DNA of 64,000 bases from Comamonas sp. B21-038. GTDB lineage: Bacteria > Pseudomonadota > Gammaproteobacteria > Burkholderiales > Burkholderiaceae_C. The notes under the pieces are model-generated. The model saw only the letters and a list, made by a program, of their open reading frames with translations. It was not told the DNA's origin and ran no database searches. The translations under genes and the position numbers were made by a program. Every line of letters begins with the position of its first letter. The stretch's first letter is position 1. This document shows, piece after piece, positions 1-64,000 of this stretch. The stretch is taken from positions 2,542,001 to 2,606,000 of the forward strand of contig NZ_CP092462.1 in the NCBI RefSeq assembly GCF_022387135.1, read 5' to 3'.

Positions 1-85
1 CATCATCGGGGTGCATCAGGATGATGTTGAGTTGCCGCAGCTCTTTGAGGTGCTGCGAGGTGGCGCGGGGCTGCTGCTGGTTCAC
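1..85 (-). CDS. AmiR-like ANTAR antiterminator, N-terminal fragment (runs off window)
   Basis: Only the first 28 codons are present. A GTG start lies two bases past the amiC stop and encodes VNQQQPRATSQHLKEL followed by a hydrophobic beta strand (NIILMHPDD). This resembles the start of the pseudo-receiver of AmiR-type proteins, and position is the main argument: last gene of an amidase operon, directly after the AmiC-like sensor. AmiR proteins bind leader RNA through a C-terminal ANTAR domain and prevent termination; AmiC holds AmiR inactive until an amide binds. The ANTAR domain itself is outside the window, so the assignment rests on operon order and on the leader terminator upstream of amiE. 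Confidence 0.6.
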   Translation of the reverse strand, partial: MNQQQPRATSQHLKELRQLNIILMHPDD

Positions 86-87
86 GC

Positions 88-1233
88 TCAGACCTCGATC
101 TTCGCCGTCCAGTCGCCCAGGGAATGGGTGACCAGATAAGGGTCAGGCGATACGGCGCGTTTGGCCTCGCGCAGAATGCTGAACGCTCCTTGCGCATTGG
201 CCCGGCCAATACGGGGGTAGACCCAGGTGTGGTGGTTGCCGGGATCGATGCGCACACGCCCCTGCGGGGCATCAAACTCGCTGCCCAGCAGATGAGGCAG
301 CAACTCGCTGATGGTGTCGCTGCCCGAGCGGCGAAAGGCGTTGGCAAACATATGCATCTGGAAATAGGACGCTTCCCAGCACAGATTGGGGCGGCAGTCA
401 TCGCCGAACAGCCGTTTGAGGTGGGCCAGGCAGCGCTGGTTGGCAGCAGACTGGATCGACTGGAAATAAGGCGCCGAGGTGATGTGGCCGGCTGCGATGT
501 CAAAACCCATTTGTCCGATCTCGGCCTCCGACGTCGTGAGGCTGCAAATGGGCATTTCCTTGGTGTCGAACCCGGCATCGGCATAGGCGCGGTACAGCCG
601 GGCGGTGGAGTCGCCGACCACCGTGGAAAAGATGAAGTCAGGGCGCTTCTGGCGTACATCCTCCATGACGATTTGGTAGTCCTGCTCGGTGGCCGCCAGC
701 GGCAGGTAGCGCTCGCCGAGGATTTCTCCCTCGGGGTGCTGCAGAACCAATTCGCGCAGTATGCGGTTGGATTCGTACGGGTAGATGTAGTCCGAGCCGA
801 TGAGGTACACACGCGCACCAAAGCTGCTGGTCATGAAATCGGCCAACTGCACGCTGTTCTGGTTGGGGGCGGCGCCGGTGTAGATGATGTTCGCCGAGAA
901 CTCGAAGCCTTCGTAGAGCGTGGGGTAGAACAAGAGCTTGTTCCATTTCTCGACCACGGGCAGCACGGCCTTGCGGCTGCTGGACATATAGCAGCCAAAG
1001 ATGGTGTTGACGCGGTCGTGCATGATCAACTGCTCGGCCAGGCGCGCGTACTCGGCAGGGTTGGAAGCCGGGTCGTAGCGCACGGCCACCAGCTCCCGCC
1101 CAAGCACGCCGCCGGCGTTGTTGATTTCGTCGATGGCCAGCAGGCTGCCCTGCAGCTGCGATTGACCGATGGTGGACGTGGTGCCAGTTTCCGAAAAAAG
1201 AATGCCGACGCGCAAGGGATCGTTGTTTGCCAA
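88..1233 (-). CDS. amiC: AmiC-like amide/urea-binding sensor (type I periplasmic-binding fold)
   Basis: 381 residues from a TTG start preceded by AGGAGA; an upstream in-frame ATG at 1374 is possible but would add a charged tail unlike the family. The protein begins LRVGILFSETGTTSTIG and matches the branched-chain amino-acid/urea-binding family (Peripla_BP_5), with the ligand-site segments FGCYMSSSRKAVLPVVE and FYPTLYEGFE. No signal peptide is present, as expected for a cytoplasmic AmiC that senses short amides and controls AmiR rather than feeding a transporter. It follows the VWA gene and touches the AmiR-like start. Function is assigned from family and position; the ligand (formamide, acetamide or urea) cannot be read from the sequence. 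Confidence 0.8.
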   Translation of the reverse strand: MANNDPLRVGILFSETGTTSTIGQSQLQGSLLAIDEINNAGGVLGRELVAVRYDPASNPAEYARLAEQLIMHDRVNTIFGCYMSSSRKAVLPVVEKWNKLLFYPTLYEGFEFSANIIYTGAAPNQNSVQLADFMTSSFGARVYLIGSDYIYPYESNRILRELVLQHPEGEILGERYLPLAATEQDYQIVMEDVRQKRPDFIFSTVVGDSTARLYRAYADAGFDTKEMPICSLTTSEAEIGQMGFDIAAGHITSAPYFQSIQSAANQRCLAHLKRLFGDDCRPNLCWEASYFQMHMFANAFRRSGSDTISELLPHLLGSEFDAPQGRVRIDPGNHHTWVYPRIGRANAQGAFSILREAKRAVSPDPYLVTHSLGDWTAKIEV

Positions 1234-1374
1234 AACCTGTCTCCTGGTCTGTCCCGCACCCCTGCGCTGTGCAGTGGAGCGGGCACGGTGAAATGGCTGC
1301 AAGCCAGCCAGCTTAGCGCAACTGCGGGCGCTGGCTTGCCTGTTCTGTGCCAGGCTGGACAGCGCCCTGCGCAT

Positions 1375-3177
1375 CTAGCTCCCAGCCGCCAGGCGCGCGC
1401 TCATCCTGGTCAGGCGCGGCACCAGTTGCGCGGCGTCGTCCGCGATGTCGTAACCCCGCCAGCCGAAGATGTGGCGCACATAGGCATCGGCCTGGGCATC
1501 GACGGCCAGACAGCAAACGCGCACACCGGCACGCTTGGCCTCTTGAACAGCATGCCGTGCGTCTTCGATCAGGTAGCGCTTGTCGTGTACATCGATATCG
1601 TGGGGCGCGCCATCGGTGACCACCAACAGGCTGCGCTGCCCTTCGGGTTCATGGCGCAGCAAGCTGCTGGCGTGGCGCAGCGCCGCGCCCATGCGGGTGG
1701 AAAAGCGCCCGCGCACCGCCTGGATCATCGCGGCCGTGGCGCGGCTGTGCCCTTGGCCAAAATCCAGCAGGCGGTAGTAGTTGACTTCGGCACGGGTGTT
1801 GGACGAGAACGCATGGATGGCCAGGCGCTCAGCGCTGCGCGAGCTGGCCTGCGCCAGCAACAATGCGGCCTGCTTTTCCAAAGCCAGCAGGCTCTGGCCC
1901 TGTGGCCCTAGGTCGTTGACCGATTCGGAAATGTCCAGCAGCACCAACATGCTGCCAGGGCGTGGGCCCTTGCCGGCGCGCATGAAAAGGCGCGGGTCGG
2001 GGCGCAGCTGCATACGCATGTCCACCTGCACCTCGATGGCTGCATTGAGGTCCAGCGCATCGCCCTCCCACTGGCGGCGGAGCCGGTGGTGCCGGTCGAG
2101 GATGTGGGGATGGCGCAGCGCCAGACGGTCGACACGGGTGGTACTGGAGGGGCGCGGGCCGCCGATCTCGCTCAGCCCCTGCCACGCAGGGAGCTTTTCG
2201 ATCACCTGGCACCAGTCGTGCTTCATCTGCTCGCGCTGGCAGTCCCATTCCGGGTAGTGAAAGCGGGCGATCTCGAACTCTTCAGCCGCCTGGGGCGTTT
2301 GCGACGGCTCGGGTGGCTGTTGCGCGTCTCTAGGGCGCGCCGCCTGCGGTTGCGCGGCGGCCTGGGGCAGATGCAAGGCCTCGTCCTGGTTGTCTTCGGA
2401 TTCGGGATGTGCCCAGAGGTAGCTGTTGTCATCCCGGTAGAGCGTGGGCCCGGCGTAGTGCTGTGGATCCATCCGCACGCGCATCTGGCCAAGGTCATTG
2501 GCGAGGATGGAGGAAATGGCACGGAATGCCGCATAGTCTTCCAGTCCATGCCGGTGCACCGTGTCTTCAAAAAGCTGCTGCGCCTTGTGCACCCAGTGGT
2601 TGGCGCTGTCGCTGTCCACCTGCAACAAGATCCGGTCCAGCCGCGCGATGAAAGCGGTGAAACCCAGGTCTTCCGCTTCGGGCTCGGGCGCGATCTGCGC
2701 CTGGAACCAGGGGCGTGCGCCGGGGTAGTCGCGCAGCAACAGGCGCTCGGCGCGGGCGTCTTCTATCGCCGAGACGACCGCCTGGCCCATGGGCTTCAAG
2801 GCCTGGCTCGGTTGGCGCGCGGGTGAATGCAGCAGATGCGCCGCAGCATGCGCCACCATCGCGGTGTGCCGGTGGATACGTTCAGCGTCGGGCACACCGT
2901 GCAGCGGTGGCAGCACCAAGCGCACTGCGCTTGAAGACGCCCCCTCGTCTGCAGCCAGCACAATGGCGCGCTGCGCAGAGGCAGGTGGGGCCGCTGCGCC
3001 ACCCAGCAGTCCGCCCGCCTGCTGACGCGGGCTGGCAGCCTGCAACGGATGGACTTGCACCTGCATCAACGCCAGACCGGATGCCAGCCTGGCCAGGCGC
3101 TCGAAAGCGGGTGTGCCGTCGTCGATCCAGCGTGTCGCTGAGCGCTCGCTGTACAGAGGCGCGGATGGTGGGGCCAT
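1375..3177 (-). CDS. NorD/CbbO-like von Willebrand A domain protein
   Basis: 600 residues. The C-terminal third is a VWA domain with an intact MIDAS (DISES at about residues 415-419) and a later TDG motif in VVTDGAPHD. The N-terminal two thirds is the long helical region usual for NorD/CbbO. The ATG at 3177 is chosen because it lies 14 bases after the NorQ-like stop; an in-frame ATG at 3210 would overlap that gene. NorQ/NorD (CbbQ/CbbO) pairs act as ATP-driven activators or metal-insertion chaperones for a partner enzyme. Here the pair sits inside an amidase operon, so the client is probably the amidase or the channel, which is inference. Confidence 0.8.
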   Translation of the reverse strand: MAPPSAPLYSERSATRWIDDGTPAFERLARLASGLALMQVQVHPLQAASPRQQAGGLLGGAAAPPASAQRAIVLAADEGASSSAVRLVLPPLHGVPDAERIHRHTAMVAHAAAHLLHSPARQPSQALKPMGQAVVSAIEDARAERLLLRDYPGARPWFQAQIAPEPEAEDLGFTAFIARLDRILLQVDSDSANHWVHKAQQLFEDTVHRHGLEDYAAFRAISSILANDLGQMRVRMDPQHYAGPTLYRDDNSYLWAHPESEDNQDEALHLPQAAAQPQAARPRDAQQPPEPSQTPQAAEEFEIARFHYPEWDCQREQMKHDWCQVIEKLPAWQGLSEIGGPRPSSTTRVDRLALRHPHILDRHHRLRRQWEGDALDLNAAIEVQVDMRMQLRPDPRLFMRAGKGPRPGSMLVLLDISESVNDLGPQGQSLLALEKQAALLLAQASSRSAERLAIHAFSSNTRAEVNYYRLLDFGQGHSRATAAMIQAVRGRFSTRMGAALRHASSLLRHEPEGQRSLLVVTDGAPHDIDVHDKRYLIEDARHAVQEAKRAGVRVCCLAVDAQADAYVRHIFGWRGYDIADDAAQLVPRLTRMSARLAAGS

Positions 3178-3190
3178 GGCGGTGTGCTTC

Positions 3191-4045
3191 CTAGCTACCA
3201 AATTTGGCATGCACGAGTTTCTTCAGCGCCTCGGTGGTATCGGGGTCATCCGTCAAGGCCTGGGTGATGGTCATGTCGCAGCTGTCGGCGGGCGATACAC
3301 CATCGCGCATCAGCAAGCCGGCATAGATGAGCATGCGGGTGGAGGCGCCTTCATCCAGGCCATGGTGTTTGAGCGCGCGCGTGCTGTGGGCCAGCGCGAC
3401 CAAGCGCTCGGCCTGCGCATGGTCTATGCCCGCTTCGTGCGCGACGATGTCGGCCTCGGTGGCAAGGTCGGGGTAGTCAAACTCCAGCGCGGCAAATCGC
3501 TGCCGTGTCGAGGGCTTCATGTCCTTGGCGCTGCTCTGGTAGCCGGGGTTGTAGGAGACCACCAGCTGAAAATCCGGATGGGCGTGCACGACCTCCCCTT
3601 TCTTGTCGAGCGGAAGCACACGGCGCGCGTCGGTCAGCGGATGGATGACGACCGTCGTGTCCTGCCGTGCCTCCACCACCTCATCGAGGTAGCAGATGGC
3701 ACCGTAACGCACCGCCATGGTGAGCGGCCCGTCGTGCCAGGCCGTGCCACCGGCATCGAGCAAGTAGCGGCCGACCAGGTCAGAGGCGGTCATGTCTTCG
3801 TTGCAGGCCAGCGTGATGAGCGGGCGCCGAAGCGCCCAGGCCATGCGCTCGACAAAGCGCGTCTTTCCGCATCCGGTCGGCCCTTTCAGAATCAGCGGCA
3901 TACGGTGCCGGTAGGCCTGTTCGTACAGCGCGATCTCATTGCGCGCGGGCCGGTAAAACGGCTCTTGGGCCAGGCGGTACCCGGCCAGCGGGTCATCGCC
4001 GCGAGCGGCTAGCAGAGGGTCTTTTGCGTTCATCATGTTCACCAT
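3191..4045 (-). CDS. NorQ/CbbQ-like MoxR AAA+ ATPase (AmiB-type)
   Basis: 284 residues. Walker A is GPTGCGKT (about residues 55-62) and the Walker B-like segment is CYLDEVVEA; LVVSYNPGYQ fits the sensor-1 region. This is the NorQ/CbbQ/NirQ branch of MoxR ATPases. The ATG at 4045 overlaps the AmiS stop (ATGGTGA), implying translational coupling; ATGs at 4036 and 4033 are alternatives. The partner VWA gene follows directly. The Pseudomonas amiB product is also an ATPase of an amidase operon, so a similar accessory role is likely, but its mechanism is not shown by the sequence. Confidence 0.85.
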   Translation of the reverse strand: MVNMMNAKDPLLAARGDDPLAGYRLAQEPFYRPARNEIALYEQAYRHRMPLILKGPTGCGKTRFVERMAWALRRPLITLACNEDMTASDLVGRYLLDAGGTAWHDGPLTMAVRYGAICYLDEVVEARQDTTVVIHPLTDARRVLPLDKKGEVVHAHPDFQLVVSYNPGYQSSAKDMKPSTRQRFAALEFDYPDLATEADIVAHEAGIDHAQAERLVALAHSTRALKHHGLDEGASTRMLIYAGLLMRDGVSPADSCDMTITQALTDDPDTTEALKKLVHAKFGS

Positions 4046-4521
4046 TTCCCCGTCAACAACATCAAACCTGGAATCCAGCAGGTCACAATGCCCACCAGCA
4101 CCGTGTAGGCCGCCAGAAAGCGCAGTTGCTTGCCCAACCCCAGCGCAAGAAAGAAGAAAAACCACAGACTCGACCAGACCAGCCACATGGCGATGACGCG
4201 GACATCACCCGCAGTGGCGGCAAAGGCCAGCGCGCTGACCGCTACAAACAGACAGTACCAACCCAGGCCCACGCCTTTGAGGGCCCACCACTGCACCACC
4301 GCCAGATACAGGTAGGTGAAAGCAAAAAGCAGGCCGCCTGCGGCAGCGAAAAAATCGGGGTCGGTGTCTGCACGCAGAATGCCTACGGCATTGAGGAACA
4401 AAGCCAGCAAACCCACGAGCAGATTGACCGGCGCAGAGTCCCGCGCATCCATGCGGCCGCTCAGCCCCACACCGTTGACGATCAGCACGACGCCAATGAA
4501 AAAAAGCGCAATACCCAGCAT
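4039..4521 (-). CDS. amiS: AmiS/UreI-family amide/urea channel
   Basis: 160 residues from an ATG behind a good ribosome site (AAGGAGACAAGC). The protein is almost wholly hydrophobic, with about six membrane segments, and starts MLGIALFFIGVVLIVNGVGL as in AmiS/UreI. Family members are inner-membrane channels passing urea or short-chain amides. Its place directly after amiE indicates it lets the substrate in or the product out. It overlaps the start of the NorQ-like gene by 7 bases. In Pseudomonas amiS is the last gene of the operon; here it is second, so gene order differs. Confidence 0.85.
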   Translation of the reverse strand: MLGIALFFIGVVLIVNGVGLSGRMDARDSAPVNLLVGLLALFLNAVGILRADTDPDFFAAAGGLLFAFTYLYLAVVQWWALKGVGLGWYCLFVAVSALAFAATAGDVRVIAMWLVWSSLWFFFFLALGLGKQLRFLAAYTVLVGIVTCWIPGLMLLTGKW

Positions 4522-4595
4522 GCTTGTCTCCTTGTTTTTTATTGGATGGCATGGCTGCGCGCTACCGGGCGGCCATGCCCACTGGGGTGCAGGCT

Positions 4596-5633
4596 TTAGC
4601 GGTGCTGGGGCGCTTCGTGCGGAATCCCTTCTATGGGGCATTCAGGGGTGCCCACTGTCGTGCGCGTGAACGACTCGACCATCTCCCGCGTTCCCTCGGG
4701 ATCGTTGACCCACTGGCTGTAGAAGCTGTAGGGGCAGGCGGCAACGCCCTTGTCGCCGTCGCCCGAGTTGATGGTGCCGGTGTAGCCCCGGTGCACCAAT
4801 TTGAAGAGGTGGTTCTGCGACTGGCCGTTCTTGCGGGCGTCGCGAATCAGCGATTTGGACAGCTCGGCATACTGGATGCCCATTTCCTCTTCACCCGTCT
4901 CGCCCAGGGTGCGGCCGTCAAAACCGATGATGGCGGAGTGCCCGAAATAGGAGTAGACCCCGTCAAAGCCTGCCGCATTGGCCACGGCCACGTAGGTGTT
5001 GTTCATGAACGCCATGGCCTTGGACACCATGATCTGCTGCTCTTTGGCCGGGTACATATAGCCTTGGCAGCGGACGATCAGCTCGGCGCCGCGCATCGCA
5101 CAATCGCGCCAGATCTCGGGGTAGTTGCCATCGTCGCAGATGATCAGGCTGATCTTCATGCCCTTGGGGCCTTCGCTGACATAGGTGCAGTCGCCGGGAT
5201 ACCAGCCTTCGATAGGCACCCAGGGCATGATCTTGCGGTATTTCTGCACGATCTCGCCCTGGTTGTTCATGAGGATCAAGGTGTTGTAGGGCGCCTTGTT
5301 GGGGTGCTCTTCATGGCGTTCTCCGGTGAGCGAGAAAATGCCCCAGACATTGGCCTTGCGGCAGGCATCGGCAAAGATGGCCGTCTCTTCACCGGGAATG
5401 GCCGAAGCGGTCTCGTACATCTCCTTGGCGTCGTACATGATGCCGTGCGTCGAATACTCGGGGAACACCACCAGGTCCATGCCCGGCAGCCCTCGCTTCA
5501 TGCCCACCACCATGTCTGCGATCTTGCGGCAGTTGTCCAGCACCTCGGCCTTGGTGTGCAGGCGTGGCATCTTGTAGTTGACGACGGCAACCCCTACGCA
5601 ATCATTGCTGCTCGAAATATCTCCATGTCTCAT
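4596..5633 (-). CDS. amiE: Aliphatic amidase (nitrilase superfamily)
   Basis: 345 residues, the usual AmiE length. The start at 5633 ([11 protein letters not shown]) is preceded by GGAG; the in-frame extension upstream is not conserved. The nitrilase triad falls at the AmiE positions: Glu59 in VVFPEYS, Lys134 in KYRKIMPW and Cys166 in IICDDGN. The enzyme hydrolyses short aliphatic amides (acetamide, propionamide, formamide) to acid and ammonia in the cytoplasm. It is the first gene of the operon, and a strong terminator lies upstream in its leader, so expression probably depends on antitermination. AmiE versus the related formamidase AmiF is not certain; length and N-terminus favour AmiE. Confidence 0.92.
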
Positions 5634-5772
5634 GGCTGTGCTCCAAGTTGGTGAGAAAAAGTGCGACTGGTCCGGCGGGCAGCAGCGCAGAGGCTTCAGA
5701 GCAGCGTAGGCAAAGCTCCGCCTGCGAACCCATGCAGGGTTCGGAAAACGGGAATGCAAAAGCGGACAAAAA

Positions 5773-5812
5773 AAAGCCCGAATCGACTCTGGAATGAATC
5801 GATTCGGGCTTT
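5773..5812 (-). terminator. Leader terminator upstream of amiE, expected antitermination target
   Basis: On the minus strand a 17-base-pair stem (one G-T pair) closes a six-base loop (ATTCCA) and is followed by eight T residues (5768-5775 on the plus strand). It ends about 135 bases before the amiE start, so unless disabled it would stop transcription before the operon. The same arrangement is known from the Pseudomonas ami leader, where AmiR lets polymerase pass. It cannot serve an upstream minus-strand gene, because no gene is recognisable immediately upstream on that strand. Confidence 0.85.
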
Positions 5813-5828
5813 ATTGCCGGACATCTGC

Positions 5829-5846
5829 GCTGGCAACCTTGGCAGC
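5829..5846 (-). promoter_or_regulatory. Candidate ANTAR-binding RNA hairpin in the ami leader
   Basis: On the minus strand GCTGCC-AAGGTT-GCCAGC forms a six-base-loop hairpin with one internal C-C mismatch. The loop has A at position 1 and G at position 4, the two conserved loop bases of ANTAR target hairpins. It lies about 17 bases before the terminator stem. A weaker hexaloop hairpin lies just upstream (loop ATTTCG) but lacks the G. A clear two-hairpin motif is therefore not proven. Confidence 0.45.
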
Positions 5847-6264
5847 TGATGTCAAAAATCTGCAACGAAATCTGCGTGGCGTTGGTCCGCCGCCAGGCCA
5901 TGTTAAAGCGATTGTGGCGATGGCCGCCTAGAACATCTACCGGTTGCAGCTGTTGAGCGATGGTGGTATTTGGCAAGCCGCGCCTGGCCCTCTGCAGGAA
6001 CCGGACCGATGCGCGCCAGGCACAGCACTTAGGGGCACAGCGGTGCAAGGCTGGCAGTGCAGCGCCCCCGCGCGCCGGTCCAGTGCCCACCAAAACCACC
6101 TGCCGCCGTGGCCGCCTGCGCAGACAGCGCGGTGCCCAGCTTGACCTGCTTGAGCCGGGTGGCTCCGGTTTCCTGTTTTTCGGCTACATTCGCGATCGGG
6201 ATCAGCGCGATGGACCCAGCCATCTGCTGAAGACCCCAACCACTGCAACGAAAGCCGTTCCACC
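5847..6264. other. Intergenic region carrying the ami promoter
   Basis: No convincing gene is present; reading frames here lack family resemblance and ribosome sites. It must contain the divergent promoters for the ami leader (minus) and for the small membrane protein at 6265 (plus). No -35/-10 or -24/-12 pair could be assigned with confidence. Confidence 0.5.
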
Positions 6265-6564
6265 ATGAGTCTCGTCACCGATCTTCTCGCCGGGGTCGCG
6301 GCATTCTTTGCCGATGTATGGGTGTTCAGGCGCCAGCGCCAGAAACGGGGCCATGCCAGTCGCGGCATCGCCGATGACGCCATCGCGGTGGCCCGTTTTG
6401 ACTTCGTCACCGCCGTGTGGATCGCGCTGGTCAGCATCGGCCTGACCCTGCTGCTGGTGTTGGGCTTCGGTGTCCCCGTAGCCTGGGGAGTCGGTATCGG
6501 GGTCGTCGTCGCAGCGGTATGGGGCTACCGAAAATACGCGCAGCTGCTCCGGGAGCCGCAGTGA
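6265..6564 (+). CDS. Small two-helix membrane protein of unknown function
   Basis: 99 residues. A first amphipathic/hydrophobic stretch (LVTDLLAGVAAFFADVWVF) is followed by a basic segment (RRQRQKRGH) and then two close membrane helices between about residues 45 and 88, ending in a short charged tail. No motif or family is recognised. It lies alone on the plus strand between the ami leader and a sensor kinase gene that runs towards it, so context gives no function. Confidence 0.6.
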   Translation: MSLVTDLLAGVAAFFADVWVFRRQRQKRGHASRGIADDAIAVARFDFVTAVWIALVSIGLTLLLVLGFGVPVAWGVGIGVVVAAVWGYRKYAQLLREPQ

Positions 6565-6652
6565 TGCCGGTCAACGGCACCGGGCTGATCGGGCACGCGA
6601 CCGGGGACTGGTAGCAGCCTGGGCAGCGCGCATGAGGACCATGGCGCAGTGC

Positions 6653-8425
6653 CTAGGGGTGCAAAAGCCGGATCAGCGCCTGCTGCAGGTCCGCCGTGGA
6701 TACCGGTTTGTGCAGCAGCAGGGCCGCCGTGGACTGCGCATCACGCAGGCGTTGCGGCGAGGTGTCTCCGGTGACGATGATGGCGGGCACGGGATGCTGC
6801 CCATGCTCCCGCAGCAGCTGCAGCGCTTCCTTGCCGGTCTCGCCGTTGCGCAGACGGAAGTCGGTGATGATCGCATCCGGAAGCTGCTTTGTGGCGCTGA
6901 GTTGCTGCAATGCATCCGGTCCCGACTCTGCGCAGGTGCAGTGGCAATGCCAACTCTCCAGCAGCGATTGCATCGCGCGCCGTGCCGCCTCGTCGTCATC
7001 GATCACGACGATGTGCAGCCCGGCTAGGCGGTCTTCGGATGCCGCAGGGGCTGCAAGCGGGTCCGGCACGCTCTGCAGCGCACCCGACCACAGCGGCAAA
7101 CACAGGCGGAACACCGAGCCACGCCCGGGCAGCGAGCGCACGTCGATGCGGGTATGCAGTTGCAAGGCCAGGCGTTGTGCGATGGCCAGACCCAGTCCCA
7201 GGCCCTTGCGGCGGTCGCGCTCGGGGTTGCCCAGCTGGTGGAACTCTTCAAAGATGGACTGCAGGTGTTCGGGCGCAATGCCGCAGCCGGTGTCCCACAC
7301 CTCCAGCGCCAGTTGCTGGCCCCGGCGCCGGCAGGCCACCAGAACGCCACCGGTCTGCGTATAGCGCAGCGCGTTGGACAGCAGGTTGCGCATCACCAGG
7401 TCCACCAATGCTTTGTCCGCCAATGCCGCTGCCGTGGTTTCGCGCGAGCGGTAGACCAAGCCTGCGTCATCGGCCTGCGCACCGAACTCCCGCTCCAGCG
7501 CGCTCAACAGCGGCTGGATGGCAAAGGGTGCCTCCTGCGTGCGCACCACCCCCGCTTCAACGCGCGAGTAGTCCAGCAGCGTCGTGAGCATTTCAGACGC
7601 GGCGACCGAGGCGGCGCGCGCATGCCCCAACACCTCTGCCTGCCGCTCCGACAGGGCGCTGCGCTGCAGCGAGTCCAGAAACAGTCCCAGCGCGTGCAGC
7701 GGCTGGCGCAGGTCGTGGCTGGCGGCGGCCAGAAATTTCGATTTGGCCAGGTTGGCGGTTTCTGCGCGGTCGCGCTCTTTTTTCAACTGATCGACCAGCG
7801 CGGCATTCTCGAAGCGCAGGCGCACGCTGTCCACCAGCGTGCGGTAGGAGACCCGGGTATAGAACAGGTTGGCGCCATACAGACACAGCGCGAACACCCC
7901 GTAGACGAGCGGCAGCCCATGCCCCTGGCCCAGATTGCGCACCGCAAAGGGCAGGATCAGCAGCGTTTGCGCTGCCACGGCTGCTGGAGGAAACGCGGCG
8001 AAGGAGGTGATGGAGCCGCAGGACATGCCCGCGATGACAAAGGCCAGGAACGCCAGCAACTGCGGCTGGTCTGAAAGGTAGAACGCCCAGCCCATGGCGC
8101 CCCACAGCGCGCTGGACAGCCCGCAGGCCACGGCAAAGCGCCAGGCCCAGACCCGGCTGGCGTCGCCCCTGGCAGCCATTGCGGGGTTCTGCGTATGGCG
8201 GCTCCAGCCACGTGCCAGCGCAATGCGTGCAAGCGTTACCAACATGATCGATGCACCCCAGGCCAGCAGTAGCGCGTGCGGCAGATGGGACCAGAAGACG
8301 GCGACCGCTGGAATGGGGATCACGAAATTGATGAACAGCATCGCGTGCGACTGCCGGTAGAGCAGATCCACCAGCGCCGTCTGCTCAGCGGCACAAAGAG
8401 GGGCAAGGCTTGCGTCGTTGGGCAT
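6653..8425 (-). CDS. Membrane hybrid histidine kinase with C-terminal receiver
   Basis: 590 residues. About six membrane helices occupy residues 25-205 and may form the sensor. Then come a DHp domain (SHDLRQPLHAL, phospho-His), an ATPase domain (NLLSNALRY N-box; WDTGCGI and KGLGLGLAI G boxes) and a receiver whose phospho-acceptor is in TDFRLRNG. The HDLRQP variant is typical of this proteobacterial hybrid kinase group, often paired with a LuxR-type regulator. The ATG at 8425 has AAGG seven bases upstream. It starts 9 bases after the regulator gene and forms an operon with it. The signal sensed is unknown. Confidence 0.88.
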   Translation of the reverse strand: MPNDASLAPLCAAEQTALVDLLYRQSHAMLFINFVIPIPAVAVFWSHLPHALLLAWGASIMLVTLARIALARGWSRHTQNPAMAARGDASRVWAWRFAVACGLSSALWGAMGWAFYLSDQPQLLAFLAFVIAGMSCGSITSFAAFPPAAVAAQTLLILPFAVRNLGQGHGLPLVYGVFALCLYGANLFYTRVSYRTLVDSVRLRFENAALVDQLKKERDRAETANLAKSKFLAAASHDLRQPLHALGLFLDSLQRSALSERQAEVLGHARAASVAASEMLTTLLDYSRVEAGVVRTQEAPFAIQPLLSALEREFGAQADDAGLVYRSRETTAAALADKALVDLVMRNLLSNALRYTQTGGVLVACRRRGQQLALEVWDTGCGIAPEHLQSIFEEFHQLGNPERDRRKGLGLGLAIAQRLALQLHTRIDVRSLPGRGSVFRLCLPLWSGALQSVPDPLAAPAASEDRLAGLHIVVIDDDEAARRAMQSLLESWHCHCTCAESGPDALQQLSATKQLPDAIITDFRLRNGETGKEALQLLREHGQHPVPAIIVTGDTSPQRLRDAQSTAALLLHKPVSTADLQQALIRLLHP

Positions 8426-8434
8426 ACCAGACCT

Positions 8435-9108
8435 TCAAGCCGCGGACGCAGGCCCGGCATAGGCAGGCAATACATCCACCAGGCCCAGGTGCTGCGCGCG
8501 CAGCAAGGCGGCGCTGCGGTTGTCGACGCCCAGTTGCGCAAAGATCGCTGTCACATGCCCACGCACTGTGCTTTCGCTCAAGTCGAGCTGCCGTGCAATG
8601 ACCTTGTTGGGCTTGCCGGCACTCAGCAGGCGCAACACGTCACGCTGACGCGGCGTAAGCGCAACCCCGTCCGGCAGCGGGCCGGAGGACGCTGGCACCG
8701 CAAAGCACGGCTGCCCCGCCAGCACCGCACCGATGGCCTGCAGAATGTCATTGCCGCTGGCGGATTTGGACAGAAAGCCATCGGCGCCCCGTGCGCGCGC
8801 CTCGCGCACGCCATCAGGCGCCACGCTGGCCGACACAAACACGATGCGCGCCTGCGGAAATGCCTTGCGCAACGAGGGCATGCCATCGAACCCGTTCATA
8901 CCGGGCAGCATGATATCGAGCAACACCAGGTCAACCGCCCCACCCCCACCCGATGCTGGGGCACGCTGCGCGAGCGCACAGGCCTCGGCGATGGAGCCGG
9001 CCTCGGAAATGGCACCCACCTCCGGATGCTCCTGCACGATCAGGCGCAGACCTGTCCGAAACAAGGCGTGGTCTCAATCAACAGCAGATGGGCGGGACGG
9101 GAAGACAT
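8435..9108 (-). pseudogene. LuxR/NarL-type response regulator with a one-base deletion near its start
   Basis: From the ATG at 9108 the frame reads MSSRPAHLLLI and then shifts at about 9074-9078. One missing base turns the expected LLLIDDHALFRTG into a stop-containing frame. Downstream the frame is intact to 8435: receiver with DLVLLDIMLPGMNG, lysine in FLSKSAS, then a LuxR helix-turn-helix (LTPRQRDVLRLLSAGKPNKVIA). The lost codon is one of the two acidic residues that bind Mg. Starting at the in-frame TTG at 9064 would give a receiver lacking strand 1 and the acidic pair. This is either a recent inactivating mutation or a sequencing error; the rest shows no decay. It is co-transcribed with the kinase at 6653. 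Confidence 0.8.
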
Positions 9109-9577
9109 ATGCACAGTATGACGCTGGCCGCGTGCAGGCAACCCCAGCTATTTGTCCTATAGACGGATGGCAGTGCCGCTGCTGATGCCGGCCGACTGCT
9201 GCGGCGGCCAGGCGCTCCAGGGGATCGTCTGCAGAACCCGTGCCCCATCGGATGGACGCGGACCAGATAAGACGCGAGGCGTCTTCTGCAGTCAATTGCA
9301 AGGTTATAGACAAGAAAGACAACGCCGCAAATCGCCCGGGCCTGCATTCTGACCACGGCAGGGAGTTTTGCAGAGAATCCCTAGCACAGCCAGATATTCA
9401 AATCCTTTTATTAATTTGAAGTATCTTTGGTTTTCTTGGAAAACTCATTAAAAAAGCATTTTATAAGCCATTAATAGGGATAGGAAAAACACGCATACAG
9501 AAAATAATAAATCACCAAAATAATGGTGCTGCACTGGAATAACTTCAGCTAGATATTCTCAAACGAGAGGCGGCGCC
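9109..9577. other. Intergenic region with an AT-rich promoter stretch
   Basis: No gene is supported; minus-strand frames here lack ribosome sites and family features. From about 9370 to 9570 the sequence is strikingly AT-rich compared with the window, with several TATAAT-like runs, and probably holds the promoter of the gene at 9578. GAGAGG sits about 9 bases before that start. Confidence 0.5.
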
Positions 9578-10960
9578 ATGATAAATTTCAAATCCTGTTT
9601 TGGCAGAGCACGACAGCGCATGATGTGCAGCTTGCTGCTTGTGCTTGGCGGGCTGACGCAGGCGCAAGCGCAGGATTTATCGTTGCTGGTGTGTCCCGCT
9701 GGCCAAATCTACATGTCCACGCTCCAAGCCTGTCAGATAGTGTCGGATGCGACCTATCTCAGCGCGTCACCAGACTCAGGGAGTACGCCTTCCGGCGCAG
9801 ACACGATCGCCATTGCCAATGTGCTGGCGAATGACACGGTGTTTTGGAGTACGGATGATACCTTTGAGCCGGACAGGGTGGAGCCAGCCAGCATCCACTA
9901 TTTTCAACTGGCCGTGGTCACCCCGGCGTCCCATCCGGGAGTGACGCTGAATACATCGACGGGTGCAGTGAAAGCAGCCGCTTCGGTGCCCCCGGGCACG
10001 TATTCAATGGAATACCAGGTGTGCTTCCCGGGGGGATTCCGAATGAATAATTCCACCGGCGAGATGACCGCAGAAACCTTGTCGGAAAAATGCGCTCCAC
10101 CGACCGCCATATCCATCACGGTCACCGACCAGGTCGTGAACACCTGCGACATATCCTTGGGCTATACGCCGGTGGTCACGGTGCCTGTGGGACCTACCAC
10201 GCCAGTTCCCAGCCTGGGCATTTTTGCCGTGGCAGCATTGGCGGCATTCATTGCAGTGCTTGCCTGGCGCAGCCGCCGCGATGGCTACAAAGCGCGCATG
10301 CTGGCCATCGCAGGCATGGCAGCGGCGGTCAGTCTGTTGTCGCTGGGGGGTGGATCATGGATCGAATCAGTGCGCGCAGCGGGCCCTTATGAACTTGTCA
10401 ATCCAGCGGGCGGCACGCTGGCAGACAGCAGTGTGCCCTACGCCGATCCTGCGCCGCTGCTGACGGTCACCAATACCAGTGGCGTACGCATGCGCATTAC
10501 CGCGAACGGCAATTCCGCAGAGACGGGAAGCTGTGTAGTGAATTCAGAAATCGCACCAGGCGCCAGTTGCACCACGCAAGCCTATTCATGCACACCGCCC
10601 GCGCCGCTTCTGCCCATCAGCGTCACCGCTGCGCCTACCAACACCTGCACGACGGACATCATTGCAAGCTACCCCTACAACTCGGCCGAGCCACTGGATG
10701 GACTGCTCTATGCGTATGCACCGCGTCTCGTGAACGAGCCCACCTTCAATGAGACGGGCGTGACGACCGTCAGCAGCTATGTCCGCAATGCCACCGAGGC
10801 CACCTACGACAGCAACAATTTCGTGTCGAACCCGGAAGCGCTGACCTCGGGGTTCACCATCGTCACCTCCACCGCGCCGGACGGCTATGTGTTTGTACCC
10901 GGCAACACCAAGACAATGACCTGGACACTGCCGTACGCCTGCTGGAACGAGCCGGCTTAA
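9578..10960 (+). CDS. Exported protein with a mid-protein exosortase-H-like signal ('midcut' type)
   Basis: 460 residues. A signal peptide (cut after about AQAQA, residue 31) leads into an ectodomain with repeat-like text (AIANVLANDTVFW). At residues 209-234 comes PVPSLG, a hydrophobic helix and the basic stop RSRR, which has the plan of an IPTL-CTERM sorting tail. Such tails normally end a protein, but here 226 more residues follow: a second hydrophobic segment (about 241-262) and a secreted-looking domain with several cysteines. This plan is that of proteins named 'midcut-by-XrtH'. No exosortase gene is in the window, so it must act in trans. The gene is monocistronic behind an AT-rich promoter. 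Confidence 0.75.
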   Translation: MINFKSCFGRARQRMMCSLLLVLGGLTQAQAQDLSLLVCPAGQIYMSTLQACQIVSDATYLSASPDSGSTPSGADTIAIANVLANDTVFWSTDDTFEPDRVEPASIHYFQLAVVTPASHPGVTLNTSTGAVKAAASVPPGTYSMEYQVCFPGGFRMNNSTGEMTAETLSEKCAPPTAISITVTDQVVNTCDISLGYTPVVTVPVGPTTPVPSLGIFAVAALAAFIAVLAWRSRRDGYKARMLAIAGMAAAVSLLSLGGGSWIESVRAAGPYELVNPAGGTLADSSVPYADPAPLLTVTNTSGVRMRITANGNSAETGSCVVNSEIAPGASCTTQAYSCTPPAPLLPISVTAAPTNTCTTDIIASYPYNSAEPLDGLLYAYAPRLVNEPTFNETGVTTVSSYVRNATEATYDSNNFVSNPEALTSGFTIVTSTAPDGYVFVPGNTKTMTWTLPYACWNEPA

Positions 10961-11107
10961 ATCTGGCAACTGCCAATGATGGAGGCGTGATCAGCGGCCA
11001 TGCGCAGCGGATCAGGCCTCCACAGTCTGATGGGCACTGGCCGTGAGGGCCGGTGGCGGCGGCAGGCAGGCCCGTTTGGCGGTCCGGCCGCTCCGGCACC
11101 GCCTGAT

Positions 11108-11512
11108 CTAAGGCCGAACGATGAGATCCGCCCACAACGGGCGGATGCGCTCTTCCAGGTAATAGCCGCCGTATTCGGTGTACCGGAGAAACGCCCCCGA
11201 ACAGCGGGCGCAGCGCCACAAGGTACTGCGGGTGTAGGGGTGCCAGCCAGGCGCTATCGGGGCATCGGGGGACCAGAAGTTGGTGCCCGCTGGATGAAAC
11301 TCTTCCAGCTGCTCCCACGACGCTTCGCTGCCCAGCGCGCCCAGCAACGCCAGGTGGTCGGTACCCGCTGCGGCAGACATCGACTCCCAACCCCGCCGCC
11401 ACAACGGCGCGCAGTCAGCACAACGGGGTTGGGCTGCCGCCTCGGCCGCAAAGGCCTGCAGTTCGGCATCGGTTATCTGGTGCTGGGTCGTCACGGGTGG
11501 GTTATAGCGCAA
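11108..11512 (-). CDS. Small protein with two CxxC motifs, probably zinc-binding
   Basis: 134 residues from the ATG at 11512, or 128 from a GTG at 11494. Two cysteine pairs (CADC near residue 31, CARC near residue 101) could form one split zinc site. Aromatic and Trp residues are frequent in the C-terminal half (WHPYTRSTLWRC). No named family is recognised. It stands alone on the minus strand and is followed about 70-100 bases away by an acetyltransferase gene of the same direction, but no operon logic links them. Confidence 0.6.
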   Translation of the reverse strand: MRYNPPVTTQHQITDAELQAFAAEAAAQPRCADCAPLWRRGWESMSAAAGTDHLALLGALGSEASWEQLEEFHPAGTNFWSPDAPIAPGWHPYTRSTLWRCARCSGAFLRYTEYGGYYLEERIRPLWADLIVRP

Positions 11513-11613
11513 TGGAGGGATGCGGGGGAGTGTATGCCAATCCCGGCTCCAGGTGGGCCGGCAGAGGTGCGGGCAAGCAGCGCCAACGCCACGGCACCCC
11601 CGGTGCTCGCCCC

Positions 11614-12087
11614 CTATGGATCCAGCGGCTGCTGCGCCTTGCCGCTGGCCAGATCCTGGAAGTAGATGAGCTCAGGGTCACCCGGGTCGAGATTCTCGAC
11701 GATGCCGCTTCGCATGAAACCCGCGCGGACAAACAGGCTCTGCGCCGGTGCATTGGAAGCATTCGTACTGGTAAACAGCTTGGGGGTGACGCAGCGATAC
11801 GCCAGCTCGATGAGCAAAGCAAGCGCAACCCCTTTGCCGCGGTGTGCGGGAGCGACGCACACCAGCGGTATGAAACCGCATCCGAAGAAGTGGTATTCCA
11901 GCACCGCAAACCCCAGCGGCAGGCCGCCCTCGACGGCCACGATACAGGAGGATTGCTCGACCATGCGCCTGAGCTCGGACCGTCTGCTTCCATGCTCCTG
12001 TGCATACGGATCACAGGCATAGAGCTGCGGCAGATCAGCGTCCAGCGCTGGGCGGAATACGAGGTCGGGGACAGCGGGCATGGGCAA
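11614..12087 (-). CDS. GNAT-family N-acetyltransferase
   Basis: 157 residues. The GNAT acetyl-CoA site is clear: VCVAPAHRGKGVALALL carries the R/Q-x-x-G-x-G/A signature between beta 4 and helix 3. The later ASNAPAQSLFVRAGF is the typical C-terminal segment in which an Asn and Tyr/Phe face the cofactor. The start at 12087 has AAAGGG upstream; Met3 is an alternative. The acceptor substrate cannot be told from the sequence. Confidence 0.82.
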   Translation of the reverse strand: MPMPAVPDLVFRPALDADLPQLYACDPYAQEHGSRRSELRRMVEQSSCIVAVEGGLPLGFAVLEYHFFGCGFIPLVCVAPAHRGKGVALALLIELAYRCVTPKLFTSTNASNAPAQSLFVRAGFMRSGIVENLDPGDPELIYFQDLASGKAQQPLDP

Positions 12088-12342
12088 TGGATCCCTTTAA
12101 ACTGGTTGGCTGGCAGGATCATGCCTCATCGCGAGGCGATGCAGCAGGCTTTGCAGCGCAGGAAGAGCGCCTTTCGCCGCAGCACGCTGTCGTCCCCCGG
12201 GCCAGGACAAGCATCGCAACGGCTGCGTTGCGCTGGCCTCCACTGCGGTGACCCCTTTCACGCAGCTACAGGCCGCCGCTGTACAAGGCGCCCCGACGCG
12301 CTGAGAACCAATTTTTTAAAGTGGGCCGCACCCACCATTCAG

Positions 12343-12978
12343 ATGAAAACACCACCCATCGACACCGTCATCTTCGATCTTGGCAACGTTTTGATCCAGT
12401 GGGATCCCAGACATCTGTACCGGAAAATCTTTGTGGGCGATGAGGCGGGCATGGAAGCCTTTCTGGCGGAGGTGTGTACCGCCGAGTGGAACGACCAGCA
12501 GGATCGGGGCCGGCCGTGGAAGCAAGGCATTGCCGAGGCCATTGAACGGCATCCGGCGCAGGAGGCTGCCATTCGCGCCTACTTCGACCGCTGGCCGGAG
12601 ATGGTGCCTGGAGCAATCGACGATGCCGTTGCCATCCTCAAGGAGCTGCGGCAACAGCCGCTGCGTTTGCTCGCTTTGACCAACTGGTCCGCCGAAACCT
12701 TTCCGATTGCGCAGGCGCGCTTTGATTTTCTCGCCTGGTTCGACGGCATCGTGGTGTCCGGCCATGAACGCCTTGCCAAGCCCCAAGCAGAAATTTTCGA
12801 GCTGGTCATCGCCCGTTTCAACCTGAATCCTGCATCGGCGGTATTCATTGACGACAGCCTGCGCAATGTCGAGGCAGCGATGCGCCAGGGAATGCAAGCG
12901 ATCCATTTTGCGGGTGCTGAGGATCTTCGGGCGAGATTGCGGGCACTGGGGATGGAGATCAGCGAACGGGCTCAGTAG
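12343..12978 (+). CDS. HAD-superfamily phosphatase (YihX-like)
   Basis: 211 residues. The HAD motifs are in order: DLGNVLIQWD (the second Asp is replaced by Asn, as in many YihX/dehalogenase-like members), LALTNWSAET for motif II, the lysine in LAKPQAEIF for motif III and VFIDDSLRNVEAA for motif IV. The helical cap lies between residues 15 and 90. Members hydrolyse sugar phosphates or related small phosphoesters; the substrate here is unknown. The stop overlaps the end of the convergent LysR gene by a few bases. The ATG at 12343 is chosen from family alignment; the frame is open far upstream without meaning. Confidence 0.82.
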   Translation: MKTPPIDTVIFDLGNVLIQWDPRHLYRKIFVGDEAGMEAFLAEVCTAEWNDQQDRGRPWKQGIAEAIERHPAQEAAIRAYFDRWPEMVPGAIDDAVAILKELRQQPLRLLALTNWSAETFPIAQARFDFLAWFDGIVVSGHERLAKPQAEIFELVIARFNLNPASAVFIDDSLRNVEAAMRQGMQAIHFAGAEDLRARLRALGMEISERAQ

Positions 12979-13889
12979 TTCCTATGCAGCAATGGCGGCA
13001 CCAGGCGCGGATCACGCAGCTTGTCCACCCACCACTGCAGCGCCGGCCCTGCGCGGTGCGAATGCCATCCGACAAACAGCAGGTTGGGGTCACGCGAGTC
13101 CTGCGTGGCCAGCGCCACCAGGCTGCCGTGGGCCAGGTGATCGCGCACCTTCTCCAGCGGTAGCCAGCCAACGCCCAGTCCTGCTACCTGGGCGGCGATC
13201 TTGGCGCGCATGCTGGGCAGCGCCAGGCGCTCCTGGTGCGTCTGCACACCGTAGCTGCGGGCGACCGCCAGGCGCGAGGTATCGGCCACGACGACCGAGC
13301 GGTGCGCGGCGATGGCCTCCACCGATAGCGGTTGCCCGTCTTGTGCCTCGCGTGCCAGCGGGTGGTGCGGTGCCACGGCAAACACCCATTCCAGCTGCGC
13401 CAGCTCAAACCATTGCAGATGCGCCATCGCCGGCGGCTCGTTTGTGGCGGCTACCACCAGGTCGGCGCGCTGGTCCAGCAAGGCCTCCCAGGTGCCGCCC
13501 AGCACCTCATGGGCCATGCGCAGCCGCACGCCACTCTTGAGCGCATCAAAGTCGGCGATCAAGGGCAGCAGCGCCTCGGTATTGGCCAGTTCGTCGGTCA
13601 CGATGCGCAGCTCGGACTCCCAGCCCCGCGCCACCTGCTTGACCCGCTCCGTCAGCCGCCGCGCCTGGGCGTGCAGTTGCGCGCCCTGCTCCACCAGCAG
13701 CAAGCCGGCAGGCGTGAGCGCGATGCGGTAGCCCGCACGGTCAAACAGCAGGGCATCGAGCCGCTCCTCCAGCTGGCGCGCCGCATAGGACACGGTGGAT
13801 GCGGCCTTGCCCAGCCGCTCGGCCGCGCGCGACAGGCTACCGGTGGCGCGCACCGCTTCGAGCAGCTGGAGATCTTCGAGACTCAACAT
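12972..13889 (-). CDS. LysR-family transcriptional regulator
   Basis: 305 residues. The winged helix-turn-helix is at residues 3-60 (LEAVRATGSLSRAAERLGKA), followed by a linker helix and a type 2 periplasmic-like effector domain. It is divergent from the SDR gene at 14025, with a 135-base gap holding a strong inverted repeat, so it very likely controls that SDR gene and itself. It resembles uncharacterised regulators found next to SDR or NAD(P)-quinone reductase genes. The effector is unknown. Confidence 0.88.
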   Translation of the reverse strand: MLSLEDLQLLEAVRATGSLSRAAERLGKAASTVSYAARQLEERLDALLFDRAGYRIALTPAGLLLVEQGAQLHAQARRLTERVKQVARGWESELRIVTDELANTEALLPLIADFDALKSGVRLRMAHEVLGGTWEALLDQRADLVVAATNEPPAMAHLQWFELAQLEWVFAVAPHHPLAREAQDGQPLSVEAIAAHRSVVVADTSRLAVARSYGVQTHQERLALPSMRAKIAAQVAGLGVGWLPLEKVRDHLAHGSLVALATQDSRDPNLLFVGWHSHRAGPALQWWVDKLRDPRLVPPLLHRNY

Positions 13890-13961
13890 GTTCGGTATTT
13901 TTGCACGAGTTCATCGAAATCCTGGTGTCTGTAGCGCGATCCATCGGCAGATACTTCATCC

Positions 13962-13984
13962 ATCAGCCCTGCATTGGGGCTGAT
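13962..13984. promoter_or_regulatory. Inverted repeat in the LysR/SDR divergent promoter, probable operator
   Basis: ATCAGCCC and GGGCTGAT form a perfect 8-base inverted repeat around a 7-base spacer, 41 bases before the SDR start and about 73 bases before the LysR start. LysR regulators bind such dyads (T-N11-A type) in divergent promoters. Binding is inferred. Confidence 0.55.
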
Positions 13985-14024
13985 AACCCAGCAACACATC
14001 AACGAAACAAACGAAAGAAAAATC

Positions 14025-14774
14025 ATGAACCGCTTTGAAGGAAAGAATATTTTGGTCACCGGTGGCAGCAGCGGCATCGGCGCTGCAGCCGCCATCGCCT
14101 TTGCCCGTGAAGGCGCCCGGGTAGCGATCACCGGCCGCGATACCGACAGCCTGGCCCGCGTCAAGGCCGCGTTGGGCCCTGACGCGCTGGCCCTGGTCAG
14201 CGAAGCCGGTGACGTCTCCGCCCAAGCCGCGCTGGTCGCCGCGTTGCAAACGCAGATGGGCGTGATCGATGGTGTGTTCATCAACGCCGGCGTGGCCAAG
14301 TTTGGCCCGCTGCCGCAGATCGACGAGGCGCTGTGGGACAGCAGCTTTGACACCAATGTCAAAGGCCCCTACTTCCTGATCCAACGCCTCGCTGCGCTGA
14401 TGACGCGAGGCGGCTCCATCGTGCTGAACGGCTCGATCAACGCCCACATCGGCATGGCCAACTCCAGCGTCTACGCGGCCAGCAAGGCCGCACTGATCTC
14501 CCTGGCCAAGACCTTGTCGGCCGAGCTGCTGCCCCAAGGCGTGCGTGTGAATGTCGTGAGCCCCGGCCCCGTCAGCACCCCGCTCTACGGCAAGCTGGGC
14601 CTGGCACCCGACCAGGCCCAGGCCATGGCCGCCGGCATCCAGACGCAGATTCCACTGGGCCGCTTTGGCACGCCAGAAGAAATCGCTGCGACGGTGTTGC
14701 ATATGGTGTCCAAGGAGTCTGGGTTTATTGTGGGGACGGAGATTATTGCGGATGGGGGGATGAGCCAGATGTGA
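14025..14774 (+). CDS. Short-chain dehydrogenase/reductase (classical SDR)
   Basis: 249 residues. The cofactor site is TGGSSGIG (residues 12-19), the NAG region is INAGVAKFG, and the catalytic Ser and YxxxK are in NGSINAH and YAASK. The Arg of ITGRDT after beta 2 suggests NADP(H). It ends in the usual tail GFIVGTEIIADGGMSQM. The start at 14025 follows the operator and matches the family. The substrate is unknown. The DNA of its 3' end recurs twice downstream (see repeats), so this locus has recombined. Confidence 0.9.
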   Translation: MNRFEGKNILVTGGSSGIGAAAAIAFAREGARVAITGRDTDSLARVKAALGPDALALVSEAGDVSAQAALVAALQTQMGVIDGVFINAGVAKFGPLPQIDEALWDSSFDTNVKGPYFLIQRLAALMTRGGSIVLNGSINAHIGMANSSVYAASKAALISLAKTLSAELLPQGVRVNVVSPGPVSTPLYGKLGLAPDQAQAMAAGIQTQIPLGRFGTPEEIAATVLHMVSKESGFIVGTEIIADGGMSQM

Positions 14775-14776
14775 GG
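14708..14776 (+). repeat. Direct repeat copy 1: 3' end of the SDR gene
   Basis: The last 67 bases of the intact SDR gene plus two beyond its stop. They recur at 15926-15994 with two mismatches in 69 bases. The two copies bracket the APH(6)-like gene and a GntR fragment. Confidence 0.9.
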
Positions 14777-14873
14777 GGGTGGGCGCACGTTCTGCCGCAA
14801 ACGCCCCCCGCATGGGCCAGGCGGTGGGGTACAGCGAGTGGAAGCAACTGAGAAGACCGCAGCGATGGGATCG

Positions 14874-15716
14874 TCAAGCCAACGCCTGCCTGGCCAGTTG
14901 TGCAACAGCCAACTCCTCATCGGCCTCGGTTCTGCATCCGTCTTCCAAAAACCAGGCCGCTGACAACGCGGCATGGGCCATCACCCACCGGAGCAGGCGC
15001 TGACGCTCCAGGCCTGCCACATCGACCACCACGGCCAACTGCCGCGCAAAGCGCTCCGGGTCGGTACAGGTTTTCAGGTCCGGGTTGCACAGCACATTCA
15101 CGTAGTCGTAATACCGCTCACCGGTGACGCGCTTGGGGTCTATCGCGAGCCATCCGCGCTGTTCAAAATCGAGGATATTGCTATGGTGTGCATCCCCGTG
15201 CAGGACGACCTGCTCACGCTGATCCTGCAGCAGCTCTTGCGCCACCATTGCGCATTCAGCCATCAGGCCGCCCTGCTGCGCGGCCATCGGCGCCAGCGAT
15301 CGAAAGAAATCCGCCAAAGGCAGCAGGTTTTCAGGCGGCGGCGCAGAAGGCCGGTGGGAATGCAGTTGATGAAGGCTGAGGCAGATACAGGTCGTCGCTG
15401 CGTCATCTTCTCCCTCTAAAGCCATGCGCAGCAAATGCCTGGAGCCCGTGGCCCGCTCCATCAGCAGCGCGCCTGACGGCGGGTCAGAAGCATAAACGCG
15501 AGCCGCACCGGCGCCATCCCACCATTGCAACACTTGTCCGCCGATGCGCTCGTCCAAGTCTCGGCTGATTTTGATCATCGCCGGGAGGCCATTCCACTTC
15601 CCCGTCAGGCTGACAGGCAGAAGATCGCTGGTAGACGTGGCCAAAGGCCTGCCTGCGGGCTGCGCGCCCCAGCGCTGGAGATGGGCTTGGAAGAGATGGA
15701 GGTCGAGGTCTGGCAT
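14874..15716 (-). CDS. APH(6)/hydroxyurea-type antibiotic kinase-like protein
   Basis: 280 residues from the ATG at 15716, the usual size of APH(6) streptomycin phosphotransferases and hydroxyurea kinases; the open frame upstream has no such similarity. The catalytic loop VLHGDAHHSNIL has the HGDxxxxN pattern and LAIDPKRVTGE gives the metal-binding Asp. The N-terminal part carries the nucleotide-site segment (LPAMIKISRD, with the Lys). Such enzymes phosphorylate streptomycin or related compounds in the cytoplasm, but chromosomal homologues often have no resistance role. It runs opposite to its neighbours and lies between two direct repeats, suggesting insertion by recombination. Confidence 0.78.
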   Translation of the reverse strand: MPDLDLHLFQAHLQRWGAQPAGRPLATSTSDLLPVSLTGKWNGLPAMIKISRDLDERIGGQVLQWWDGAGAARVYASDPPSGALLMERATGSRHLLRMALEGEDDAATTCICLSLHQLHSHRPSAPPPENLLPLADFFRSLAPMAAQQGGLMAECAMVAQELLQDQREQVVLHGDAHHSNILDFEQRGWLAIDPKRVTGERYYDYVNVLCNPDLKTCTDPERFARQLAVVVDVAGLERQRLLRWVMAHAALSAAWFLEDGCRTEADEELAVAQLARQALA

Positions 15717-15798
15717 CCACCAGATTGTCGTGGAAGTTCCCAGGCATCCAGCGGCAAGCCCGTTGATAAACATAGGTGCAGGTGCCGCCTGCGCCCGC

Positions 15799-15928
15799 TC
15801 CAGACTGCTGCAGATGATCGAAGACCTGGTGCGCAGCATCGATATACAACTGCGCACCCAGCCATCACATCGCTTCGGCCTCAAGGCGTCACAAGACGAG
15901 CACCGCGCCATCGTGGCAGCCTGCCGTC
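15799..15928 (+). pseudogene. Fragment of a GntR/FadR-type regulator (FCD domain)
   Basis: The plus strand encodes a run ending in QDEHRAIVAACR preceded by MIEDLVRSIDIQLRTQ. This matches the FCD ligand domain of GntR regulators (the EHRAI helix carries a metal-site His). No DNA-binding domain or start is present, and the frame breaks directly into SDR-tail copy 2. About 43 codons remain. It is a deletion scar joining two former genes. Confidence 0.6.
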
Positions 15929-15994
15929 CAAGGAATCTGGGTTTATTGTGGGGACAGAGATTATTGCGGATGGGGGGATGAGCCAGATGTGAGG
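15926..15994 (+). repeat. Direct repeat copy 2: detached SDR 3' end
   Basis: 69 bases with 67 identical to 14708-14776, including the six-G run and the stop. It is not attached to an SDR gene; on its left it abuts the GntR fragment. It is a pseudogene remnant or recombination scar. Confidence 0.9.
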
Positions 15995-16224
15995 TGGGGG
16001 CAGCAGGTGCCGGCGCATGGGCTTAGACCGCTGCGCCGCAGTTACTGCCTGGGTCTTGAAGCTGCAGTTGACGCATTTGCTGCCAGTGACAGCTTTAGGC
16101 TGTGGATGCCAGCGATCGACGCAACTACGCGGCCTGGATCTTTGATGTCAGCCGCTTTGAACACCGGGCTTGCTGACGACCTTCTGAAGCCGACACCGTT
16201 AAGATAAGACCCAAGCACGCAAGA

Positions 16225-16240
16225 CTGTATGAATATACAG
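16225..16240. promoter_or_regulatory. LexA (SOS) box
   Basis: CTGTATGAATATACAG matches the CTGT-N8-ACAG consensus with an AT-only-but-one core, used by LexA of beta- and gammaproteobacteria. It is followed at once by TAAAAT, a plausible -10 box, and lies 40 bases before the start at 16280, the right place to repress that gene. Confidence 0.75.
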
Positions 16241-16279
16241 TAAAATTCTGCCCTTGATAGTTTTCACAAAGGCCCAAAA

Positions 16280-16771
16280 ATGTCTGAAGAGCTCCAACAA
16301 GAAGCTGCCTCCGTCTTCGAAGACTGCCTTTGGCATCACAACGGCTGGGAGGCCCGCGTCATCAAGAATGAAGACGACGATGGCTGGGCGGTTGCCATGA
16401 CCCAGGACGGCCAGGCCGAGCCCAGCCTGGTGGGGCCATGGACGATGGGCCGCGACAAGAAAAATCCCAAGCCGCTTGACGTTTCTGCCTTCAACACCCT
16501 CGTCAAGACTGCCCACGAAGTCATGCGGCGGCATGAGCAGCACCTGGCGGCCCAGTTGCACAAGGACATCCAGATCGTGGTGAATGGATCGCGCGTGACC
16601 GTCTCTCTCGATATTGAGCCCGACGAGGACAATCCCTCCGCGACCCTCACCGCCACCGCAGAGGATGGCAGCGCGTTGGCCAAGGCCCGCGTCAGGCCGG
16701 ACCATAGCCTTAGCCGAGCGTCTGCGCAACGTTGGGCCGAAGCAGGCTATCCGCGTCCCGGCGAGGACTGA
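16280..16771 (+). CDS. Acidic protein of unknown function behind a LexA box
   Basis: 163 residues, soluble, acidic overall, with no signal peptide or membrane helix. A Trp-rich N-terminal part (DCLWHHNGWEARVIKNEDDDGWAV) is followed by a helical middle and a beta-rich segment with repeated Asp/Glu. No family is recognised. The gene stands alone; its stop is followed within 20 bases by the third SDR-tail remnant. The LexA box suggests induction after DNA damage, so a role in SOS-linked stress is a testable guess. Confidence 0.7.
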   Translation: MSEELQQEAASVFEDCLWHHNGWEARVIKNEDDDGWAVAMTQDGQAEPSLVGPWTMGRDKKNPKPLDVSAFNTLVKTAHEVMRRHEQHLAAQLHKDIQIVVNGSRVTVSLDIEPDEDNPSATLTATAEDGSALAKARVRPDHSLSRASAQRWAEAGYPRPGED

Positions 16772-16789
16772 GCTTCAGGCCGCGCTGGC

Positions 16790-16906
16790 CCAATTTGGCA
16801 CGCCGGAAGAAATCGCTGCGACGTTGCTGCGCCTGGCGGCCATGGAGTCCGGGTTCATTGTGGGGACGGCGTTTTTTGCGGATGGGGGATGGGCCAGATG
16901 TGAAGC
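16790..16906 (+). pseudogene. Direct repeat copy 3: diverged SDR 3' end with frameshift
   Basis: It encodes FGTPEEIAATLLRLAA then ESGFIVGT and ADGG, parallel to the SDR at 14025. It is more diverged than copy 2 and reaches further upstream. One G is missing from the G-run that has six G in the other copies, so the frame no longer reaches the normal tail. No start or cofactor domain is present. The rest of 16907-17102 shows no gene. Confidence 0.75.
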
Positions 16907-17102
16907 TGGGCCGATGGCGGCGGCAAGTCTACTAGTTCCCGGCGACTCTTGCCTGCTTTGGCACAGCTTCGTCTCCACCGCATGGTTTGTGTCGGACAGC
17001 TTCCCTAGAGCCGCCCAGCATTTCGTCATCACCCACAGGCCAGGTCAGCAGCCCAAGCCACGAGGAGCCGCCTGTGCCCAGCTTGCAACTGCGTTGCTGA
17101 TC

Positions 17103-20100
17103 TCAGCGCGCCCGCTCCAGCAACATGCCGATGGCGGTCACCAGCACCTGGATCGTGATAGGCTTTTTCAGGTGAAGGTCGAACCCCGCCTGCAGCGACA
17201 GTTGCTCATCTTCCGGCCGCCCGAAGCCGCTGACCGCGATGGCCGCTGCATTGGCCGTGCCCGGCAAGTGTTTGAGCTCCCTGAGCATATGGCGCCCGTC
17301 CATGACGGGCATCGCAATATCGGAAACGATCACGTCAAAATCGGACTGCTGGGCATGCGCAATGGCTTGGCTGGCATCTCCCGCCTTGGTTACCGCAAAA
17401 CCACTGTCTTCCAGCAGCAGTGATGTCAGCTCCAGCGCATCTTCGTCATCATCGACCAGCAGCACGCGCACGCCCTGCGACGGCAGCCCACCGGGCTTTC
17501 CGGGCTGCGGGCTGCCCCTGGAGCCGACCAGCAAGGGCAGACGCAGGGTAAAACAGGCACCTTGGTCAAGCCCGGAGGAAGTCACACCCACCTCACCGCC
17601 ATGCAGCTCTACAAGACTCTTGACGAGCGCAAGCCCAATCCCCAGCCCTTCGGACTTGCGGGTGTAGGCGCTGCCATCTTCCTGCATGAACATGTCAAAG
17701 ACATACGGGAGAAACTGCGGCGCAATGCCCTTGCCGCTGTCCGCCACCGAGATGGAAGCCCAGCCATCGCTCTCGCCCACCGCCACCTTGACCGTGCCTC
17801 CAGGCGGCGTGAACTTGACTGCGTTGCTCACCAGGTTCCAGATGACTTGCTCTATGCGAATAGGGTCGGCTTCGATGGTGACATCGTCTCCGCTGCAGCT
17901 CACCGAAATCTGCTTGGTGCGTGCATGGACCTGGATCGCTTCAATGATGCGATCAATCAATGGCCGAACGGCGAAGGTGCTTGGCTGCAATGCCAGTTTT
18001 CCGGTGTTCAGGCGCGACAGGTCGAGCAGGTCATCAATGATGCGTGCCTGCGAGCGCACCGTGCGCTTGATGTTTTCAGCGGCCCGGATCAGCGGAGCAG
18101 CGGACTGGATCTGCTCGGCGCGGCTGAGCACCTCGGCGTTCAAGAGCATCAGGTTCAGCGGCCCCTTGAGCTCATGGGACATCACCGCCAGAAACTCGCT
18201 GCCCGCCGCGGTAGCGGATTCCAGGCGCTTGCGCACCTGCTGCTCGGCACGCAGCAGATCGGCCTGCTGCTTCTCCAAGCGTTGCCGCTCAGTCAGATCG
18301 CGCGCAATCTTTGCGAACGCATGGGTGGTGCCTTCAAAAAAGCAGCTGGTGATTCCGCTGCAGTAAAAACGCGAACCATCCTTGCGCAGATGCCAACGCT
18401 CATCCAGAGCGCGGCCCTCTGCAAGGGCCTGGCGCAGCTCTTCTTCGGGTTGACCGGCCTGGCGGTCTTCAGGTGAAAACAGCATGCGGAAATGCTGGTC
18501 CAGCACTTCCAGCTCGGTGTAGCCGAACATCAGCTCGGCGCCTCGGTTCCAGCCCGTGATGGCGCCTGCACTGTCCATGGTGACCATCGCATAGTCACGC
18601 GTGGTCTCTGCCACCATGCGCAGGCGCTCGTCCCGAACGCGTACGGCCTCCTGCGCCTGGCGGCGCTCGGTTACGTCAATGAAGTTGAGCACGGCGCCAT
18701 TGATACGGTTTTCGCTGGTGCGGTAGACCGAGACACGCATCAGGTACCAGCGGCCATCTGCCGAAGCCAGCTCGCGCTCGATCGGGCTCAGGGTGGCGAT
18801 CACATGCTGCACATCTTCGCTCAGCCCCTCATGCTTGAGGCGGTGGGTGAGGTCCAGCAAGGACCGCCCGACATCCGACGACAGAACGCTGAACACCGAG
18901 CTTGCCAGCGGTGTGAATCCTTTGATGCGGAGATCGCGGTCTACGAACAGCGTGGCGATGTTCATCGACGCGATCAGATTGCTCAGATCGTCATTGACCC
19001 GGTCCGCCTCCTCCACCTTGTGCTTGAGCTCAAAGTTGACGGTAGACAGTTCCTCATTGACCGACTGAAGTTCTTCCTTGCTGGTTTCCAGCTCTTCCGT
19101 CGTTGAACGCATTTCCTCGTTCATCGACTGCAGCTCCTCATTCGAGGCGCGCAATGCCTCGTCCGAATAGACCGATTCACCCAATGTCCCCTGCAGCTGC
19201 TGTCCCAGCCGCTGCAGCTCCCTCTCCAGGATATCCACGGCGGGATCGACGCCTTCACTGCCCATACCCAGGTCCTGATGCACCTCTTCGAACCTGATCA
19301 GCAGCTGGCCGCTGGCAGCCATTAGCGAGCCGCCATACACAGACATGCGCACCACAATCGGGCCCACTTCTCCATCGATGGTGACCGGCCGAGCAGCTGC
19401 GCTGCCGCCCTCGCGGGCCACCAGCAACAGCGCTGGACGCAGCGATGGCACGAGCTTGGGAAGCAGGGATTCCATCAGCCCTTGCGAGGGCTGGCCCTCG
19501 GCATAGCGCAAATAATGGCTCGCACCCTTGCTGGTGTGCAGTATCTTGAATTGCGCATCGACAAAAATGCTGACGCCAGCATGGACTTGCAAAAAACGCT
19601 GGTGCAGATCAGCAATCGGAGATGACTGCGATTCCAGCTCAGGCACGGGTGCGGTAGGGATCGAGACCGTGCGCAGCGGCAGCAACTCGCGGCGCTGAGC
19701 CGCCAATGGGGTGGCGCGGTAGATGCGGTGCTTCTTGTCCACCACCGCAAAGTGGTTGGGCATGGCGTCTGCCGTTTCCGCCGAGCCCAAGATGAGCAGC
19801 CCGCCCGGATTCAATGCAAAGTGGAAGACCTTGAGCACCTCAATCTGGATGGAACGGTCCAGGTAGATCAGCAGATTGCGGCATGAAATGATGTCGACCC
19901 GCGAGAAAGGCGCATCGCGCAACACGTTGTGGCGGGTGAACAGGATCTGCTCGCGCAGTGCCTTCTTGACACGCAGGCCGTTGTCAGTGGGCTCCAGATA
20001 CCGACGCAAACGTGTCGCAGAGATATCGTGGGCGGCGCCCGATGGATAGTGGCCCGTACGCGCGCGGGCCAAGGCCCGCTCGTCGATGTCCGATGCGAAT

Positions 20101-21185
20101 ATCTGTGCACTCACGCTCTTCATCTCGGCCACGTGGTCGTTGAGCATCATGGCCACCGAGTAAGCCTCCTCACCGGTCGCGCAACCTACCACCCAAGCTC
20201 TGGCTTGCTCCGGACGCTGCTTGGCAAGCAACTGCCCGTAGAGCTGGTCGAGCATGTCAAAGGCTTCGCGGTCGCGAAAGAAGCTGGTCACGCTGATCAG
20301 CATGTCCTGCAGCAGCGGGCTGGTTTCTTGCGGATGGCTGACCAGGTATTCGCGGTAATGCTGCAGACTGGGCTGACGGGTGATCTGCATCCTTCGCTGC
20401 AGCCGTCGCAGTACCGTCCCCAGCTTGTAGTGGTGAAAATCATTCTGCGTACGTTGCAACAGAATATCGAGAACGTCGCGGATGGCTCTCTGCGCCATCT
20501 CGTCCTCGATCTCTGCAGAAGACGATGCCTCAGGCTGCGGCTCCGGTACCTGGGGCAGCAGCATGGTGCGGGCGTTTTGCCACAAGTCCACCAGCTTCTG
20601 GCCCATCTCGTGCACCGGCAGTATGAAGTCGGCCAGGCCCGTTTCCACAGCCGCATTGGGCATGCTGGAGTGCTCTGCGTCCGAAGGCTTCTGCACCATC
20701 GTGACGCCACCTTCCTGCTTGATCTCGGCAAGGCCCACGGAGCCGTCACTGCCGCCACCCGACAGCACCAGCGCAATCGCCCGCTCACGATGCGCGATGG
20801 CGAGCGTGCGGAAAAACACATCGATGGTCACCAGGGCACCGCGGGGACGCTGGCCCGGCTCGACGACCAGGTGGCTGTCATCCATCTGCAGCTGAGAGCC
20901 CGGTGCTATCACATAGACATGGTCCGCTTCGATGGCAGTCGTCTCTCTGACCTGGACGACCTTCATCGGCGTTGCGTGCTGAAATATCTTCGGCGCGTGG
21001 CTCTCGTGGCTGGACGACAGGTGCAGCACCACCACAAAAGCCATGCCACTGTCGCGCGGTACATGCTCAAGCAGGCGAATGACGGCCGAAATGCCCCCCG
21101 CCGAAGCGCCAATGCCCACCACGGGAAATGGCAGTGTTGACAACTGGATGGTTTTACCCTGCGGGCTGGTCTTGTGTTCGCTCAT
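17103..21185 (-). CDS. CheB-CheR-PAS-histidine kinase-receiver fusion
   Basis: 1360 residues. In order: CheB methylesterase (about 18-195; GASAGG, HLSSSH, SGGGSDGSVG for the Ser-His-Asp triad); CheR methyltransferase (about 215-480; VGCATGEEAYS binds SAM, SCRNLLIYLD follows); a coiled coil (SNEELQSMNEEM...EELSTVN); PAS domains near 740-860 and 870-985; DHp (VMSHELKGPLNL); ATPase (NLVSNAVKF); and a receiver (SDIAMPVMDG). Such proteins couple protein methylation enzymes with kinase signalling and are not part of a classical chemotaxis operon; no other che gene is nearby. AGAGGGA precedes the ATG. Target and input are unknown. Confidence 0.92.
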   Translation of the reverse strand: MSEHKTSPQGKTIQLSTLPFPVVGIGASAGGISAVIRLLEHVPRDSGMAFVVVLHLSSSHESHAPKIFQHATPMKVVQVRETTAIEADHVYVIAPGSQLQMDDSHLVVEPGQRPRGALVTIDVFFRTLAIAHRERAIALVLSGGGSDGSVGLAEIKQEGGVTMVQKPSDAEHSSMPNAAVETGLADFILPVHEMGQKLVDLWQNARTMLLPQVPEPQPEASSSAEIEDEMAQRAIRDVLDILLQRTQNDFHHYKLGTVLRRLQRRMQITRQPSLQHYREYLVSHPQETSPLLQDMLISVTSFFRDREAFDMLDQLYGQLLAKQRPEQARAWVVGCATGEEAYSVAMMLNDHVAEMKSVSAQIFASDIDERALARARTGHYPSGAAHDISATRLRRYLEPTDNGLRVKKALREQILFTRHNVLRDAPFSRVDIISCRNLLIYLDRSIQIEVLKVFHFALNPGGLLILGSAETADAMPNHFAVVDKKHRIYRATPLAAQRRELLPLRTVSIPTAPVPELESQSSPIADLHQRFLQVHAGVSIFVDAQFKILHTSKGASHYLRYAEGQPSQGLMESLLPKLVPSLRPALLLVAREGGSAAARPVTIDGEVGPIVVRMSVYGGSLMAASGQLLIRFEEVHQDLGMGSEGVDPAVDILERELQRLGQQLQGTLGESVYSDEALRASNEELQSMNEEMRSTTEELETSKEELQSVNEELSTVNFELKHKVEEADRVNDDLSNLIASMNIATLFVDRDLRIKGFTPLASSVFSVLSSDVGRSLLDLTHRLKHEGLSEDVQHVIATLSPIERELASADGRWYLMRVSVYRTSENRINGAVLNFIDVTERRQAQEAVRVRDERLRMVAETTRDYAMVTMDSAGAITGWNRGAELMFGYTELEVLDQHFRMLFSPEDRQAGQPEEELRQALAEGRALDERWHLRKDGSRFYCSGITSCFFEGTTHAFAKIARDLTERQRLEKQQADLLRAEQQVRKRLESATAAGSEFLAVMSHELKGPLNLMLLNAEVLSRAEQIQSAAPLIRAAENIKRTVRSQARIIDDLLDLSRLNTGKLALQPSTFAVRPLIDRIIEAIQVHARTKQISVSCSGDDVTIEADPIRIEQVIWNLVSNAVKFTPPGGTVKVAVGESDGWASISVADSGKGIAPQFLPYVFDMFMQEDGSAYTRKSEGLGIGLALVKSLVELHGGEVGVTSSGLDQGACFTLRLPLLVGSRGSPQPGKPGGLPSQGVRVLLVDDDEDALELTSLLLEDSGFAVTKAGDASQAIAHAQQSDFDVIVSDIAMPVMDGRHMLRELKHLPGTANAAAIAVSGFGRPEDEQLSLQAGFDLHLKKPITIQVLVTAIGMLLERAR

Positions 21186-21547
21186 GATGCGTCCCTCTGA
21201 AGCCCGCCCAGGACCGACCTGGTAGTGAGTCCAACGCTAAGCGAGATATTGTTGCCCGAATCGGCGAAGGAACATTATGGGCGATATACCGTTACAGCCC
21301 GCCTGAGATTGCGCCTGAATTGCGTACCTTTCTTGTGCCAAAGCGTCAAGACAGAGGCTTTCGCCATAGTGTCAGGATCGTGCTAGTCACCTACAGCGCG
21401 GCCTGTTTGGCGTGTGCATGGTCGGCAACCACCCCGCCCTGGCCCCTTCGCGCCGATTCACCGTGCATTCAGGCAAAATTCAGCCGATCGAGGCAGCCTG
21501 GGCTCAGGTCTGCCGGTATGCCCACCTTGAAGAATGGAACAACACCA
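21186..21547. other. Divergent intergenic region
   Basis: It separates the CheB-CheR fusion (minus) and the Cys-rich protein (plus). The plus frame is open through most of it, but the text lacks structure and the family-like part begins at 21548. No operator or terminator was recognised. Confidence 0.4.
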
Positions 21548-21988
21548 ATGGCACTGACGAAAAAGGGCGATTTCATGTACGGGACGACGTCCGGCGACAC
21601 CCAGGCCGAGCTGCGCAGCTACAGCGTTGCGAATGGCTATGAGGCCACCCGGTTTGCCTCGTCCAAATGCGATTGCGGCTGCCGTACTTTTGCGCTGCAG
21701 ACCGATGAAGAAGCCGGCGTGGCCATCCGCACCTGCAGCGACTGCGGGCAGGAACACCTGATGGGCGACAGCGCGGACTACCTGGAAGAAGCCACCCCCG
21801 AGGGGCATGCCTGCGTGTGTGAGAACGAGGTGTTCGAGCTAGTGTCCGGCGTCTCCGTGTACAAGGGCACACATGACGTGCGCTGGTACTACATCGCTTG
21901 CCACTGCGTGGAATGCAATCTGGTGGGCGTCTTCGCGGACTGGAAGTGCGAAGCGGGTGACGCGGCGGCCTTTCTCGCCAAGGTATAA
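21548..21988 (+). CDS. Cysteine-rich probable zinc-binding protein, unknown function
   Basis: 146 residues from the ATG at 21548; the frame is open 228 bases further upstream but that part is unlike a protein N-terminus. Four cysteine clusters are present: CDCGC, CSDCGQEH, CVCENE and CHCVEC, enough for two treble-clef or ribbon zinc sites. The spacing resembles rubredoxin-like knuckles, but no family is recognised. It stands alone, convergent with the aldehyde dehydrogenase gene. Confidence 0.65.
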   Translation: MALTKKGDFMYGTTSGDTQAELRSYSVANGYEATRFASSKCDCGCRTFALQTDEEAGVAIRTCSDCGQEHLMGDSADYLEEATPEGHACVCENEVFELVSGVSVYKGTHDVRWYYIACHCVECNLVGVFADWKCEAGDAAAFLAKV

Positions 21989-22162
21989 GCGCGCGCCAGG
22001 TGGTGGCGGCAGCGTGCGCGCCACCAAAAACAGGCGCTCCAGCGCAGCAAGACGGGCACCGGTGATGCGCGCTACCTCCACCCAGAGAGCCAGGCGCCCC
22101 ATTGCGGTGGAACGCCTGGCTTGCTACTCAAAAAAGCCCTTGCAGCGCGCTGGCACCCAACC

Positions 22163-23755
22163 TCAGCCCACCGCCCCCTGGCTGGGCTGCCCATCCACCA
22201 ACCGCCACAGCCCCAGCGCATTGCCATTCTGCAAAGCCACGGGCCGCAGCGCATCGGGCAGGTCCTGGTAGCAGACCGGGCGCAGGAAGCGGTCGATCGC
22301 ACTCGCGCCGACGGAGGTGTACATGGCGTTGGAGGTGGCGGGGAACGGGCCGCCGTGGACCATCGCGTGGCTCACTTCGACGCCGGTGGGGAAGCCATTG
22401 ACGAGGATGCGGCCACACTTGCGCTCCAGCACCGGCAGCAGCGCGCGGGCGCCGTCGTGGTCGCCCTGCTCCAGGTGCAAGGTGGCGGTGAGCTGGCCTT
22501 CCAGGTGCTGGGCGACCTGCAGCAACTCCTCCACGCTGCTGGCTTTGACGACGATGGAAGCCGGGCCAAACATTTCTGACTGCAAGGCCTCGTTCGCCAA
22601 CCAGGTCTGGGCGCTGGTCACATACAGCGCGGCCTGGGCTGCGTTGGCATGGTCAGCGGCCACGCCAGCGGCCAGCTGCTCCACGCCAGCGGCGGCTTGC
22701 AGCTGCGCACGGCCGGCCTCATAGGCCTGGTGGATGCCGGCGGTCAGCATGGTTTGTGCGCCCTTGGCGCGGATAGCGGTGGCTGCCGCGCTGATAAAGG
22801 TGCTGAGCGCAGGGCTGTCGATGGCCAGCACCAGGCCGGGGTTGGTGCAGAACTGCCCTGCCCCCATCGCCAGCGAATCGGCAAAGCCCTGGGCCAGCGC
22901 CTCGGGCCGCGCAGCCAGCGCCTGGGGCAGCAAGAAGACGGGGTTGATGCTGCTCATCTCGGCATAGACGGGGATGGGCTCCGCACGGTGGTTGGCAATG
23001 CGCAATAGCGCCAGGCCACCTTGCCGCGAGCCGGTAAAGCCAACGGCCTTGATCTCCGGGTGGGCCACCAGCGCCTCGCCCAGCCCACGGCCTGCGCCCA
23101 CCAGCAGCGAGAATACGCCTTCGGGCATGCCTTGGCGCTGCGCGGCCTTTTGCACGGCCCGCGCCACCATTTCAGAGGTGCCCAGATGCGCGCTGTGCGC
23201 CTTCACAATCACCGGCGCGCCAGCGGCCAGTGCCGATGCGGTGTCACCCCCAGCCACCGAGAATGCCAGCGGAAAATTGCTGGCACCAAACACTGCCACC
23301 GGGCCCAGCGGGATCTTGGCCAGGCGCAGATCGGCACGCGGCAGCGGCTGGCGATCGGGCTGGGCGGTGTCGATGGTGGCGCGCAGAAAATGCCCGTCGC
23401 GCACCACCTGGGCAAACAGGCGCAACTGGCCCACGGTGCGGCCGCGCTCGCCCGTCAGCCGGGCAATCGGCAGACCGCTTTCCGCATGGGCGCGCTCGAT
23501 CAGCGCATCGCCCAGTTGCAGGATTTCTTCGGCAATCGCCTCCAAAAAGGCCGCGCGCTGCGCCAGCGGCAGATGGCGATACGGGTCGAAGGCAGCAGCG
23601 GCCAGGCGGGCCGCCCGCTCGACCTCGTGGTCGCCACCCAGGCCAAACTCGGGCTCGGCAATGGGGGCGTTCAGTGTGGGGTTGAAGGCGCGTTGGCTGC
23701 CGCTGGTGCCGCGCACTGTGCGGTAGCCAATGACCATGTCTCCAGTGATCTGCAT
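22163..23755 (-). CDS. Aldehyde dehydrogenase, 2-oxoglutarate-semialdehyde type
   Basis: 530 residues, the length of the NADP-type KGSADH branch. [17 protein letters not shown] is the cofactor-site segment of this branch, EMSSINPVF carries the general-base Glu and AGQFCTNPG the nucleophile Cys. The ATG at 23755 has GGAGG just upstream. Family members oxidise 2-oxoglutarate semialdehyde at the end of pentose, hexarate or hydroxyproline routes. It is the last gene of a three-gene minus-strand operon with an MHS transporter and an Fe-alcohol dehydrogenase, suggesting oxidation of an imported hydroxy compound through an aldehyde to an acid. Confidence 0.88.
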
Positions 23756-23888
23756 GGAGGATTTCCTCAAGAAGTTGCGTTGGGGGAAAAGATGAAGGGG
23801 ACGCGCGAAGGCCGCCAGGAAGGGCAAGACCTGCCGCAGGCCAGCAGCGCTGCGGCAGGTCCGGCCGCTCAGGCCAGCATTCCGGCCA

Positions 23889-25220
23889 TCACTCGTCCAG
23901 CGGCAGGCCGCTGCGGTCGCGGGCAATGCCGACGGCGACGATGGAGACCAGCGCACAGAGCACCAGGAAGACCACCACCGGCACATAACTGCCGCTGTAG
24001 TAGGCGATCAGCGCGGTGGCGATCAGTGGCATCGGGCCGCCCACCAGGGCTGCACCAATCTGGTAGCCCAGCGACATGCCGGTGTAGCGGATGTCCGGCG
24101 GGAAGGCCTCGGCCAGCAGGGTGCCGATCATCGCGCCATAGCTGGACCAGATGATGCCCAGACCCACGCCGACGGCCAGCGCCGCTGCCCCGACGGATTT
24201 CTGGTCGAGCAGCCAGAAGTACGGGAAGATCCAGAGCATGAACGCGATGCTGCCGCCAATGAAGACCTTCTTGCGGCCGATCTTGTCCGACAGGTGCCCG
24301 AAGCACAGCATGCAGGGGAAGGCGACCAGCGCGCAGACCAGCACGATATTGAGAATCGTCGCGCGGGCAAAGCCGTGGTCCATCATGTACGAGATGGTGA
24401 AGGTGGCGTAGAGGAAGAAGGTCGAGGTCTCCACCACCTTGGCGCCGATGGCGATCAGCACTTCCCGCCAGTGGAACTGCAGGGTCTGCTTGATCGGAAT
24501 CGGCGCGCTGCTGCGGCTGGCCTGGATTTTCTTGAACGAGGGCGTCTCACCCACCGCATTGCGGATCCACATGCCGACCATCACCAGCACAATGGAGCCG
24601 ACAAAAGGAATGCGCCAGCCCCAGGAGAGGAAGGCCTCTTCGCTCATGCTTGCGCTCAGCAGCGAGGTGATGATGTTGCCCAGCGCCAGGCCCAGCACCG
24701 CGCCGGTCTGCGGCACGGCGCCGTAGAAACCGCGCTTCTTGCGGGGCGAATACTCGACCGCCAGCAGCACGCCGCCGCCCCACTCGCCGCCCAGCGCCAG
24801 GCCTTGCAGCAGGCGCAATACCGTCAGCAGGATGGGCGCCAGTATCCCAATCTGCGCGTAATTGGGCAGCAGGCCCATCAGCACGGTCGACAGGCCCATC
24901 ATCGACAGGGTCATCGCCAAGGTCTTCTTGCGGCCAATGCGGTCGCCGATGTGCGAGAAGATCACGCCGCCAATCGGGCGGATCAGGAAGGCCAGCGCAA
25001 ACGTGGCCAGCGACAGCATCTGGCTGACCAGCGCGTTGTCGCTGGGGAAAAACTGCTTGGCAAAAATGATGGACGACATGGTTCCGTAGAGGAAGTAGTC
25101 GTACCACTCGATGGTGCTGCCCACGGCGCTGCCAATCAGCGCGCGCTTGCGTTCCGCATCCGGAACCATGGTTTCCTTGTCGGCCATCGTGGCCGTGTGA
25201 TTCAGAGAGCTGCTGCTCAT
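23889..25220 (-). CDS. MFS transporter, metabolite:H+ symporter (MHS) family
   Basis: 443 residues with 12 predicted helices. Family signs are [12 protein letters not shown] in helix 1, [19 protein letters not shown] between helices 2 and 3, and [14 protein letters not shown] in helix 4, typical of MHS carriers (ShiA, KgtP, ProP) that import organic acids or osmolytes with protons. It sits between the Fe-alcohol dehydrogenase and aldehyde dehydrogenase genes, so it probably imports their substrate. Gaps of about 110-130 bases on both sides are compatible with one transcript. The substrate is not readable from sequence. Confidence 0.88.
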
Positions 25221-25331
25221 GTCTCCACCTCGGGTTGTTGATTTATGAATGTCTGCCTGTGCGCAAGCCTGCGGCCTGCCAGCCGTCGCGGCGGCGGCCG
25301 GGCTTGCGTCTGTTTTGTAGAAGGTGCCGGA

Positions 25332-26468
25332 TTACATCGACTGGCGCAGCATCTCGACGTAGTCGTCTGCGCTGGCCTCGCGCGGGTTGGTGCGGTGGCT
25401 GTGGTCGGCCAGCGCGCCCTTCACAATGCGCTCAAACAGGTCTTCGCTCACGCCCAGCTCGGCCAGGCCCGTGGGCAGCTGCAGTGCGCGGGATTTGGTG
25501 ACCAGGGCTTCCTCCACCGAAACGCCCTCGGGCAGACCCATGGCCTGCGCCAGGCGCGCGATCTTGTCGTCGCGCACCACCGACTCTGCGCCCCGGTTGA
25601 AGCGGATCACCGCCGGCAGCAGGATGGCGTTGAGCGTGCCGTGGTGCAGCTTGGGGTTGATGCCGCCCAGCGAATGGCTGAGGCTGTGCACGCAGCCCAG
25701 GCCCTTCTGGAAGGCGAGCGCACCTTGCAGCGAGGCACTCATCATGTTGCTGCGCGCCTCCACATCGGCGGGATCGCGGAAGGCCACCTCGATATGGCGC
25801 CAGGCGCGCCACAGGCCATCGAGCGCAATGCCATCGGCCGGCGGGTTGAAGGCAGGCGCCAGAAAGGTCTCGATGCAGTGCGCAATCGCATCCATGCCGG
25901 TGGCGGCTGTCAGGCCCGCCGGCAGGCCCAGGGTCAGGTTGGGGTCGCAGATGGCGACCTTGGGAATCACATGGGGCGAGAGGATGCCGACCTTGCGGCC
26001 ATCGTCCAGGATGATGATGGCGCCACGCCCTACTTCGCTGCCGGTGCCCGCCGTGGTGGGCACGGCGATGAGGGGCAAGGTGGCGGCGGTGATCTTCAGC
26101 GCACCGCCCTCGATCAGCGCAAACTGGCGCAGCGGGCCTTCATGGCGGGCCGATACTGCCACCGCCTTGGCCAGGTCAATCGACGAGCCGCCACCCACGG
26201 CGATGATGCCGTCGCAGTCGCTGCCATTCAGCGCCTCGACGCCGGCGCGCACGGCCGTCTCCGACGGATTGGGCGGTGTGCCGTTGAACAGGCTGAACCG
26301 GGCAGCGCCCAGCGCCTGCTTGACCTGGTCGATGATGCCAGCGGCCTCCACCCCTTTGTCGGTCACGATCAAAGGATTGGTAATACCCAGCTTCTCGCAC
26401 ACTTCCTTCAGTTCCGCCAGCACACCGGCGCCAAAGCGCACTTCGGTCACATAGTTGATCAGAGCCAT
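25332..26468 (-). CDS. Iron-containing alcohol dehydrogenase
   Basis: 378 residues. The NAD site is GGGSSIDLAK; PTTAGTGSEV is the next conserved block. Metal ligands are in CDPNLTLGLP / GMDAIAHCIE, HSLSHSLGG and HHGTLNAILL (Asp and three His of the type III family). It is the first gene of the operon, divergent from its LysR. Members oxidise diols, 4-hydroxybutyrate or lactaldehyde-like alcohols; with the downstream semialdehyde dehydrogenase, an omega-hydroxy acid is a reasonable but unproven substrate. Confidence 0.9.
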   Translation of the reverse strand: MALINYVTEVRFGAGVLAELKEVCEKLGITNPLIVTDKGVEAAGIIDQVKQALGAARFSLFNGTPPNPSETAVRAGVEALNGSDCDGIIAVGGGSSIDLAKAVAVSARHEGPLRQFALIEGGALKITAATLPLIAVPTTAGTGSEVGRGAIIILDDGRKVGILSPHVIPKVAICDPNLTLGLPAGLTAATGMDAIAHCIETFLAPAFNPPADGIALDGLWRAWRHIEVAFRDPADVEARSNMMSASLQGALAFQKGLGCVHSLSHSLGGINPKLHHGTLNAILLPAVIRFNRGAESVVRDDKIARLAQAMGLPEGVSVEEALVTKSRALQLPTGLAELGVSEDLFERIVKGALADHSHRTNPREASADDYVEMLRQSM

Positions 26469-26479
26469 AACGTTTTACC

Positions 26480-26565
26480 AGTTATATCCATTGCTATCAG
26501 AAGGCCCGAAGTCTAGGCAGCACGGCCCATTCGGTACACTGACGACTTCCCATACCGATATAACT
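26480..26565. promoter_or_regulatory. Widely spaced inverted repeat between the Fe-ADH and LysR genes
   Basis: AGTTATATC at 26480-26488 and its exact complement GATATAACT at 26557-26565 face each other across 68 bases. Each half lies about 8-12 bases from one of the two divergent start codons. Their AT-rich text in a GC-rich genome suggests binding by the LysR regulator at 26573; looping between the two is possible. Confidence 0.5.
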
Positions 26566-26572
26566 TTTATTC

Positions 26573-27514
26573 ATGGCCAGCGGCATCCCCAGCCTCAATT
26601 CCGTCATGTCGCGTCTGCATGCCAAGCAGCTGCGCCTGCTCATCGCCATCGAGGAAAGCGGCTCCCTGCTTGGCGCCGCGGACAAAGTCGGCCTCACGCA
26701 GCCGGGCGCCAGCAAGGCGCTGCGCGAGCTGGAGTCGACGTTGCAGGTGGACCTGTTCGAACGCACAAACCGAGGGTTAATCCCGACGGAGGCCGGGCAC
26801 TGCGCGCTGCGTTTCGCCCGCCTGATCCAGTCGGACATCAACCAGCTGCGCTTTGAGCTCGATGCCATCGCCAGCGGCGTCGGCGGCCACCTGGCCATCG
26901 GCACCATCATGGGCGCGGTGCCGCTGCTGTCCGATGCGCTGTCGAACGTGCTGGCGCGCCAGCCGCATATGTCGGTGGAGATCATCGAGGACACCAGCGA
27001 GACCTTGCTGGGCATGATCGAGCGCGGCCAGATCCATGCGGCGATCTGCCGCTCCTCGGTCAGCCGCACGCCCGAGGTCTATGACTCCCTGTTCATCAAG
27101 CAGGAGTCGCTGTCGGTGATTGCCAGCGTGCGCCACCCTGCCATGGGCGCCAAGGCCGTGCAATTGCAAGACCTGCAGGACAGCCGCTGGCTGGTGTACC
27201 GCGCCCGCATGCCGATGCGCCGTTTGCTGGAGCGCGAGTTCCAGGAAGCGGGACTCCATTTCCCCTCGCACCTGATCGAGACCACTTCGGCGCTGGCCAC
27301 CGTCACGATGCTCGGGCGCAACAACGACCTGGTGGCCCTGGTCTCCGACGACATCGCGACCTACTTCTCGCGCAACGGCCTGGTCGGCATCATCGATCTG
27401 ACCCTCCAATCGCGCAGCGAGCCCTATGAGCTGGTGCTGCGCAAGGGCGCGCCCCGCAGCGCTGCACTGGGGCTGCTGGTGGATGCGCTGTGCGGGGGCA
27501 CGCCAGCAATGTGA
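26573..27514 (+). CDS. LysR-family regulator (GbpR-like group)
   Basis: 313 residues. The helix-turn-helix is near residues 18-75 (LLIAIEESGSLLGAADKVGLTQPGASKAL). The motif LAIGTIMGAVP at the start of the effector domain places it in the branch containing GbpR and related sugar or aromatic-acid regulators. It is divergent from the Fe-ADH / transporter / aldehyde dehydrogenase operon, which it most likely controls with a pathway compound as coinducer. Confidence 0.88.
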   Translation: MASGIPSLNSVMSRLHAKQLRLLIAIEESGSLLGAADKVGLTQPGASKALRELESTLQVDLFERTNRGLIPTEAGHCALRFARLIQSDINQLRFELDAIASGVGGHLAIGTIMGAVPLLSDALSNVLARQPHMSVEIIEDTSETLLGMIERGQIHAAICRSSVSRTPEVYDSLFIKQESLSVIASVRHPAMGAKAVQLQDLQDSRWLVYRARMPMRRLLEREFQEAGLHFPSHLIETTSALATVTMLGRNNDLVALVSDDIATYFSRNGLVGIIDLTLQSRSEPYELVLRKGAPRSAALGLLVDALCGGTPAM

Positions 27515-27832
27515 AGAGCGGAGCGCGTTTGGGCTGAACAAGGCCGCCAAGCGATCACGCCACTGTCCATCTGGTCTGACAGACACTGCCTCGGTTCGGG
27601 ACATCACCGGCTGATGAGCACTTCATACACTTATTAGCTTCACAAATGAGTTCCCGCGATCGCTTCCATCAGAATCGAGCGGGAGAACCACCTGGGGCAC
27701 AGCATGGATCGTGTGCCCTCCGCACGAAAGTTTTGCCTGTGCTCCAGCCACCATTCAACGCCCAGCCCCACACCGGCAGGCAGCCGGTCAGCCTGCCGCC
27801 TGTGCAAGGCAACAATTCCGAGGTCTAGCCAG

Positions 27833-28438
27833 ATGTTGCAAGCTTTCAGCCCTACCGTCCTGGTCCTGGCCGCGGGCCACGGCCGGCGCTTTGCGCGCTC
27901 GGGCGGTACAACCTACAAGCTCGACGCGATGCTGGGAGATGGGACGGTGCTGGCGCAGGTGCTGCGCAGCGTTATGGCATCCGGTCTGCCCTGCCATGTG
28001 GTTCGCCGTGCCGAGGGTGTTTCATCCTCCGGGATGGACGGTATGGGCTATTCGATTGCCCGGGGCGTGGCGGCGACGGCAGACGCCGATGGCTGGCTTG
28101 TCCTGCCTGGCGACCTGCCGTTGGTGCGCTGGCAGAGCCTGACAGCGGTAGCGCAAAGCCTGGCCACGCATGCGGTGGTGGTGCCGCAATGTGGCGATCA
28201 ACAGGGCCACCCGGTGGGTTTTGGCAGAACTTGCCGTGAGGCATTGCTGCAGCTGCAGGGCGACACAGGGGCCAGCGCCATTGTGCGTGCCCATCGGCAA
28301 GCGGGAACGGCCCACAGCTTGCTGCTGGACGATCCTGGCATCGCCATCGATATCGACACCTGCGATGACCTGGCGCGGGCACAGGCGCTGCTGGCCAGCG
28401 GAGCTTTTGCACAGGGGGCCAGCGATGGAAAACGTTGA
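27833..28438 (+). CDS. MocA/MobA-like nucleotidyltransferase for molybdenum cofactor
   Basis: 201 residues. The N-terminal nucleotide-binding loop is LAAGHGRRF followed by YKLDAML, and LPGDLPLVRW carries the metal-binding Asp. This matches MocA-type cytidylyl/NTP transferases that finish the molybdopterin cofactor for xanthine-oxidase-family enzymes. It overlaps the XdhC-like gene by 14 bases and both converge on the paoCBA operon, so it very probably serves that enzyme. The ATG at 27833 is where the family match begins. Confidence 0.82.
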   Translation: MLQAFSPTVLVLAAGHGRRFARSGGTTYKLDAMLGDGTVLAQVLRSVMASGLPCHVVRRAEGVSSSGMDGMGYSIARGVAATADADGWLVLPGDLPLVRWQSLTAVAQSLATHAVVVPQCGDQQGHPVGFGRTCREALLQLQGDTGASAIVRAHRQAGTAHSLLLDDPGIAIDIDTCDDLARAQALLASGAFAQGASDGKR

Positions 28439-29396
28439 TGCGCGGGTGCTGCGCTGCGCGCGCGGCTGGCTGGCCAGCGGCTACCGCGTCATGCTGGTGA
28501 CCGTCGTCAAGACCTGGGGATCGTCCCCCCGCCCCATCGGCTCGATGATGGCGCTGCGCGAAGACGGTCCCTGCATCGGCTCGGTGTCCGGCGGTTGCAT
28601 TGAGGACGACCTGGTGCACCGCTACACCAGCGCCTATGGCGCCAGTCCCCTGCCGCAGTCCACACCGGAGCTGGTGCGTTATGGCATCACCGCCGACGAG
28701 GCCCACCGCTTTGGCCTGCCCTGTGGCGGCACCTTGGAATTGCTGCTGGAGTTTGCGCCGGCGCCAGCGGTGATGGATGAGCTGGTGCAGCGCCTGGAGG
28801 CAGGTCAGCTGGTGCAGCGCACGGTCGATTGCCAATCCGGGCGTGTCAGCCTGGCAGATGCCTCGGCACCTGAGGCGGTGCAATTTGATGGTGCCAGGCT
28901 CTCAGTCACCCTGGGGCCCCAGTACCGCATGCTGCTGATCGGCGCGGGCGCACTGGCAGAGTATGTGGCCGTGATGGCGCTGTTCAACCACTTCGAGGTG
29001 ACTGTCTGCGATCCGCGCATGGAGCACCGCGACACCTGGTCGGTGGCAGGCGCCCAGCTCAGCACCGAGATGCCGGACGACGCCGTGCGCCGCATGAAGC
29101 CGGACGCGCGCAGCTGCATCCTGGCGTTGAGCCATGACCCCAAGCTCGATGACCTGGCGCTGCTGGAAGCACTGCACAGCCCGGCTTTCTTTGTCGGTGC
29201 AATAGGATCGCGGCGCAACGCCGACAGCCGCAAGCAACGCTTTATCGAGCACTTTGACGAGACGGAGCAATCGCTGCAGCGGCTGCATTCGCCAGTGGGC
29301 CTGCCTATTGGCAGCAAGACCCCGGCCGAGATCGCGGTGAGCGCGATGGCCGAAGTGCTGGCCGTGAAGAACAGCATTCTGCAACCCCGCCGCTGA
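28425..29396 (+). CDS. XdhC/PaoD-family molybdenum-cofactor insertion chaperone
   Basis: 323 residues. The N-terminal XdhC/CoxI domain has VVKTWGSSPRPIG and the conserved VSGGCIEDDLV; the C-terminal Rossmann domain has LLIGAGALAEYVA and FVGAIGSRRNA. Such proteins bind sulfurated Moco and load it into XO-family enzymes; the E. coli PaoABC counterpart is PaoD. It starts inside the MocA-like gene, giving translational coupling, and converges on paoC. Confidence 0.88.
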   Translation: MENVDARVLRCARGWLASGYRVMLVTVVKTWGSSPRPIGSMMALREDGPCIGSVSGGCIEDDLVHRYTSAYGASPLPQSTPELVRYGITADEAHRFGLPCGGTLELLLEFAPAPAVMDELVQRLEAGQLVQRTVDCQSGRVSLADASAPEAVQFDGARLSVTLGPQYRMLLIGAGALAEYVAVMALFNHFEVTVCDPRMEHRDTWSVAGAQLSTEMPDDAVRRMKPDARSCILALSHDPKLDDLALLEALHSPAFFVGAIGSRRNADSRKQRFIEHFDETEQSLQRLHSPVGLPIGSKTPAEIAVSAMAEVLAVKNSILQPRR

Positions 29397-29464
29397 CCGT
29401 ATCCGGCGGCGAGCGGATGGACTGCAGCGGACCGGTGCGCGGCCCGCTGCCTTACACGTTGCAC

Positions 29465-31651
29465 TTACAGCAGCTTGTCCGGGGTGATCGGAAGACTGCG
29501 GATGCGCTTGCCGGTGGCATGGTAGACGGCATTGGCGATGGCCGCCGGAATGCCGACCATGCCCAGCTCGCCCATGCCCTTGACCCCCAGCGGATTGACG
29601 ATGGTGTCGTCCTCCTCGACAAACACGGTCTCGATCGCATGGATATCGGCATTGACCGGCACATGGTAGTGCTGCAAATTGGCATTCATGAAACGCCCGG
29701 TGCGGTGGTCCACCTCGGTGCCCTCTTCGAGCGCCATCCCGATGCCCCACACCACTCCCCCAATCTCCTGGCTGTGCGAGGCGAGCGGATTGAGGATCTT
29801 GCCGCAGGCAGTGATCTCGATCACGCGGGTGACCTGGACCGTCCCCAGATCGGGGTCTACCTTGACCTCGACAAACTGTGCGCCATGGGCGAGCGAGGCA
29901 TATTTGTCACGCTCGGGCGATGGGGTTGATTGGTAGACCTCGGTGATCTCGTCCGTGCCGGTGCTGCGCATGAGCCCGGCAATATCCACCCCGCGCGCCG
30001 TATCGCTCTTGCGCTGCAAGCGGCCATCGAGCATCTCCACATCGTCAGCACTGGCGCCTTGCAATGGCGAGTGGGCATCGCGCTGGGCCAGCGCCAGCAG
30101 CTTGGCGGTGATGGCCAGGGCCGCGCCGCGCACCGCCGAGCCGACGCTGGAGGTGGTCCAGGACCCGCCTTGCGCAGGCGCCTTCGGCTGGCGCGTGTCG
30201 CCCAGCTCAAAGCTCACCTGGTCCAGCTGCAGGCCCAGAAACTCGGCCGCAATCATCGTCATCACGGTGTAGGTGCCCGGGCCAATGTCGCTGGTGGCAC
30301 TCGAGACGGTCGCCGTCCCATCCGGCCGGAACGTGATCTTGGCGCTTGCAGGCATCTGCATGGCTCCCCACACGCTCGATGCCATGCCCCAGCCCACCAG
30401 CAGCTTGCCGTCGCGCATCGACCGCGGCTCAGGCTTGCGGTTTTTCCAGCCGAACTTCTCGGCCCCCAGTCGGTAGCACTCGCGCAGCGCCTTGCTGGAG
30501 AAAGGCTTGCCACTCTCGGGATCCACCTCGGCATAGTTGACCAGGCGCAGCTCCATCGGATCCATCTTCAGCGCATAGGCCAGCTCGTCCATCGCGCTCT
30601 CCAGCGCAAACATACCGCTCACTGCGCCGGGTGCACGCATCCAGGTGGGGGTGGCCAGGTCGGTGGCGGCCACCTTCAGCGGCATGTTCAGGTTCTCGCA
30701 GGCATAAACCTGCTTGAGAAATCCGGTCGTGTTGTCCGAGAAGGTCTCGAACGACGAGGTGTTGTGGAAAGCCTCCTGCACCATCGCCTGCAGCTTGCCA
30801 TGGGCGTCTGCGCCCAGCCTGACCTTCTGGATCGTCTGCGGCCGGTAGCCATGCGCGGTGAACATCTGCGCGCGCGTCAGCACCAGCTTGACCGGACGCT
30901 TGAGCTCGCGGGCGGCCATCGCCGTCAGCGAGGGATAGTAGTTGGGCTTGAGCGAGGAGCCAAAGGCGCCGCCGACAAAGGGCGACACCACACGGATGTT
31001 CTCCGCCGGCACGCCCAGGCCTTCGGCCAGGTGCTTTTGCACGCCATAGACCTCCTGGGTCTTGTCAAAGACCGTGAGCTTGTCGCCCTCCCACAGTGCG
31101 ATCGCGGCATGCGGCTCGATCGGGTTGTGGTGGTTGATGGGGATGTGGTACTCGGCGTCCACCTTGACGGCCGCTGCTTGCAGTGCCTTGTCAGGGTCAC
31201 CGCGTGGGGGCGTGTTGTCAGACGAGGGCTTGGCCTTGTCCAGCACCGCCTCCAACGCCGTGGTATGGGCCTCGCTCTGGTAGCTGGCCTTGACCAGACG
31301 CGCCGCATGGCGCGCCTGCTCGTAGCTTTCCGCGACCACCAACGCTATCGGCTGGCCGTTGAAAAACACCCGGTCCGATTGCAGCGGCCAGGCCCATTGC
31401 GGCTCTGCGTCGGCAGCCGGCGCTTTGCCCAGCCGCCCGGCATTGAGATGGGTGAACACGCGCACCACGCCGGCCGCCTGCTCGGCCTCGCGGGTGTCGA
31501 TGGCCGTGATGCGCCCTTTGGCCACCGTGCTCAGCACGACAAAGCCATAGGCGACATGCGGCACCCGGAATTCAGCCGTGTACTTGGCCTTGCCAGTGAC
31601 CTTGGCCACCCCGTCCACGCGGGTGGTCCCTTTACCTAGATAACGTGCCAT
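29465..31651 (-). CDS. paoC: Aldehyde oxidoreductase, molybdopterin-binding subunit
   Basis: 728 residues, the size of the PaoC/YagR subunit. The large Moco domains are complete, ending in GVKGMGELGMVG, which carries the active-site Glu of xanthine-oxidase-family enzymes. VSPFVGGAFGSSLK and MRAPGAVSGMFALES are further Moco-site blocks. Together with the FAD and 2Fe-2S subunits encoded just upstream it would oxidise aromatic or other aldehydes to acids in the periplasm, as PaoABC does, protecting the cell from aldehydes. Third gene of the operon, 18 bases after paoB. Confidence 0.85.
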   Translation of the reverse strand: MARYLGKGTTRVDGVAKVTGKAKYTAEFRVPHVAYGFVVLSTVAKGRITAIDTREAEQAAGVVRVFTHLNAGRLGKAPAADAEPQWAWPLQSDRVFFNGQPIALVVAESYEQARHAARLVKASYQSEAHTTALEAVLDKAKPSSDNTPPRGDPDKALQAAAVKVDAEYHIPINHHNPIEPHAAIALWEGDKLTVFDKTQEVYGVQKHLAEGLGVPAENIRVVSPFVGGAFGSSLKPNYYPSLTAMAARELKRPVKLVLTRAQMFTAHGYRPQTIQKVRLGADAHGKLQAMVQEAFHNTSSFETFSDNTTGFLKQVYACENLNMPLKVAATDLATPTWMRAPGAVSGMFALESAMDELAYALKMDPMELRLVNYAEVDPESGKPFSSKALRECYRLGAEKFGWKNRKPEPRSMRDGKLLVGWGMASSVWGAMQMPASAKITFRPDGTATVSSATSDIGPGTYTVMTMIAAEFLGLQLDQVSFELGDTRQPKAPAQGGSWTTSSVGSAVRGAALAITAKLLALAQRDAHSPLQGASADDVEMLDGRLQRKSDTARGVDIAGLMRSTGTDEITEVYQSTPSPERDKYASLAHGAQFVEVKVDPDLGTVQVTRVIEITACGKILNPLASHSQEIGGVVWGIGMALEEGTEVDHRTGRFMNANLQHYHVPVNADIHAIETVFVEEDDTIVNPLGVKGMGELGMVGIPAAIANAVYHATGKRIRSLPITPDKLL

Positions 31652-31669
31652 GGTGATCCTCCTTCGCCG

Positions 31670-32648
31670 TCAAACCCATTGGGCGGCACGCATCAGCGCC
31701 CGTACCACGGAACGTTGGCCCAGCTCCACCTTGTAGCCGTTATGGGCCAGCGGCCTGGCACCGCTCAGCGCCGCTTGGGCGGCCTTGGCGAAAACTGCCT
31801 CGTCGGCACGCTGGCCCACCAGGGCCGCCTCGGCCTCGGCACTGCGCCAGGGCTTGTGGGCAACACCGCCCAGTACCACGCGCGCCTGGCGGATGGTGCC
31901 CCCTTCCAGTTGCAGCGCTGCTGCCACGGACACCATCGCAAAGGCGTAGGAGCTGCGGTCGCGCACTTTCAAATAGTGGCAATGCCTGGCAAATTCCGCA
32001 GACGCAACGGGCAGCTCGATGGCCACGATGAGGTCGCCATGCGCCAGGTTGGTATCGCGCTGCGGCGTATCGCCGGGCAAACGGTGGAGATCGGCAATCG
32101 GAACCAGCCGCTCGCGCCCGTCCGTGGCCCGCACGCGCACGCTGGCATCGAGGGCATACAGCGCGTTGGCCATATCGCCCGGGTAGGTGGCGACGCAGGC
32201 ATCGCTCCAGCCGAACACCGCATGGATCTTGTTCAGCCCTTCGCGCGCACCGCAGCCGGTGCCGGGCTCGCGCTTGTTGCAGGGCGAGGCAGTGTCATAA
32301 AAATAATTGCAGCGCGTGCGCTGCAGCAAATTGCCGCCATTGGTCGCCATGTTGCGCAACTGCCCCGAGGCGCCTGCGACGATGGCCTGGGTCAGCAGCG
32401 GATAGTTCTCGCGCACCAGGGGATGGTTGGCGGTCTCGGTGTTGGTGGCCAACGCGCCCAGCGACAGTCCCGCGCGGCTGCGCTGGATCTGCCGCAGCGG
32501 CAGTTGGCGGATGTCGACCAGGCGCGTGGGCCGCTCGATATCCTCCTTCATCAGATCGACAAGGTTGGAGCCGCCAGCGAGAAACTGGGCGCCTGGCACG
32601 CCACCGATGGCCGAGGCGGCAGATGCGGCATCGGACACCCGGAGATAT

Positions 32649-32662
<14 letters not shown>
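31670..32662 (-). CDS. paoB: Aldehyde oxidoreductase, FAD subunit with likely extra 4Fe-4S cluster
   Basis: 330 residues from the ATG at 32662, which has AGGAGG seven bases upstream; the ATG six bases earlier is too close to that site. QFLAGGSNLVDLMK is the FAD pyrophosphate loop, and SGQLRNMATNGGNLLQRTRC is the second FAD block. Four cysteines follow (TRC, SPC, TGC, DAC), as in E. coli PaoB, where an additional 4Fe-4S cluster is bound; most CoxM/XdhB subunits lack them. The start overlaps the paoA stop. Confidence 0.85.
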
Positions 32663-33470
<808 letters not shown>

Positions 33471-34104
33471 CGTGGGTTCCTTGGTGGCGCGCCGGAAAAA
33501 GGCGCATGCAATGGGACAGCGCTGACCAGGCCAGGCCGTTCGAGGCGACGCATGGGGCTTGGCATGCAACGGAGCAGTGGGTCGCGGAGGCCATAGCGGC
33601 GCTCTCCAGCTTTCCAGCATGTCCCGCCTGGCGCTGCGCGGTGCCGTGGCCCGGCCCGGGACCTGTTGCACCGCACGCCAGTACATCCTAGTGCCGGTAG
33701 CGGAAAACGCAGGTGGGACTGCAACCCCGTTTGTCCGAAGGGCTGGTCGTACAAACTGCGGGCGACACGAACGAGGATGGGCGAGGCGGCCGGAGCCTAA
33801 GCGCAAGCATGCCGGGGTTCACACCCGGCCGCATCTGGCCGGCCCCTTCAGCGCTGGCGGCAAGACTGTGCTGGGCTAGGGCGCTGCAGGCGCCGCGCCC
33901 GCCCCCGGATGCGCATCCAGTGGACATGGCAGCACGGCGGCAGAGGGCCTGCCTGCGCTGTTGTCACCACCAACCAGGCGGTGACGGCGCAATGTATGGC
34001 GGCTGCGCCATCGTGGGAGGAAAGTTGAGCGGATCGCTGATCGGGGGATCAGGATGCACCGGGACAGCAGCACCGAGGGTGCCATCGCTGCTGCTGTCAA
34101 CGGG
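33471..34104. other. Intergenic region upstream of paoA
   Basis: Over 600 bases with no supported gene. Short frames on both strands are arginine/proline-rich GC-skewed text without ribosome sites or families. It must hold the paoA promoter near 33480-33600. No molybdenum-cofactor riboswitch or clear terminator was recognised. Confidence 0.45.
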
Positions 34105-34506
34105 TTACAAACGGTCCAATTCCGCCACGGCGGACGTAAACAGGTCCAGCGCCGCATCCCCATCAATGGTGGCCATCAGGTCGATGTCCAGCTCTTCCAG
34201 GCTGACATCGCTGTAACCCATCGACCATGTCGCATAGCGGCGCTCTTCCAGTGCGCTGCCTGCATTCAGTTGCAGAAAGTCCGTATGCCGGCGGTCCCGG
34301 ACAAGATTGCGTACGAGTGCATCGATTTCGCTACCGGGCCCTTCGATGTACTGGGTGAATCGCTCACCATCGAACACCAGGATGCCGGTGATGCCGTGCA
34401 GCGCATTGAATTCCCGCGCTACCTTCACAATGGCGCCCACTTCGGTGGGATCGCAATCGGGAGCCAGCCGACTTGAATAGAGGAAGTAACCCAACAGTGT
34501 CGACAT
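34105..34506 (-). CDS. Single-domain BLUF blue-light photoreceptor
   Basis: 133 residues, little more than the flavin-binding BLUF fold. The key residues align: Tyr in YSSR (Tyr10), Asn in REFNALHGITGIL, Gln in RFTQYIEG and Trp in YATWSMGY, corresponding to Tyr21, Asn45, Gln63 and Trp104 of AppA. A C-terminal helix pair follows. Such short proteins act through a separate partner, unknown here; no EAL or cyclase gene is nearby. The ATG at 34506 has AAAGG upstream. Confidence 0.88.
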   Translation of the reverse strand: MSTLLGYFLYSSRLAPDCDPTEVGAIVKVAREFNALHGITGILVFDGERFTQYIEGPGSEIDALVRNLVRDRRHTDFLQLNAGSALEERRYATWSMGYSDVSLEELDIDLMATIDGDAALDLFTSAVAELDRL

Positions 34507-34671
34507 GGTGGCGCCTTTCAAGAATATTGACCCACTGTAAACCCTTATTCAATAGACCTTTGCTTTTTTGCAGCTTATTTGGTGAAGTAGCGCAATGACT
34601 GCCCACAAAATCCGGGCCGGCAGACAGTAGTCGTGCGGGGGTTCGGCAGTGCAGCAGCTACGGGACGCCCT

Positions 34672-34700
34672 GGGCCGCGTGCCACCGGCCTGGTTCGGCC
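34672..34700. repeat. Inverted repeat, left copy
   Basis: 29 bases matching the complement of 34982-35010 at 26 positions, with a perfect 16-base core (CCGGCCTGGTTCGGCC). The pair encloses the oxidoreductase fragment at 34718. Confidence 0.7.
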
Positions 34701-34717
34701 GACGGCCACTGTCCGCC

Positions 34718-34861
34718 TCATGCCATCAGAACGGATTGCGCGCAGCGGCGGCCCAAGAACGGTGCCAGGATCACGCCAGGATGCGCCACCAATGCAAACA
34801 GCCCGTCGATCCCCTCCACATAGCCGCACAGCGGCCGGTCGTCGAACGTCATCGGGCGCTG
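34718..34861 (-). pseudogene. C-terminal remnant of a FAD-dependent amino-acid oxidase (DAO family)
   Basis: About 47 codons read RPMTFDDRPLCGYVEGIDGLF then HPGVILAPFLGR. This matches the conserved end of DAO-type oxidoreductases (RPMT-DG-P-G / GLY...HSGVTLAP), where the flavin and substrate are held. Nothing before it in the frame resembles the rest of the enzyme, and no start exists. It is gene debris lying between inverted repeats. Confidence 0.65.
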
Positions 34862-34981
34862 GGCAGCGCCTTCGGACCGCAGAGGTGGTGCCTTCGCGAG
34901 CCCCAACAGCTGAGCGACCTGGTGGCCCGTGCGGGCGGCAAGCGCGGGCAAGCCGGCTTCACCCGCGCGCGGATAGTCCGC

Positions 34982-35010
34982 GGCCGAACCAGGCCGGAGG
35001 CAAGCGGCTG
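34982..35010. repeat. Inverted repeat, right copy
   Basis: Partner of 34672-34700 (26 of 29 bases complementary). It directly precedes the kinase remnant on the plus strand. Confidence 0.7.
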
Positions 35011-35011
35011 C

Positions 35012-35545
35012 GGGCTGTGCTTTGCGGTCAGCGATACCGGAACAGGCATTGACCTGGACCGGGGCATTGGTATTTTTTGGCGCCTTCCAGCAAATGCAGA
35101 AGGAAAACGGCAGCACCGGTTTGGGGCTGTTCATTGCACAACGCATTGTCTCGGCGATCGGGGCTCCCTGAGAGTCACGAGCACCGCGGGCGCAGGAACG
35201 ACGTTTTCGTTCAGCTTTCTTGCACCGCTAACCGAGGGCCCCTGGGCAGAGTGGCCCGTTCTGGCACGAACACCGATGCAGCCTGCCAAGCAGACGGGAG
35301 ATGCTGCACCAACCCTGAACGCCATGCCGGCAGACCAGGCTTTGGAGGAACTCACCCATCTGGCGCTTCAGGGCCGCCTGACCGATATGGAGCGCTGGAT
35401 CGACGTCCAAAGCGCCTCGGGCGATAGCGCACCCTTCTTCGCTGCGCTCCGCGATCTGCTGGAACGGTTTGATTTTTCTGCCATCCAGCAGCTGACATCC
35501 CACCGGGCTGCTGGCAGCGCCGTGAATGGCCAGGGTGTGGGCTGA
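35012..35545 (+). pseudogene. C-terminal remnant of a sensor histidine kinase with two frameshifts
   Basis: It begins GLCFAVSDTGTGID (G1 box), continues in a second frame AFQQMQKENGSTGLGLFIAQ (F and G2 boxes), then returns to the first frame for SLRVTSTAGAGTTFSF. An extra base in a six-T run (35073-35078) and a missing base in a G run (35160-35163) explain the shifts. A helical tail follows (ALEELTHLALQGRLTDMERWI, LLERFDF), common at the end of such kinases. No DHp domain or start is left, so the gene is dead. Confidence 0.75.
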
Positions 35546-35817
35546 TCCGACGAGGCTGCGAGGCGGCGCTCCAAGCCGTCTGAATGGGCGGCAGCAACTG
35601 CCGGGAAACCGGCTTGGGGCAGCAACCCGCTTGAGTCTGCCAACGCCACGGGTCCATGCAACACCTCGCCGATTACCCCGCTTCATGCCGAGCGGGAGAG
35701 AGTGAAGACAGTGACGGCCGACCCAAATTCCGCATACCAATATTAAGAAATCTTCGTAGACGCACATCAGCGCTGCATGCGAACCTTGCCCCCTTTCAAG
35801 CAAGCAAGGAACCTTTG

Positions 35818-36132
35818 ATGTCACTGCCTTCCGTGACCGGGCTGGTCCATTCCATTGTCCGCGTCAACGATCTGCAAGCCGCCACCGCGTCGTACCAGAA
35901 GCTGGGTTTTTCACTTGCGCCCCAGGGGCGCCACCACACCGGAACCACCAACCAAACGCTGATCCTCGATGCCAACTACATCGAGCTGCTGAACTTTGCG
36001 CCCGGCCAGCGTGCCACGTCGCTTTTCAACGATTTCGCCGACACCGATGAAGGCCCGGTGGCGGTGGCGCTGCAAACCACTGGTATCGCGGCCGGCAGCT
36101 TGCAAGCCTTCGGGCAGGAGAAACAAATATGA
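35818..36132 (+). CDS. Truncated VOC/glyoxalase-like protein
   Basis: 104 residues. The start VTGLVHSIVRVNDLQAATASYQKLGF is a normal first VOC motif and ANYIELLNF adds the next strands, but glyoxalase-3-like members are usually far longer. The frame ends after LQAFGQEKQI in an ATGA overlap with the DUF2817 gene. AAGGA lies near the ATG. The protein may be a shortened but used leader gene of the operon (translational coupling) or the stump left by a deletion. No metal-site set can be completed from what remains. Confidence 0.65.
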   Translation: MSLPSVTGLVHSIVRVNDLQAATASYQKLGFSLAPQGRHHTGTTNQTLILDANYIELLNFAPGQRATSLFNDFADTDEGPVAVALQTTGIAAGSLQAFGQEKQI

Positions 36133-37268
36133 GCACCGCGTCTACGGTAGAGGCTCCAGTGCCCGACACCATTCCGGAATACTGGCAGGCTTTCTCGCGC
36201 GACTACGCCGATGCGCGCCTGCGCTTCATCACGCAAGCCCAATCGGTCGGCGCGTCGGTACACAGCTACACGCACCCCGACAAGACGACGCCCGATGGCC
36301 AGCCGCTGCGCATCGATGTCGCCCGGCTCGGCCCTGCGGATGCAACGCGCACCTTGCTGCTCATCAGCGGCACGCACGGCCTCGAAGGTGCTGCGGGTTC
36401 GGCCGCGCAGATCGGCTGGCTGGCCACCGGCAGCGCCCGCGCGTTGCCGGCGGACACCAACGTGGTGCTGATCCACGCGATCAATCCCTACGGCTGGTCG
36501 CACCAGACACGCACAACGGAAAACAACGTCGACCTGAACCGCAACTTTGTCGACCACAGCAAGCCGTATCCGCCCAACGATGCCTACGATCTTCTGCACC
36601 CGCACCTGGTGCCGGCGCAGTGGACGCAGGCCGGGCTGGCAGCCGCAACAGCAGCGGTCGATGCCTTCCGCAAGGAGCACGGTGCAGACGCCACCTTCAA
36701 CGCCACTGCCAGCGGTCAATACAAGTATCCGCAAGGGCTGGTCTATGGCGGAGAGCAGCGTGAGTGGTCGAACCTGACACTGGAAACCATCCTGCGCGAG
36801 CACCTGGCGCAGTCGCAAAAAGTGGCGCTGATCGACTGGCACACCGGCATTGGTGAATACGGCGAGCCTTTCTTCCTGTGCTTCAACGAAGAAGGCAGCG
36901 AAGAGCAGCAACAAGCCGCCAGCTGGTGGGGCAAGGAGCGCGTGCTCGACCAGCGTCCGCACGGCTTGGCGCGCCCCAACTACCAAGGCCTGGTATTCCG
37001 TGGTGTCGAGCAGTTCCTGCCGGGCCGCCAGGTGGCCGGCGCCGTCGTCGAATTCGGCACACGCGGCCGCCAGGTCGGCGAAGCGCTGCGGCTGGACCAA
37101 TGGCTGCGCTTCAAGAGCAGCCAGGCAGCGGACGCCACCCGCGACGACATCCTTCGCCATGACCTGATCGACGCATTCGTTCCTTATGCCAGCGGCTGGC
37201 GCCAGTCGGTGCTGAGCCACGGCATTCACATCACGGAGCAGGCCTTGCAAGGTCTGGCCTCCTGGTAA
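36129..37268 (+). CDS. DUF2817 / M14-like zinc hydrolase
   Basis: 379 residues. SGTHGLEGAAGS (His and Glu), NVDLNRNF (Arg/Asn region) and LIDWHTGIGEYG (second His) are the M14 carboxypeptidase-like sites kept in DUF2817; GAVVEFGTRG near the end supplies the catalytic Glu. There is no signal peptide, so it acts in the cytoplasm. Members are thought to hydrolyse amide bonds of small compounds or modified peptides, but few are characterised. It is cotranscribed with a peptide-type ABC importer and an acyl-CoA ligase, so it probably splits an imported amide or peptide-like molecule. Confidence 0.8.
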   Translation: MSTASTVEAPVPDTIPEYWQAFSRDYADARLRFITQAQSVGASVHSYTHPDKTTPDGQPLRIDVARLGPADATRTLLLISGTHGLEGAAGSAAQIGWLATGSARALPADTNVVLIHAINPYGWSHQTRTTENNVDLNRNFVDHSKPYPPNDAYDLLHPHLVPAQWTQAGLAAATAAVDAFRKEHGADATFNATASGQYKYPQGLVYGGEQREWSNLTLETILREHLAQSQKVALIDWHTGIGEYGEPFFLCFNEEGSEEQQQAASWWGKERVLDQRPHGLARPNYQGLVFRGVEQFLPGRQVAGAVVEFGTRGRQVGEALRLDQWLRFKSSQAADATRDDILRHDLIDAFVPYASGWRQSVLSHGIHITEQALQGLASW

Positions 37269-37289
37269 TTTTTTGATGCGAGTTTCCCC

Positions 37290-38303
37290 ATGAAAGCCAT
37301 TGTTTTGCACGAACACGGCGGCAACGACAAGTTGACGCTGGACACCCAATTCCCCGATCCGGCACCCGGCCCTGATGACGTCGTCGTCCGCGTCAAGGCA
37401 TCGTCGCTGAACTACCACGATGTGTTCACGCGCCGTGGCATGCCGGGCATCCGCCTGGATTTCCCGATCATCATCGGCCTGGACGTGGCCGGTGAAATAG
37501 CGGAAGTCGGCGCCAACGTCAGCGACTGGAAAGTCGGCGACCGCGTGCTGGTGGATCCGATCGACCGTGTCAACGGAGGCCTGGTCGGCGAGACCATCCA
37601 CGGCGGCCTGGCCGAGTTGTGCCGCGTCGGCGCGCACCAGTTGATCAAGCTGCCGGAAGACGTCAGCTTTGCTGAAGCCGCCGCCTTGCCGGTGGCCTAT
37701 GGCACCGCGCTGCGCATGATGGAAACCATTGGCCAGGTGAAAGCCGGAGAGAAGGTCTTGATCCTCGGCGCCAGCGGCGGCGTTGGCGTCTGCGCCGTGC
37801 AGCTGGCCAAGCTGGCCGGCGCCACCGTCATCGCTGCTGCCGGCTCCAAAGAAAAGGCCGACCGTCTGCGTGAATTGGGGGCGGACGACGTGATCCTGTA
37901 TACCGAAGAGGATTTCGTCAAAGCCATCTACGCACGCTACGGCAAGCCCGGACGCCGCCGCAACGGTCCGCAAGGCGGTGTCGATGTCGTGGTCAACTTC
38001 ACCGGCGGCGATACCTGGACCCAATCGCTTCGCGTGCTGCGTGTGGGAGGCCGCGTGCTGACCTGCGGCGCCACCGCCGGCTACGATCCGAAGGAAGACC
38101 TGCGCTTCATCTGGACCTTCGAGCTGCAGATCCTTGGCTCGAACGGTTGGGAGCGCCAGGACCTGCACCGCCTGCTGGAGCTGGTGCAAACCAAGAAGCT
38201 CAAAGTGCTTGTCAACAAGCAATGGCCGCTGGAGCAAGGCGCGCAGGCACTCGCCAGCCTGGAAGACCGCAACGTCTTCGGCAAGGTACTGGTGGGCGCA
38301 TGA
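37290..38303 (+). CDS. Medium-chain dehydrogenase/reductase (quinone-reductase-like)
   Basis: 337 residues. GroES-like N-terminal domain (SSLNYHDVFTRRGMPG) and Rossmann domain with ILGASGGVGVCAVQLAKLAG. It lacks the structural-zinc Cys cluster and the usual catalytic Cys, as in the NADPH quinone-oxidoreductase/enoyl-reductase branch. Twenty-one bases separate it from the DUF2817 gene and it overlaps the thioesterase gene by ATGA, so all are translated from one message. The likely role is reduction of an activated double bond or carbonyl of the pathway intermediate. Confidence 0.85.
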   Translation: MKAIVLHEHGGNDKLTLDTQFPDPAPGPDDVVVRVKASSLNYHDVFTRRGMPGIRLDFPIIIGLDVAGEIAEVGANVSDWKVGDRVLVDPIDRVNGGLVGETIHGGLAELCRVGAHQLIKLPEDVSFAEAAALPVAYGTALRMMETIGQVKAGEKVLILGASGGVGVCAVQLAKLAGATVIAAAGSKEKADRLRELGADDVILYTEEDFVKAIYARYGKPGRRRNGPQGGVDVVVNFTGGDTWTQSLRVLRVGGRVLTCGATAGYDPKEDLRFIWTFELQILGSNGWERQDLHRLLELVQTKKLKVLVNKQWPLEQGAQALASLEDRNVFGKVLVGA

Positions 38304-38728
38304 GCATCCCCTCTCCCCAAAAACTCGGCGCCGCCGATATCCAGGCCATCTTCGAGAACTCCCCCTTCATCGCATCGCTGAAGCTGGATGTGAAGGAAGT
38401 CGACCATGACAAGGGCGTGCTGACGGTGGCCGCTCCTTTTCTGCCGGCCTTCGAGCGCGGTGCGAACACCGGCCAATGGCATGGCGGTCCGCTGGCCGCC
38501 ATCATCGACACGGTGGGCGACTTCGCTGTCGGCATGCAGATCGGCCGTGGCCTGCCGACCATCAACTTCCGCGTCGACTACCTGCGCCCGGCCATCAACA
38601 CCAACTTGCTGGCCGTTGCCACCGTGCGCCGCGCCGGCAAGTCGGTCGGCGTCGCCGATGTCGACCTGTACAACGACCAAGGCGTGCTGCTGGCCATCGG
38701 TCGCGCCAGCTACTCCACCCTGCCCTGA
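38300..38728 (+). CDS. PaaI-type hotdog thioesterase
   Basis: 142 residues. The hotdog fold is shown by NTGQWHGGPLAAIIDTVGDFAVGM, where the Gly-Gly turn and the following acidic residue form the active site, and by the strand pattern TINFRVDYLRPA. These enzymes hydrolyse acyl-CoA thioesters. In this operon it would free the product or rescue CoA from dead-end esters made by the ligase at 42271. It starts within the stop of the preceding gene. Confidence 0.85.
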   Translation: MSIPSPQKLGAADIQAIFENSPFIASLKLDVKEVDHDKGVLTVAAPFLPAFERGANTGQWHGGPLAAIIDTVGDFAVGMQIGRGLPTINFRVDYLRPAINTNLLAVATVRRAGKSVGVADVDLYNDQGVLLAIGRASYSTLP

Positions 38729-38743
38729 ACCAAGGAACCACCT

Positions 38744-40363
38744 ATGAGCACGTCCGGCCTGTCACGCCGTCAATTCAATTTCCGCAGCATCTCTGGCGTA
38801 GCACTAGCGGCCTCTGGCGGTTGGGCGCTTCCGTCCTTCGCGCAAACCGCCACGCCCAAACGCGGCGGTACCTTGGTCGCCACCTGGGGCGGCCTGGAGC
38901 CGCAAGCGCTGTTCGTGCCGGGCGGCGGAGGTTCAAGCCCGTTCCAGACTTCGACCAAAATCCTGGAGCGCCTGCTCAAGCTGGACGAAAAACTGGAGTT
39001 CCAACCGGTGCTGGCAGAAACCATCACGCCATCTGCCGACTTCAAGCAATACACCATCACCTTGCGCAAAGGCGTGAAGTGGCATGACGGTGCAGAGTTC
39101 GACGCCAAAGACGTGGTCTATAACTTCCTGCAGCACTGGAAGCCGATTTCGGCCGGCATCGCGCTCAAGGCCCTGAGCAAGGTCACCGCCCCCGACAGCC
39201 ACACCGTGGTGCTGACCTTCGACCAGCCGACCCCTGAGTTCTTCCTGAAGTCCATCCTGGCGGGCCAATACCAATTGGTGGTACCGCGCCATCTGTACGA
39301 AGGCAAGGACCTGCTGACCAACCCGCTGAACAACACGCCGGTCGGCACCGGCCCGTGGAAATACGGCCAGTGGGTGCGCGGCAGCCATGTGCTGTATGCG
39401 CGCAATGCCAATTACTGGAGCGCCAACCGCCCCTATCTCGACAAACTGATCATCCGCTGGTGGGGCGACCCGGCTTCGCGCGCGGCGGCGCTGGAGACCG
39501 GCGAGCTGTCGGTGGCCTATTCGAATCCGGTGCCTGCACGCGATATCGACCGTCTGGTGAAAACCGGCAAGGTCGTCGTCGACACGCGTGGCTACGAGAA
39601 CTCGGCATGGACCGTGACTGCCGAATTCAACCAGCGCCGTGAGCATGTGAAGCGCAAGGAGGTGCGCCAGGCGCTGCTGCATGCAATCAACCGCCAGTTC
39701 ATCGTCGATACGATCTATTTCGGCCGGGGCAAGCCCGCCATCTCGCCGATCTTCAGCAGCAACAAGCAGTTCTATACCGACGATGTGCCGCGCTATGCGT
39801 TCGATCCCAAGAAGGCGGGCGCGCTGCTGGACGCCGCCGGCCTGCCGCTGAAAGACGGCAAGCGCTTTTCCGTCAATGTGGTGGCTGCTGCATGGTTTGA
39901 AGAGAATGCCAAGCTTGGTCAGTACATCAAGCAGGCGCTCGAAGATGTGGGCGTGGAGGTCAAGCTGGACTCGGTCGATCGCGCTACCGCGCTCAAGCGC
40001 ATCTATGGCGACTACGACTACGACATTGCCATCTCCAACTTCACCGCGCCGCTGGAGCTGGTGCCGACGGTGACGCAGTTTTTCACGACCGATGGCATCG
40101 TCAAGGGTGCAGCCTTCCGCAATGCAACCGGGTACTCCAGCAAGGACATGGATGCGCTGGTGTCACAGCTGATGACGGAAACCAATCCAAAGGCACGCCA
40201 GAAACTGGCTGCAGACTTTGCCAAGCTGGCCTCGACCGATGTGCCGATCGTACCGCTGGTGGAAATGGAGTCCTTCACGCTGGCCGGCAAGAAGGTACGC
40301 AATGTCACGCGTGGTGCCAACGTCCAGGGCGAGTCGCTCGATGACGCCTGGATCGACAGCTAA
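38744..40363 (+). CDS. ABC importer substrate-binding protein (family 5, peptide type) with Tat-like signal
   Basis: 539 residues. The leader LSRRQFNF followed by a hydrophobic stretch and SFAQTA is a Tat-type signal; some Dpp/Nik-type receptors use this. The body matches the SBP_bac_5 family: TITLRKGVKWHDGAEFDAKDV, NTPVGTGPWKYGQW and VRQALLHAINRQFI. AAGGA lies before the ATG. It would bind a peptide-like, amide or other organic ligand in the periplasm and deliver it to the permeases encoded directly downstream. The ligand is unknown. Confidence 0.9.
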   Translation: MSTSGLSRRQFNFRSISGVALAASGGWALPSFAQTATPKRGGTLVATWGGLEPQALFVPGGGGSSPFQTSTKILERLLKLDEKLEFQPVLAETITPSADFKQYTITLRKGVKWHDGAEFDAKDVVYNFLQHWKPISAGIALKALSKVTAPDSHTVVLTFDQPTPEFFLKSILAGQYQLVVPRHLYEGKDLLTNPLNNTPVGTGPWKYGQWVRGSHVLYARNANYWSANRPYLDKLIIRWWGDPASRAAALETGELSVAYSNPVPARDIDRLVKTGKVVVDTRGYENSAWTVTAEFNQRREHVKRKEVRQALLHAINRQFIVDTIYFGRGKPAISPIFSSNKQFYTDDVPRYAFDPKKAGALLDAAGLPLKDGKRFSVNVVAAAWFEENAKLGQYIKQALEDVGVEVKLDSVDRATALKRIYGDYDYDIAISNFTAPLELVPTVTQFFTTDGIVKGAAFRNATGYSSKDMDALVSQLMTETNPKARQKLAADFAKLASTDVPIVPLVEMESFTLAGKKVRNVTRGANVQGESLDDAWIDS

Positions 40364-40377
40364 AAAGGTGGGTTGAA

Positions 40378-41346
40378 ATGCTTGCTCTTCTGCTGCGCCG
40401 GCTCCTGCAGGCCGTGCCCCTGCTGCTTGGCGTGATTGTCCTCAACTTTACGTTGATCCAGATGGTGCCCGGCACCTTCCTGGACGTCATGACGGCCGAG
40501 CAGCAGGTGACCGACCAGGCCATGATCGATCGCTTGCGCGTGACCTACGGGGTGGACCAGCCACCGGCCATTCAGCTGGCGAAGTACATCGGCTCGGTCG
40601 CCAAGCTGGACCTGGGCTATTCGTACCGCCACAACCTGCCGGTGATCGACGTGCTGTGGGCGCACCTGCCGGCGACCTTGCTGCTGATGTTTGCAGCCTT
40701 GCTGATCGCGGTGCTGGTGGGGTCGGCTGCGGGCATCGTCTCTGCGCTCAAGGTGAACACCTGGTGGGACACGGCGGTGTCGGTGTTTGCCGTGCTGTGC
40801 TTTGCCGCGCCAAGCTTCTGGCTCGGCATCATGCTGATCATCCTGTTCTGCGTGAAGCTGGGCTGGTTCCCGGTGGGCGGCATGGTCACCATCGGCCTCG
40901 ACGGGGGCTGGTGGACGCAAGCGGTGGATATCTTGCATCACCTGTTCCTGCCCGCGCTGACCCTCGGGCTGTTCTACAGCGCCAACTATGCCCGCGTGAT
41001 GCGCGCCTCGATGCTGGAAGTCAGCCGCATGGACCACGTGCGTACCGCCCACGCCAAAGGCCTGAAACACAGTGCCGTGGTGCTGCGGCACATGGCGCGC
41101 AACGCCATGCTGCCAGTGGTCACGCTGTTTGGTCTGCAACTTGGCGCGGTGCTGGGCGGCAGCATCGTGGTCGAGGCCGTTTTCAGCTGGCCGGGTATCG
41201 GCGGGGTGCTGTTCGACAGCGTGATGAGCCGCAACTATCCGGTGGTGCTCGGCATTCTGGTGCTGAGTTCCGTGGTGGTCATTCTGGCCAACATCCTGAT
41301 CGATCTTCTCTACGCCCGGCTCGATCCGCGCATCAAGGCCCACTGA
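40378..41346 (+). CDS. ABC importer permease, DppB-like
   Basis: 322 residues with six membrane helices. The EAA loop is RTAHAKGLKHSAVVLRHMARNA, the contact site for the ATPase. The start MLALLLRRLLQAVPLLLGVI is typical for DppB/OppB-type permeases. AAAGG precedes the ATG, and the next permease begins two bases past the stop. Confidence 0.92.
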   Translation: MLALLLRRLLQAVPLLLGVIVLNFTLIQMVPGTFLDVMTAEQQVTDQAMIDRLRVTYGVDQPPAIQLAKYIGSVAKLDLGYSYRHNLPVIDVLWAHLPATLLLMFAALLIAVLVGSAAGIVSALKVNTWWDTAVSVFAVLCFAAPSFWLGIMLIILFCVKLGWFPVGGMVTIGLDGGWWTQAVDILHHLFLPALTLGLFYSANYARVMRASMLEVSRMDHVRTAHAKGLKHSAVVLRHMARNAMLPVVTLFGLQLGAVLGGSIVVEAVFSWPGIGGVLFDSVMSRNYPVVLGILVLSSVVVILANILIDLLYARLDPRIKAH

Positions 41347-41347
41347 C

Positions 41348-42232
41348 ATGACAACGCCCTTAACGCTCGCGCCGGCGCCCACCGTTCGCGCCAAGCGCAG
41401 CGACCAACTCATCGCCCGTTTTGCCCGCCATCGCGGCGCAGTGGTCGGTGCCTTGTTGCTCGCGCTAGTAGTGCTGATGGCAATGACGGCAGACCTGCTG
41501 TACCCCGGCAATCCGCTGCGCATCGTCGCCGCGCCGGAGATCTGGCCCTTCACCGACCGCGCCTACCCGCTCGGCACCGATGCATTGGGCCGCGACATCA
41601 CCGCCATGATCGTGCATGGCGCGCGCGCCACCTTGCTGATCGGCCTGGTGGCGGCTGCGGCGGCCACCGCCATTGGCGTTACCGTCGGCGCGCTGGCGAC
41701 CTGGTACGGCGGCTGGGTGGAAGAGATTTTGATGCGCCTGACCGAGCTGTTCCAGATCATCCCGAACGTGGTCTTCGTGCTCACGGTGGTGTCTGTGCTG
41801 GGACCGAAGATCGGCAACATCACGATCGCCGTGGGCTTGGTGTCATGGCCGCCGATTGCACGACTCACCCGTGCTGAATTCCTGTCGCTGAAGGAGCGTG
41901 AGTTCGTACAGGCCTGCCGTGCCGTGGCGCTCAGTCCGGGGCGCATCATCTTCCGCGAGATTCTGCCCAACGCGCTGCCGCCGGTCATCGTGATGGCGTC
42001 GCTGGTGGTGGCCGGCGCCATCCTGTACGAATCGGTGGTGTCCTTCCTGGGCCTCGGTGACCCGAACATCGCCAGCTGGGGCCGCATGGTCGGCGAGGGC
42101 CGCACCTTGATCCGATCGTCATGGTTCCTGAGTGCCGTGCCCGGCGTGGCGATTATGTTGATCGTGCTCGCCCTGAACCTGGTCGGCGACGGTCTGAACG
42201 ACGCCCTGAATCCCAAACTGCGCAAACGCTGA
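41348..42232 (+). CDS. ABC importer permease, DppC-like
   Basis: 294 residues. A short cytoplasmic N-terminus with the OppC_N helix (GAVVGALLLALVVLMAMTADLL) precedes the marker segment YPLGTDALGRDITAMIVHGAR and the EAA loop EFVQACRAVALSPGRIIFREIL. It pairs with the permease at 40378. The ATPase for the complex is encoded four genes later at 44621. Confidence 0.92.
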   Translation: MTTPLTLAPAPTVRAKRSDQLIARFARHRGAVVGALLLALVVLMAMTADLLYPGNPLRIVAAPEIWPFTDRAYPLGTDALGRDITAMIVHGARATLLIGLVAAAAATAIGVTVGALATWYGGWVEEILMRLTELFQIIPNVVFVLTVVSVLGPKIGNITIAVGLVSWPPIARLTRAEFLSLKEREFVQACRAVALSPGRIIFREILPNALPPVIVMASLVVAGAILYESVVSFLGLGDPNIASWGRMVGEGRTLIRSSWFLSAVPGVAIMLIVLALNLVGDGLNDALNPKLRKR

Positions 42233-42270
42233 CCGCCCGCGCTGCAATCCTTTCCTTACGCCAACGCACC

Positions 42271-43806
42271 ATGACTGACTTTCGCTACAACCTCGGCGAT
42301 CTGAACGATCCCGCCCTTCCCCTTGACCTTCCGGCCATCGTCGACCTGCGTGACTTTGACCAGCCCCGTGAATACAGCCATGCGGATATCCGGGGGCTGG
42401 CCGGCGGCGTCGCTCGCTGGTTGCAGGCGCAAGGCCTGCCGCGTGGTTCGCGCATCGCCATCGCCTCGCTCAACCGGGCTGAGTTTCTGATCAGCTATTT
42501 CGGCATCATGCGCGCCGGCTACGTCGCCGTGCCGATCAACATCAAGCAACCCGAGCAAACCATTGCCTACGTGCTCCAGGACGCCCATATCGTGCTGGCG
42601 TTTGTCGATGGTGCACGACGCAATACCTTTTCTGCCTATGTGCGCGTGGTCGACTTCGACGATGCCGGCCCCGAGGGCTTTGCTGCACAGATCACACCGG
42701 CCGAGTTCGAGAGCATTCGCCCGCAAGCGGATGAAGAAGGCCAGATGCTGTACACCTCCGGATCGACCGGCATACCCAAGGGTGTGCCGCTGACCCATAG
42801 CGGGCAATTGTGGGCGCTCCAAGTCACCACGCCGCCGCCGGCGGAGCCGCAACGCCTGCTGCTGGCGCAACCGCTGTTCCACATGAATGGCCTGTTCATG
42901 GCCAAACGCGCCTTTGCGTTGCATTCGCAGCTGGTGATCCTGCCGGGCTTCGATGTGGACCATTACCTGACCGCGTTGGAACGCTACCGCATCAACACGG
43001 TGACCGCTGTGCCGACCATGTTCGCCCGCTTGATCCGTGATCCGGCACGTCTGCAAGGCCGCGATTTCTCGTCCCTCAAGCGCGTGGCATTGGCATCCGC
43101 TCCGATGACACTGGACCTTCTCGGCCGCCTCAAGGCCCTCTTTCCCGCGACCCAGTTTGCCCATGGCTATGGCACGACCGAAGCCGGGCCGGCGGTGTTT
43201 GGCCCCCATCCGGACGGCATCCCCTTGCCGGACCTGGCGGTCGGCCATCCGATCCATGTGGACCATGTGCGGCTGGTCGATGGCCCCAATGAGAACGAAG
43301 GCGTGCTGCTGATGCGCAACCCCGCCGTGCTGGCCGGCTACCACAACCTGCCCGAGAAGAGCGCACAGGTGCTCCATGACGGCTGGTACACCAGCGGCGA
43401 TGTGATGCGGCGCGACGAGCAAGGCTTTTACTACTTCATCGGCCGCGCCGACGACATGTTTGTCTGCTCGGGTGAAAACATCTATCCGGTGGAAGTGGAA
43501 AAACTGCTGGAGCGCCATCCCGATGTCATCCAGGTCAGCGTGGTGCCATTGCCGGATGAAGAACGCGCGCATGTGCCGGTGGCCTTTGTGGTGCGCCGCC
43601 CGGGCAGCACGCTCGATGCCGACACGCTCAAGCGCTTTGCGCTGGACAACGGCCCCGCCTACCAGCATCCGCGCCGTGTGCGCTTTGTCGCGGAGTTGCC
43701 ATGGGCCGGCACCAACAAGGTGGACCGCCATGTGCTGATCCAGTTGGCACGCCAGCTTGAAGCCGGGCAAGGCTGGCTGCACGCCGATGACGAGGTGGTC
43801 GCATGA
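42271..43806 (+). CDS. AMP-forming acyl/aryl-CoA ligase
   Basis: 511 residues. The P-loop motif is LYTSGSTGIPKG, the A5 motif HGYGTTEAGP, the hinge YTSGDVMRRDEQGFYYFIGR, and the A10 lysine is in GTNKVDRH. Members activate carboxylic acids with ATP and CoA; the branch (fatty, aromatic or other) cannot be told. It sits between the importer permeases and an SDR in the same operon, so it probably activates the acid released by the DUF2817 hydrolase. The ATG at 42271 fits the family N-terminus. Confidence 0.9.
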   Translation: MTDFRYNLGDLNDPALPLDLPAIVDLRDFDQPREYSHADIRGLAGGVARWLQAQGLPRGSRIAIASLNRAEFLISYFGIMRAGYVAVPINIKQPEQTIAYVLQDAHIVLAFVDGARRNTFSAYVRVVDFDDAGPEGFAAQITPAEFESIRPQADEEGQMLYTSGSTGIPKGVPLTHSGQLWALQVTTPPPAEPQRLLLAQPLFHMNGLFMAKRAFALHSQLVILPGFDVDHYLTALERYRINTVTAVPTMFARLIRDPARLQGRDFSSLKRVALASAPMTLDLLGRLKALFPATQFAHGYGTTEAGPAVFGPHPDGIPLPDLAVGHPIHVDHVRLVDGPNENEGVLLMRNPAVLAGYHNLPEKSAQVLHDGWYTSGDVMRRDEQGFYYFIGRADDMFVCSGENIYPVEVEKLLERHPDVIQVSVVPLPDEERAHVPVAFVVRRPGSTLDADTLKRFALDNGPAYQHPRRVRFVAELPWAGTNKVDRHVLIQLARQLEAGQGWLHADDEVVA

Positions 43807-44576
43807 GCCAGCACAACCGCTTTGATCTGACCGGAAAAATCGCGCTGGTGACCGGCGCCAGCCGCGGTATCGGCCGTGCCATCGCCGTGGCCTTGGCGGA
43901 ACAAGGTGCGCGCATCATCGTGCATTACCACCAGGCCGGCGATGCCGCTGACGGATTGGCATCCGAGATCCGCGCACAAGGCGGCGAGGCCTGGACCGTG
44001 GCCGCAGACCTGTCTGCCGCCGATGGTGCAAGCGTGCTGGCCCATGCGGTCAAGGCCATCGTCAGGGACGCGTCCGCAGGAGGCCTGGACATCCTGGTCA
44101 ACAACGCCGGTGTTGGCTTACGCGCACGCATTGCCGATGTGCGCGAAGAAGACTTTGACCGCGTGCTGCAGGTGAACCTGAAGACGCCGTTCTTCCTGAT
44201 CCAGCAATTGCTGCCGGTGCTGCGCGACGGCGGCCGCATCATCAACGTGTCGTCGATGGGCACACGGGCGGCCTATCCGGAAATGAGCGTGTATGCCCCG
44301 GCCAAGGGCGGGCTGGAAGCGCTGACCTTGCTGCTGGCAGCGGAACTCGGCCCGCGCAACATCACGGTGAATGCCGTGCTGCCCGGCGCGACGGCAACCG
44401 ACCTCAACCAGCGCGCCCGCGATCCTGAAACCGCCAAGGTCATTGCCCAGACGGTCGCATTGGGCCGCGTCGGCCAGCCCGATGACATCGCCGACATCGT
44501 CACCTTTCTGGCCAGCAACGCGGGCCGCTGGGTGACCGGCCAGAACATCGATGCCACCGGTGGCCAACGCCTCTGA
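43803..44576 (+). CDS. Short-chain dehydrogenase/reductase (FabG-like)
   Basis: 257 residues. TGASRGIG binds the cofactor, NNAGVG and NVSSMGTRAAYPEMSVYAPAKGG give Ser, Tyr and Lys of the catalytic set; the tail is WVTGQNIDATGGQRL. It overlaps the ligase stop by four bases. Together with the ligase it looks like a beta-oxidation-type step on a CoA ester, though no hydratase or thiolase is in the cluster. Confidence 0.9.
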   Translation: MSQHNRFDLTGKIALVTGASRGIGRAIAVALAEQGARIIVHYHQAGDAADGLASEIRAQGGEAWTVAADLSAADGASVLAHAVKAIVRDASAGGLDILVNNAGVGLRARIADVREEDFDRVLQVNLKTPFFLIQQLLPVLRDGGRIINVSSMGTRAAYPEMSVYAPAKGGLEALTLLLAAELGPRNITVNAVLPGATATDLNQRARDPETAKVIAQTVALGRVGQPDDIADIVTFLASNAGRWVTGQNIDATGGQRL

Positions 44577-44620
44577 AACCGCATTGGACCGGTCCACACC
44601 AAGATCGCCAAGATTGATTT

Positions 44621-46261
44621 ATGACTGCCCTGCTTTCACTCCAGAACCTCACCGTCGCGCTGCCGCCCGGTGCTGACCGTCCCCATGCGCTCTCCGGCGT
44701 CAACCTGGACATACATCCCGGCGAAGTGCTGTGCGTGGTCGGTGAAAGCGGGTCGGGAAAATCGCTGACGGCAGCGGCCGTGCTGGGCCTGCTGCCCGAG
44801 GGTGTGTCTGTCACCGGCGGCCGCATCGCCTGGAACGGCGAAGACCTGCGCTGCGCGAGCCCCGAGCGCCTGCGCCAGCTGCGCGGCAAGGAAGTGGGCA
44901 CGATCTTCCAGGAGCCGATGACGGCACTCAATCCGCTGCGAACCATTGGCGACCAGATTGCCGAGTTGTTCCGCACCCACACCCCACTCCGCCGCAAGGA
45001 GATCGAAGCGCGCACGGTGGCGTTGCTGGAGTCGGTGCATATTCCGAACCCGGCTGCTGCCGCAAAGGCGTACCCGCACGAGCTGTCCGGCGGCCAGCGC
45101 CAGCGCGCCATGATTGCCATGGCGTTGGCATTGGAACCCCAGCTTCTGATCGCCGATGAGCCCACCACGGCGCTGGATGTGACCACGCAGGCGCAGATCC
45201 TGAAGCTGATCCATGAGCTGCAACGCCGCAAAGGCACCGCCGTGCTGTTCATTACCCACGACTTCGGCGTGGTGGCCGACATTGCCGACCGCGTGGCAGT
45301 GATCCAGAAAGGCAAGCTGGTAGAAAGCGGCCCGGCCGAGCAAGTGCTCAACCATCCGCAGGACCGCTATACGCGTGCCTTGATTGCGGCCGTGCCGCCG
45401 CTGGAGCCAGCGCTGCGCGCGCGTGCCGAAGGACGGCCGGTGGCGTTGTCTGTCAGCCATTTATCCAAGACCTATGGCAAGAAGCGCTGGTTCAAGCGCA
45501 ATGCGCGCATCACGCATGCGGTGAGCGACGTCTCGATCGAACTGGCCGCCGGCAGCACGCTGGGCATCGTGGGTGAAAGTGGATCGGGCAAATCCACATT
45601 GGCGCGCAATGTGCTGGGCCTGCTGGTGCCCGAAGCCGGTGAGATGAAGGTGTTCGGCGAAGCGGTGGACCTGCGCACGCCCTCCGGACGCCGGCACCAC
45701 GCGTCACTGGTGCAGATGGTGTTTCAGGATCCATATGCATCGCTGAACCCGCGCCGCCGCGTGGGCGATATCGTCACCCAAGGGCCCATCGCCCACGGCA
45801 AGACGCATGATGGTGCATGGCGGCATGCGCGCGAATTGTTCGATCTGGTCGGCTTGGCGCCGGATGCGCTGGAGCGTTATCCCCATGAGTTCTCCGGCGG
45901 GCAGCGCCAGCGCGTCGGCCTGGCACGCGCACTGGCGATGGATCCCAAGATTCTGGTGGCCGATGAACCTGTCTCTGCACTCGATGTATCTGTGCAGGCA
46001 CAGGTGCTGGAGCTGCTTGCACGGCTGCAGGACCAGTTGCATCTGTCCATTCTCTTTATCACCCACGATTTGCGCGTTGCTGCGCAGGTCTGCGACCGCA
46101 TCGCAGTGATGAAGTCGGGCCAGATCGTGGAACAGGGTGAGAGCACCCATGTCTTCGGCAAGCCGTCCCATCCCTATACGCAGGCCTTGCTGGCGGCAGT
46201 GCCGGGCCGGCACTGGCATCCCGAGGCAGCCGTCCAGACGAAGATGGCCGAGGTCGCCTGA
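44621..46261 (+). CDS. Fused dual ABC ATPase (DppD-DppF type)
   Basis: 546 residues with two complete ATPase halves. Walker A GESGSGKS occurs in both (near residues 39 and 312), the signature is LSGGQRQR then FSGGQRQRVG, and Walker B LLIADEPTTALD then ILVADEPVSALD. Such fusions (as GsiA) energise family-5 peptide/glutathione-type importers, completing the importer of 38744-42232. It is the last gene of the cluster, 44 bases after the SDR. Confidence 0.92.
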   Translation: MTALLSLQNLTVALPPGADRPHALSGVNLDIHPGEVLCVVGESGSGKSLTAAAVLGLLPEGVSVTGGRIAWNGEDLRCASPERLRQLRGKEVGTIFQEPMTALNPLRTIGDQIAELFRTHTPLRRKEIEARTVALLESVHIPNPAAAAKAYPHELSGGQRQRAMIAMALALEPQLLIADEPTTALDVTTQAQILKLIHELQRRKGTAVLFITHDFGVVADIADRVAVIQKGKLVESGPAEQVLNHPQDRYTRALIAAVPPLEPALRARAEGRPVALSVSHLSKTYGKKRWFKRNARITHAVSDVSIELAAGSTLGIVGESGSGKSTLARNVLGLLVPEAGEMKVFGEAVDLRTPSGRRHHASLVQMVFQDPYASLNPRRRVGDIVTQGPIAHGKTHDGAWRHARELFDLVGLAPDALERYPHEFSGGQRQRVGLARALAMDPKILVADEPVSALDVSVQAQVLELLARLQDQLHLSILFITHDLRVAAQVCDRIAVMKSGQIVEQGESTHVFGKPSHPYTQALLAAVPGRHWHPEAAVQTKMAEVA

Positions 46262-46334
46262 GCGCCTCGTCCCCCGGGCCGCCTGCCTGCTTGGCCGCGA
46301 AAACCATGCCCCTGCTGCGCCGCAAAAGGATTAT

Positions 46335-47261
46335 TCATGGCGTGTGCAACGCCTGCGGCGACTGCGCCGCCAAATGGCTCAACAACGCCTTGGCCGCCGA
46401 CGACAGCAAGGCCGCATCCCGGTAGCTGATCGCAAACTGCCGCTGCGCCCAGCCGTCCGCCAGCGGAATCACCCGAACATCCGTGTTGGCGGCAAAGCTC
46501 AGTGCCACTTCGCGCGGCACCACGCTGATCGCCAGGTTGGCCTGAACCACGCGCAGCGCGGCATCGAAGTTGGAGACGTGCACGCGGTGGCGCAGCGCCT
46601 TTCCTTCTTGCGCGGCAGCGCGGGTGAGCAAGATTTGCACTGCGCTCAACGCCGGCATGCTGACATGTTCGTAGTCCAGTACGTCGGAGAAGTGCACTGC
46701 TGCGCTTTGCGCCATGCGTGCGATGGGGTGGCTTTTGTGCGCCGCAATGGCCAGGTGGTCGCTGCCATAGGGCTGGGTCTGCAGGCCGCTCAAATCGGCT
46801 GCGTCCCAGCAAATCCCCATGGCCGCGCGCCCTTCGCGCACGCCGCGCACCACATCCGGGCTCACGCACTCCTCCAAAGTCACACGGATACTGGCGTGCG
46901 CAGGTTGCTGCAAAAAACTTGCGACATGGTCAGCCAAGGATTCGGCCATCACCGACGCCGTGACCAGCACCCGTACCTGCCCCTGTACGCCCTTGCTATA
47001 GGCCGCCATCTCCTGCTGCATGTGGTTGGCGGCGGCCAGCATGGTGCGCGCATGTTCCAGCAAAGTCTCACCCGCCGCCGTGGGGCGCAGGCCGCGCCGT
47101 TCGCGGATGAACAAGGGCGCGCCCATCTGGTGCTCAAGCTGGGCCAGCCGCTTGCTGATGGCCGATGCCACCAGCGCCTCGGCCTGCGCCACACGGGCAA
47201 TGCTGCGCTGCTCACAGACCTGCACAAACAGCCGCAGGTTCAGCAGACTCAGGTCATACAT
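46335..47261 (-). CDS. LysR-family regulator
   Basis: 308 residues from the ATG at 47261; the longer open frame upstream is not conserved. The helix-turn-helix lies near residues 8-60 (VCEQRSIARVAQAEALVASAISKRLAQLE). It is divergent from the HMG-CoA-lyase-like operon, which it most likely controls. Its stop is 73 bases from the end of the ABC ATPase gene, convergent with it. Confidence 0.88.
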   Translation of the reverse strand: MYDLSLLNLRLFVQVCEQRSIARVAQAEALVASAISKRLAQLEHQMGAPLFIRERRGLRPTAAGETLLEHARTMLAAANHMQQEMAAYSKGVQGQVRVLVTASVMAESLADHVASFLQQPAHASIRVTLEECVSPDVVRGVREGRAAMGICWDAADLSGLQTQPYGSDHLAIAAHKSHPIARMAQSAAVHFSDVLDYEHVSMPALSAVQILLTRAAAQEGKALRHRVHVSNFDAALRVVQANLAISVVPREVALSFAANTDVRVIPLADGWAQRQFAISYRDAALLSSAAKALLSHLAAQSPQALHTP

Positions 47262-47274
47262 GATTTTCCTTTTT

Positions 47275-47291
47275 GGAACGAAACCGGTTCC
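47275..47291. promoter_or_regulatory. Short dyad in the LysR/lyase divergent promoter
   Basis: GGAAC and GTTCC are complementary arms around seven bases, placed 14 bases from the LysR start and 69 bases before the lyase start. The text around it is AT-rich. It may be the autoregulatory LysR site; the dyad is short, so certainty is low. Confidence 0.35.
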
Positions 47292-47359
47292 GTATTCGAT
47301 TATTGCTGATACTTTGGAAAATCTAAAATCAAAACCAACGACAAAAGCCTGGAGACACG

Positions 47360-48313
47360 ATGACCGCCACCTCAACCCTTGCGACACAGCGCGCCAGCAT
47401 CCGCGAAGTTGGCCTGCGCGATGGCCTGCAAAGCCTGGCCAGCATCGTCAGCACCGCCGACAAATGCGCCTGGATTGACGCCGCCTACGACGCCGGCATG
47501 CGCGAGATGGAGGTGGGATCGATGGTGCCAGCACACCTGCTGCCCCAGCTGGCCGATACCGAAGCCGTGCTCGCCCATGCCTGCAGCAAACCGGGCTTGC
47601 TCGCGTCCGTGCTAGTGCCCAACCTCAAAGGCGCCGAGCGCGCCTTGGCAGCGGGCGCGCAGTCCATGGTCGTGCCGCTGTCGGCCAGCCACGCGCACAG
47701 CCTGGCCAACCTGCGCAAAACCCCGGACGAAGTCGTGGCAGAAGTCGCCCGCATCCGCGCAGTGCGCGACGCAGCGGGGAGCCACACCCAAATTGAGGGC
47801 GGCGTGGGCACGGCCTTTGGCTGCACCCTGCAAGGCGATGTGGCCGAAAGCGAGGTGCTGCGCCTGATGCAGGCCTTGCTGGACGCCGGCGCCGACCATG
47901 TGAGCCTGGCCGATACCGTGGGCTATGCCGACCCCGACAGTGTGCGCCGTTTGTTTGAAAAAGCCCGGCGCCTGGTGGACGGCCGGCTGCGTACCGCCCA
48001 TTTTCACGACACCCGCGGCATGGGTCTGGCCAACGCCTATGCGGCCTGGCAAACCGGCATCACCCACTTTGACGCCTGCCTGGGCGGCATTGGCGGCTGC
48101 CCGCATGCACCGGGTGCCAGCGGCAATGTCACCACCGAAGACCTGGCCTATATGCTGCAGCGCATGGGCGTTGATACGGGTCTGGATGTTCCCGCCCTTT
48201 TGCAGTTGCGCCAGCGCATGCACGCCTGGCTGCCCAACGAGAAACTGCACGGCAGCCTGTGGCAAGCCGGTGTGATTGCAGCCCCCCAGGCTTGTGCCGC
48301 CATTTGCACTTAA
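47360..48313 (+). CDS. HMG-CoA-lyase-like TIM-barrel lyase
   Basis: 317 residues. REVGLRDGLQS at the N-terminus carries the catalytic Arg-Asp, HFHDTRGMGLAN gives the two metal His, and GGIGGCPHAPGASGNVTTED is the Cys signature loop and third ligand region of the HMGL family. The family splits 3-hydroxy-3-methylglutaryl-CoA or analogues (citramalyl-CoA, hydroxymethyl-glutaryl-like). GGAG lies before the ATG. With the CoA-transferase directly downstream it suggests activation of an acid as CoA ester and retro-aldol cleavage to acetyl-CoA or pyruvate. Confidence 0.88.
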   Translation: MTATSTLATQRASIREVGLRDGLQSLASIVSTADKCAWIDAAYDAGMREMEVGSMVPAHLLPQLADTEAVLAHACSKPGLLASVLVPNLKGAERALAAGAQSMVVPLSASHAHSLANLRKTPDEVVAEVARIRAVRDAAGSHTQIEGGVGTAFGCTLQGDVAESEVLRLMQALLDAGADHVSLADTVGYADPDSVRRLFEKARRLVDGRLRTAHFHDTRGMGLANAYAAWQTGITHFDACLGGIGGCPHAPGASGNVTTEDLAYMLQRMGVDTGLDVPALLQLRQRMHAWLPNEKLHGSLWQAGVIAAPQACAAICT

Positions 48314-48370
48314 TTCTTAAACCCAATCAACCGCTGGTGCCACACCATGCGCGCTAGTAGCTACCCAAAT

Positions 48371-49576
48371 ATGAGTAACCCCTCTCCCACCCCATCGCTC
48401 CCCCTCGCCGGTATCCGCGTGGTCGAATTCACCCACATGGTCATGGGCCCCACCTGCGGCATGGTGCTGGCCGACCTGGGCGCCGAAGTCATCAAGGTTG
48501 AACCTGTCGAGGGCGACCGCACGCGCCACTTGCTGGGTGCGGGTGCCGGCTTCTTCCCCATGTTCAATCGCAACAAAAAAAGCATTGCGCTGGACCTGCG
48601 CCAGCCCCAGGGACTGGAAGCCGCCATTCGCCTGGCCAGCACGGCCGATGTGGTGGCGCAAAACTTCAAGCCCGGCGTGATGACCAAGTACGGCCTGGAC
48701 TATGCCGCGCTGTCCAAGCTCAACGAGCGCCTGATCTATGTGAACCATACCGGCTTTTTGCCCGGGCCTTATGAGCACCGCACGGCGCTGGACGAGGTCG
48801 TGCAGATGATGGGGGGCCTGGCCTACATGACAGGCCGCCCCGGCGACCCGCTGCGCGCGGGCACCAGCGTGAACGACATCATGGGCGGCATGTTTGGCGC
48901 AATCGGCGCCATGGCAGCGCTGATGCAGCGCGCACAGACCGGCAAGGGGCAAGAGATTGACTCGGCGCTGTTCGAGAACAACGTCTTTCTCGTCGGCCAG
49001 CACATGATGCAGTACGCCGTGACGGGCGAGGCGGCCGATCCCATGCCCAACCGCATCTCGGCCTGGTCGGTGTACGACGTGTTCACCGTCCAGGACGGCG
49101 AGCAGATCTTTCTGGCGGCCGTGAGCGATGCCCAGTGGCGCGCCATGTGCCAGGCCTTTGGCTGGGCCGATCTGCTGGCCAACCCGCACTACACCACCAA
49201 CAACGAACGCGTACGCGCGCGCCCGGCCCTGCTCGCCGATCTGCGCGCGCGCCTGGCCCGCATGGATGTCGAACAGGTCGCCAAAATCTTTGAAGACAAC
49301 GGCCTGCCCTACGCCCCCATCAGCAAGCCAGAACAACTGCTGGATGACCCGCACCTGCTGGCCACCGGCGGCTTGGCCGAGGTAACGCTGACCGACGGCG
49401 AACGCGCCGGCCAAACCGCACAGACCACCTTGCTGCCGCTGCGCATGGCGGGCGAGCGCCTGGCCGTACGCCAAAACCCGCCGCGCCTGGGCGAGCACAC
49501 CGCCGAGTTGCTGGCCAGCCTGGGTTACGACGCCGCGCAGATCAGCGCCATGCAGGCTACCCAGGCAGCGACGTAA
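48371..49576 (+). CDS. CaiB/BaiF family III CoA-transferase
   Basis: 401 residues from ATG 48371 (ATG 48347 is possible; neither has a strong ribosome site). VVEFTHMVMGPTCGMVLADLGAEVIKVEP is the family start; the catalytic Asp lies in GTSVNDIMGGMF. These enzymes move CoA between acids. Position after the lyase and before a Bug receptor suggests it activates the acid that the receptor binds. Confidence 0.88.
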   Translation: MSNPSPTPSLPLAGIRVVEFTHMVMGPTCGMVLADLGAEVIKVEPVEGDRTRHLLGAGAGFFPMFNRNKKSIALDLRQPQGLEAAIRLASTADVVAQNFKPGVMTKYGLDYAALSKLNERLIYVNHTGFLPGPYEHRTALDEVVQMMGGLAYMTGRPGDPLRAGTSVNDIMGGMFGAIGAMAALMQRAQTGKGQEIDSALFENNVFLVGQHMMQYAVTGEAADPMPNRISAWSVYDVFTVQDGEQIFLAAVSDAQWRAMCQAFGWADLLANPHYTTNNERVRARPALLADLRARLARMDVEQVAKIFEDNGLPYAPISKPEQLLDDPHLLATGGLAEVTLTDGERAGQTAQTTLLPLRMAGERLAVRQNPPRLGEHTAELLASLGYDAAQISAMQATQAAT

Positions 49577-49641
49577 CGCTACCAATATAAGAGCAAACCA
49601 TCCTTTACAGACAGGCGAAAAGCCGCAATCAGGAGACAAAC

Positions 49642-50637
49642 ATGCACCCCACCCGCCCAATCCCCCGCCGCACCGCACTGGCGATGGTTCTGGCCAGCCT
49701 CGCCAGTGGCGCCTTGCCCGCGCTGGCGCAAACCAAGGCTGCAGGGCACGACAAAGCGCTGCGCGTCATCTTGCCGCTATCGGCGGGCTCGGGGGCCGAC
49801 GGCGCCATCCGCGCCATCAGCACGCCCATCAGCAAAGCCCTGGGCCAGCCCCTGGTGATTGAGAACCTGCCCGGCGCAGGCGGCATCACCGGCACGGCGC
49901 AGATTGTGCGGGCGCCCAAAGATGGGGACACCATCGGCATCGTCAGCAACAACCATGTCGTCAACCCCAGCCTGTACAAAAACATTCCCTTTGATTCAAT
50001 CAAGGACATCGCGCCCATCACCATCATCGGCACCACGCCCTTTGTGCTGGTCGCCAACCCCAAGGTGCCCGCACGTACCGTGCAGGAGCTGATTGCCCAC
50101 GCCAAGGCCCATCCCGGCACGCTCAATTACGGCTCATCGGGCAATGGCACCATCCTGCACTTGGGCGCCGCCATGTTTGTCGAGCAGGCCCAGATCGATG
50201 TGCCCCACATCCCCTACAAAGGCATGGGCCAGCTGATGAATGACTTGCTCAGCGGCCAGGTGCAGCTGGGCGTGGTGGCGGTCGCACCCGCCATGGCCCA
50301 CATCAAGGCCGGGAGCCTGCGCGCCATCGGCATCACCAGCGCCAAACGCAGCGCCAGCCTGCCCGATGTGCCCACCATTGCCGAACAAGGCCTGCCGCAG
50401 TACGAGCTGGACGGCTGGATCGCCGCCATTGCCCCAGCGGGTGTACCCAAGGCCGAGATGGACCGCCTCTACCAAGGCTTTGTGCAAGGCATTGCCTCCC
50501 CAGAAGCCCGCGAAGCGCTCATCGCCCAAGGCTACGAGATCCAGCTCACCCCGCCGGAAGTGGCAGCCCGTTTTATGGCGAGCGAAAAGCAGCGCATGCA
50601 GGCGGCGGTGAAAGCCGCCCAAGTCAAAATGGATTGA
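49642..50637 (+). CDS. Bug/TctC-type periplasmic receptor
   Basis: 331 residues. Signal peptide with a basic start (PRRTALAMVLASLASGALPALAQ). The body has the Bug hallmarks: ILPLSAGSGADGAIRAI, LPGAGGITGTAQIVRAPKDG, NYGSSGNG and VPTIAEQGLP. Such receptors hand carboxylates to a TctAB permease, or act as sensors; no TctA/TctB gene is in the window, as is common in betaproteobacteria. AGGAG precedes the ATG. Third gene of the lyase operon. Confidence 0.92.
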   Translation: MHPTRPIPRRTALAMVLASLASGALPALAQTKAAGHDKALRVILPLSAGSGADGAIRAISTPISKALGQPLVIENLPGAGGITGTAQIVRAPKDGDTIGIVSNNHVVNPSLYKNIPFDSIKDIAPITIIGTTPFVLVANPKVPARTVQELIAHAKAHPGTLNYGSSGNGTILHLGAAMFVEQAQIDVPHIPYKGMGQLMNDLLSGQVQLGVVAVAPAMAHIKAGSLRAIGITSAKRSASLPDVPTIAEQGLPQYELDGWIAAIAPAGVPKAEMDRLYQGFVQGIASPEAREALIAQGYEIQLTPPEVAARFMASEKQRMQAAVKAAQVKMD

Positions 50638-50929
50638 GCCCGCGGATGGGTCAAGCTCCTCCAATGAACTCCCACACCGGACGCTGAATGGCGGCAGCTG
50701 CGGCATCGCAACCGGGCAGCACGGCTGAGCACGCATGCCGCCACTTCCCCGCTCTGCGACAGCGTCATTCCCGCCGAGTGTGTTAGCACGCTACACTGGC
50801 CCACTGCCCTGCAAGCGGACGATTTATGGGCGGGCGACTTGTTCCCTGGCGGCCTCGGGGCGGTTGCCATGCGGGGACCGTTCTTGGGCAGGTAGCACCC
50901 CGGCAAACCTGCCGAGCCTTCTAGTACTT

Positions 50930-52906
50930 ATGAACGACAATCTCAGCCAGGCACTGGCAGACCAGTTGCAGAGCTCGACGAAAAACGTCGATGTGTTCCT
51001 GGCGCTGGAAGCGCTGTCTCATGCAGACCCGGCAGTGGCCTTCGAGGCCACCACGGCCTTTTTACGGTCCGCGCCGGAAAATCGGGCGCCGCTGGCCCGA
51101 AGTGCGCTGCACGCATTGGCGGATCGTGCGCCCGCGCTTTTGCTCAAAGCCACGCTGGACGAAGACGCCAAGGTGGCAGACGCGGCCAAGCAGGCCTTGT
51201 TGGCCCGCCCCTCCAATGATGCGTTGCCCCTGTACCTGCGCATGGCCAAATCCAAGAGCGTTGACGAAGCCTGCTCGGGTTGCATGTTCCTGGGCCGTAT
51301 CTCCTCGCCGCAGGCGCGTGCGCCCTTGTTCAAGGCCCTGGGCCACCGCAGCGCGGCGGTGCGCGCGTATGCCGCGACATCCATCCACAGCCATGCCGAC
51401 GAGCACTGGATTGCCGAACTGCTGGAGGCCATCCGCACGCTGCGGCGCGAAGAGGCCGACAAAAAGAAGGACTTCGACGAGGTGATCAACACGCTGTGCA
51501 GCACGGTGGTCCAGAAATCCACGCGCTCCAACCTCGAACTGCTGATCGAAGGACTCGGCGACGCGGACGCGAGAGTCCGCCGGACCTGCATCAGCGCACT
51601 AGGGCGCCTGGGCGACGCGGCAGCGGTGGTCCCGCTTATCGAGACGTTGGAACACCCGCGCCGGGGGATGCCTCTGCAGCTGCGGATGGAACTGGTCAAG
51701 GTGCTTGGCGAGTTGGGCGACGCGCGTGCGATCGCGCCGCTGCTGCGTGCCGGGGTGGCGGTTGCCGGCCCGGCGCTGGGCCTGCTGAAGGCGCAAGAAG
51801 CCGTGCCCGAACTGATGGCCCTGCTGGAGCAGGCCAGGACACCGCGCGATGCCAGCGAATGGGCCGAAGTTTTGGCGCAGTTGGAAGGGCCCGGCGAGCA
51901 GCAGTGGCCCCGCGCCGGGTTGCAGTCGGCGTCGTTGCAGGTGCGCCGGGCCGCTGCGCTGCAACTGGCGCGCACGGCGCCCGAGGACGCGGCAGAGCAT
52001 CTGCGCGCCCTGCTGCCCCAGCTCTCCAGCGGCGACGCTGTGCGCGTGGCCGAGGCGCTGGTCTCCATGGGCTGTGGGGAGGGTTTCGAAGGCTTCGCGC
52101 GGGCATTGGAAGACGATCCCCATCACTGGAACGCCAGCGCCGTCGCATACGCCTGCAAGAATCTTCGCGGCCCCCAGGTGCAGGCCCTGCTCTTGGGCCT
52201 GCTGCCCGGCATCCGCAACGAGTATGTCCATAACGTCTGCGCAGCGCTGGCTGCGCAAGGGGCTGAGGTGTTGCCTGCGCTGATCGGCGCAGCCCAGGAG
52301 GCCGGCGACGGCTTGCGGTACCGCTACAGTGCGGCGCTTGCCGAGTTCCGCGACCCGCAAGGCGCCAGCTTGTTGGCACCGCTCATGGTCCGCCGCAACC
52401 CCTTGCGGGACGCGGCCACGCTGTCGCTGTCGGCCACGCCCAGCGCCGAGACCCATGCAGCGCTGGCTGCTGCATTGCCGCTGGCGGCGTCGCCTGCCGA
52501 TGCGCGGCTGATCACCGAAGCGCTGGCGCAAGCAGCCACGCGCGAGGCGATCCCCGATTTGATACGGGCGCTGCAGACCGATGCCGCCACCGAGGCGGTA
52601 TTGGAGGCCTTGGGCCGCCTGGGCGATCGAGCGGCCGTGCCTGCACTGGTCGACCAACTCAGCAGCCCCCATGCGCGCCGCCGCCAGGGTGCTGCCATGG
52701 CGCTGGGCCAGATCGCAGACCCTGCAGCAGGGGCGCCGCTGGTCAAGCTGCTGCTGACCGAGCTTGATCTGGCGGTGGCACAGGCTGCAATGCATGCCTG
52801 GCTGGCCAGCGGAGCGGTAGACGGTGGCGCACTCGACGGGCAGGATGTGCCGGGCACGCGCGCATTCCTGTTGGCCCATGCCCGGCAGCGGTGCAAGCAA
52901 CGCTAG
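50930..52906 (+). CDS. HEAT-repeat protein of unknown function
   Basis: 658 residues built of alpha-helical repeats of about 30-38 residues (PBS-lyase HEAT type), such as DADARVRRTCISALGRLGDAAAVVPLIETL and the C-terminal LGDRAAVPALVDQL / RRRQGAAMALGQIADPAAGAPLVKLL. No enzyme motif, signal peptide or membrane segment is seen, so it is a cytoplasmic scaffold. The ATG at 50930 is the first in the family-like part; no ribosome site is clear. It stands alone, so no partner can be suggested. Confidence 0.82.
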   Translation: MNDNLSQALADQLQSSTKNVDVFLALEALSHADPAVAFEATTAFLRSAPENRAPLARSALHALADRAPALLLKATLDEDAKVADAAKQALLARPSNDALPLYLRMAKSKSVDEACSGCMFLGRISSPQARAPLFKALGHRSAAVRAYAATSIHSHADEHWIAELLEAIRTLRREEADKKKDFDEVINTLCSTVVQKSTRSNLELLIEGLGDADARVRRTCISALGRLGDAAAVVPLIETLEHPRRGMPLQLRMELVKVLGELGDARAIAPLLRAGVAVAGPALGLLKAQEAVPELMALLEQARTPRDASEWAEVLAQLEGPGEQQWPRAGLQSASLQVRRAAALQLARTAPEDAAEHLRALLPQLSSGDAVRVAEALVSMGCGEGFEGFARALEDDPHHWNASAVAYACKNLRGPQVQALLLGLLPGIRNEYVHNVCAALAAQGAEVLPALIGAAQEAGDGLRYRYSAALAEFRDPQGASLLAPLMVRRNPLRDAATLSLSATPSAETHAALAAALPLAASPADARLITEALAQAATREAIPDLIRALQTDAATEAVLEALGRLGDRAAVPALVDQLSSPHARRRQGAAMALGQIADPAAGAPLVKLLLTELDLAVAQAAMHAWLASGAVDGGALDGQDVPGTRAFLLAHARQRCKQR

Positions 52907-53123
52907 CACGCAGGTCCGGCGGCGCCGGCGCAGTGCCTTTGTCAGCGGATTGCCGGATGGGGTGAGCGGGGCTGGCAGGCACCTCCTGCCCCCATTGCGG
53001 CGCACGCGGTACATCCCGATCCCGCAGGCATTCTCTCGATCTGCAGTGCCGGTGCGGATGGAGACATACACAGTCCACCCGCTGGAGACGCGCAGGCTGG
53101 AGCAGTGCAGGACGTGACGCCGT

Positions 53124-54068
53124 TCATGGTGATTTCTGCACCCCATCTGCATTCAGCAATGCAGGGATCTCTGCCACCAGCGCATCGATGGCCACGCGGA
53201 GCTTGCAACGCAATTGCCGCGTCTGGGGCCAGATAGCATGGATCTCATAGGAACGGACCCGGTATGCGGGCAGGATGTGTACCAGCTCACCACGTTGGAC
53301 ATAGCTGCTCAGCAGCCAGCAAGGTACCCAGGCAATGCCATAGCCGGCGACGGCAGCAGCAGCCAGGGCCTGGATATCGTCCATGCTGATTTGAGAGCGC
53401 AGTTGCGGGCGATGGCTTGCTGGCGCGCTGCCCCCTGTGGCTGGCAGGGCATTCCACGGCGCAAGCACACCCGATCTCGAATAGCCCAGGACGGTGTGGC
53501 CATCGAGCGCCTCCAGATTCCGGGGTGTTCCATGGCGGGCCAAATAGGCCGGAGACGCACCGATGCTGATGTGCTGCGTGCCCAGCAGGCGCGCAGACAA
53601 CGTGCCACTGTCATGCAGCGGGCCTATGCGTATGGCCAGATCAAAGCCCTCTTCGATCAGATCGACGGCCCGGTCACTGAATGACAGATCCATGCTCAAT
53701 CGCGGGTACAACCGCGTCAGATTCAGCAGGATGGGTGTCACGCACAACTGACCGAAGCCTTCGGGCACACTCACCCGCAGGCGGCCGCTGGGCTGCATTC
53801 GTCCGCTGTCCAGATCCGACTCGGCCGCCTCCAGCTCCTTCAGGGCGCGAATACAGCGCTCGTAATAGATCTGCCCTTCCTCGGTGAGGGTCTGCCTGCG
53901 CGTGTTGCGCTGCAAAAGCCGTGTTCCCAGGCGCGCCTCCAGCTTGGCCACGGCCTTGCCGACCGCCGAACGCGTCACACCCATACGCGCAGCAGCCGAG
54001 GTGAAGCCACCGGCGTCCACCACATGCACAAATGTGGATACACCGTCGAGAGGGTCCTGTACTGCCAT
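53124..54068 (-). CDS. LysR-family regulator (CrgA/DsdC-like group)
   Basis: 314 residues. Helix-turn-helix near residues 10-65 (VDAGGFTSAAARMGVTRSAVGKAVAKLEARLG), then an effector domain with LSFSDRAVDLIEEGFDLAIRIGPL, the mark of the branch holding CrgA and many repressors of efflux or reductase genes. It is divergent from the DHA2 transporter at 54197 with repeated operator-like sites between, so it most likely controls that pump. Confidence 0.9.
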   Translation of the reverse strand: MAVQDPLDGVSTFVHVVDAGGFTSAAARMGVTRSAVGKAVAKLEARLGTRLLQRNTRRQTLTEEGQIYYERCIRALKELEAAESDLDSGRMQPSGRLRVSVPEGFGQLCVTPILLNLTRLYPRLSMDLSFSDRAVDLIEEGFDLAIRIGPLHDSGTLSARLLGTQHISIGASPAYLARHGTPRNLEALDGHTVLGYSRSGVLAPWNALPATGGSAPASHRPQLRSQISMDDIQALAAAAVAGYGIAWVPCWLLSSYVQRGELVHILPAYRVRSYEIHAIWPQTRQLRCKLRVAIDALVAEIPALLNADGVQKSP

Positions 54069-54097
54069 CTTTATTGGTTCCCAAAAGGCGTCATAAG

Positions 54098-54134
54098 CGG
54101 GAATTTATTGCGCTAATCCGGGAATTATATTCCC
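54098..54134. promoter_or_regulatory. Operator-like repeats between LysR and transporter genes
   Basis: CGGGAATT occurs at 54098 and again at 54119, exactly 21 bases (two helix turns) apart; the second is part of a perfect palindrome, GGGAAT-TAT-ATTCCC (54120-54134). The layout suits a LysR tetramer bound to a recognition and an activation site. Confidence 0.6.
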
Positions 54135-54196
54135 GCAAACTCGCATGGAGTGTTCTGCACCAGAACGCCGCTTTCCTGTTTTTGGAGCGTTTAACC

Positions 54197-55762
54197 ATGT
54201 CCTTGAGAGATACCCATGGATCAACCACAGACCGCCTGCCTCTGACCATGGCCCGCCGCAATCGCCTCGCGCTGCTTTCTGTCTGTCTGGCAGCGCTGAT
54301 GTTCAGCCTCGAGATCTCCAGCGTGCCGGTGATCTTGCCAACGCTGGAGTCCGTGCTCCACAGCGACTTCAAGGACATTCAGTGGATCATGAATGCCTAC
54401 ACCATTGCATGCGTCTCGGTGCTCATGGCGACCGGATCGTTGGCCGATCGTTTTGGCCGCAAGAGGGTCTTTCTGATCTCTACCGTGCTGTTCGCAGTCG
54501 CATCGCTGTTGTGCGGCATGGCATGGAACACGCCGCTATTGATTGCCAGCCGCGCCTTCCAGGGAGCCAGCGGCGGCGCCATGCTGATCTGCCTGGTGTC
54601 CGTCCTCTCTCACCAGTTTCCCCAAGGCGCCGAGCGCAGCCGCGCATTCAGCATCTGGGGCATCATTTTGGGTATCGGTCTGGGTTTTGGCCCGCTGATA
54701 GGCGGCCTGATCGTCGCCCTGGCAGACTGGCGCTGGGTGTTCTGGGTACATGTATTCCTGGCCGCATTCACGCTGATTCCGGCCGCGATGGCCGTGCAGG
54801 AATCCCATGATCCGGACGCCGGCACGCTGGATATCGCGGGCATCGTGACGCTGTCTCTCGCGGTGTTCGGTCTGGCTTTCTTTGTGACGCAGGGCGCATA
54901 CACCGGTTTTGCCAGCGTGCCCGCGCTGGCCGCCATCACTGTTGGCCTGCTGAGTTTTGCTGCGTTTGTGTGGGTGGAGTTGCATGCCCCGCATCCCATG
55001 TTCGACTTCTCCGTCTTTCGGGTGCGCCATTTCTCGGGTGCGCTGATGGGCTCCATGGGCATGAACTTCAGCTTTTGGGCATTTATCATCTACCTGCCCA
55101 TTTATTTTCAGAGCGCGCTGGGCCAGGATGTCGCGGCTGCCAGTGTTTCCCTGCTGGCCTACACGCTTCCAACGCTGGTGTTTCCAGTGGTTGGCGAGCG
55201 CATCGCGATGCGCTATGGCCCGCATATTGCGATTCCGCTGGGGTTGTTTGTCATTGGACTGGGTTTCGTGCTGATGCTGATAGGCAGCCAGCTTGTCCAT
55301 CTCCACTGGCTGTACGTGCTGCCAGGCTGCCTGATGGCTGGTGCCGGGCTGGGGCTTACCAACACCCCGGTCACCAACACCACCACGGGCTCGGTCGCCC
55401 ACAACCGCGCCGGCATGGCCTCCGGCATTGACATGAGTGCGCGCATGATCACGCTGTCGATCAACATCTCGTTGATGGGCTTTTTGCTGGTCCATGGCGT
55501 GCAGCAGCACCTGCAGGCTGCATTGCCTGGCGCTGTGGATGCCGAGTCACTGCGCAAGATGGCCAATGGGGTTGCGTCCGGCAACTTGCACGCGCTGCAG
55601 GCGAGCGCCGACGCCGGCACGTCCACGCCGTCTCTGACCGGCATTGCCCGCGAGGCACTGGCCCATGGCTTCAGCGACTTGATGCTGTATGCAGCGATTG
55701 CGGTATGGCTGCTGGCGCTGGGAAGCGCTGTGATATTTTTCGGTGGCAGGCCCAGGCGGTGA
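54197..55762 (+). CDS. DHA2-type MFS multidrug transporter
   Basis: 521 residues with about 14 helices, the DHA2/EmrB-QacA plan. LASLMATGSLADRFGRKRVF-like motif A is present as GSLADRFGRKR, and motif C is in GFGPLIGGLIVALADWRWVF. Such pumps export drugs or dyes by proton antiport. The ATG at 54197 fits the family; upstream frame is not conserved. The divergent LysR probably represses or induces it in response to a substrate. Confidence 0.88.
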   Translation: MSLRDTHGSTTDRLPLTMARRNRLALLSVCLAALMFSLEISSVPVILPTLESVLHSDFKDIQWIMNAYTIACVSVLMATGSLADRFGRKRVFLISTVLFAVASLLCGMAWNTPLLIASRAFQGASGGAMLICLVSVLSHQFPQGAERSRAFSIWGIILGIGLGFGPLIGGLIVALADWRWVFWVHVFLAAFTLIPAAMAVQESHDPDAGTLDIAGIVTLSLAVFGLAFFVTQGAYTGFASVPALAAITVGLLSFAAFVWVELHAPHPMFDFSVFRVRHFSGALMGSMGMNFSFWAFIIYLPIYFQSALGQDVAAASVSLLAYTLPTLVFPVVGERIAMRYGPHIAIPLGLFVIGLGFVLMLIGSQLVHLHWLYVLPGCLMAGAGLGLTNTPVTNTTTGSVAHNRAGMASGIDMSARMITLSINISLMGFLLVHGVQQHLQAALPGAVDAESLRKMANGVASGNLHALQASADAGTSTPSLTGIAREALAHGFSDLMLYAAIAVWLLALGSAVIFFGGRPRR

Positions 55763-55886
55763 CCGCCCCATCGCCGAAGGCATCGATGAGGGACGTACAA
55801 ACGCCGGGGCGCGTCCGCCCAAGCCGCTTGCCGGTATCGCGCAAGCTACCGCTGGCTATTCAGGGAGCACCCGGCAGCGCATACAC

Positions 55887-56060
55887 TGGCTCCTGGTTTT
55901 CAGGGCGCTCACGGGCGCCTTGCTGCTTCGCGAGTCCGCACCACCCGTCTGGGCGGGCATGCTGCTGATCCTCAGCAGCTTCGCCTTGGCAAGCCTGCGT
56001 ATGCCGCCATTGTCAGCACGCCAAATCCCCGCCAACGAACCGCGCCCATCGGGCCCATGA
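55887..56060 (+). pseudogene. C-terminal fragment of an EamA/DMT transporter
   Basis: In the frame ending at 56060, LTGALLLRESAPPVWAGMLLILSSFALASL matches the last two helices of EamA transporters. No further EamA domain or start precedes it; the part before (55763-55886) is unlike a membrane protein. A short remnant between the DHA2 and dehydratase genes. Confidence 0.5.
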
Positions 56061-56066
56061 TCTGCC

Positions 56067-56999
56067 ATGCCACTCCACATTGAAACCCCTCTCGTCCGAT
56101 CGCAACCGCTCAGCCTGCTGAGCGCCAAAGACGTCTGGCTGAAGTTGGACGCGTTGCAACCCTCGGGCTCTTTCAAGCTTCGCGGTGTAGGTGCCCTTTG
56201 CGAAGCCCATGTGCGCCAGGGCAAGAAGCGATTCATCTCCTCGTCCGGCGGCAATGCCGGAATTGCGGTCGCCTATAGCGGTCGTCAGCTTGGCATCCCG
56301 GTGACGGTCTACGTGCCGGAAACCACGACCGCACGCGCCAAGCAACTGATTGAACAGGAAGGTGCCGCAGTTGTCGTGCATGGCGCCTCCTGGCAGGAGG
56401 CCAATACGCTCGCGCTGGCGCAACTCGATGACGACACCGCATTCGTGCATCCGTTCGACAACGAGACCATGTGGCAAGGCCACGCGACGATGGTCGATGA
56501 GGCGGTGCGCGCCGGGGTCGAGTTCGACTGCGTTGTGCTGTCCGTGGGCGGCGGCGGCTTGCTCTCCGGTGTCGTGGCAGGCCTGGACCGCAATGGGCTG
56601 AGCAAGATGCCCGTGGTAGCGATCGAGACGGCAGGTGCTGATTCGCTGTCGCAGTCTGTCCAGCATAGTGCCCGCATCGAGCTGCCTGCCATCACCAGCA
56701 TCGCCACGTCGCTCGGCGCAAAGCAGGTGTGCGAGAACGCTTTCAACCTGACCCGCACGCATGACATTCGCACGCACGTCGTCACTGACCTGGAAGCACT
56801 CGACGCCTGCGAACGCTTCCTTTTCGACCATCGCATTCTCGTTGAGCCAGCATGTGGCGCTTCGCTCGCCCCGCTCTACAGTGCCCAGCCTCCCGCTCTC
56901 GACGGGTTGAAAGCGCCGTTGGTCATCGTTTGTGGTGGCGCTACGGCGACTGTCGAACAGCTGCGCCTATGGCGGCAGCAGCTGGGTGCTGCCGCCTGA
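56067..56999 (+). CDS. PLP-dependent serine/threonine dehydratase
   Basis: 310 residues. The PLP lysine is in SGSFKLRGVG, the Asn of SSGGNAGIAVAY holds the pyridine hydroxyl, and the glycine-rich phosphate loop is SVGGGGLLSG. CGGATATVEQ near the end contacts PLP N1. Size and text fit single-domain L-serine dehydratase / catabolic threonine dehydratase without ACT domain. It converts serine or threonine to pyruvate or 2-oxobutyrate plus ammonia. Not clearly in an operon. Confidence 0.87.
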   Translation: MPLHIETPLVRSQPLSLLSAKDVWLKLDALQPSGSFKLRGVGALCEAHVRQGKKRFISSSGGNAGIAVAYSGRQLGIPVTVYVPETTTARAKQLIEQEGAAVVVHGASWQEANTLALAQLDDDTAFVHPFDNETMWQGHATMVDEAVRAGVEFDCVVLSVGGGGLLSGVVAGLDRNGLSKMPVVAIETAGADSLSQSVQHSARIELPAITSIATSLGAKQVCENAFNLTRTHDIRTHVVTDLEALDACERFLFDHRILVEPACGASLAPLYSAQPPALDGLKAPLVIVCGGATATVEQLRLWRQQLGAAA

Positions 57000-57497
57000 C
57001 AGAGACCGCAGCGGCGGCGCCATCCACCCGCGCCCGGGTGGAGGTCGCGGGCTCCCGCATCGCCAGAGATGCGCAGAGGCTGTTGGGCGCAGGGGCCGCC
57101 AGCTGCTGTGCAGCCTTACTCTTTTGGTGCCGCGCTGCGCTATCCGGTCACTGCCCGGTGAACTCTCCTGCTGCATCTGCCGTTGAAGGCAAATCGCAAC
57201 ACCCACACCTTGCGGGCGCCATCGCCCCTCAGCAAAAGCCACGGGACAATGCCTAGCGCAGGCGCTCCCGCCTTCGGCACCGGGGCTTGCACAGCCTCCA
57301 TGTCACTGCGAGCCTTGGCATGCTGCCTTTCCAAAAGCCTGTAAGCCATGGCGCAGGCCATGCATACGATGGGGTCGCTGGGCCACGCCTGGATGAATCT
57401 GGCTGCCGAGAGGTCGATAGCGGGATTTCTCCCCGGCAATCCGGCCGAAAAGACCGCATTGGCGGGTTTTGCGGTATGGAGGGCCCCGAAAACCAAA
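57000..57497. other. Intergenic region between the dehydratase and the prophage edge
   Basis: No gene is supported. A 118-residue minus frame (57140-57496) has no ribosome site or family, and part of it overlaps tRNA-flanking DNA. The region is the original chromosome downstream of the tRNA-Ser. Confidence 0.45.
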
Positions 57498-57525
57498 AAC
57501 CCCTGAGTGCGAACACTCAGGGGTT
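57498..57525 (-). terminator. tRNA-Ser terminator
   Basis: A perfect 12-base-pair stem (AACCCCTGAGTG) with a four-base loop, followed on the minus strand by a run of T. It lies 6 bases past the tRNA-Ser CCA end and is the natural terminator of that tRNA gene, left behind on the chromosomal side. Confidence 0.8.
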
Positions 57526-57531
57526 GGTACT

Positions 57532-57558
57532 TGGCGGAAACGGAGGGATTCGAACCCT
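57532..57558 (-). other. Prophage attachment site: 3' end of tRNA-Ser without its 5' half
   Basis: On the minus strand AGGGTTCGAATCCCT, CCGTTTCC and GCCA are the T-loop, T-stem, acceptor strand and CCA end of a tRNA-Ser. The matching 5' acceptor (GGAAACG), D-arm and anticodon are absent upstream, and the T-stem is mispaired at its first base, so the match starts at the core. Phages inserted in tRNA genes leave exactly such a copy at the far end. The intact tRNA-Ser should lie at the other end of the element, beyond the window. Confidence 0.8.
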
Positions 57559-57573
57559 AGAGAGTGAGTTTTA

Positions 57574-57625
57574 CAGCGTATCCAAGCGGCTTTTCCAGAG
57601 GTGAGCTATCCGCCTGGATACGCTG
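57574..57625. repeat. Inverted repeat next to the attachment site
   Basis: 16-base arms (CAGCGTATCCAAGCGG and its near complement at 57610-57625, one mismatch) around 20 bases, starting 16 bases inside the element from the tRNA-derived core. It could be an integrase/excisionase arm site or a hairpin. Confidence 0.6.
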
Positions 57626-57743
57626 GAATTGGCTCATTTTGGGGCAGATTTAGGGATGGCGGATGCTGGACCAGGGGCAGCCCGCTGGGTCTGCGCCGCA
57701 TGCAGGCGGCTCCAGAGCCAGGCACCATCCACCCCACCCAGCC

Positions 57744-57765
57744 GCCCGCAGACGCGGGCTTTTTT
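57744..57765 (+). terminator. Rho-independent terminator
   Basis: GCCCGC-AGAC-GCGGGC followed by six T on the plus strand. No plus-strand gene ending here was recognised, so it may insulate the element edge from outside transcription. The region 57626-57979 has no other supported feature except the promoter of the next gene. Confidence 0.7.
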
Positions 57766-57979
57766 GCGCGCTTTTACTGACGGCTCCGGGTTTTCACTAT
57801 CACTAATTTCAGGGATAGACATTTCGTGACAATACGTTCACATTCATACATTTACTGAAAACTGCAGAGCGATTCCTTTTTTTGCTCAAGTGTGTTCGCT
57901 TTAACGGCGTGATTAATCCCGCAACAACGACATTGAAGAAGCATCCAAAGTTTTTACAGCTCAATTATGAGGAGAAAAC

Positions 57980-59371
57980 ATGAAAATTACGACCCTATTA
58001 GCTACAGCCGGATTATTTTTTTCTGCCCAGTCCTGGGCAATTGACACCACTGGCTGGACATGCAGCAATCTTATTGGGTGTGGCACATCAACGGCCAACG
58101 GTGTTGTAACTGACGCTCCTGTTGCGGGAACCACTGGATATGCATGGGTAAGCACACAACAGAGCAGCGCCACACCTCCTAATTTTCCCCTTTCCGGTCT
58201 CCCCACTGGAGTTCCGACAGCTCAAATTAGTAACGGCGCAACCTACACTTCTCCCACATTTGCCGTCCCTGCGGCTAATTCACCTATTAGTTTTCAATTT
58301 AACTATGTAACCAGCGACGGCGGAATCTACTCAGATTTTGCATGGGCGAGACTCTTGGATAGTTCAGGGAATGAAGTGGCGCTTCTTTTTACGGCGCGTA
58401 CAGATCCAGTGGAATCCGTAGTGCCTGGTAACGGAATGCCACCGCATCAAGCAACACTCACTCCGCCAAGTGTGCCAATCATTGCGGGCGCTCCCAGTTG
58501 GACACCATTGGGGACTGTTAACTACGGCACGAATACATGCTTCAATGCAGGCTGCGGCTATTCTGGTTGGGTTCAAGCTACATACAATGTTCCTTCTGCA
58601 GGGTCCTACCGTCTTGAAATTGGAGTAGTTAACTGGTCTGACACCGGTTATCAGTCCGGACTCGCCGTCGATGGACTACTTGTGGCAGGACAACTGCCTT
58701 CAAGTTTGGCTCTTACGAATCCCGGAACATTACCAGCCATGACCCAGCCTTTGTACTCTGGTTCAGTCGCAAACCCCGGCTCATCCACAACGGTGGACCT
58801 AGTGATCACTGGTCCTAATGGATACACCGAAAACATTCAAGTTACGCTGAATCCGGACAATACCTATAGTACGCAAGGTGCAGGTTTGCCTGCCGGTCAG
58901 TACTCTGTGACCGCAACTCTCACGGGTTCGACTAGCACTCAAACGCAAGACTTTACGGTTACAGCACTTCCTGTAACGCCCCCCGTCATCAACGATGCAA
59001 GCTTCAGCACTCAAGCAAGTAACGCAGTTATTGGGAATGCAGGCAATGGCGGACAAGTCCCTCCTGACTCTGTCTTCGAGGTATTGACACCACCCGCTCA
59101 AGGGCAGTTGTCCATCGATCCATCAACTGGCGCGTTTACATACTCACCCACTCCCAATTTCTCGGGTACGACTACGGCTACAGTTCGTGTATGCTTGCCG
59201 ACACCAAACAGCACGGTGTGTGACGATGCAGTACTCACATTTAATGTGCAAGGCAATGGAAACGGGTCTTCTCCAACCCCAGTACCCGCCGTGGGCGGCG
59301 TTGGCCTGCTTCTGCTCTCGGGGCTGTTTGCTGGATCCATGGGCATCATCCGCCGACGCAAGTCGAACTGA
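57980..59371 (+). CDS. Exported protein with IPTL-CTERM-like exosortase sorting tail
   Basis: 463 residues. Signal peptide MKITTLLATAGLFFSAQSWA, cut before IDTT. The ectodomain is Gly/Ser/Thr-rich with few Lys and a Cys pair (TCFNAGCGY), a beta-sandwich-like N-terminal half, then an Ig-like segment (VDLVITGPNGYTENIQVTL) and a cadherin-like segment (QLSIDPSTGAFTYSPTPNFSG). The tail PVPAVGG, a hydrophobic helix and IIRRRKSN is the tripartite signal read by exosortase H, so the protein is probably anchored, cut and displayed or released. Base use is much less GC-rich than neighbours, suggesting transfer. GAGGAG precedes the ATG. Confidence 0.82.
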   Translation: MKITTLLATAGLFFSAQSWAIDTTGWTCSNLIGCGTSTANGVVTDAPVAGTTGYAWVSTQQSSATPPNFPLSGLPTGVPTAQISNGATYTSPTFAVPAANSPISFQFNYVTSDGGIYSDFAWARLLDSSGNEVALLFTARTDPVESVVPGNGMPPHQATLTPPSVPIIAGAPSWTPLGTVNYGTNTCFNAGCGYSGWVQATYNVPSAGSYRLEIGVVNWSDTGYQSGLAVDGLLVAGQLPSSLALTNPGTLPAMTQPLYSGSVANPGSSTTVDLVITGPNGYTENIQVTLNPDNTYSTQGAGLPAGQYSVTATLTGSTSTQTQDFTVTALPVTPPVINDASFSTQASNAVIGNAGNGGQVPPDSVFEVLTPPAQGQLSIDPSTGAFTYSPTPNFSGTTTATVRVCLPTPNSTVCDDAVLTFNVQGNGNGSSPTPVPAVGGVGLLLLSGLFAGSMGIIRRRKSN

Positions 59372-59376
59372 TCGGC

Positions 59377-59398
59377 AGCCCTCTTCGGAGGGCTTTTT
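59377..59398 (+). terminator. Terminator of the IPTL-tailed protein gene
   Basis: AGCCCTC-TTCG-GAGGGCT followed by TTTT, five bases after the stop. A perfect stem with a stable tetraloop; a clear plus-strand terminator, so the gene is monocistronic. Confidence 0.88.
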
Positions 59399-59440
59399 CA
59401 CGTCTCAACCTGGCCCTATTCCATAGGACATAGCTCGCCT

Positions 59441-59866
59441 ATGATGTTCAGCATGTCGGAAGAATCAGGAACCGAAACCCCATTGAGCAGTTTGCTACCC
59501 AAGTACGTGACACGGGTTCTAGCGCGGAACGAGATCACCAACGTGGAGGGAGTGCGTAAGGCCTATCCGTATGAGCTGCTCAACTTATGGGGCTTGGGAC
59601 TTCTTCGCTTCAGGCAAATTGAGACTGTCCTGTTCCCAGGTCAGTTTTACATTCCAGAGCGAAGCTACCGCCCGATAAAACGGGTCAAGAGCTCGTCTCT
59701 TAACGGCGTCCTATCACCAGCTACTGTCCAAGCCCTCGCTCGTGGGGGACTCTTTACGGCTGAACAGCTTGTTGAATTTGAGCCAAAAGATCTGCTGAAG
59801 ATCGAAGGCTTTGGACCTGCGAAGCTCAGGGAGATCGAGAAGATCTTCTATCCCAGCAAACGCTAA
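59441..59866 (+). CDS. Helix-hairpin-helix / RpoA-CTD-like protein
   Basis: 141 residues. Two similar helical halves can be seen: LPKYVTRVLARNEITNVEGVRKAYPYELLNLWGLGLLRFRQIE, and LSPATVQALARGGLFTAEQLVEFEPKDLLKIEGFGPAKLREIE. Each ends in a hairpin (LGLLRF, FGPAKL) like the DNA-contacting helix-hairpin-helix of the RNA polymerase alpha C-terminal domain. It may bind DNA or modulate transcription. It stands alone inside the prophage edge; ATGs at 59444 and 59456 are alternative starts. Confidence 0.7.
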   Translation: MMFSMSEESGTETPLSSLLPKYVTRVLARNEITNVEGVRKAYPYELLNLWGLGLLRFRQIETVLFPGQFYIPERSYRPIKRVKSSSLNGVLSPATVQALARGGLFTAEQLVEFEPKDLLKIEGFGPAKLREIEKIFYPSKR

Positions 59867-59966
59867 GAGCTGCCTCGCGGTTGGAGGAAGTGGACGACGT
59901 TGCCTGAGTTGTGAATGTATGGTGCCTGTAGTCCGCCACTTAGAACAGCCCCACAAACAGAAAAAG

Positions 59967-60001
59967 AGCCTCCCCAGTGCCGTAGTGGCGCCGGGGAGGC
60001 T
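59967..60001 (-). terminator. Terminator downstream of the peptidase gene
   Basis: A 9-base arm (AGCCTCCCC) with further inner pairing and, on the minus strand, CTTTTTC after the stem. It lies 249 bases past the end of the minus-strand peptidase gene and is the likely end of that transcript. The rest of 59867-60249 shows no gene. Confidence 0.6.
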
Positions 60002-60249
60002 ATGTCTATTTCAGCGCTGGTCGGGTGTAGTTGGTAAGCACGCCACATGCAGCAGCTCGAACACATCAGCACCAGAAGCTAGCTGTTCGACGGGCCTTGT
60101 AGGATTCTCCAGAGAATAGGCTCCTCGCTCCCCTTACGCACCGCGTGTGATTTTCTGGACTTCGAAAACACCAGGGACAGCAGCGCACCCTTGAGTCCGC
60201 TCCAGGCAGTTTTGAAAACCCTTTCTTTCTGTTAGAGCGGCGCGGCTAA

Positions 60250-61488
60250 TTACCGAATCGCGTTGTATTTTTTCAAGATCTTGACAGTCTCGTCGATTGG
60301 CAGGGCGTCGACCACATGACCATCTACGCCCTTGGTCGTGGTAGCACGCAGCAGTGAGTTGTAGATAGCCTCCTCGGTTGCTTCAACCGTTGCCAAAAAA
60401 AGTGGCGAGACTGAGCCATTACCCAGCACCGGCGTAGTGCGCAGCGCTTCTGAGGCCTTCACACGCACCTGCGTGGCCGTGCTGAAGGCAATCACGTAGT
60501 CTCCACTGCCATTGGTGGCGGGTGACCCCGTCCGCGCCAAACCCATCATGGCGCGCTTGGCCAAGCGCTCTAGATTTCGCGCACCCAATGGCGCGTCCGT
60601 GGCCACCACCATCATGATGGAGCCATCAGCCTTGTCGCTAACCTTGTCCAAATCAATCACATTAGCCGCCACTTGAACTGGACCACCGGTCGCGCTGGAC
60701 TGCTTGTTGGCTTTTTCACGCTCAAGCTCCTCTTTCAGGAAGTAGCGGCCTAACTCTTGTCCCACGGGCGCGCCGTTCATCGTTAGCACTCCTCCAAAGT
60801 TGGTTTGCACCAGCACGCCTACGGTATAGCCGCCCGCACTTTGTGGCACCACACGCGATGCGGTTCCAATTCCACCCTTGAAACCAAAAGCCTGCGTACC
60901 GACACCCGCGCCCACGACACCCTCCTGCACCGGGCCTTCATTTGCACTCTTCAATGCAGCGAACACCTCTGCCTTACCGACATGGCGACCGCGAATATCG
61001 TTGAGGTAACCGTCATTGGTCTCGCCCACCACCATATTGATCGAGCGCACCTGTTCGTTGCCTGGCAGGCCCAGCATCCAGTCCATTCCCGCATCGGCCA
61101 CGCGCGGCACATTCAGCGTCCCTGTTAGCAAAATGGGGGATTCAATCTCACCCAACTCTTTGATCTGCGTGACGCCCATCAGCTTGCCAAAACCGTTGCC
61201 AACGTAGACCGCAGCGGGCACCTTCTCTTGAAACAAGTTTCCACCGTGCGGCAAGATGGCTGTCACGCCAGTGCGAACACCCTCATTCTGGATAAGCGTG
61301 GTCTGGCCTACACGCACGCCCGCCACATCGGTAATGGCATTGAGCTTGCCCGTCGGCAATACGCCGTTGACTAGACCAATATCACGGGCACGCGGGCGCT
61401 GCGCGACGTTGTCGGCATTTTGCGCATAAGTGGAGGTGAGCGATGCAGCGATCAATGCACTGGCTAAAATCGAGCGTGTAAAACGCAT
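60250..61488 (-). CDS. P1-family peptidase (DmpA/aminopeptidase-esterase type), exported
   Basis: 412 residues. A signal peptide (MRFTRSILASALIAASLTSTYA) directs it to the periplasm. GLVNGVLPTGKLNAITDVAGVRVG is the family start; GSIMMVVATDAPL carries the self-cleavage Gly289-Ser290, the Ser becoming the N-terminal nucleophile of the small chain, as Gly249-Ser250 in DmpA. NFGGVLTMNG and the NGSGDYVIAFST block complete the fold. Members are D- or L-aminopeptidases or beta-aminopeptidases. It is an unusual prophage cargo gene if the element includes it. Confidence 0.87.
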   Translation of the reverse strand: MRFTRSILASALIAASLTSTYAQNADNVAQRPRARDIGLVNGVLPTGKLNAITDVAGVRVGQTTLIQNEGVRTGVTAILPHGGNLFQEKVPAAVYVGNGFGKLMGVTQIKELGEIESPILLTGTLNVPRVADAGMDWMLGLPGNEQVRSINMVVGETNDGYLNDIRGRHVGKAEVFAALKSANEGPVQEGVVGAGVGTQAFGFKGGIGTASRVVPQSAGGYTVGVLVQTNFGGVLTMNGAPVGQELGRYFLKEELEREKANKQSSATGGPVQVAANVIDLDKVSDKADGSIMMVVATDAPLGARNLERLAKRAMMGLARTGSPATNGSGDYVIAFSTATQVRVKASEALRTTPVLGNGSVSPLFLATVEATEEAIYNSLLRATTTKGVDGHVVDALPIDETVKILKKYNAIR

Positions 61489-61588
61489 GGTGTGCTTTCT
61501 AGTGAAGTTGGAGTTGCATTACCCTCAGGGGCGCATTTGCACCGCAAGGCGCCTAGATCGGGTAGCGGCGTATTTTCAAGCAACAACC

Positions 61589-61690
61589 ATGCCATGCTCG
61601 GTCGCCAAGCAGACAACATGGACTTTGATAGGCTTGACCTCTCTGATGGCCATGTTTGGCATTAGTAGACTCCGTAGGCGTCAAGACTAA
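61589..61690 (+). pseudogene. Possible remnant of an IPTL-type sorting tail
   Basis: The plus strand encodes a short frame ending TTWTLIGLTSLMAMFGISRLRRRQD: a Trp, a single hydrophobic helix and a basic stop cluster, as in IPTL-CTERM tails (LSEWGLI...RRR). No ectodomain precedes it. It could be the end of a lost exosortase substrate, or a small membrane peptide. A C/G-rich stem with a T run follows (about 61699-61720). Confidence 0.4.
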
Positions 61691-61716
61691 ATTCCAAACC
61701 TCCTCCGGGCGGTTTT

Positions 61717-62256
61717 TTATTGCGCTGTGCAGGCCTGGTCGCTGTCGTCGCCGTTCAGCCGGCGCTCGATGTTCACCTGGTTGCATAGCGCGGCTACTTC
61801 GGCGTCTCGTCGCCTAAGGTCGCCTCCGAGGCTTGCGACCACGCCGAGGCCTTCTGCAAGCTGTCGGTCGAGGGCTGCCGCTTTATCTGCAAGATCGCTG
61901 TGGGCAGCGGCGTCGGCCTGGGCTTGCGCACGATAAGTGGCGGCTCGGCTGTCGGTGTCGCGGTGCAGGCGCTCAGCGCGGGCAAGCTCAGCGCGCACAT
62001 CCACATCAATGCCAGTCTTGAGGTTCGCCAGTCGATCGGCGTTGTAGATCGTTTCTTGGGCATGCTTGCTTTCCTTGATCGCGGTTTGGGTTTCGTCGGT
62101 GCGGGCGGCTTTGGCGCGGGTGGCCTGGCCCTGGGATTGCTCGGCGCGCAGCTCGGCGATGGTCTTGCTGGCCTGCCAGCCTTTGACAACCCAGCCGGCG
62201 GAGAAGGCCAGCGCGGTGATGACGGCGGCGAGAGTGGATTTGACCTGCCAGGTCAT
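61717..62256 (-). CDS. Rz: Phage Rz-type inner-membrane spanin
   Basis: 179 residues from the ATG at 62256. One N-terminal membrane helix (STLAAVITALAFSAGWVVKGW) is followed by a long alanine/charged coiled-coil region (ELARAERLHRDTDSRAATYRAQAQ) and a short tail with two Cys. This is the plan of Rz spanins, which span the periplasm with Rz1 and fuse the membranes at lysis. It overlaps the endolysin stop (ATGA) and contains the Rz1 gene in another frame. Confidence 0.85.
   Translation of the reverse strand: MTWQVKSTLAAVITALAFSAGWVVKGWQASKTIAELRAEQSQGQATRAKAARTDETQTAIKESKHAQETIYNADRLANLKTGIDVDVRAELARAERLHRDTDSRAATYRAQAQADAAAHSDLADKAAALDRQLAEGLGVVASLGGDLRRRDAEVAALCNQVNIERRLNGDDSDQACTAQ
61794..62006 (-). 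CDS. Rz1: Phage Rz1-type outer-membrane spanin lipoprotein, nested in Rz
   Basis: 70 residues from the ATG at 62006 (62000 is possible), wholly inside Rz in another frame. MWMCALSLPALSAC is a short lipoprotein signal with a lipobox ending in Cys; the mature part is proline-rich (TAEPPLIVRKPRPTPLPTA), the mark of Rz1. It partners Rz in the spanin complex. The ribosome site is weak, as is usual for nested Rz1 genes. Confidence 0.78.
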   Translation of the reverse strand: MWMCALSLPALSACTATPTAEPPLIVRKPRPTPLPTAILQIKRQPSTDSLQKASAWSQASEATLGDETPK

Positions 62257-62777
62257 GATTGCTCCCCGAGGCACTTGGCCTGTCGCTCCAGCTGCCGGGT
62301 CCATACCCCTTTGCAGCCTTTCGGGCCCCAGTTCTGAGGCAGTGAGCAATCCCGGCCCGCTTGCTTGCGCCAAGCAGGCAGAGCATTGCAGGCCTGCAGG
62401 TACTCACCATTGAGGAGGTGCCGGCGCATGGAACTGGCCCGCCAGTTGGTGATGCCAAACTGGTAGGTGAAGTCCATGTACAGGTCATACTCGCCCTGTG
62501 TGAGTTTCACCCCTGGCAGGCTGGCCCGGAACATGGCTTCGTCCTTGCTCTTGTGGTCACGCACGATTTGCAGGGCCCTTTCCTTGCTGATGGGCGGGTC
62601 TGCCAGAGTCACGCGGGTGCCGTCTTCGTAGACCGTAGAGCCGTAGCCAATGGTCGGCACATCGCCCTGTGTGGGGATGTAGGGTGCAGAGCGGAAGCCC
62701 TCCGCGCCGAACAAGCTCAGGATCGCCGCGGCAGAAACAGTAAGGGCCGCCACTGCGACCCGTTGCTTGTTGCTCAT
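62253..62777 (-). CDS. Phage GH24 endolysin (SAR type)
   Basis: 174 residues. The catalytic Glu is in GAEGFRSAPY, followed by the Asp/Thr region DVPTIGYGSTVYEDG of T4-lysozyme-like (GH24) muramidases. The N-terminus VAVAALTVSAAAILSLFGAEGF is a weakly hydrophobic, Ala/Gly/Ser-rich helix typical of signal-anchor-release endolysins that are exported by Sec and freed when the membrane is depolarised. It lies between holin-like and Rz genes with ATGA overlaps on both sides. Confidence 0.88.
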   Translation of the reverse strand: MSNKQRVAVAALTVSAAAILSLFGAEGFRSAPYIPTQGDVPTIGYGSTVYEDGTRVTLADPPISKERALQIVRDHKSKDEAMFRASLPGVKLTQGEYDLYMDFTYQFGITNWRASSMRRHLLNGEYLQACNALPAWRKQAGRDCSLPQNWGPKGCKGVWTRQLERQAKCLGEQS

Positions 62778-63115
62778 GATAGGTCCGCCCTCTGCGTCTC
62801 GCTCATCTGGCGGTACTCGTCCAGCGTGATGATGCGCGGGCCCAGTCGTGGCTTGACCCAGCCCCAGCGCTCAAACGCCGGCCGCCATAGCTTCTTCCAG
62901 AACCACTCGCAGATGAGCAGCACCGTATAGAGCGCCGCCACGATAGAGGCAATGGTCCCCCACGGGATGGAGTTCACCCAGAACCAAGTCTCAAAGCTGG
63001 AATTGACCGTCGCCGCCTGGGCGATCTTGTCTGCCACATCGGCTTGCGCGGCCGTGGCCAATGTCACCGCACTGGTTGCCTTTGCGATCGGCATGCTGAT
63101 ATCTGTGCTCTGCAT
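62774..63115 (-). CDS. Phage holin-like membrane protein
   Basis: 113 residues. One clear membrane helix (WGTIASIVAALYTVLLICEWFW) follows an alanine-rich segment (SAVTLATAAQADVADKIAQAA) that may be amphipathic; the tail is charged (KKLWRPAFERWGW...). Position directly upstream of the endolysin, overlapping by four bases, is the main reason for the holin call; no holin family is recognised by motif. Confidence 0.65.
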   Translation of the reverse strand: MQSTDISMPIAKATSAVTLATAAQADVADKIAQAATVNSSFETWFWVNSIPWGTIASIVAALYTVLLICEWFWKKLWRPAFERWGWVKPRLGPRIITLDEYRQMSETQRADLS

Positions 63116-63180
63116 TGAGACACTCCCTCAGAAATAAGAAAACCCGCCGAAGCGGGTTGTGTTGTGTGTTGTGGCGAGGG

Positions 63181-63723
63181 CTACAGGGTCTCGGCGTACC
63201 CGAACAGCTCGTGCAAATCGGCCTCGGTCAGGTTCAGGCCTGCCGCCAGCTTAAGCACGGTGGGACTGTCCGATTCGATGGCCGCCGATCCCTGCCAGTC
63301 CACCAGGGCCCGGTAGCGGTCGAACTCATCGGGGATCAGGTTGATCTGTGCCTCAATGTCCTCGTTCTTGATGCCCTTCATATCGAACAGCGCAAGCAAT
63401 GCCTGGCGCTTGGTCACGGTCACCCGTGCAGCGTCTCGTGCCGCTTGTTCTGCTGCTAGCCGATCGGCTTCCAGTTGAGCCAGCTCATCAGCGCTCAGCG
63501 GCACGACTTCCCACTGCTGCAGATAGCCTTCCTCTGTCTCCAGTGGGGCCAGCTCCACTGCTTTGTGGGTGGTCTGAACGAACGCGGGCGGGCTTGCCGG
63601 CTCTACCAGGGCATACTGCTCTGGCGCCTCAAACGGCACGGGAAAAGACATGTTGTGGGCGTGCCTGGAGATGATGTCAGCCTGGCTCAGCGGGTAGTCG
63701 CCTGTTTCTTTGTCGATGTACAT
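63181..63723 (-). CDS. Phage tail-fibre-assembly-like protein
   Basis: 180 residues. The N-terminus MYIDKETGDYPLSQADIISRHAHNMSFPVPF is typical of small phage proteins encoded after tail fibres, and an Ala/Glu-rich helix (ADELAQLEADRLAAEQAARDAARVTVTKRQ) precedes a C-terminal helical part. Its place after the glycine-rich tail protein and before lysis genes fits a tail-fibre chaperone or accessory. The exact role is not certain. Confidence 0.65.
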   Translation of the reverse strand: MYIDKETGDYPLSQADIISRHAHNMSFPVPFEAPEQYALVEPASPPAFVQTTHKAVELAPLETEEGYLQQWEVVPLSADELAQLEADRLAAEQAARDAARVTVTKRQALLALFDMKGIKNEDIEAQINLIPDEFDRYRALVDWQGSAAIESDSPTVLKLAAGLNLTEADLHELFGYAETL

Positions 63724-63732
63724 GCTGGTCCT

Positions 63733-64000
63733 TTAGATTGCGTTGCCCAGGCGCGTGCCCGTAGCTAGCCAGTTGATATAGGCGTTGCCGTCCACATAGT
63801 TGCCTGCGGCCTGCCCTGCACCTGGTGGGAAGACTTGAATCAGGTTGTAGTTGCCAGATGCAGTACCGGACTCGCCACTTGCGCCAGGCTGGCCAATGGC
63901 CCCTCCATTGCCCCCGCGTCCGCCTGTTGAGACGCCAATGCCACCGACCGAGGATCCTCCAAGCGTCTCGGATTGCCCAGAATCGCCGTTGCCCGCAGGC
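63733..64000 (-). CDS. Glycine-rich phage tail/fibre protein, C-terminal part (runs off window)
   Basis: The last 88 codons of a minus-strand gene. The text is glycine-rich (SVGGIGVSTGGRGGNGGAIG) and ends GNYVDGNAYINWLATGTRLGNAI, like C-termini of phage tail fibres or structural proteins with collagen-like or glycine-rich regions. The start is beyond the window. It reads directly into the fibre-assembly-like gene (9 bases). Confidence 0.7.
   Translation of the reverse strand, partial: PAGNGDSGQSETLGGSSVGGIGVSTGGRGGNGGAIGQPGASGESGTASGNYNLIQVFPPGAGQAAGNYVDGNAYINWLATGTRLGNAI

Follow-up and report, generated by a model that had tools for sequence, protein, structure and literature searches.

Why does the 3′ end of a single SDR gene occur three times within a few kilobases, with other genes lying between the copies? 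The question is raised by a 64-kb stretch of DNA from Comamonas sp. B21-038 (hereafter the window, in whose coordinates all positions are given), and the locus concerned lies between a rightward SDR gene, which a LysR gene adjoins, and a leftward aldehyde dehydrogenase gene. To answer it, we compared the 5.18-Mb, single-contig genome that holds the window (G000) with four related Comamonas genomes (G022, G015, G040 and G019).

A repeated SDR gene end and an empty site in relatives

The intact SDR gene (14025–14774, plus strand) encodes 249 aa (Pfam adh_short_C2, E 8e-57), and its product is 94–97% identical to the orthologs of G022, G015, G040 and G019, the nearest relatives by SDR. The end of this gene (copy 1, 14708–14774, plus strand) is found again at 15926–15992 on the same strand (copy 2). 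The original prediction, that the last 69 bases of the gene recur at 15926–15994 with two mismatches, was confirmed by alignment with 14708–14776 (2 mismatches in 69 columns); because the SDR stop ends at 14774, this repeat comprises 67 gene bases plus 2. A BLAST self-comparison of the window reports the same pair as 92 bp at 89% identity (E 7e-28). The diverged and frameshifted third copy, first placed at 16790–16906, is also real and lies at 16785–16903 (copy 3, plus strand): in the self-comparison it matches 14655–14774 at 84% over 120 columns, with a one-base deletion (E 2e-29). Chance similarity of the tail copies is ruled out by these two E values.

A scan of the 64-kb window for nearby direct repeats (minimum length 40 bp, minimum identity 78%, maximum spacing 8 kb) gave only three pairs, all formed by the three SDR tail copies. 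The original prediction had proposed a look for this tail beside other insertions in the genome; a 135-base tail query gave only three matches in the window genome, all at the SDR locus. Among 53 Comamonas genomes, the SDR tail was found in five.

Alignment of the locus in the related strains revealed what the site looks like without the insert. In 4/4 relatives, the SDR gene runs directly into the window sequence that follows copy 2 (15994 onward), and everything between 14775 and 15925 is missing; G022 and G015 additionally lack 16024–16180. Thus, as judged from these alignments, 14775–15925 has been inserted, with duplication of the gene end, and copy 2 is the original SDR tail, still followed by its native downstream sequence. 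Copies 1 and 2 both have G at a position where the intact genes of all four relatives have C, and this single site favours a duplication that is younger than the split from the relatives.

The APH insert and older scars behind it

On its minus strand, the insert carries an APH(6)/hydroxyurea-type kinase gene (14874–15716, with a putative start at 15716; Pfam PF04655, APH_6_hur, E 4e-76), in agreement with the APH(6)-like gene in opposite direction that had been read there at first. Beyond it lies a truncated FCD (GntR-family) fragment (15787–15924, plus strand) that ends at the junction. Its earlier description as a GntR fragment holds in that an FCD match exists over 46 codons, a weak one that stays below the curated Pfam cut-off (PF07729, E 3e-4, 21.7 bits vs 24.3). 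With this short 46-aa query (E 0.001), only the window genome was matched among the 53 Comamonas genomes, and no parent gene of the fragment was found in them. That the insert breaks off within a fragment of this kind, cut and weakly matched, appears to support the insertion reading.

Is the insert foreign? The genes between the copies had been called foreign-looking, a description that composition does not bear out for the APH insert (GC 0.627 vs 0.631 for the window). The APH gene has near full-length DNA relatives (74–81%) in 10 other Comamonas genomes. Given this genome-like GC and these relatives, the insert seems to be new to the SDR place rather than exotic. Seven of the 10 genomes have no SDR tail match; the remaining three are G015, G019 and G040, where the three loci read all lie elsewhere than the SDR place, which rules out an APH gene at the equivalent SDR place in relatives. 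No repeats bracket the APH relatives in these three genomes, one 66% pair being present to one side in L151. A plasmid origin of the APH gene was rejected as well, all 4334 matching PLSDB records (of 72,556) being below 60% protein identity. No donor was found among the 53 Comamonas genomes, where the window alone combines the tail with an adjacent APH gene, nor in 399 family genomes, a weak negative obtained with the insert alone as query and two candidates scored per genome.

Downstream of copy 2, a LexA-type box, CTGTATGAATATACAG (16225–16240; form CTGT-N8-ACAG), stands upstream of an uncharacterised gene of 163 aa (16280–16771, plus strand), and both the box and the gene are kept at the equivalent place in 5/5 genomes; the box of the LexA-box gene noted earlier between the copies is confirmed. 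Copy 3 comes after this gene. In G040, this position is occupied by a longer SDR remnant that reaches, with gaps, the equivalent of 14516, and copy 3 and the remnant have a one-base deletion in a G run in common. Copy 3 and the remnant may be one inherited scar or two separate ones; both are possible because (i) copy 3 and the remnant are not grouped together by their divergence (14/69 differences between them, 23/127 between copy 3 and copy 1, and 13/71 between the remnant and G040's gene); and (ii) the TGAAGC that follows the stop in copy 3 and in the remnant also stands behind G040's intact gene.

G022, G015 and G019 have no copy 3 at the equivalent place. Further on, G022 and G019 carry a 28–31-base SDR piece between an ASCH-domain gene (domain assigned from G022 only) and a gene equal to 21548–21988, and G015 has a more decayed form of this piece, as read by eye. 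The scars, two to three in number, seem to be older the further they lie from the intact SDR gene, and copy 3 would be the scar of an older layer that arose like copies 1 and 2. The decayed copies make repeated capture at the one SDR end likely and are suggestive of stacking at that gene end.

The rest of the region differs between genomes. In the window it holds a CheB-CheR-PAS-histidine kinase-receiver hybrid gene (17103–21185, minus strand; Pfam) that has no match in roughly 20 kb around the locus in the four relatives, and hyp2, an uncharacterised gene (21548–21988, plus strand) common to G022, G015 and G019 and not to G040. The facing flank is the 3′ part of the aldehyde dehydrogenase gene (22163–22800, minus strand, the only stretch of it read; Pfam Aldedh for the G022 ortholog). 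We also observed a 54-base fragment (21382–21435, minus strand; 78%, E 2e-4) that resembles the interior of this neighbouring gene (22613–22666); at 54 bp and 77.8%, the pair falls just under the settings of the direct-repeat scan. On the other flank, identity in 150-base steps showed no clear break that would mark a recombinant tract in LysR-SDR.

The same pattern at other genes

Two further well-documented cases were found at other gene ends. In G022, the facing aldehyde dehydrogenase gene has 186 bp of its 3′ end in two copies (95% identity), which enclose about 884 bases of GC 0.468 holding an ORF without Pfam match. This gene end is present as a single copy in G015, G040 and G019, and the native flank is continuous in G015. 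In G019, 146 bp of the end of a second SDR gene are duplicated at 93% around an AbiEi/AbiEii toxin-antitoxin pair, and the site is single and continuous in G000 and G040. The AbiE insert starts before the end of the frame that the displaced tail continues, and the G019 SDR consequently ends with other residues.

Two other cases are weaker candidates. In G019, 135 bp of the LysR 3′ end are duplicated at 80%, and the distance to the next common sequence differs in all five genomes. In G040, a repeat of 412 bp at 81%, which takes in the greater part of a small ORF including its end, surrounds Schlafen-type helicase and MazG-like genes; G000 matches the whole 5 kb of this region at 93%, and G022, G015 and G019 match its first part only. 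The 412-bp repeat could be a paralog, since the ORF has relatives elsewhere in three genomes. Inserts without duplication also occur at the same flanks, in G022 at the second SDR gene and in G019 before the aldehyde dehydrogenase gene.

Three of these gene-end cases (G019 second SDR, G019 LysR and G040 small ORF) are the yield of a survey that sampled 60 stretches, each 20 kb long (420 kb of G000, 400 kb of G040 and 380 kb of G019), in which 40 stretches gave 11 local repeat pairs of at least 40 bp and 20 more gave 2 pairs of at least 60 bp. The 21 stretches of the window's own genome contributed no gene-end case, the helicase case of G000 having been met only via G040. Other pairs were set aside: three in L164 as one repetitive protein (ORFs by eye), those in L178, L184 and L192:244 as paralogs (ORFs by eye; the 1.5-kb L178 pair on length alone), one in L185 as tRNA-gene-like by eye, one in L187 as short, and one in L193 for a long ORF, PAAR-like by eye. 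A 1.57-kb perfect repeat in L247 is also among the pairs set aside.

Across the cases, the duplicated lengths are 67, 146 and 186 bp, and at least 119 for the older copies. Lengths and target genes thus differ, and no attachment core common to the independent insertions was found. Pfam searches of the main ORFs detected no transposase or integrase in the inserts. The nearest tyrosine-integrase match (PF00589) lies about 85 kb from the locus, which rules out an integrase-driven element for tyrosine integrases.

How the genes arrived

How were these genes added? We consider it probable that the locus records insertion with long target duplication, in a variable region that gains genes at the ends of its flanking genes, perhaps via one-sided-homology recombination. 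The region flanked by these two convergent genes, SDR and aldehyde dehydrogenase, would gain a few genes per step, each gain landing in or just past a flanking gene's 3′ end and leaving a direct duplication of tens to hundreds of bases. The flanking gene would be kept intact, and the old tail would be displaced along with whatever came after it. In the window, the APH insert between copies 1 and 2 would be the youngest layer and copy 3 what an older one left behind. The incoming DNA, perhaps acquired by natural uptake, would be joined by homology (or copying) on one side and illegitimately on the other, at a point slightly further upstream within that gene end, in the manner of homology-facilitated illegitimate recombination. 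As no donor was found, we infer this one-sided route from the insert. The ComEC family is present in 5/5 genomes, but also in 10/14 controls including E. coli, and proves little about uptake.

Alternatively, the whole SDR gene could have been duplicated in tandem, with later insertions and decay leaving only tails. The longer G040 remnant suggests that older copies did extend further into the gene, and the compared genomes contain many SDR-family genes. However, no complete or near-complete second copy adjoins the SDR gene in the five genomes, and full SDR genes at each copy, the sign of simple duplication and decay named in the original prediction, were not seen in them. The youngest event would further demand that about 680 bases were lost exactly at the insert border, the last 67 staying 97% alike, and the aldehyde dehydrogenase and second-SDR cases would each require a separate duplication. 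We regard this history as unlikely.

Quite unlikely, too, is Campbell-type integration, in which a circular DNA that already carried an SDR tail beside the APH gene entered by a single crossover. Such an event would yield exactly the arrangement of intact gene, insert and partial tail copy. Against it, the plasmid records described above include no close APH relative, and each of the other cases would need a circle of its own that carried another gene end.

A small element might instead use and restore the SDR 3′ end with an integrase acting in trans, as islands do at tRNA genes, and the position of the repeats at a gene 3′ end, with layers that seem to accumulate on one side, would fit such an element. 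We find this very unlikely. The varying lengths, the different target genes, the start of the AbiE insert and the distance to the nearest tyrosine-integrase match (from a genome-wide search for the tyrosine type) argue against site-specific integration and for loosely placed ends. In addition, the last 150 bases of the SDR gene were found duplicated at 0/62 SDR loci not recorded as Comamonas, several of which are cut short downstream. The original prediction of repeated integration or recombination at a conserved gene end can accordingly be divided: recombination at a gene end stands, backed by the four empty sites and the like cases elsewhere, and its repetition is likely from the decayed copies, but a special conserved integration site does not fit the varying lengths, the other genes hit, the 62 loci or the remote integrase.

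Just as improbable is an ancestral insert that the four relatives lost through recombination between the repeated tails, the direct-repeat deletion that one survey offers to explain repeat-flanked variable segments (PMC2884548): the loss would have to be repeated (4/4 relatives), copies 1 and 2 have a base private to the window and are closer to each other (2/69) than window and relatives are in their intact tails (9 to 17 differences over about 130), and the insertion date would merely move earlier.

Insertion with long target duplication, the reading that we prefer, has precedents. It was first described in Helicobacter pylori, often for restriction-modification genes (Nobusato et al. 2000, as related in PMC1643837, PMC3031569, PMC4978471 and PMC7494987). 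In these accounts, as here, genes that are missing in a close relative are flanked by long, variable direct copies of the target, which is single in the relative. Our inserts likewise have a single target in insert-free relatives, a variable repeat far longer than usual transposon target duplications, and no transposase or integrase recognised by Pfam in their main ORFs. The cargo differs from those accounts: restriction-modification genes, typical and not defining, are replaced by the APH_6_hur gene here and, elsewhere in the genus, by the type IV toxin-antitoxin pair (AbiE, in G019) and genes of no assigned function, possibly in several layers per gene end.

Two other systems are related. 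For the T6SS immunity-gene arrays of Vibrio cholerae, a mechanism akin to homology-facilitated illegitimate recombination has been proposed (Kirchberger et al. 2017, PMC5361080). In those arrays, successive additions displace older genes, once an effector 3′ end, downstream; there, however, replacement affects the effector gene itself and effector-immunity modules form the cargo, whereas here the SDR gene is intact and the cargo unrelated. Homology-facilitated illegitimate recombination itself (PMC3240628) would through one-sided homology and an illegitimate far end give a cut border fragment and variable end points; for Comamonas it is a presumed route. Our literature search, to which most subscription journals were closed, showed no Comamonas report on either process among the papers listed.

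Taken together, the locus bears a genuine scar left by gene capture, an event of a known kind and not a new mobile element. A far broader proposal would be that Comamonas recurrently and directionally stacks genes downstream of core-gene 3′ ends, the newest layer adjoining the intact gene, as a time record of capture without a mobile element and with a cargo bias towards resistance, toxin-antitoxin and defence-like genes; we hold this to be doubtful, if conceivable. What the findings do suggest is that the scope of insertion with long target duplication extends beyond restriction-modification genes. It also fits the way in which Comamonas chromosomes acquired a kinase gene of the APH type and a toxin-antitoxin pair, on inserts in which neither integrase nor transposase was seen. 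Decayed gene-end copies mark the borders of such arrivals, and perhaps their order, and such scars could be useful for locating and dating captures overlooked by island finders.

Genes at SDR gene ends

Adjoining the decayed, frameshifted third copy of the SDR gene 3' end (window 16785-16903) is a CheB-CheR-PAS-histidine kinase-receiver hybrid gene (17103-21185), which was unmatched in the ~20 kb around the same locus in four related Comamonas genomes. In one of these relatives, G019, a second SDR gene has acquired an AbiEi/AbiEii toxin-antitoxin pair at its end (positions 14543-17090 of stretch L192), and the last residues of the encoded SDR protein were apparently altered by this insertion.

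Relatives of the APH(6)-type kinase gene, which in the window lies between SDR tail copies 1 and 2, were found at other loci in G015 and G019 (stretches L151 and L152). The outer flanks are common to both genomes, and relative to these flanks the gene is oriented oppositely in the two stretches.

Further repeats

At another insert border, a 54-base piece (window 21382-21435) resembles the interior of the neighbouring minus-strand aldehyde dehydrogenase gene (3' part at 22163-22800). Elsewhere in the window, 45071-45208 and 45878-46015 form a direct repeat of 139 bases with 71% identity. In G040, two identical stretches of 1.57 kb (L247:1-1570 and 5932-7501) form a direct repeat that runs into the edge of the sequence examined.

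The LexA-box gene

Following tail copy 2, a LexA-type box accompanies a gene for a 163-aa protein (window 16225-16771), for which a Pfam search returned zero matches. The box is kept in all five genomes (the four relatives and the window genome), and the gene is likely SOS-regulated.
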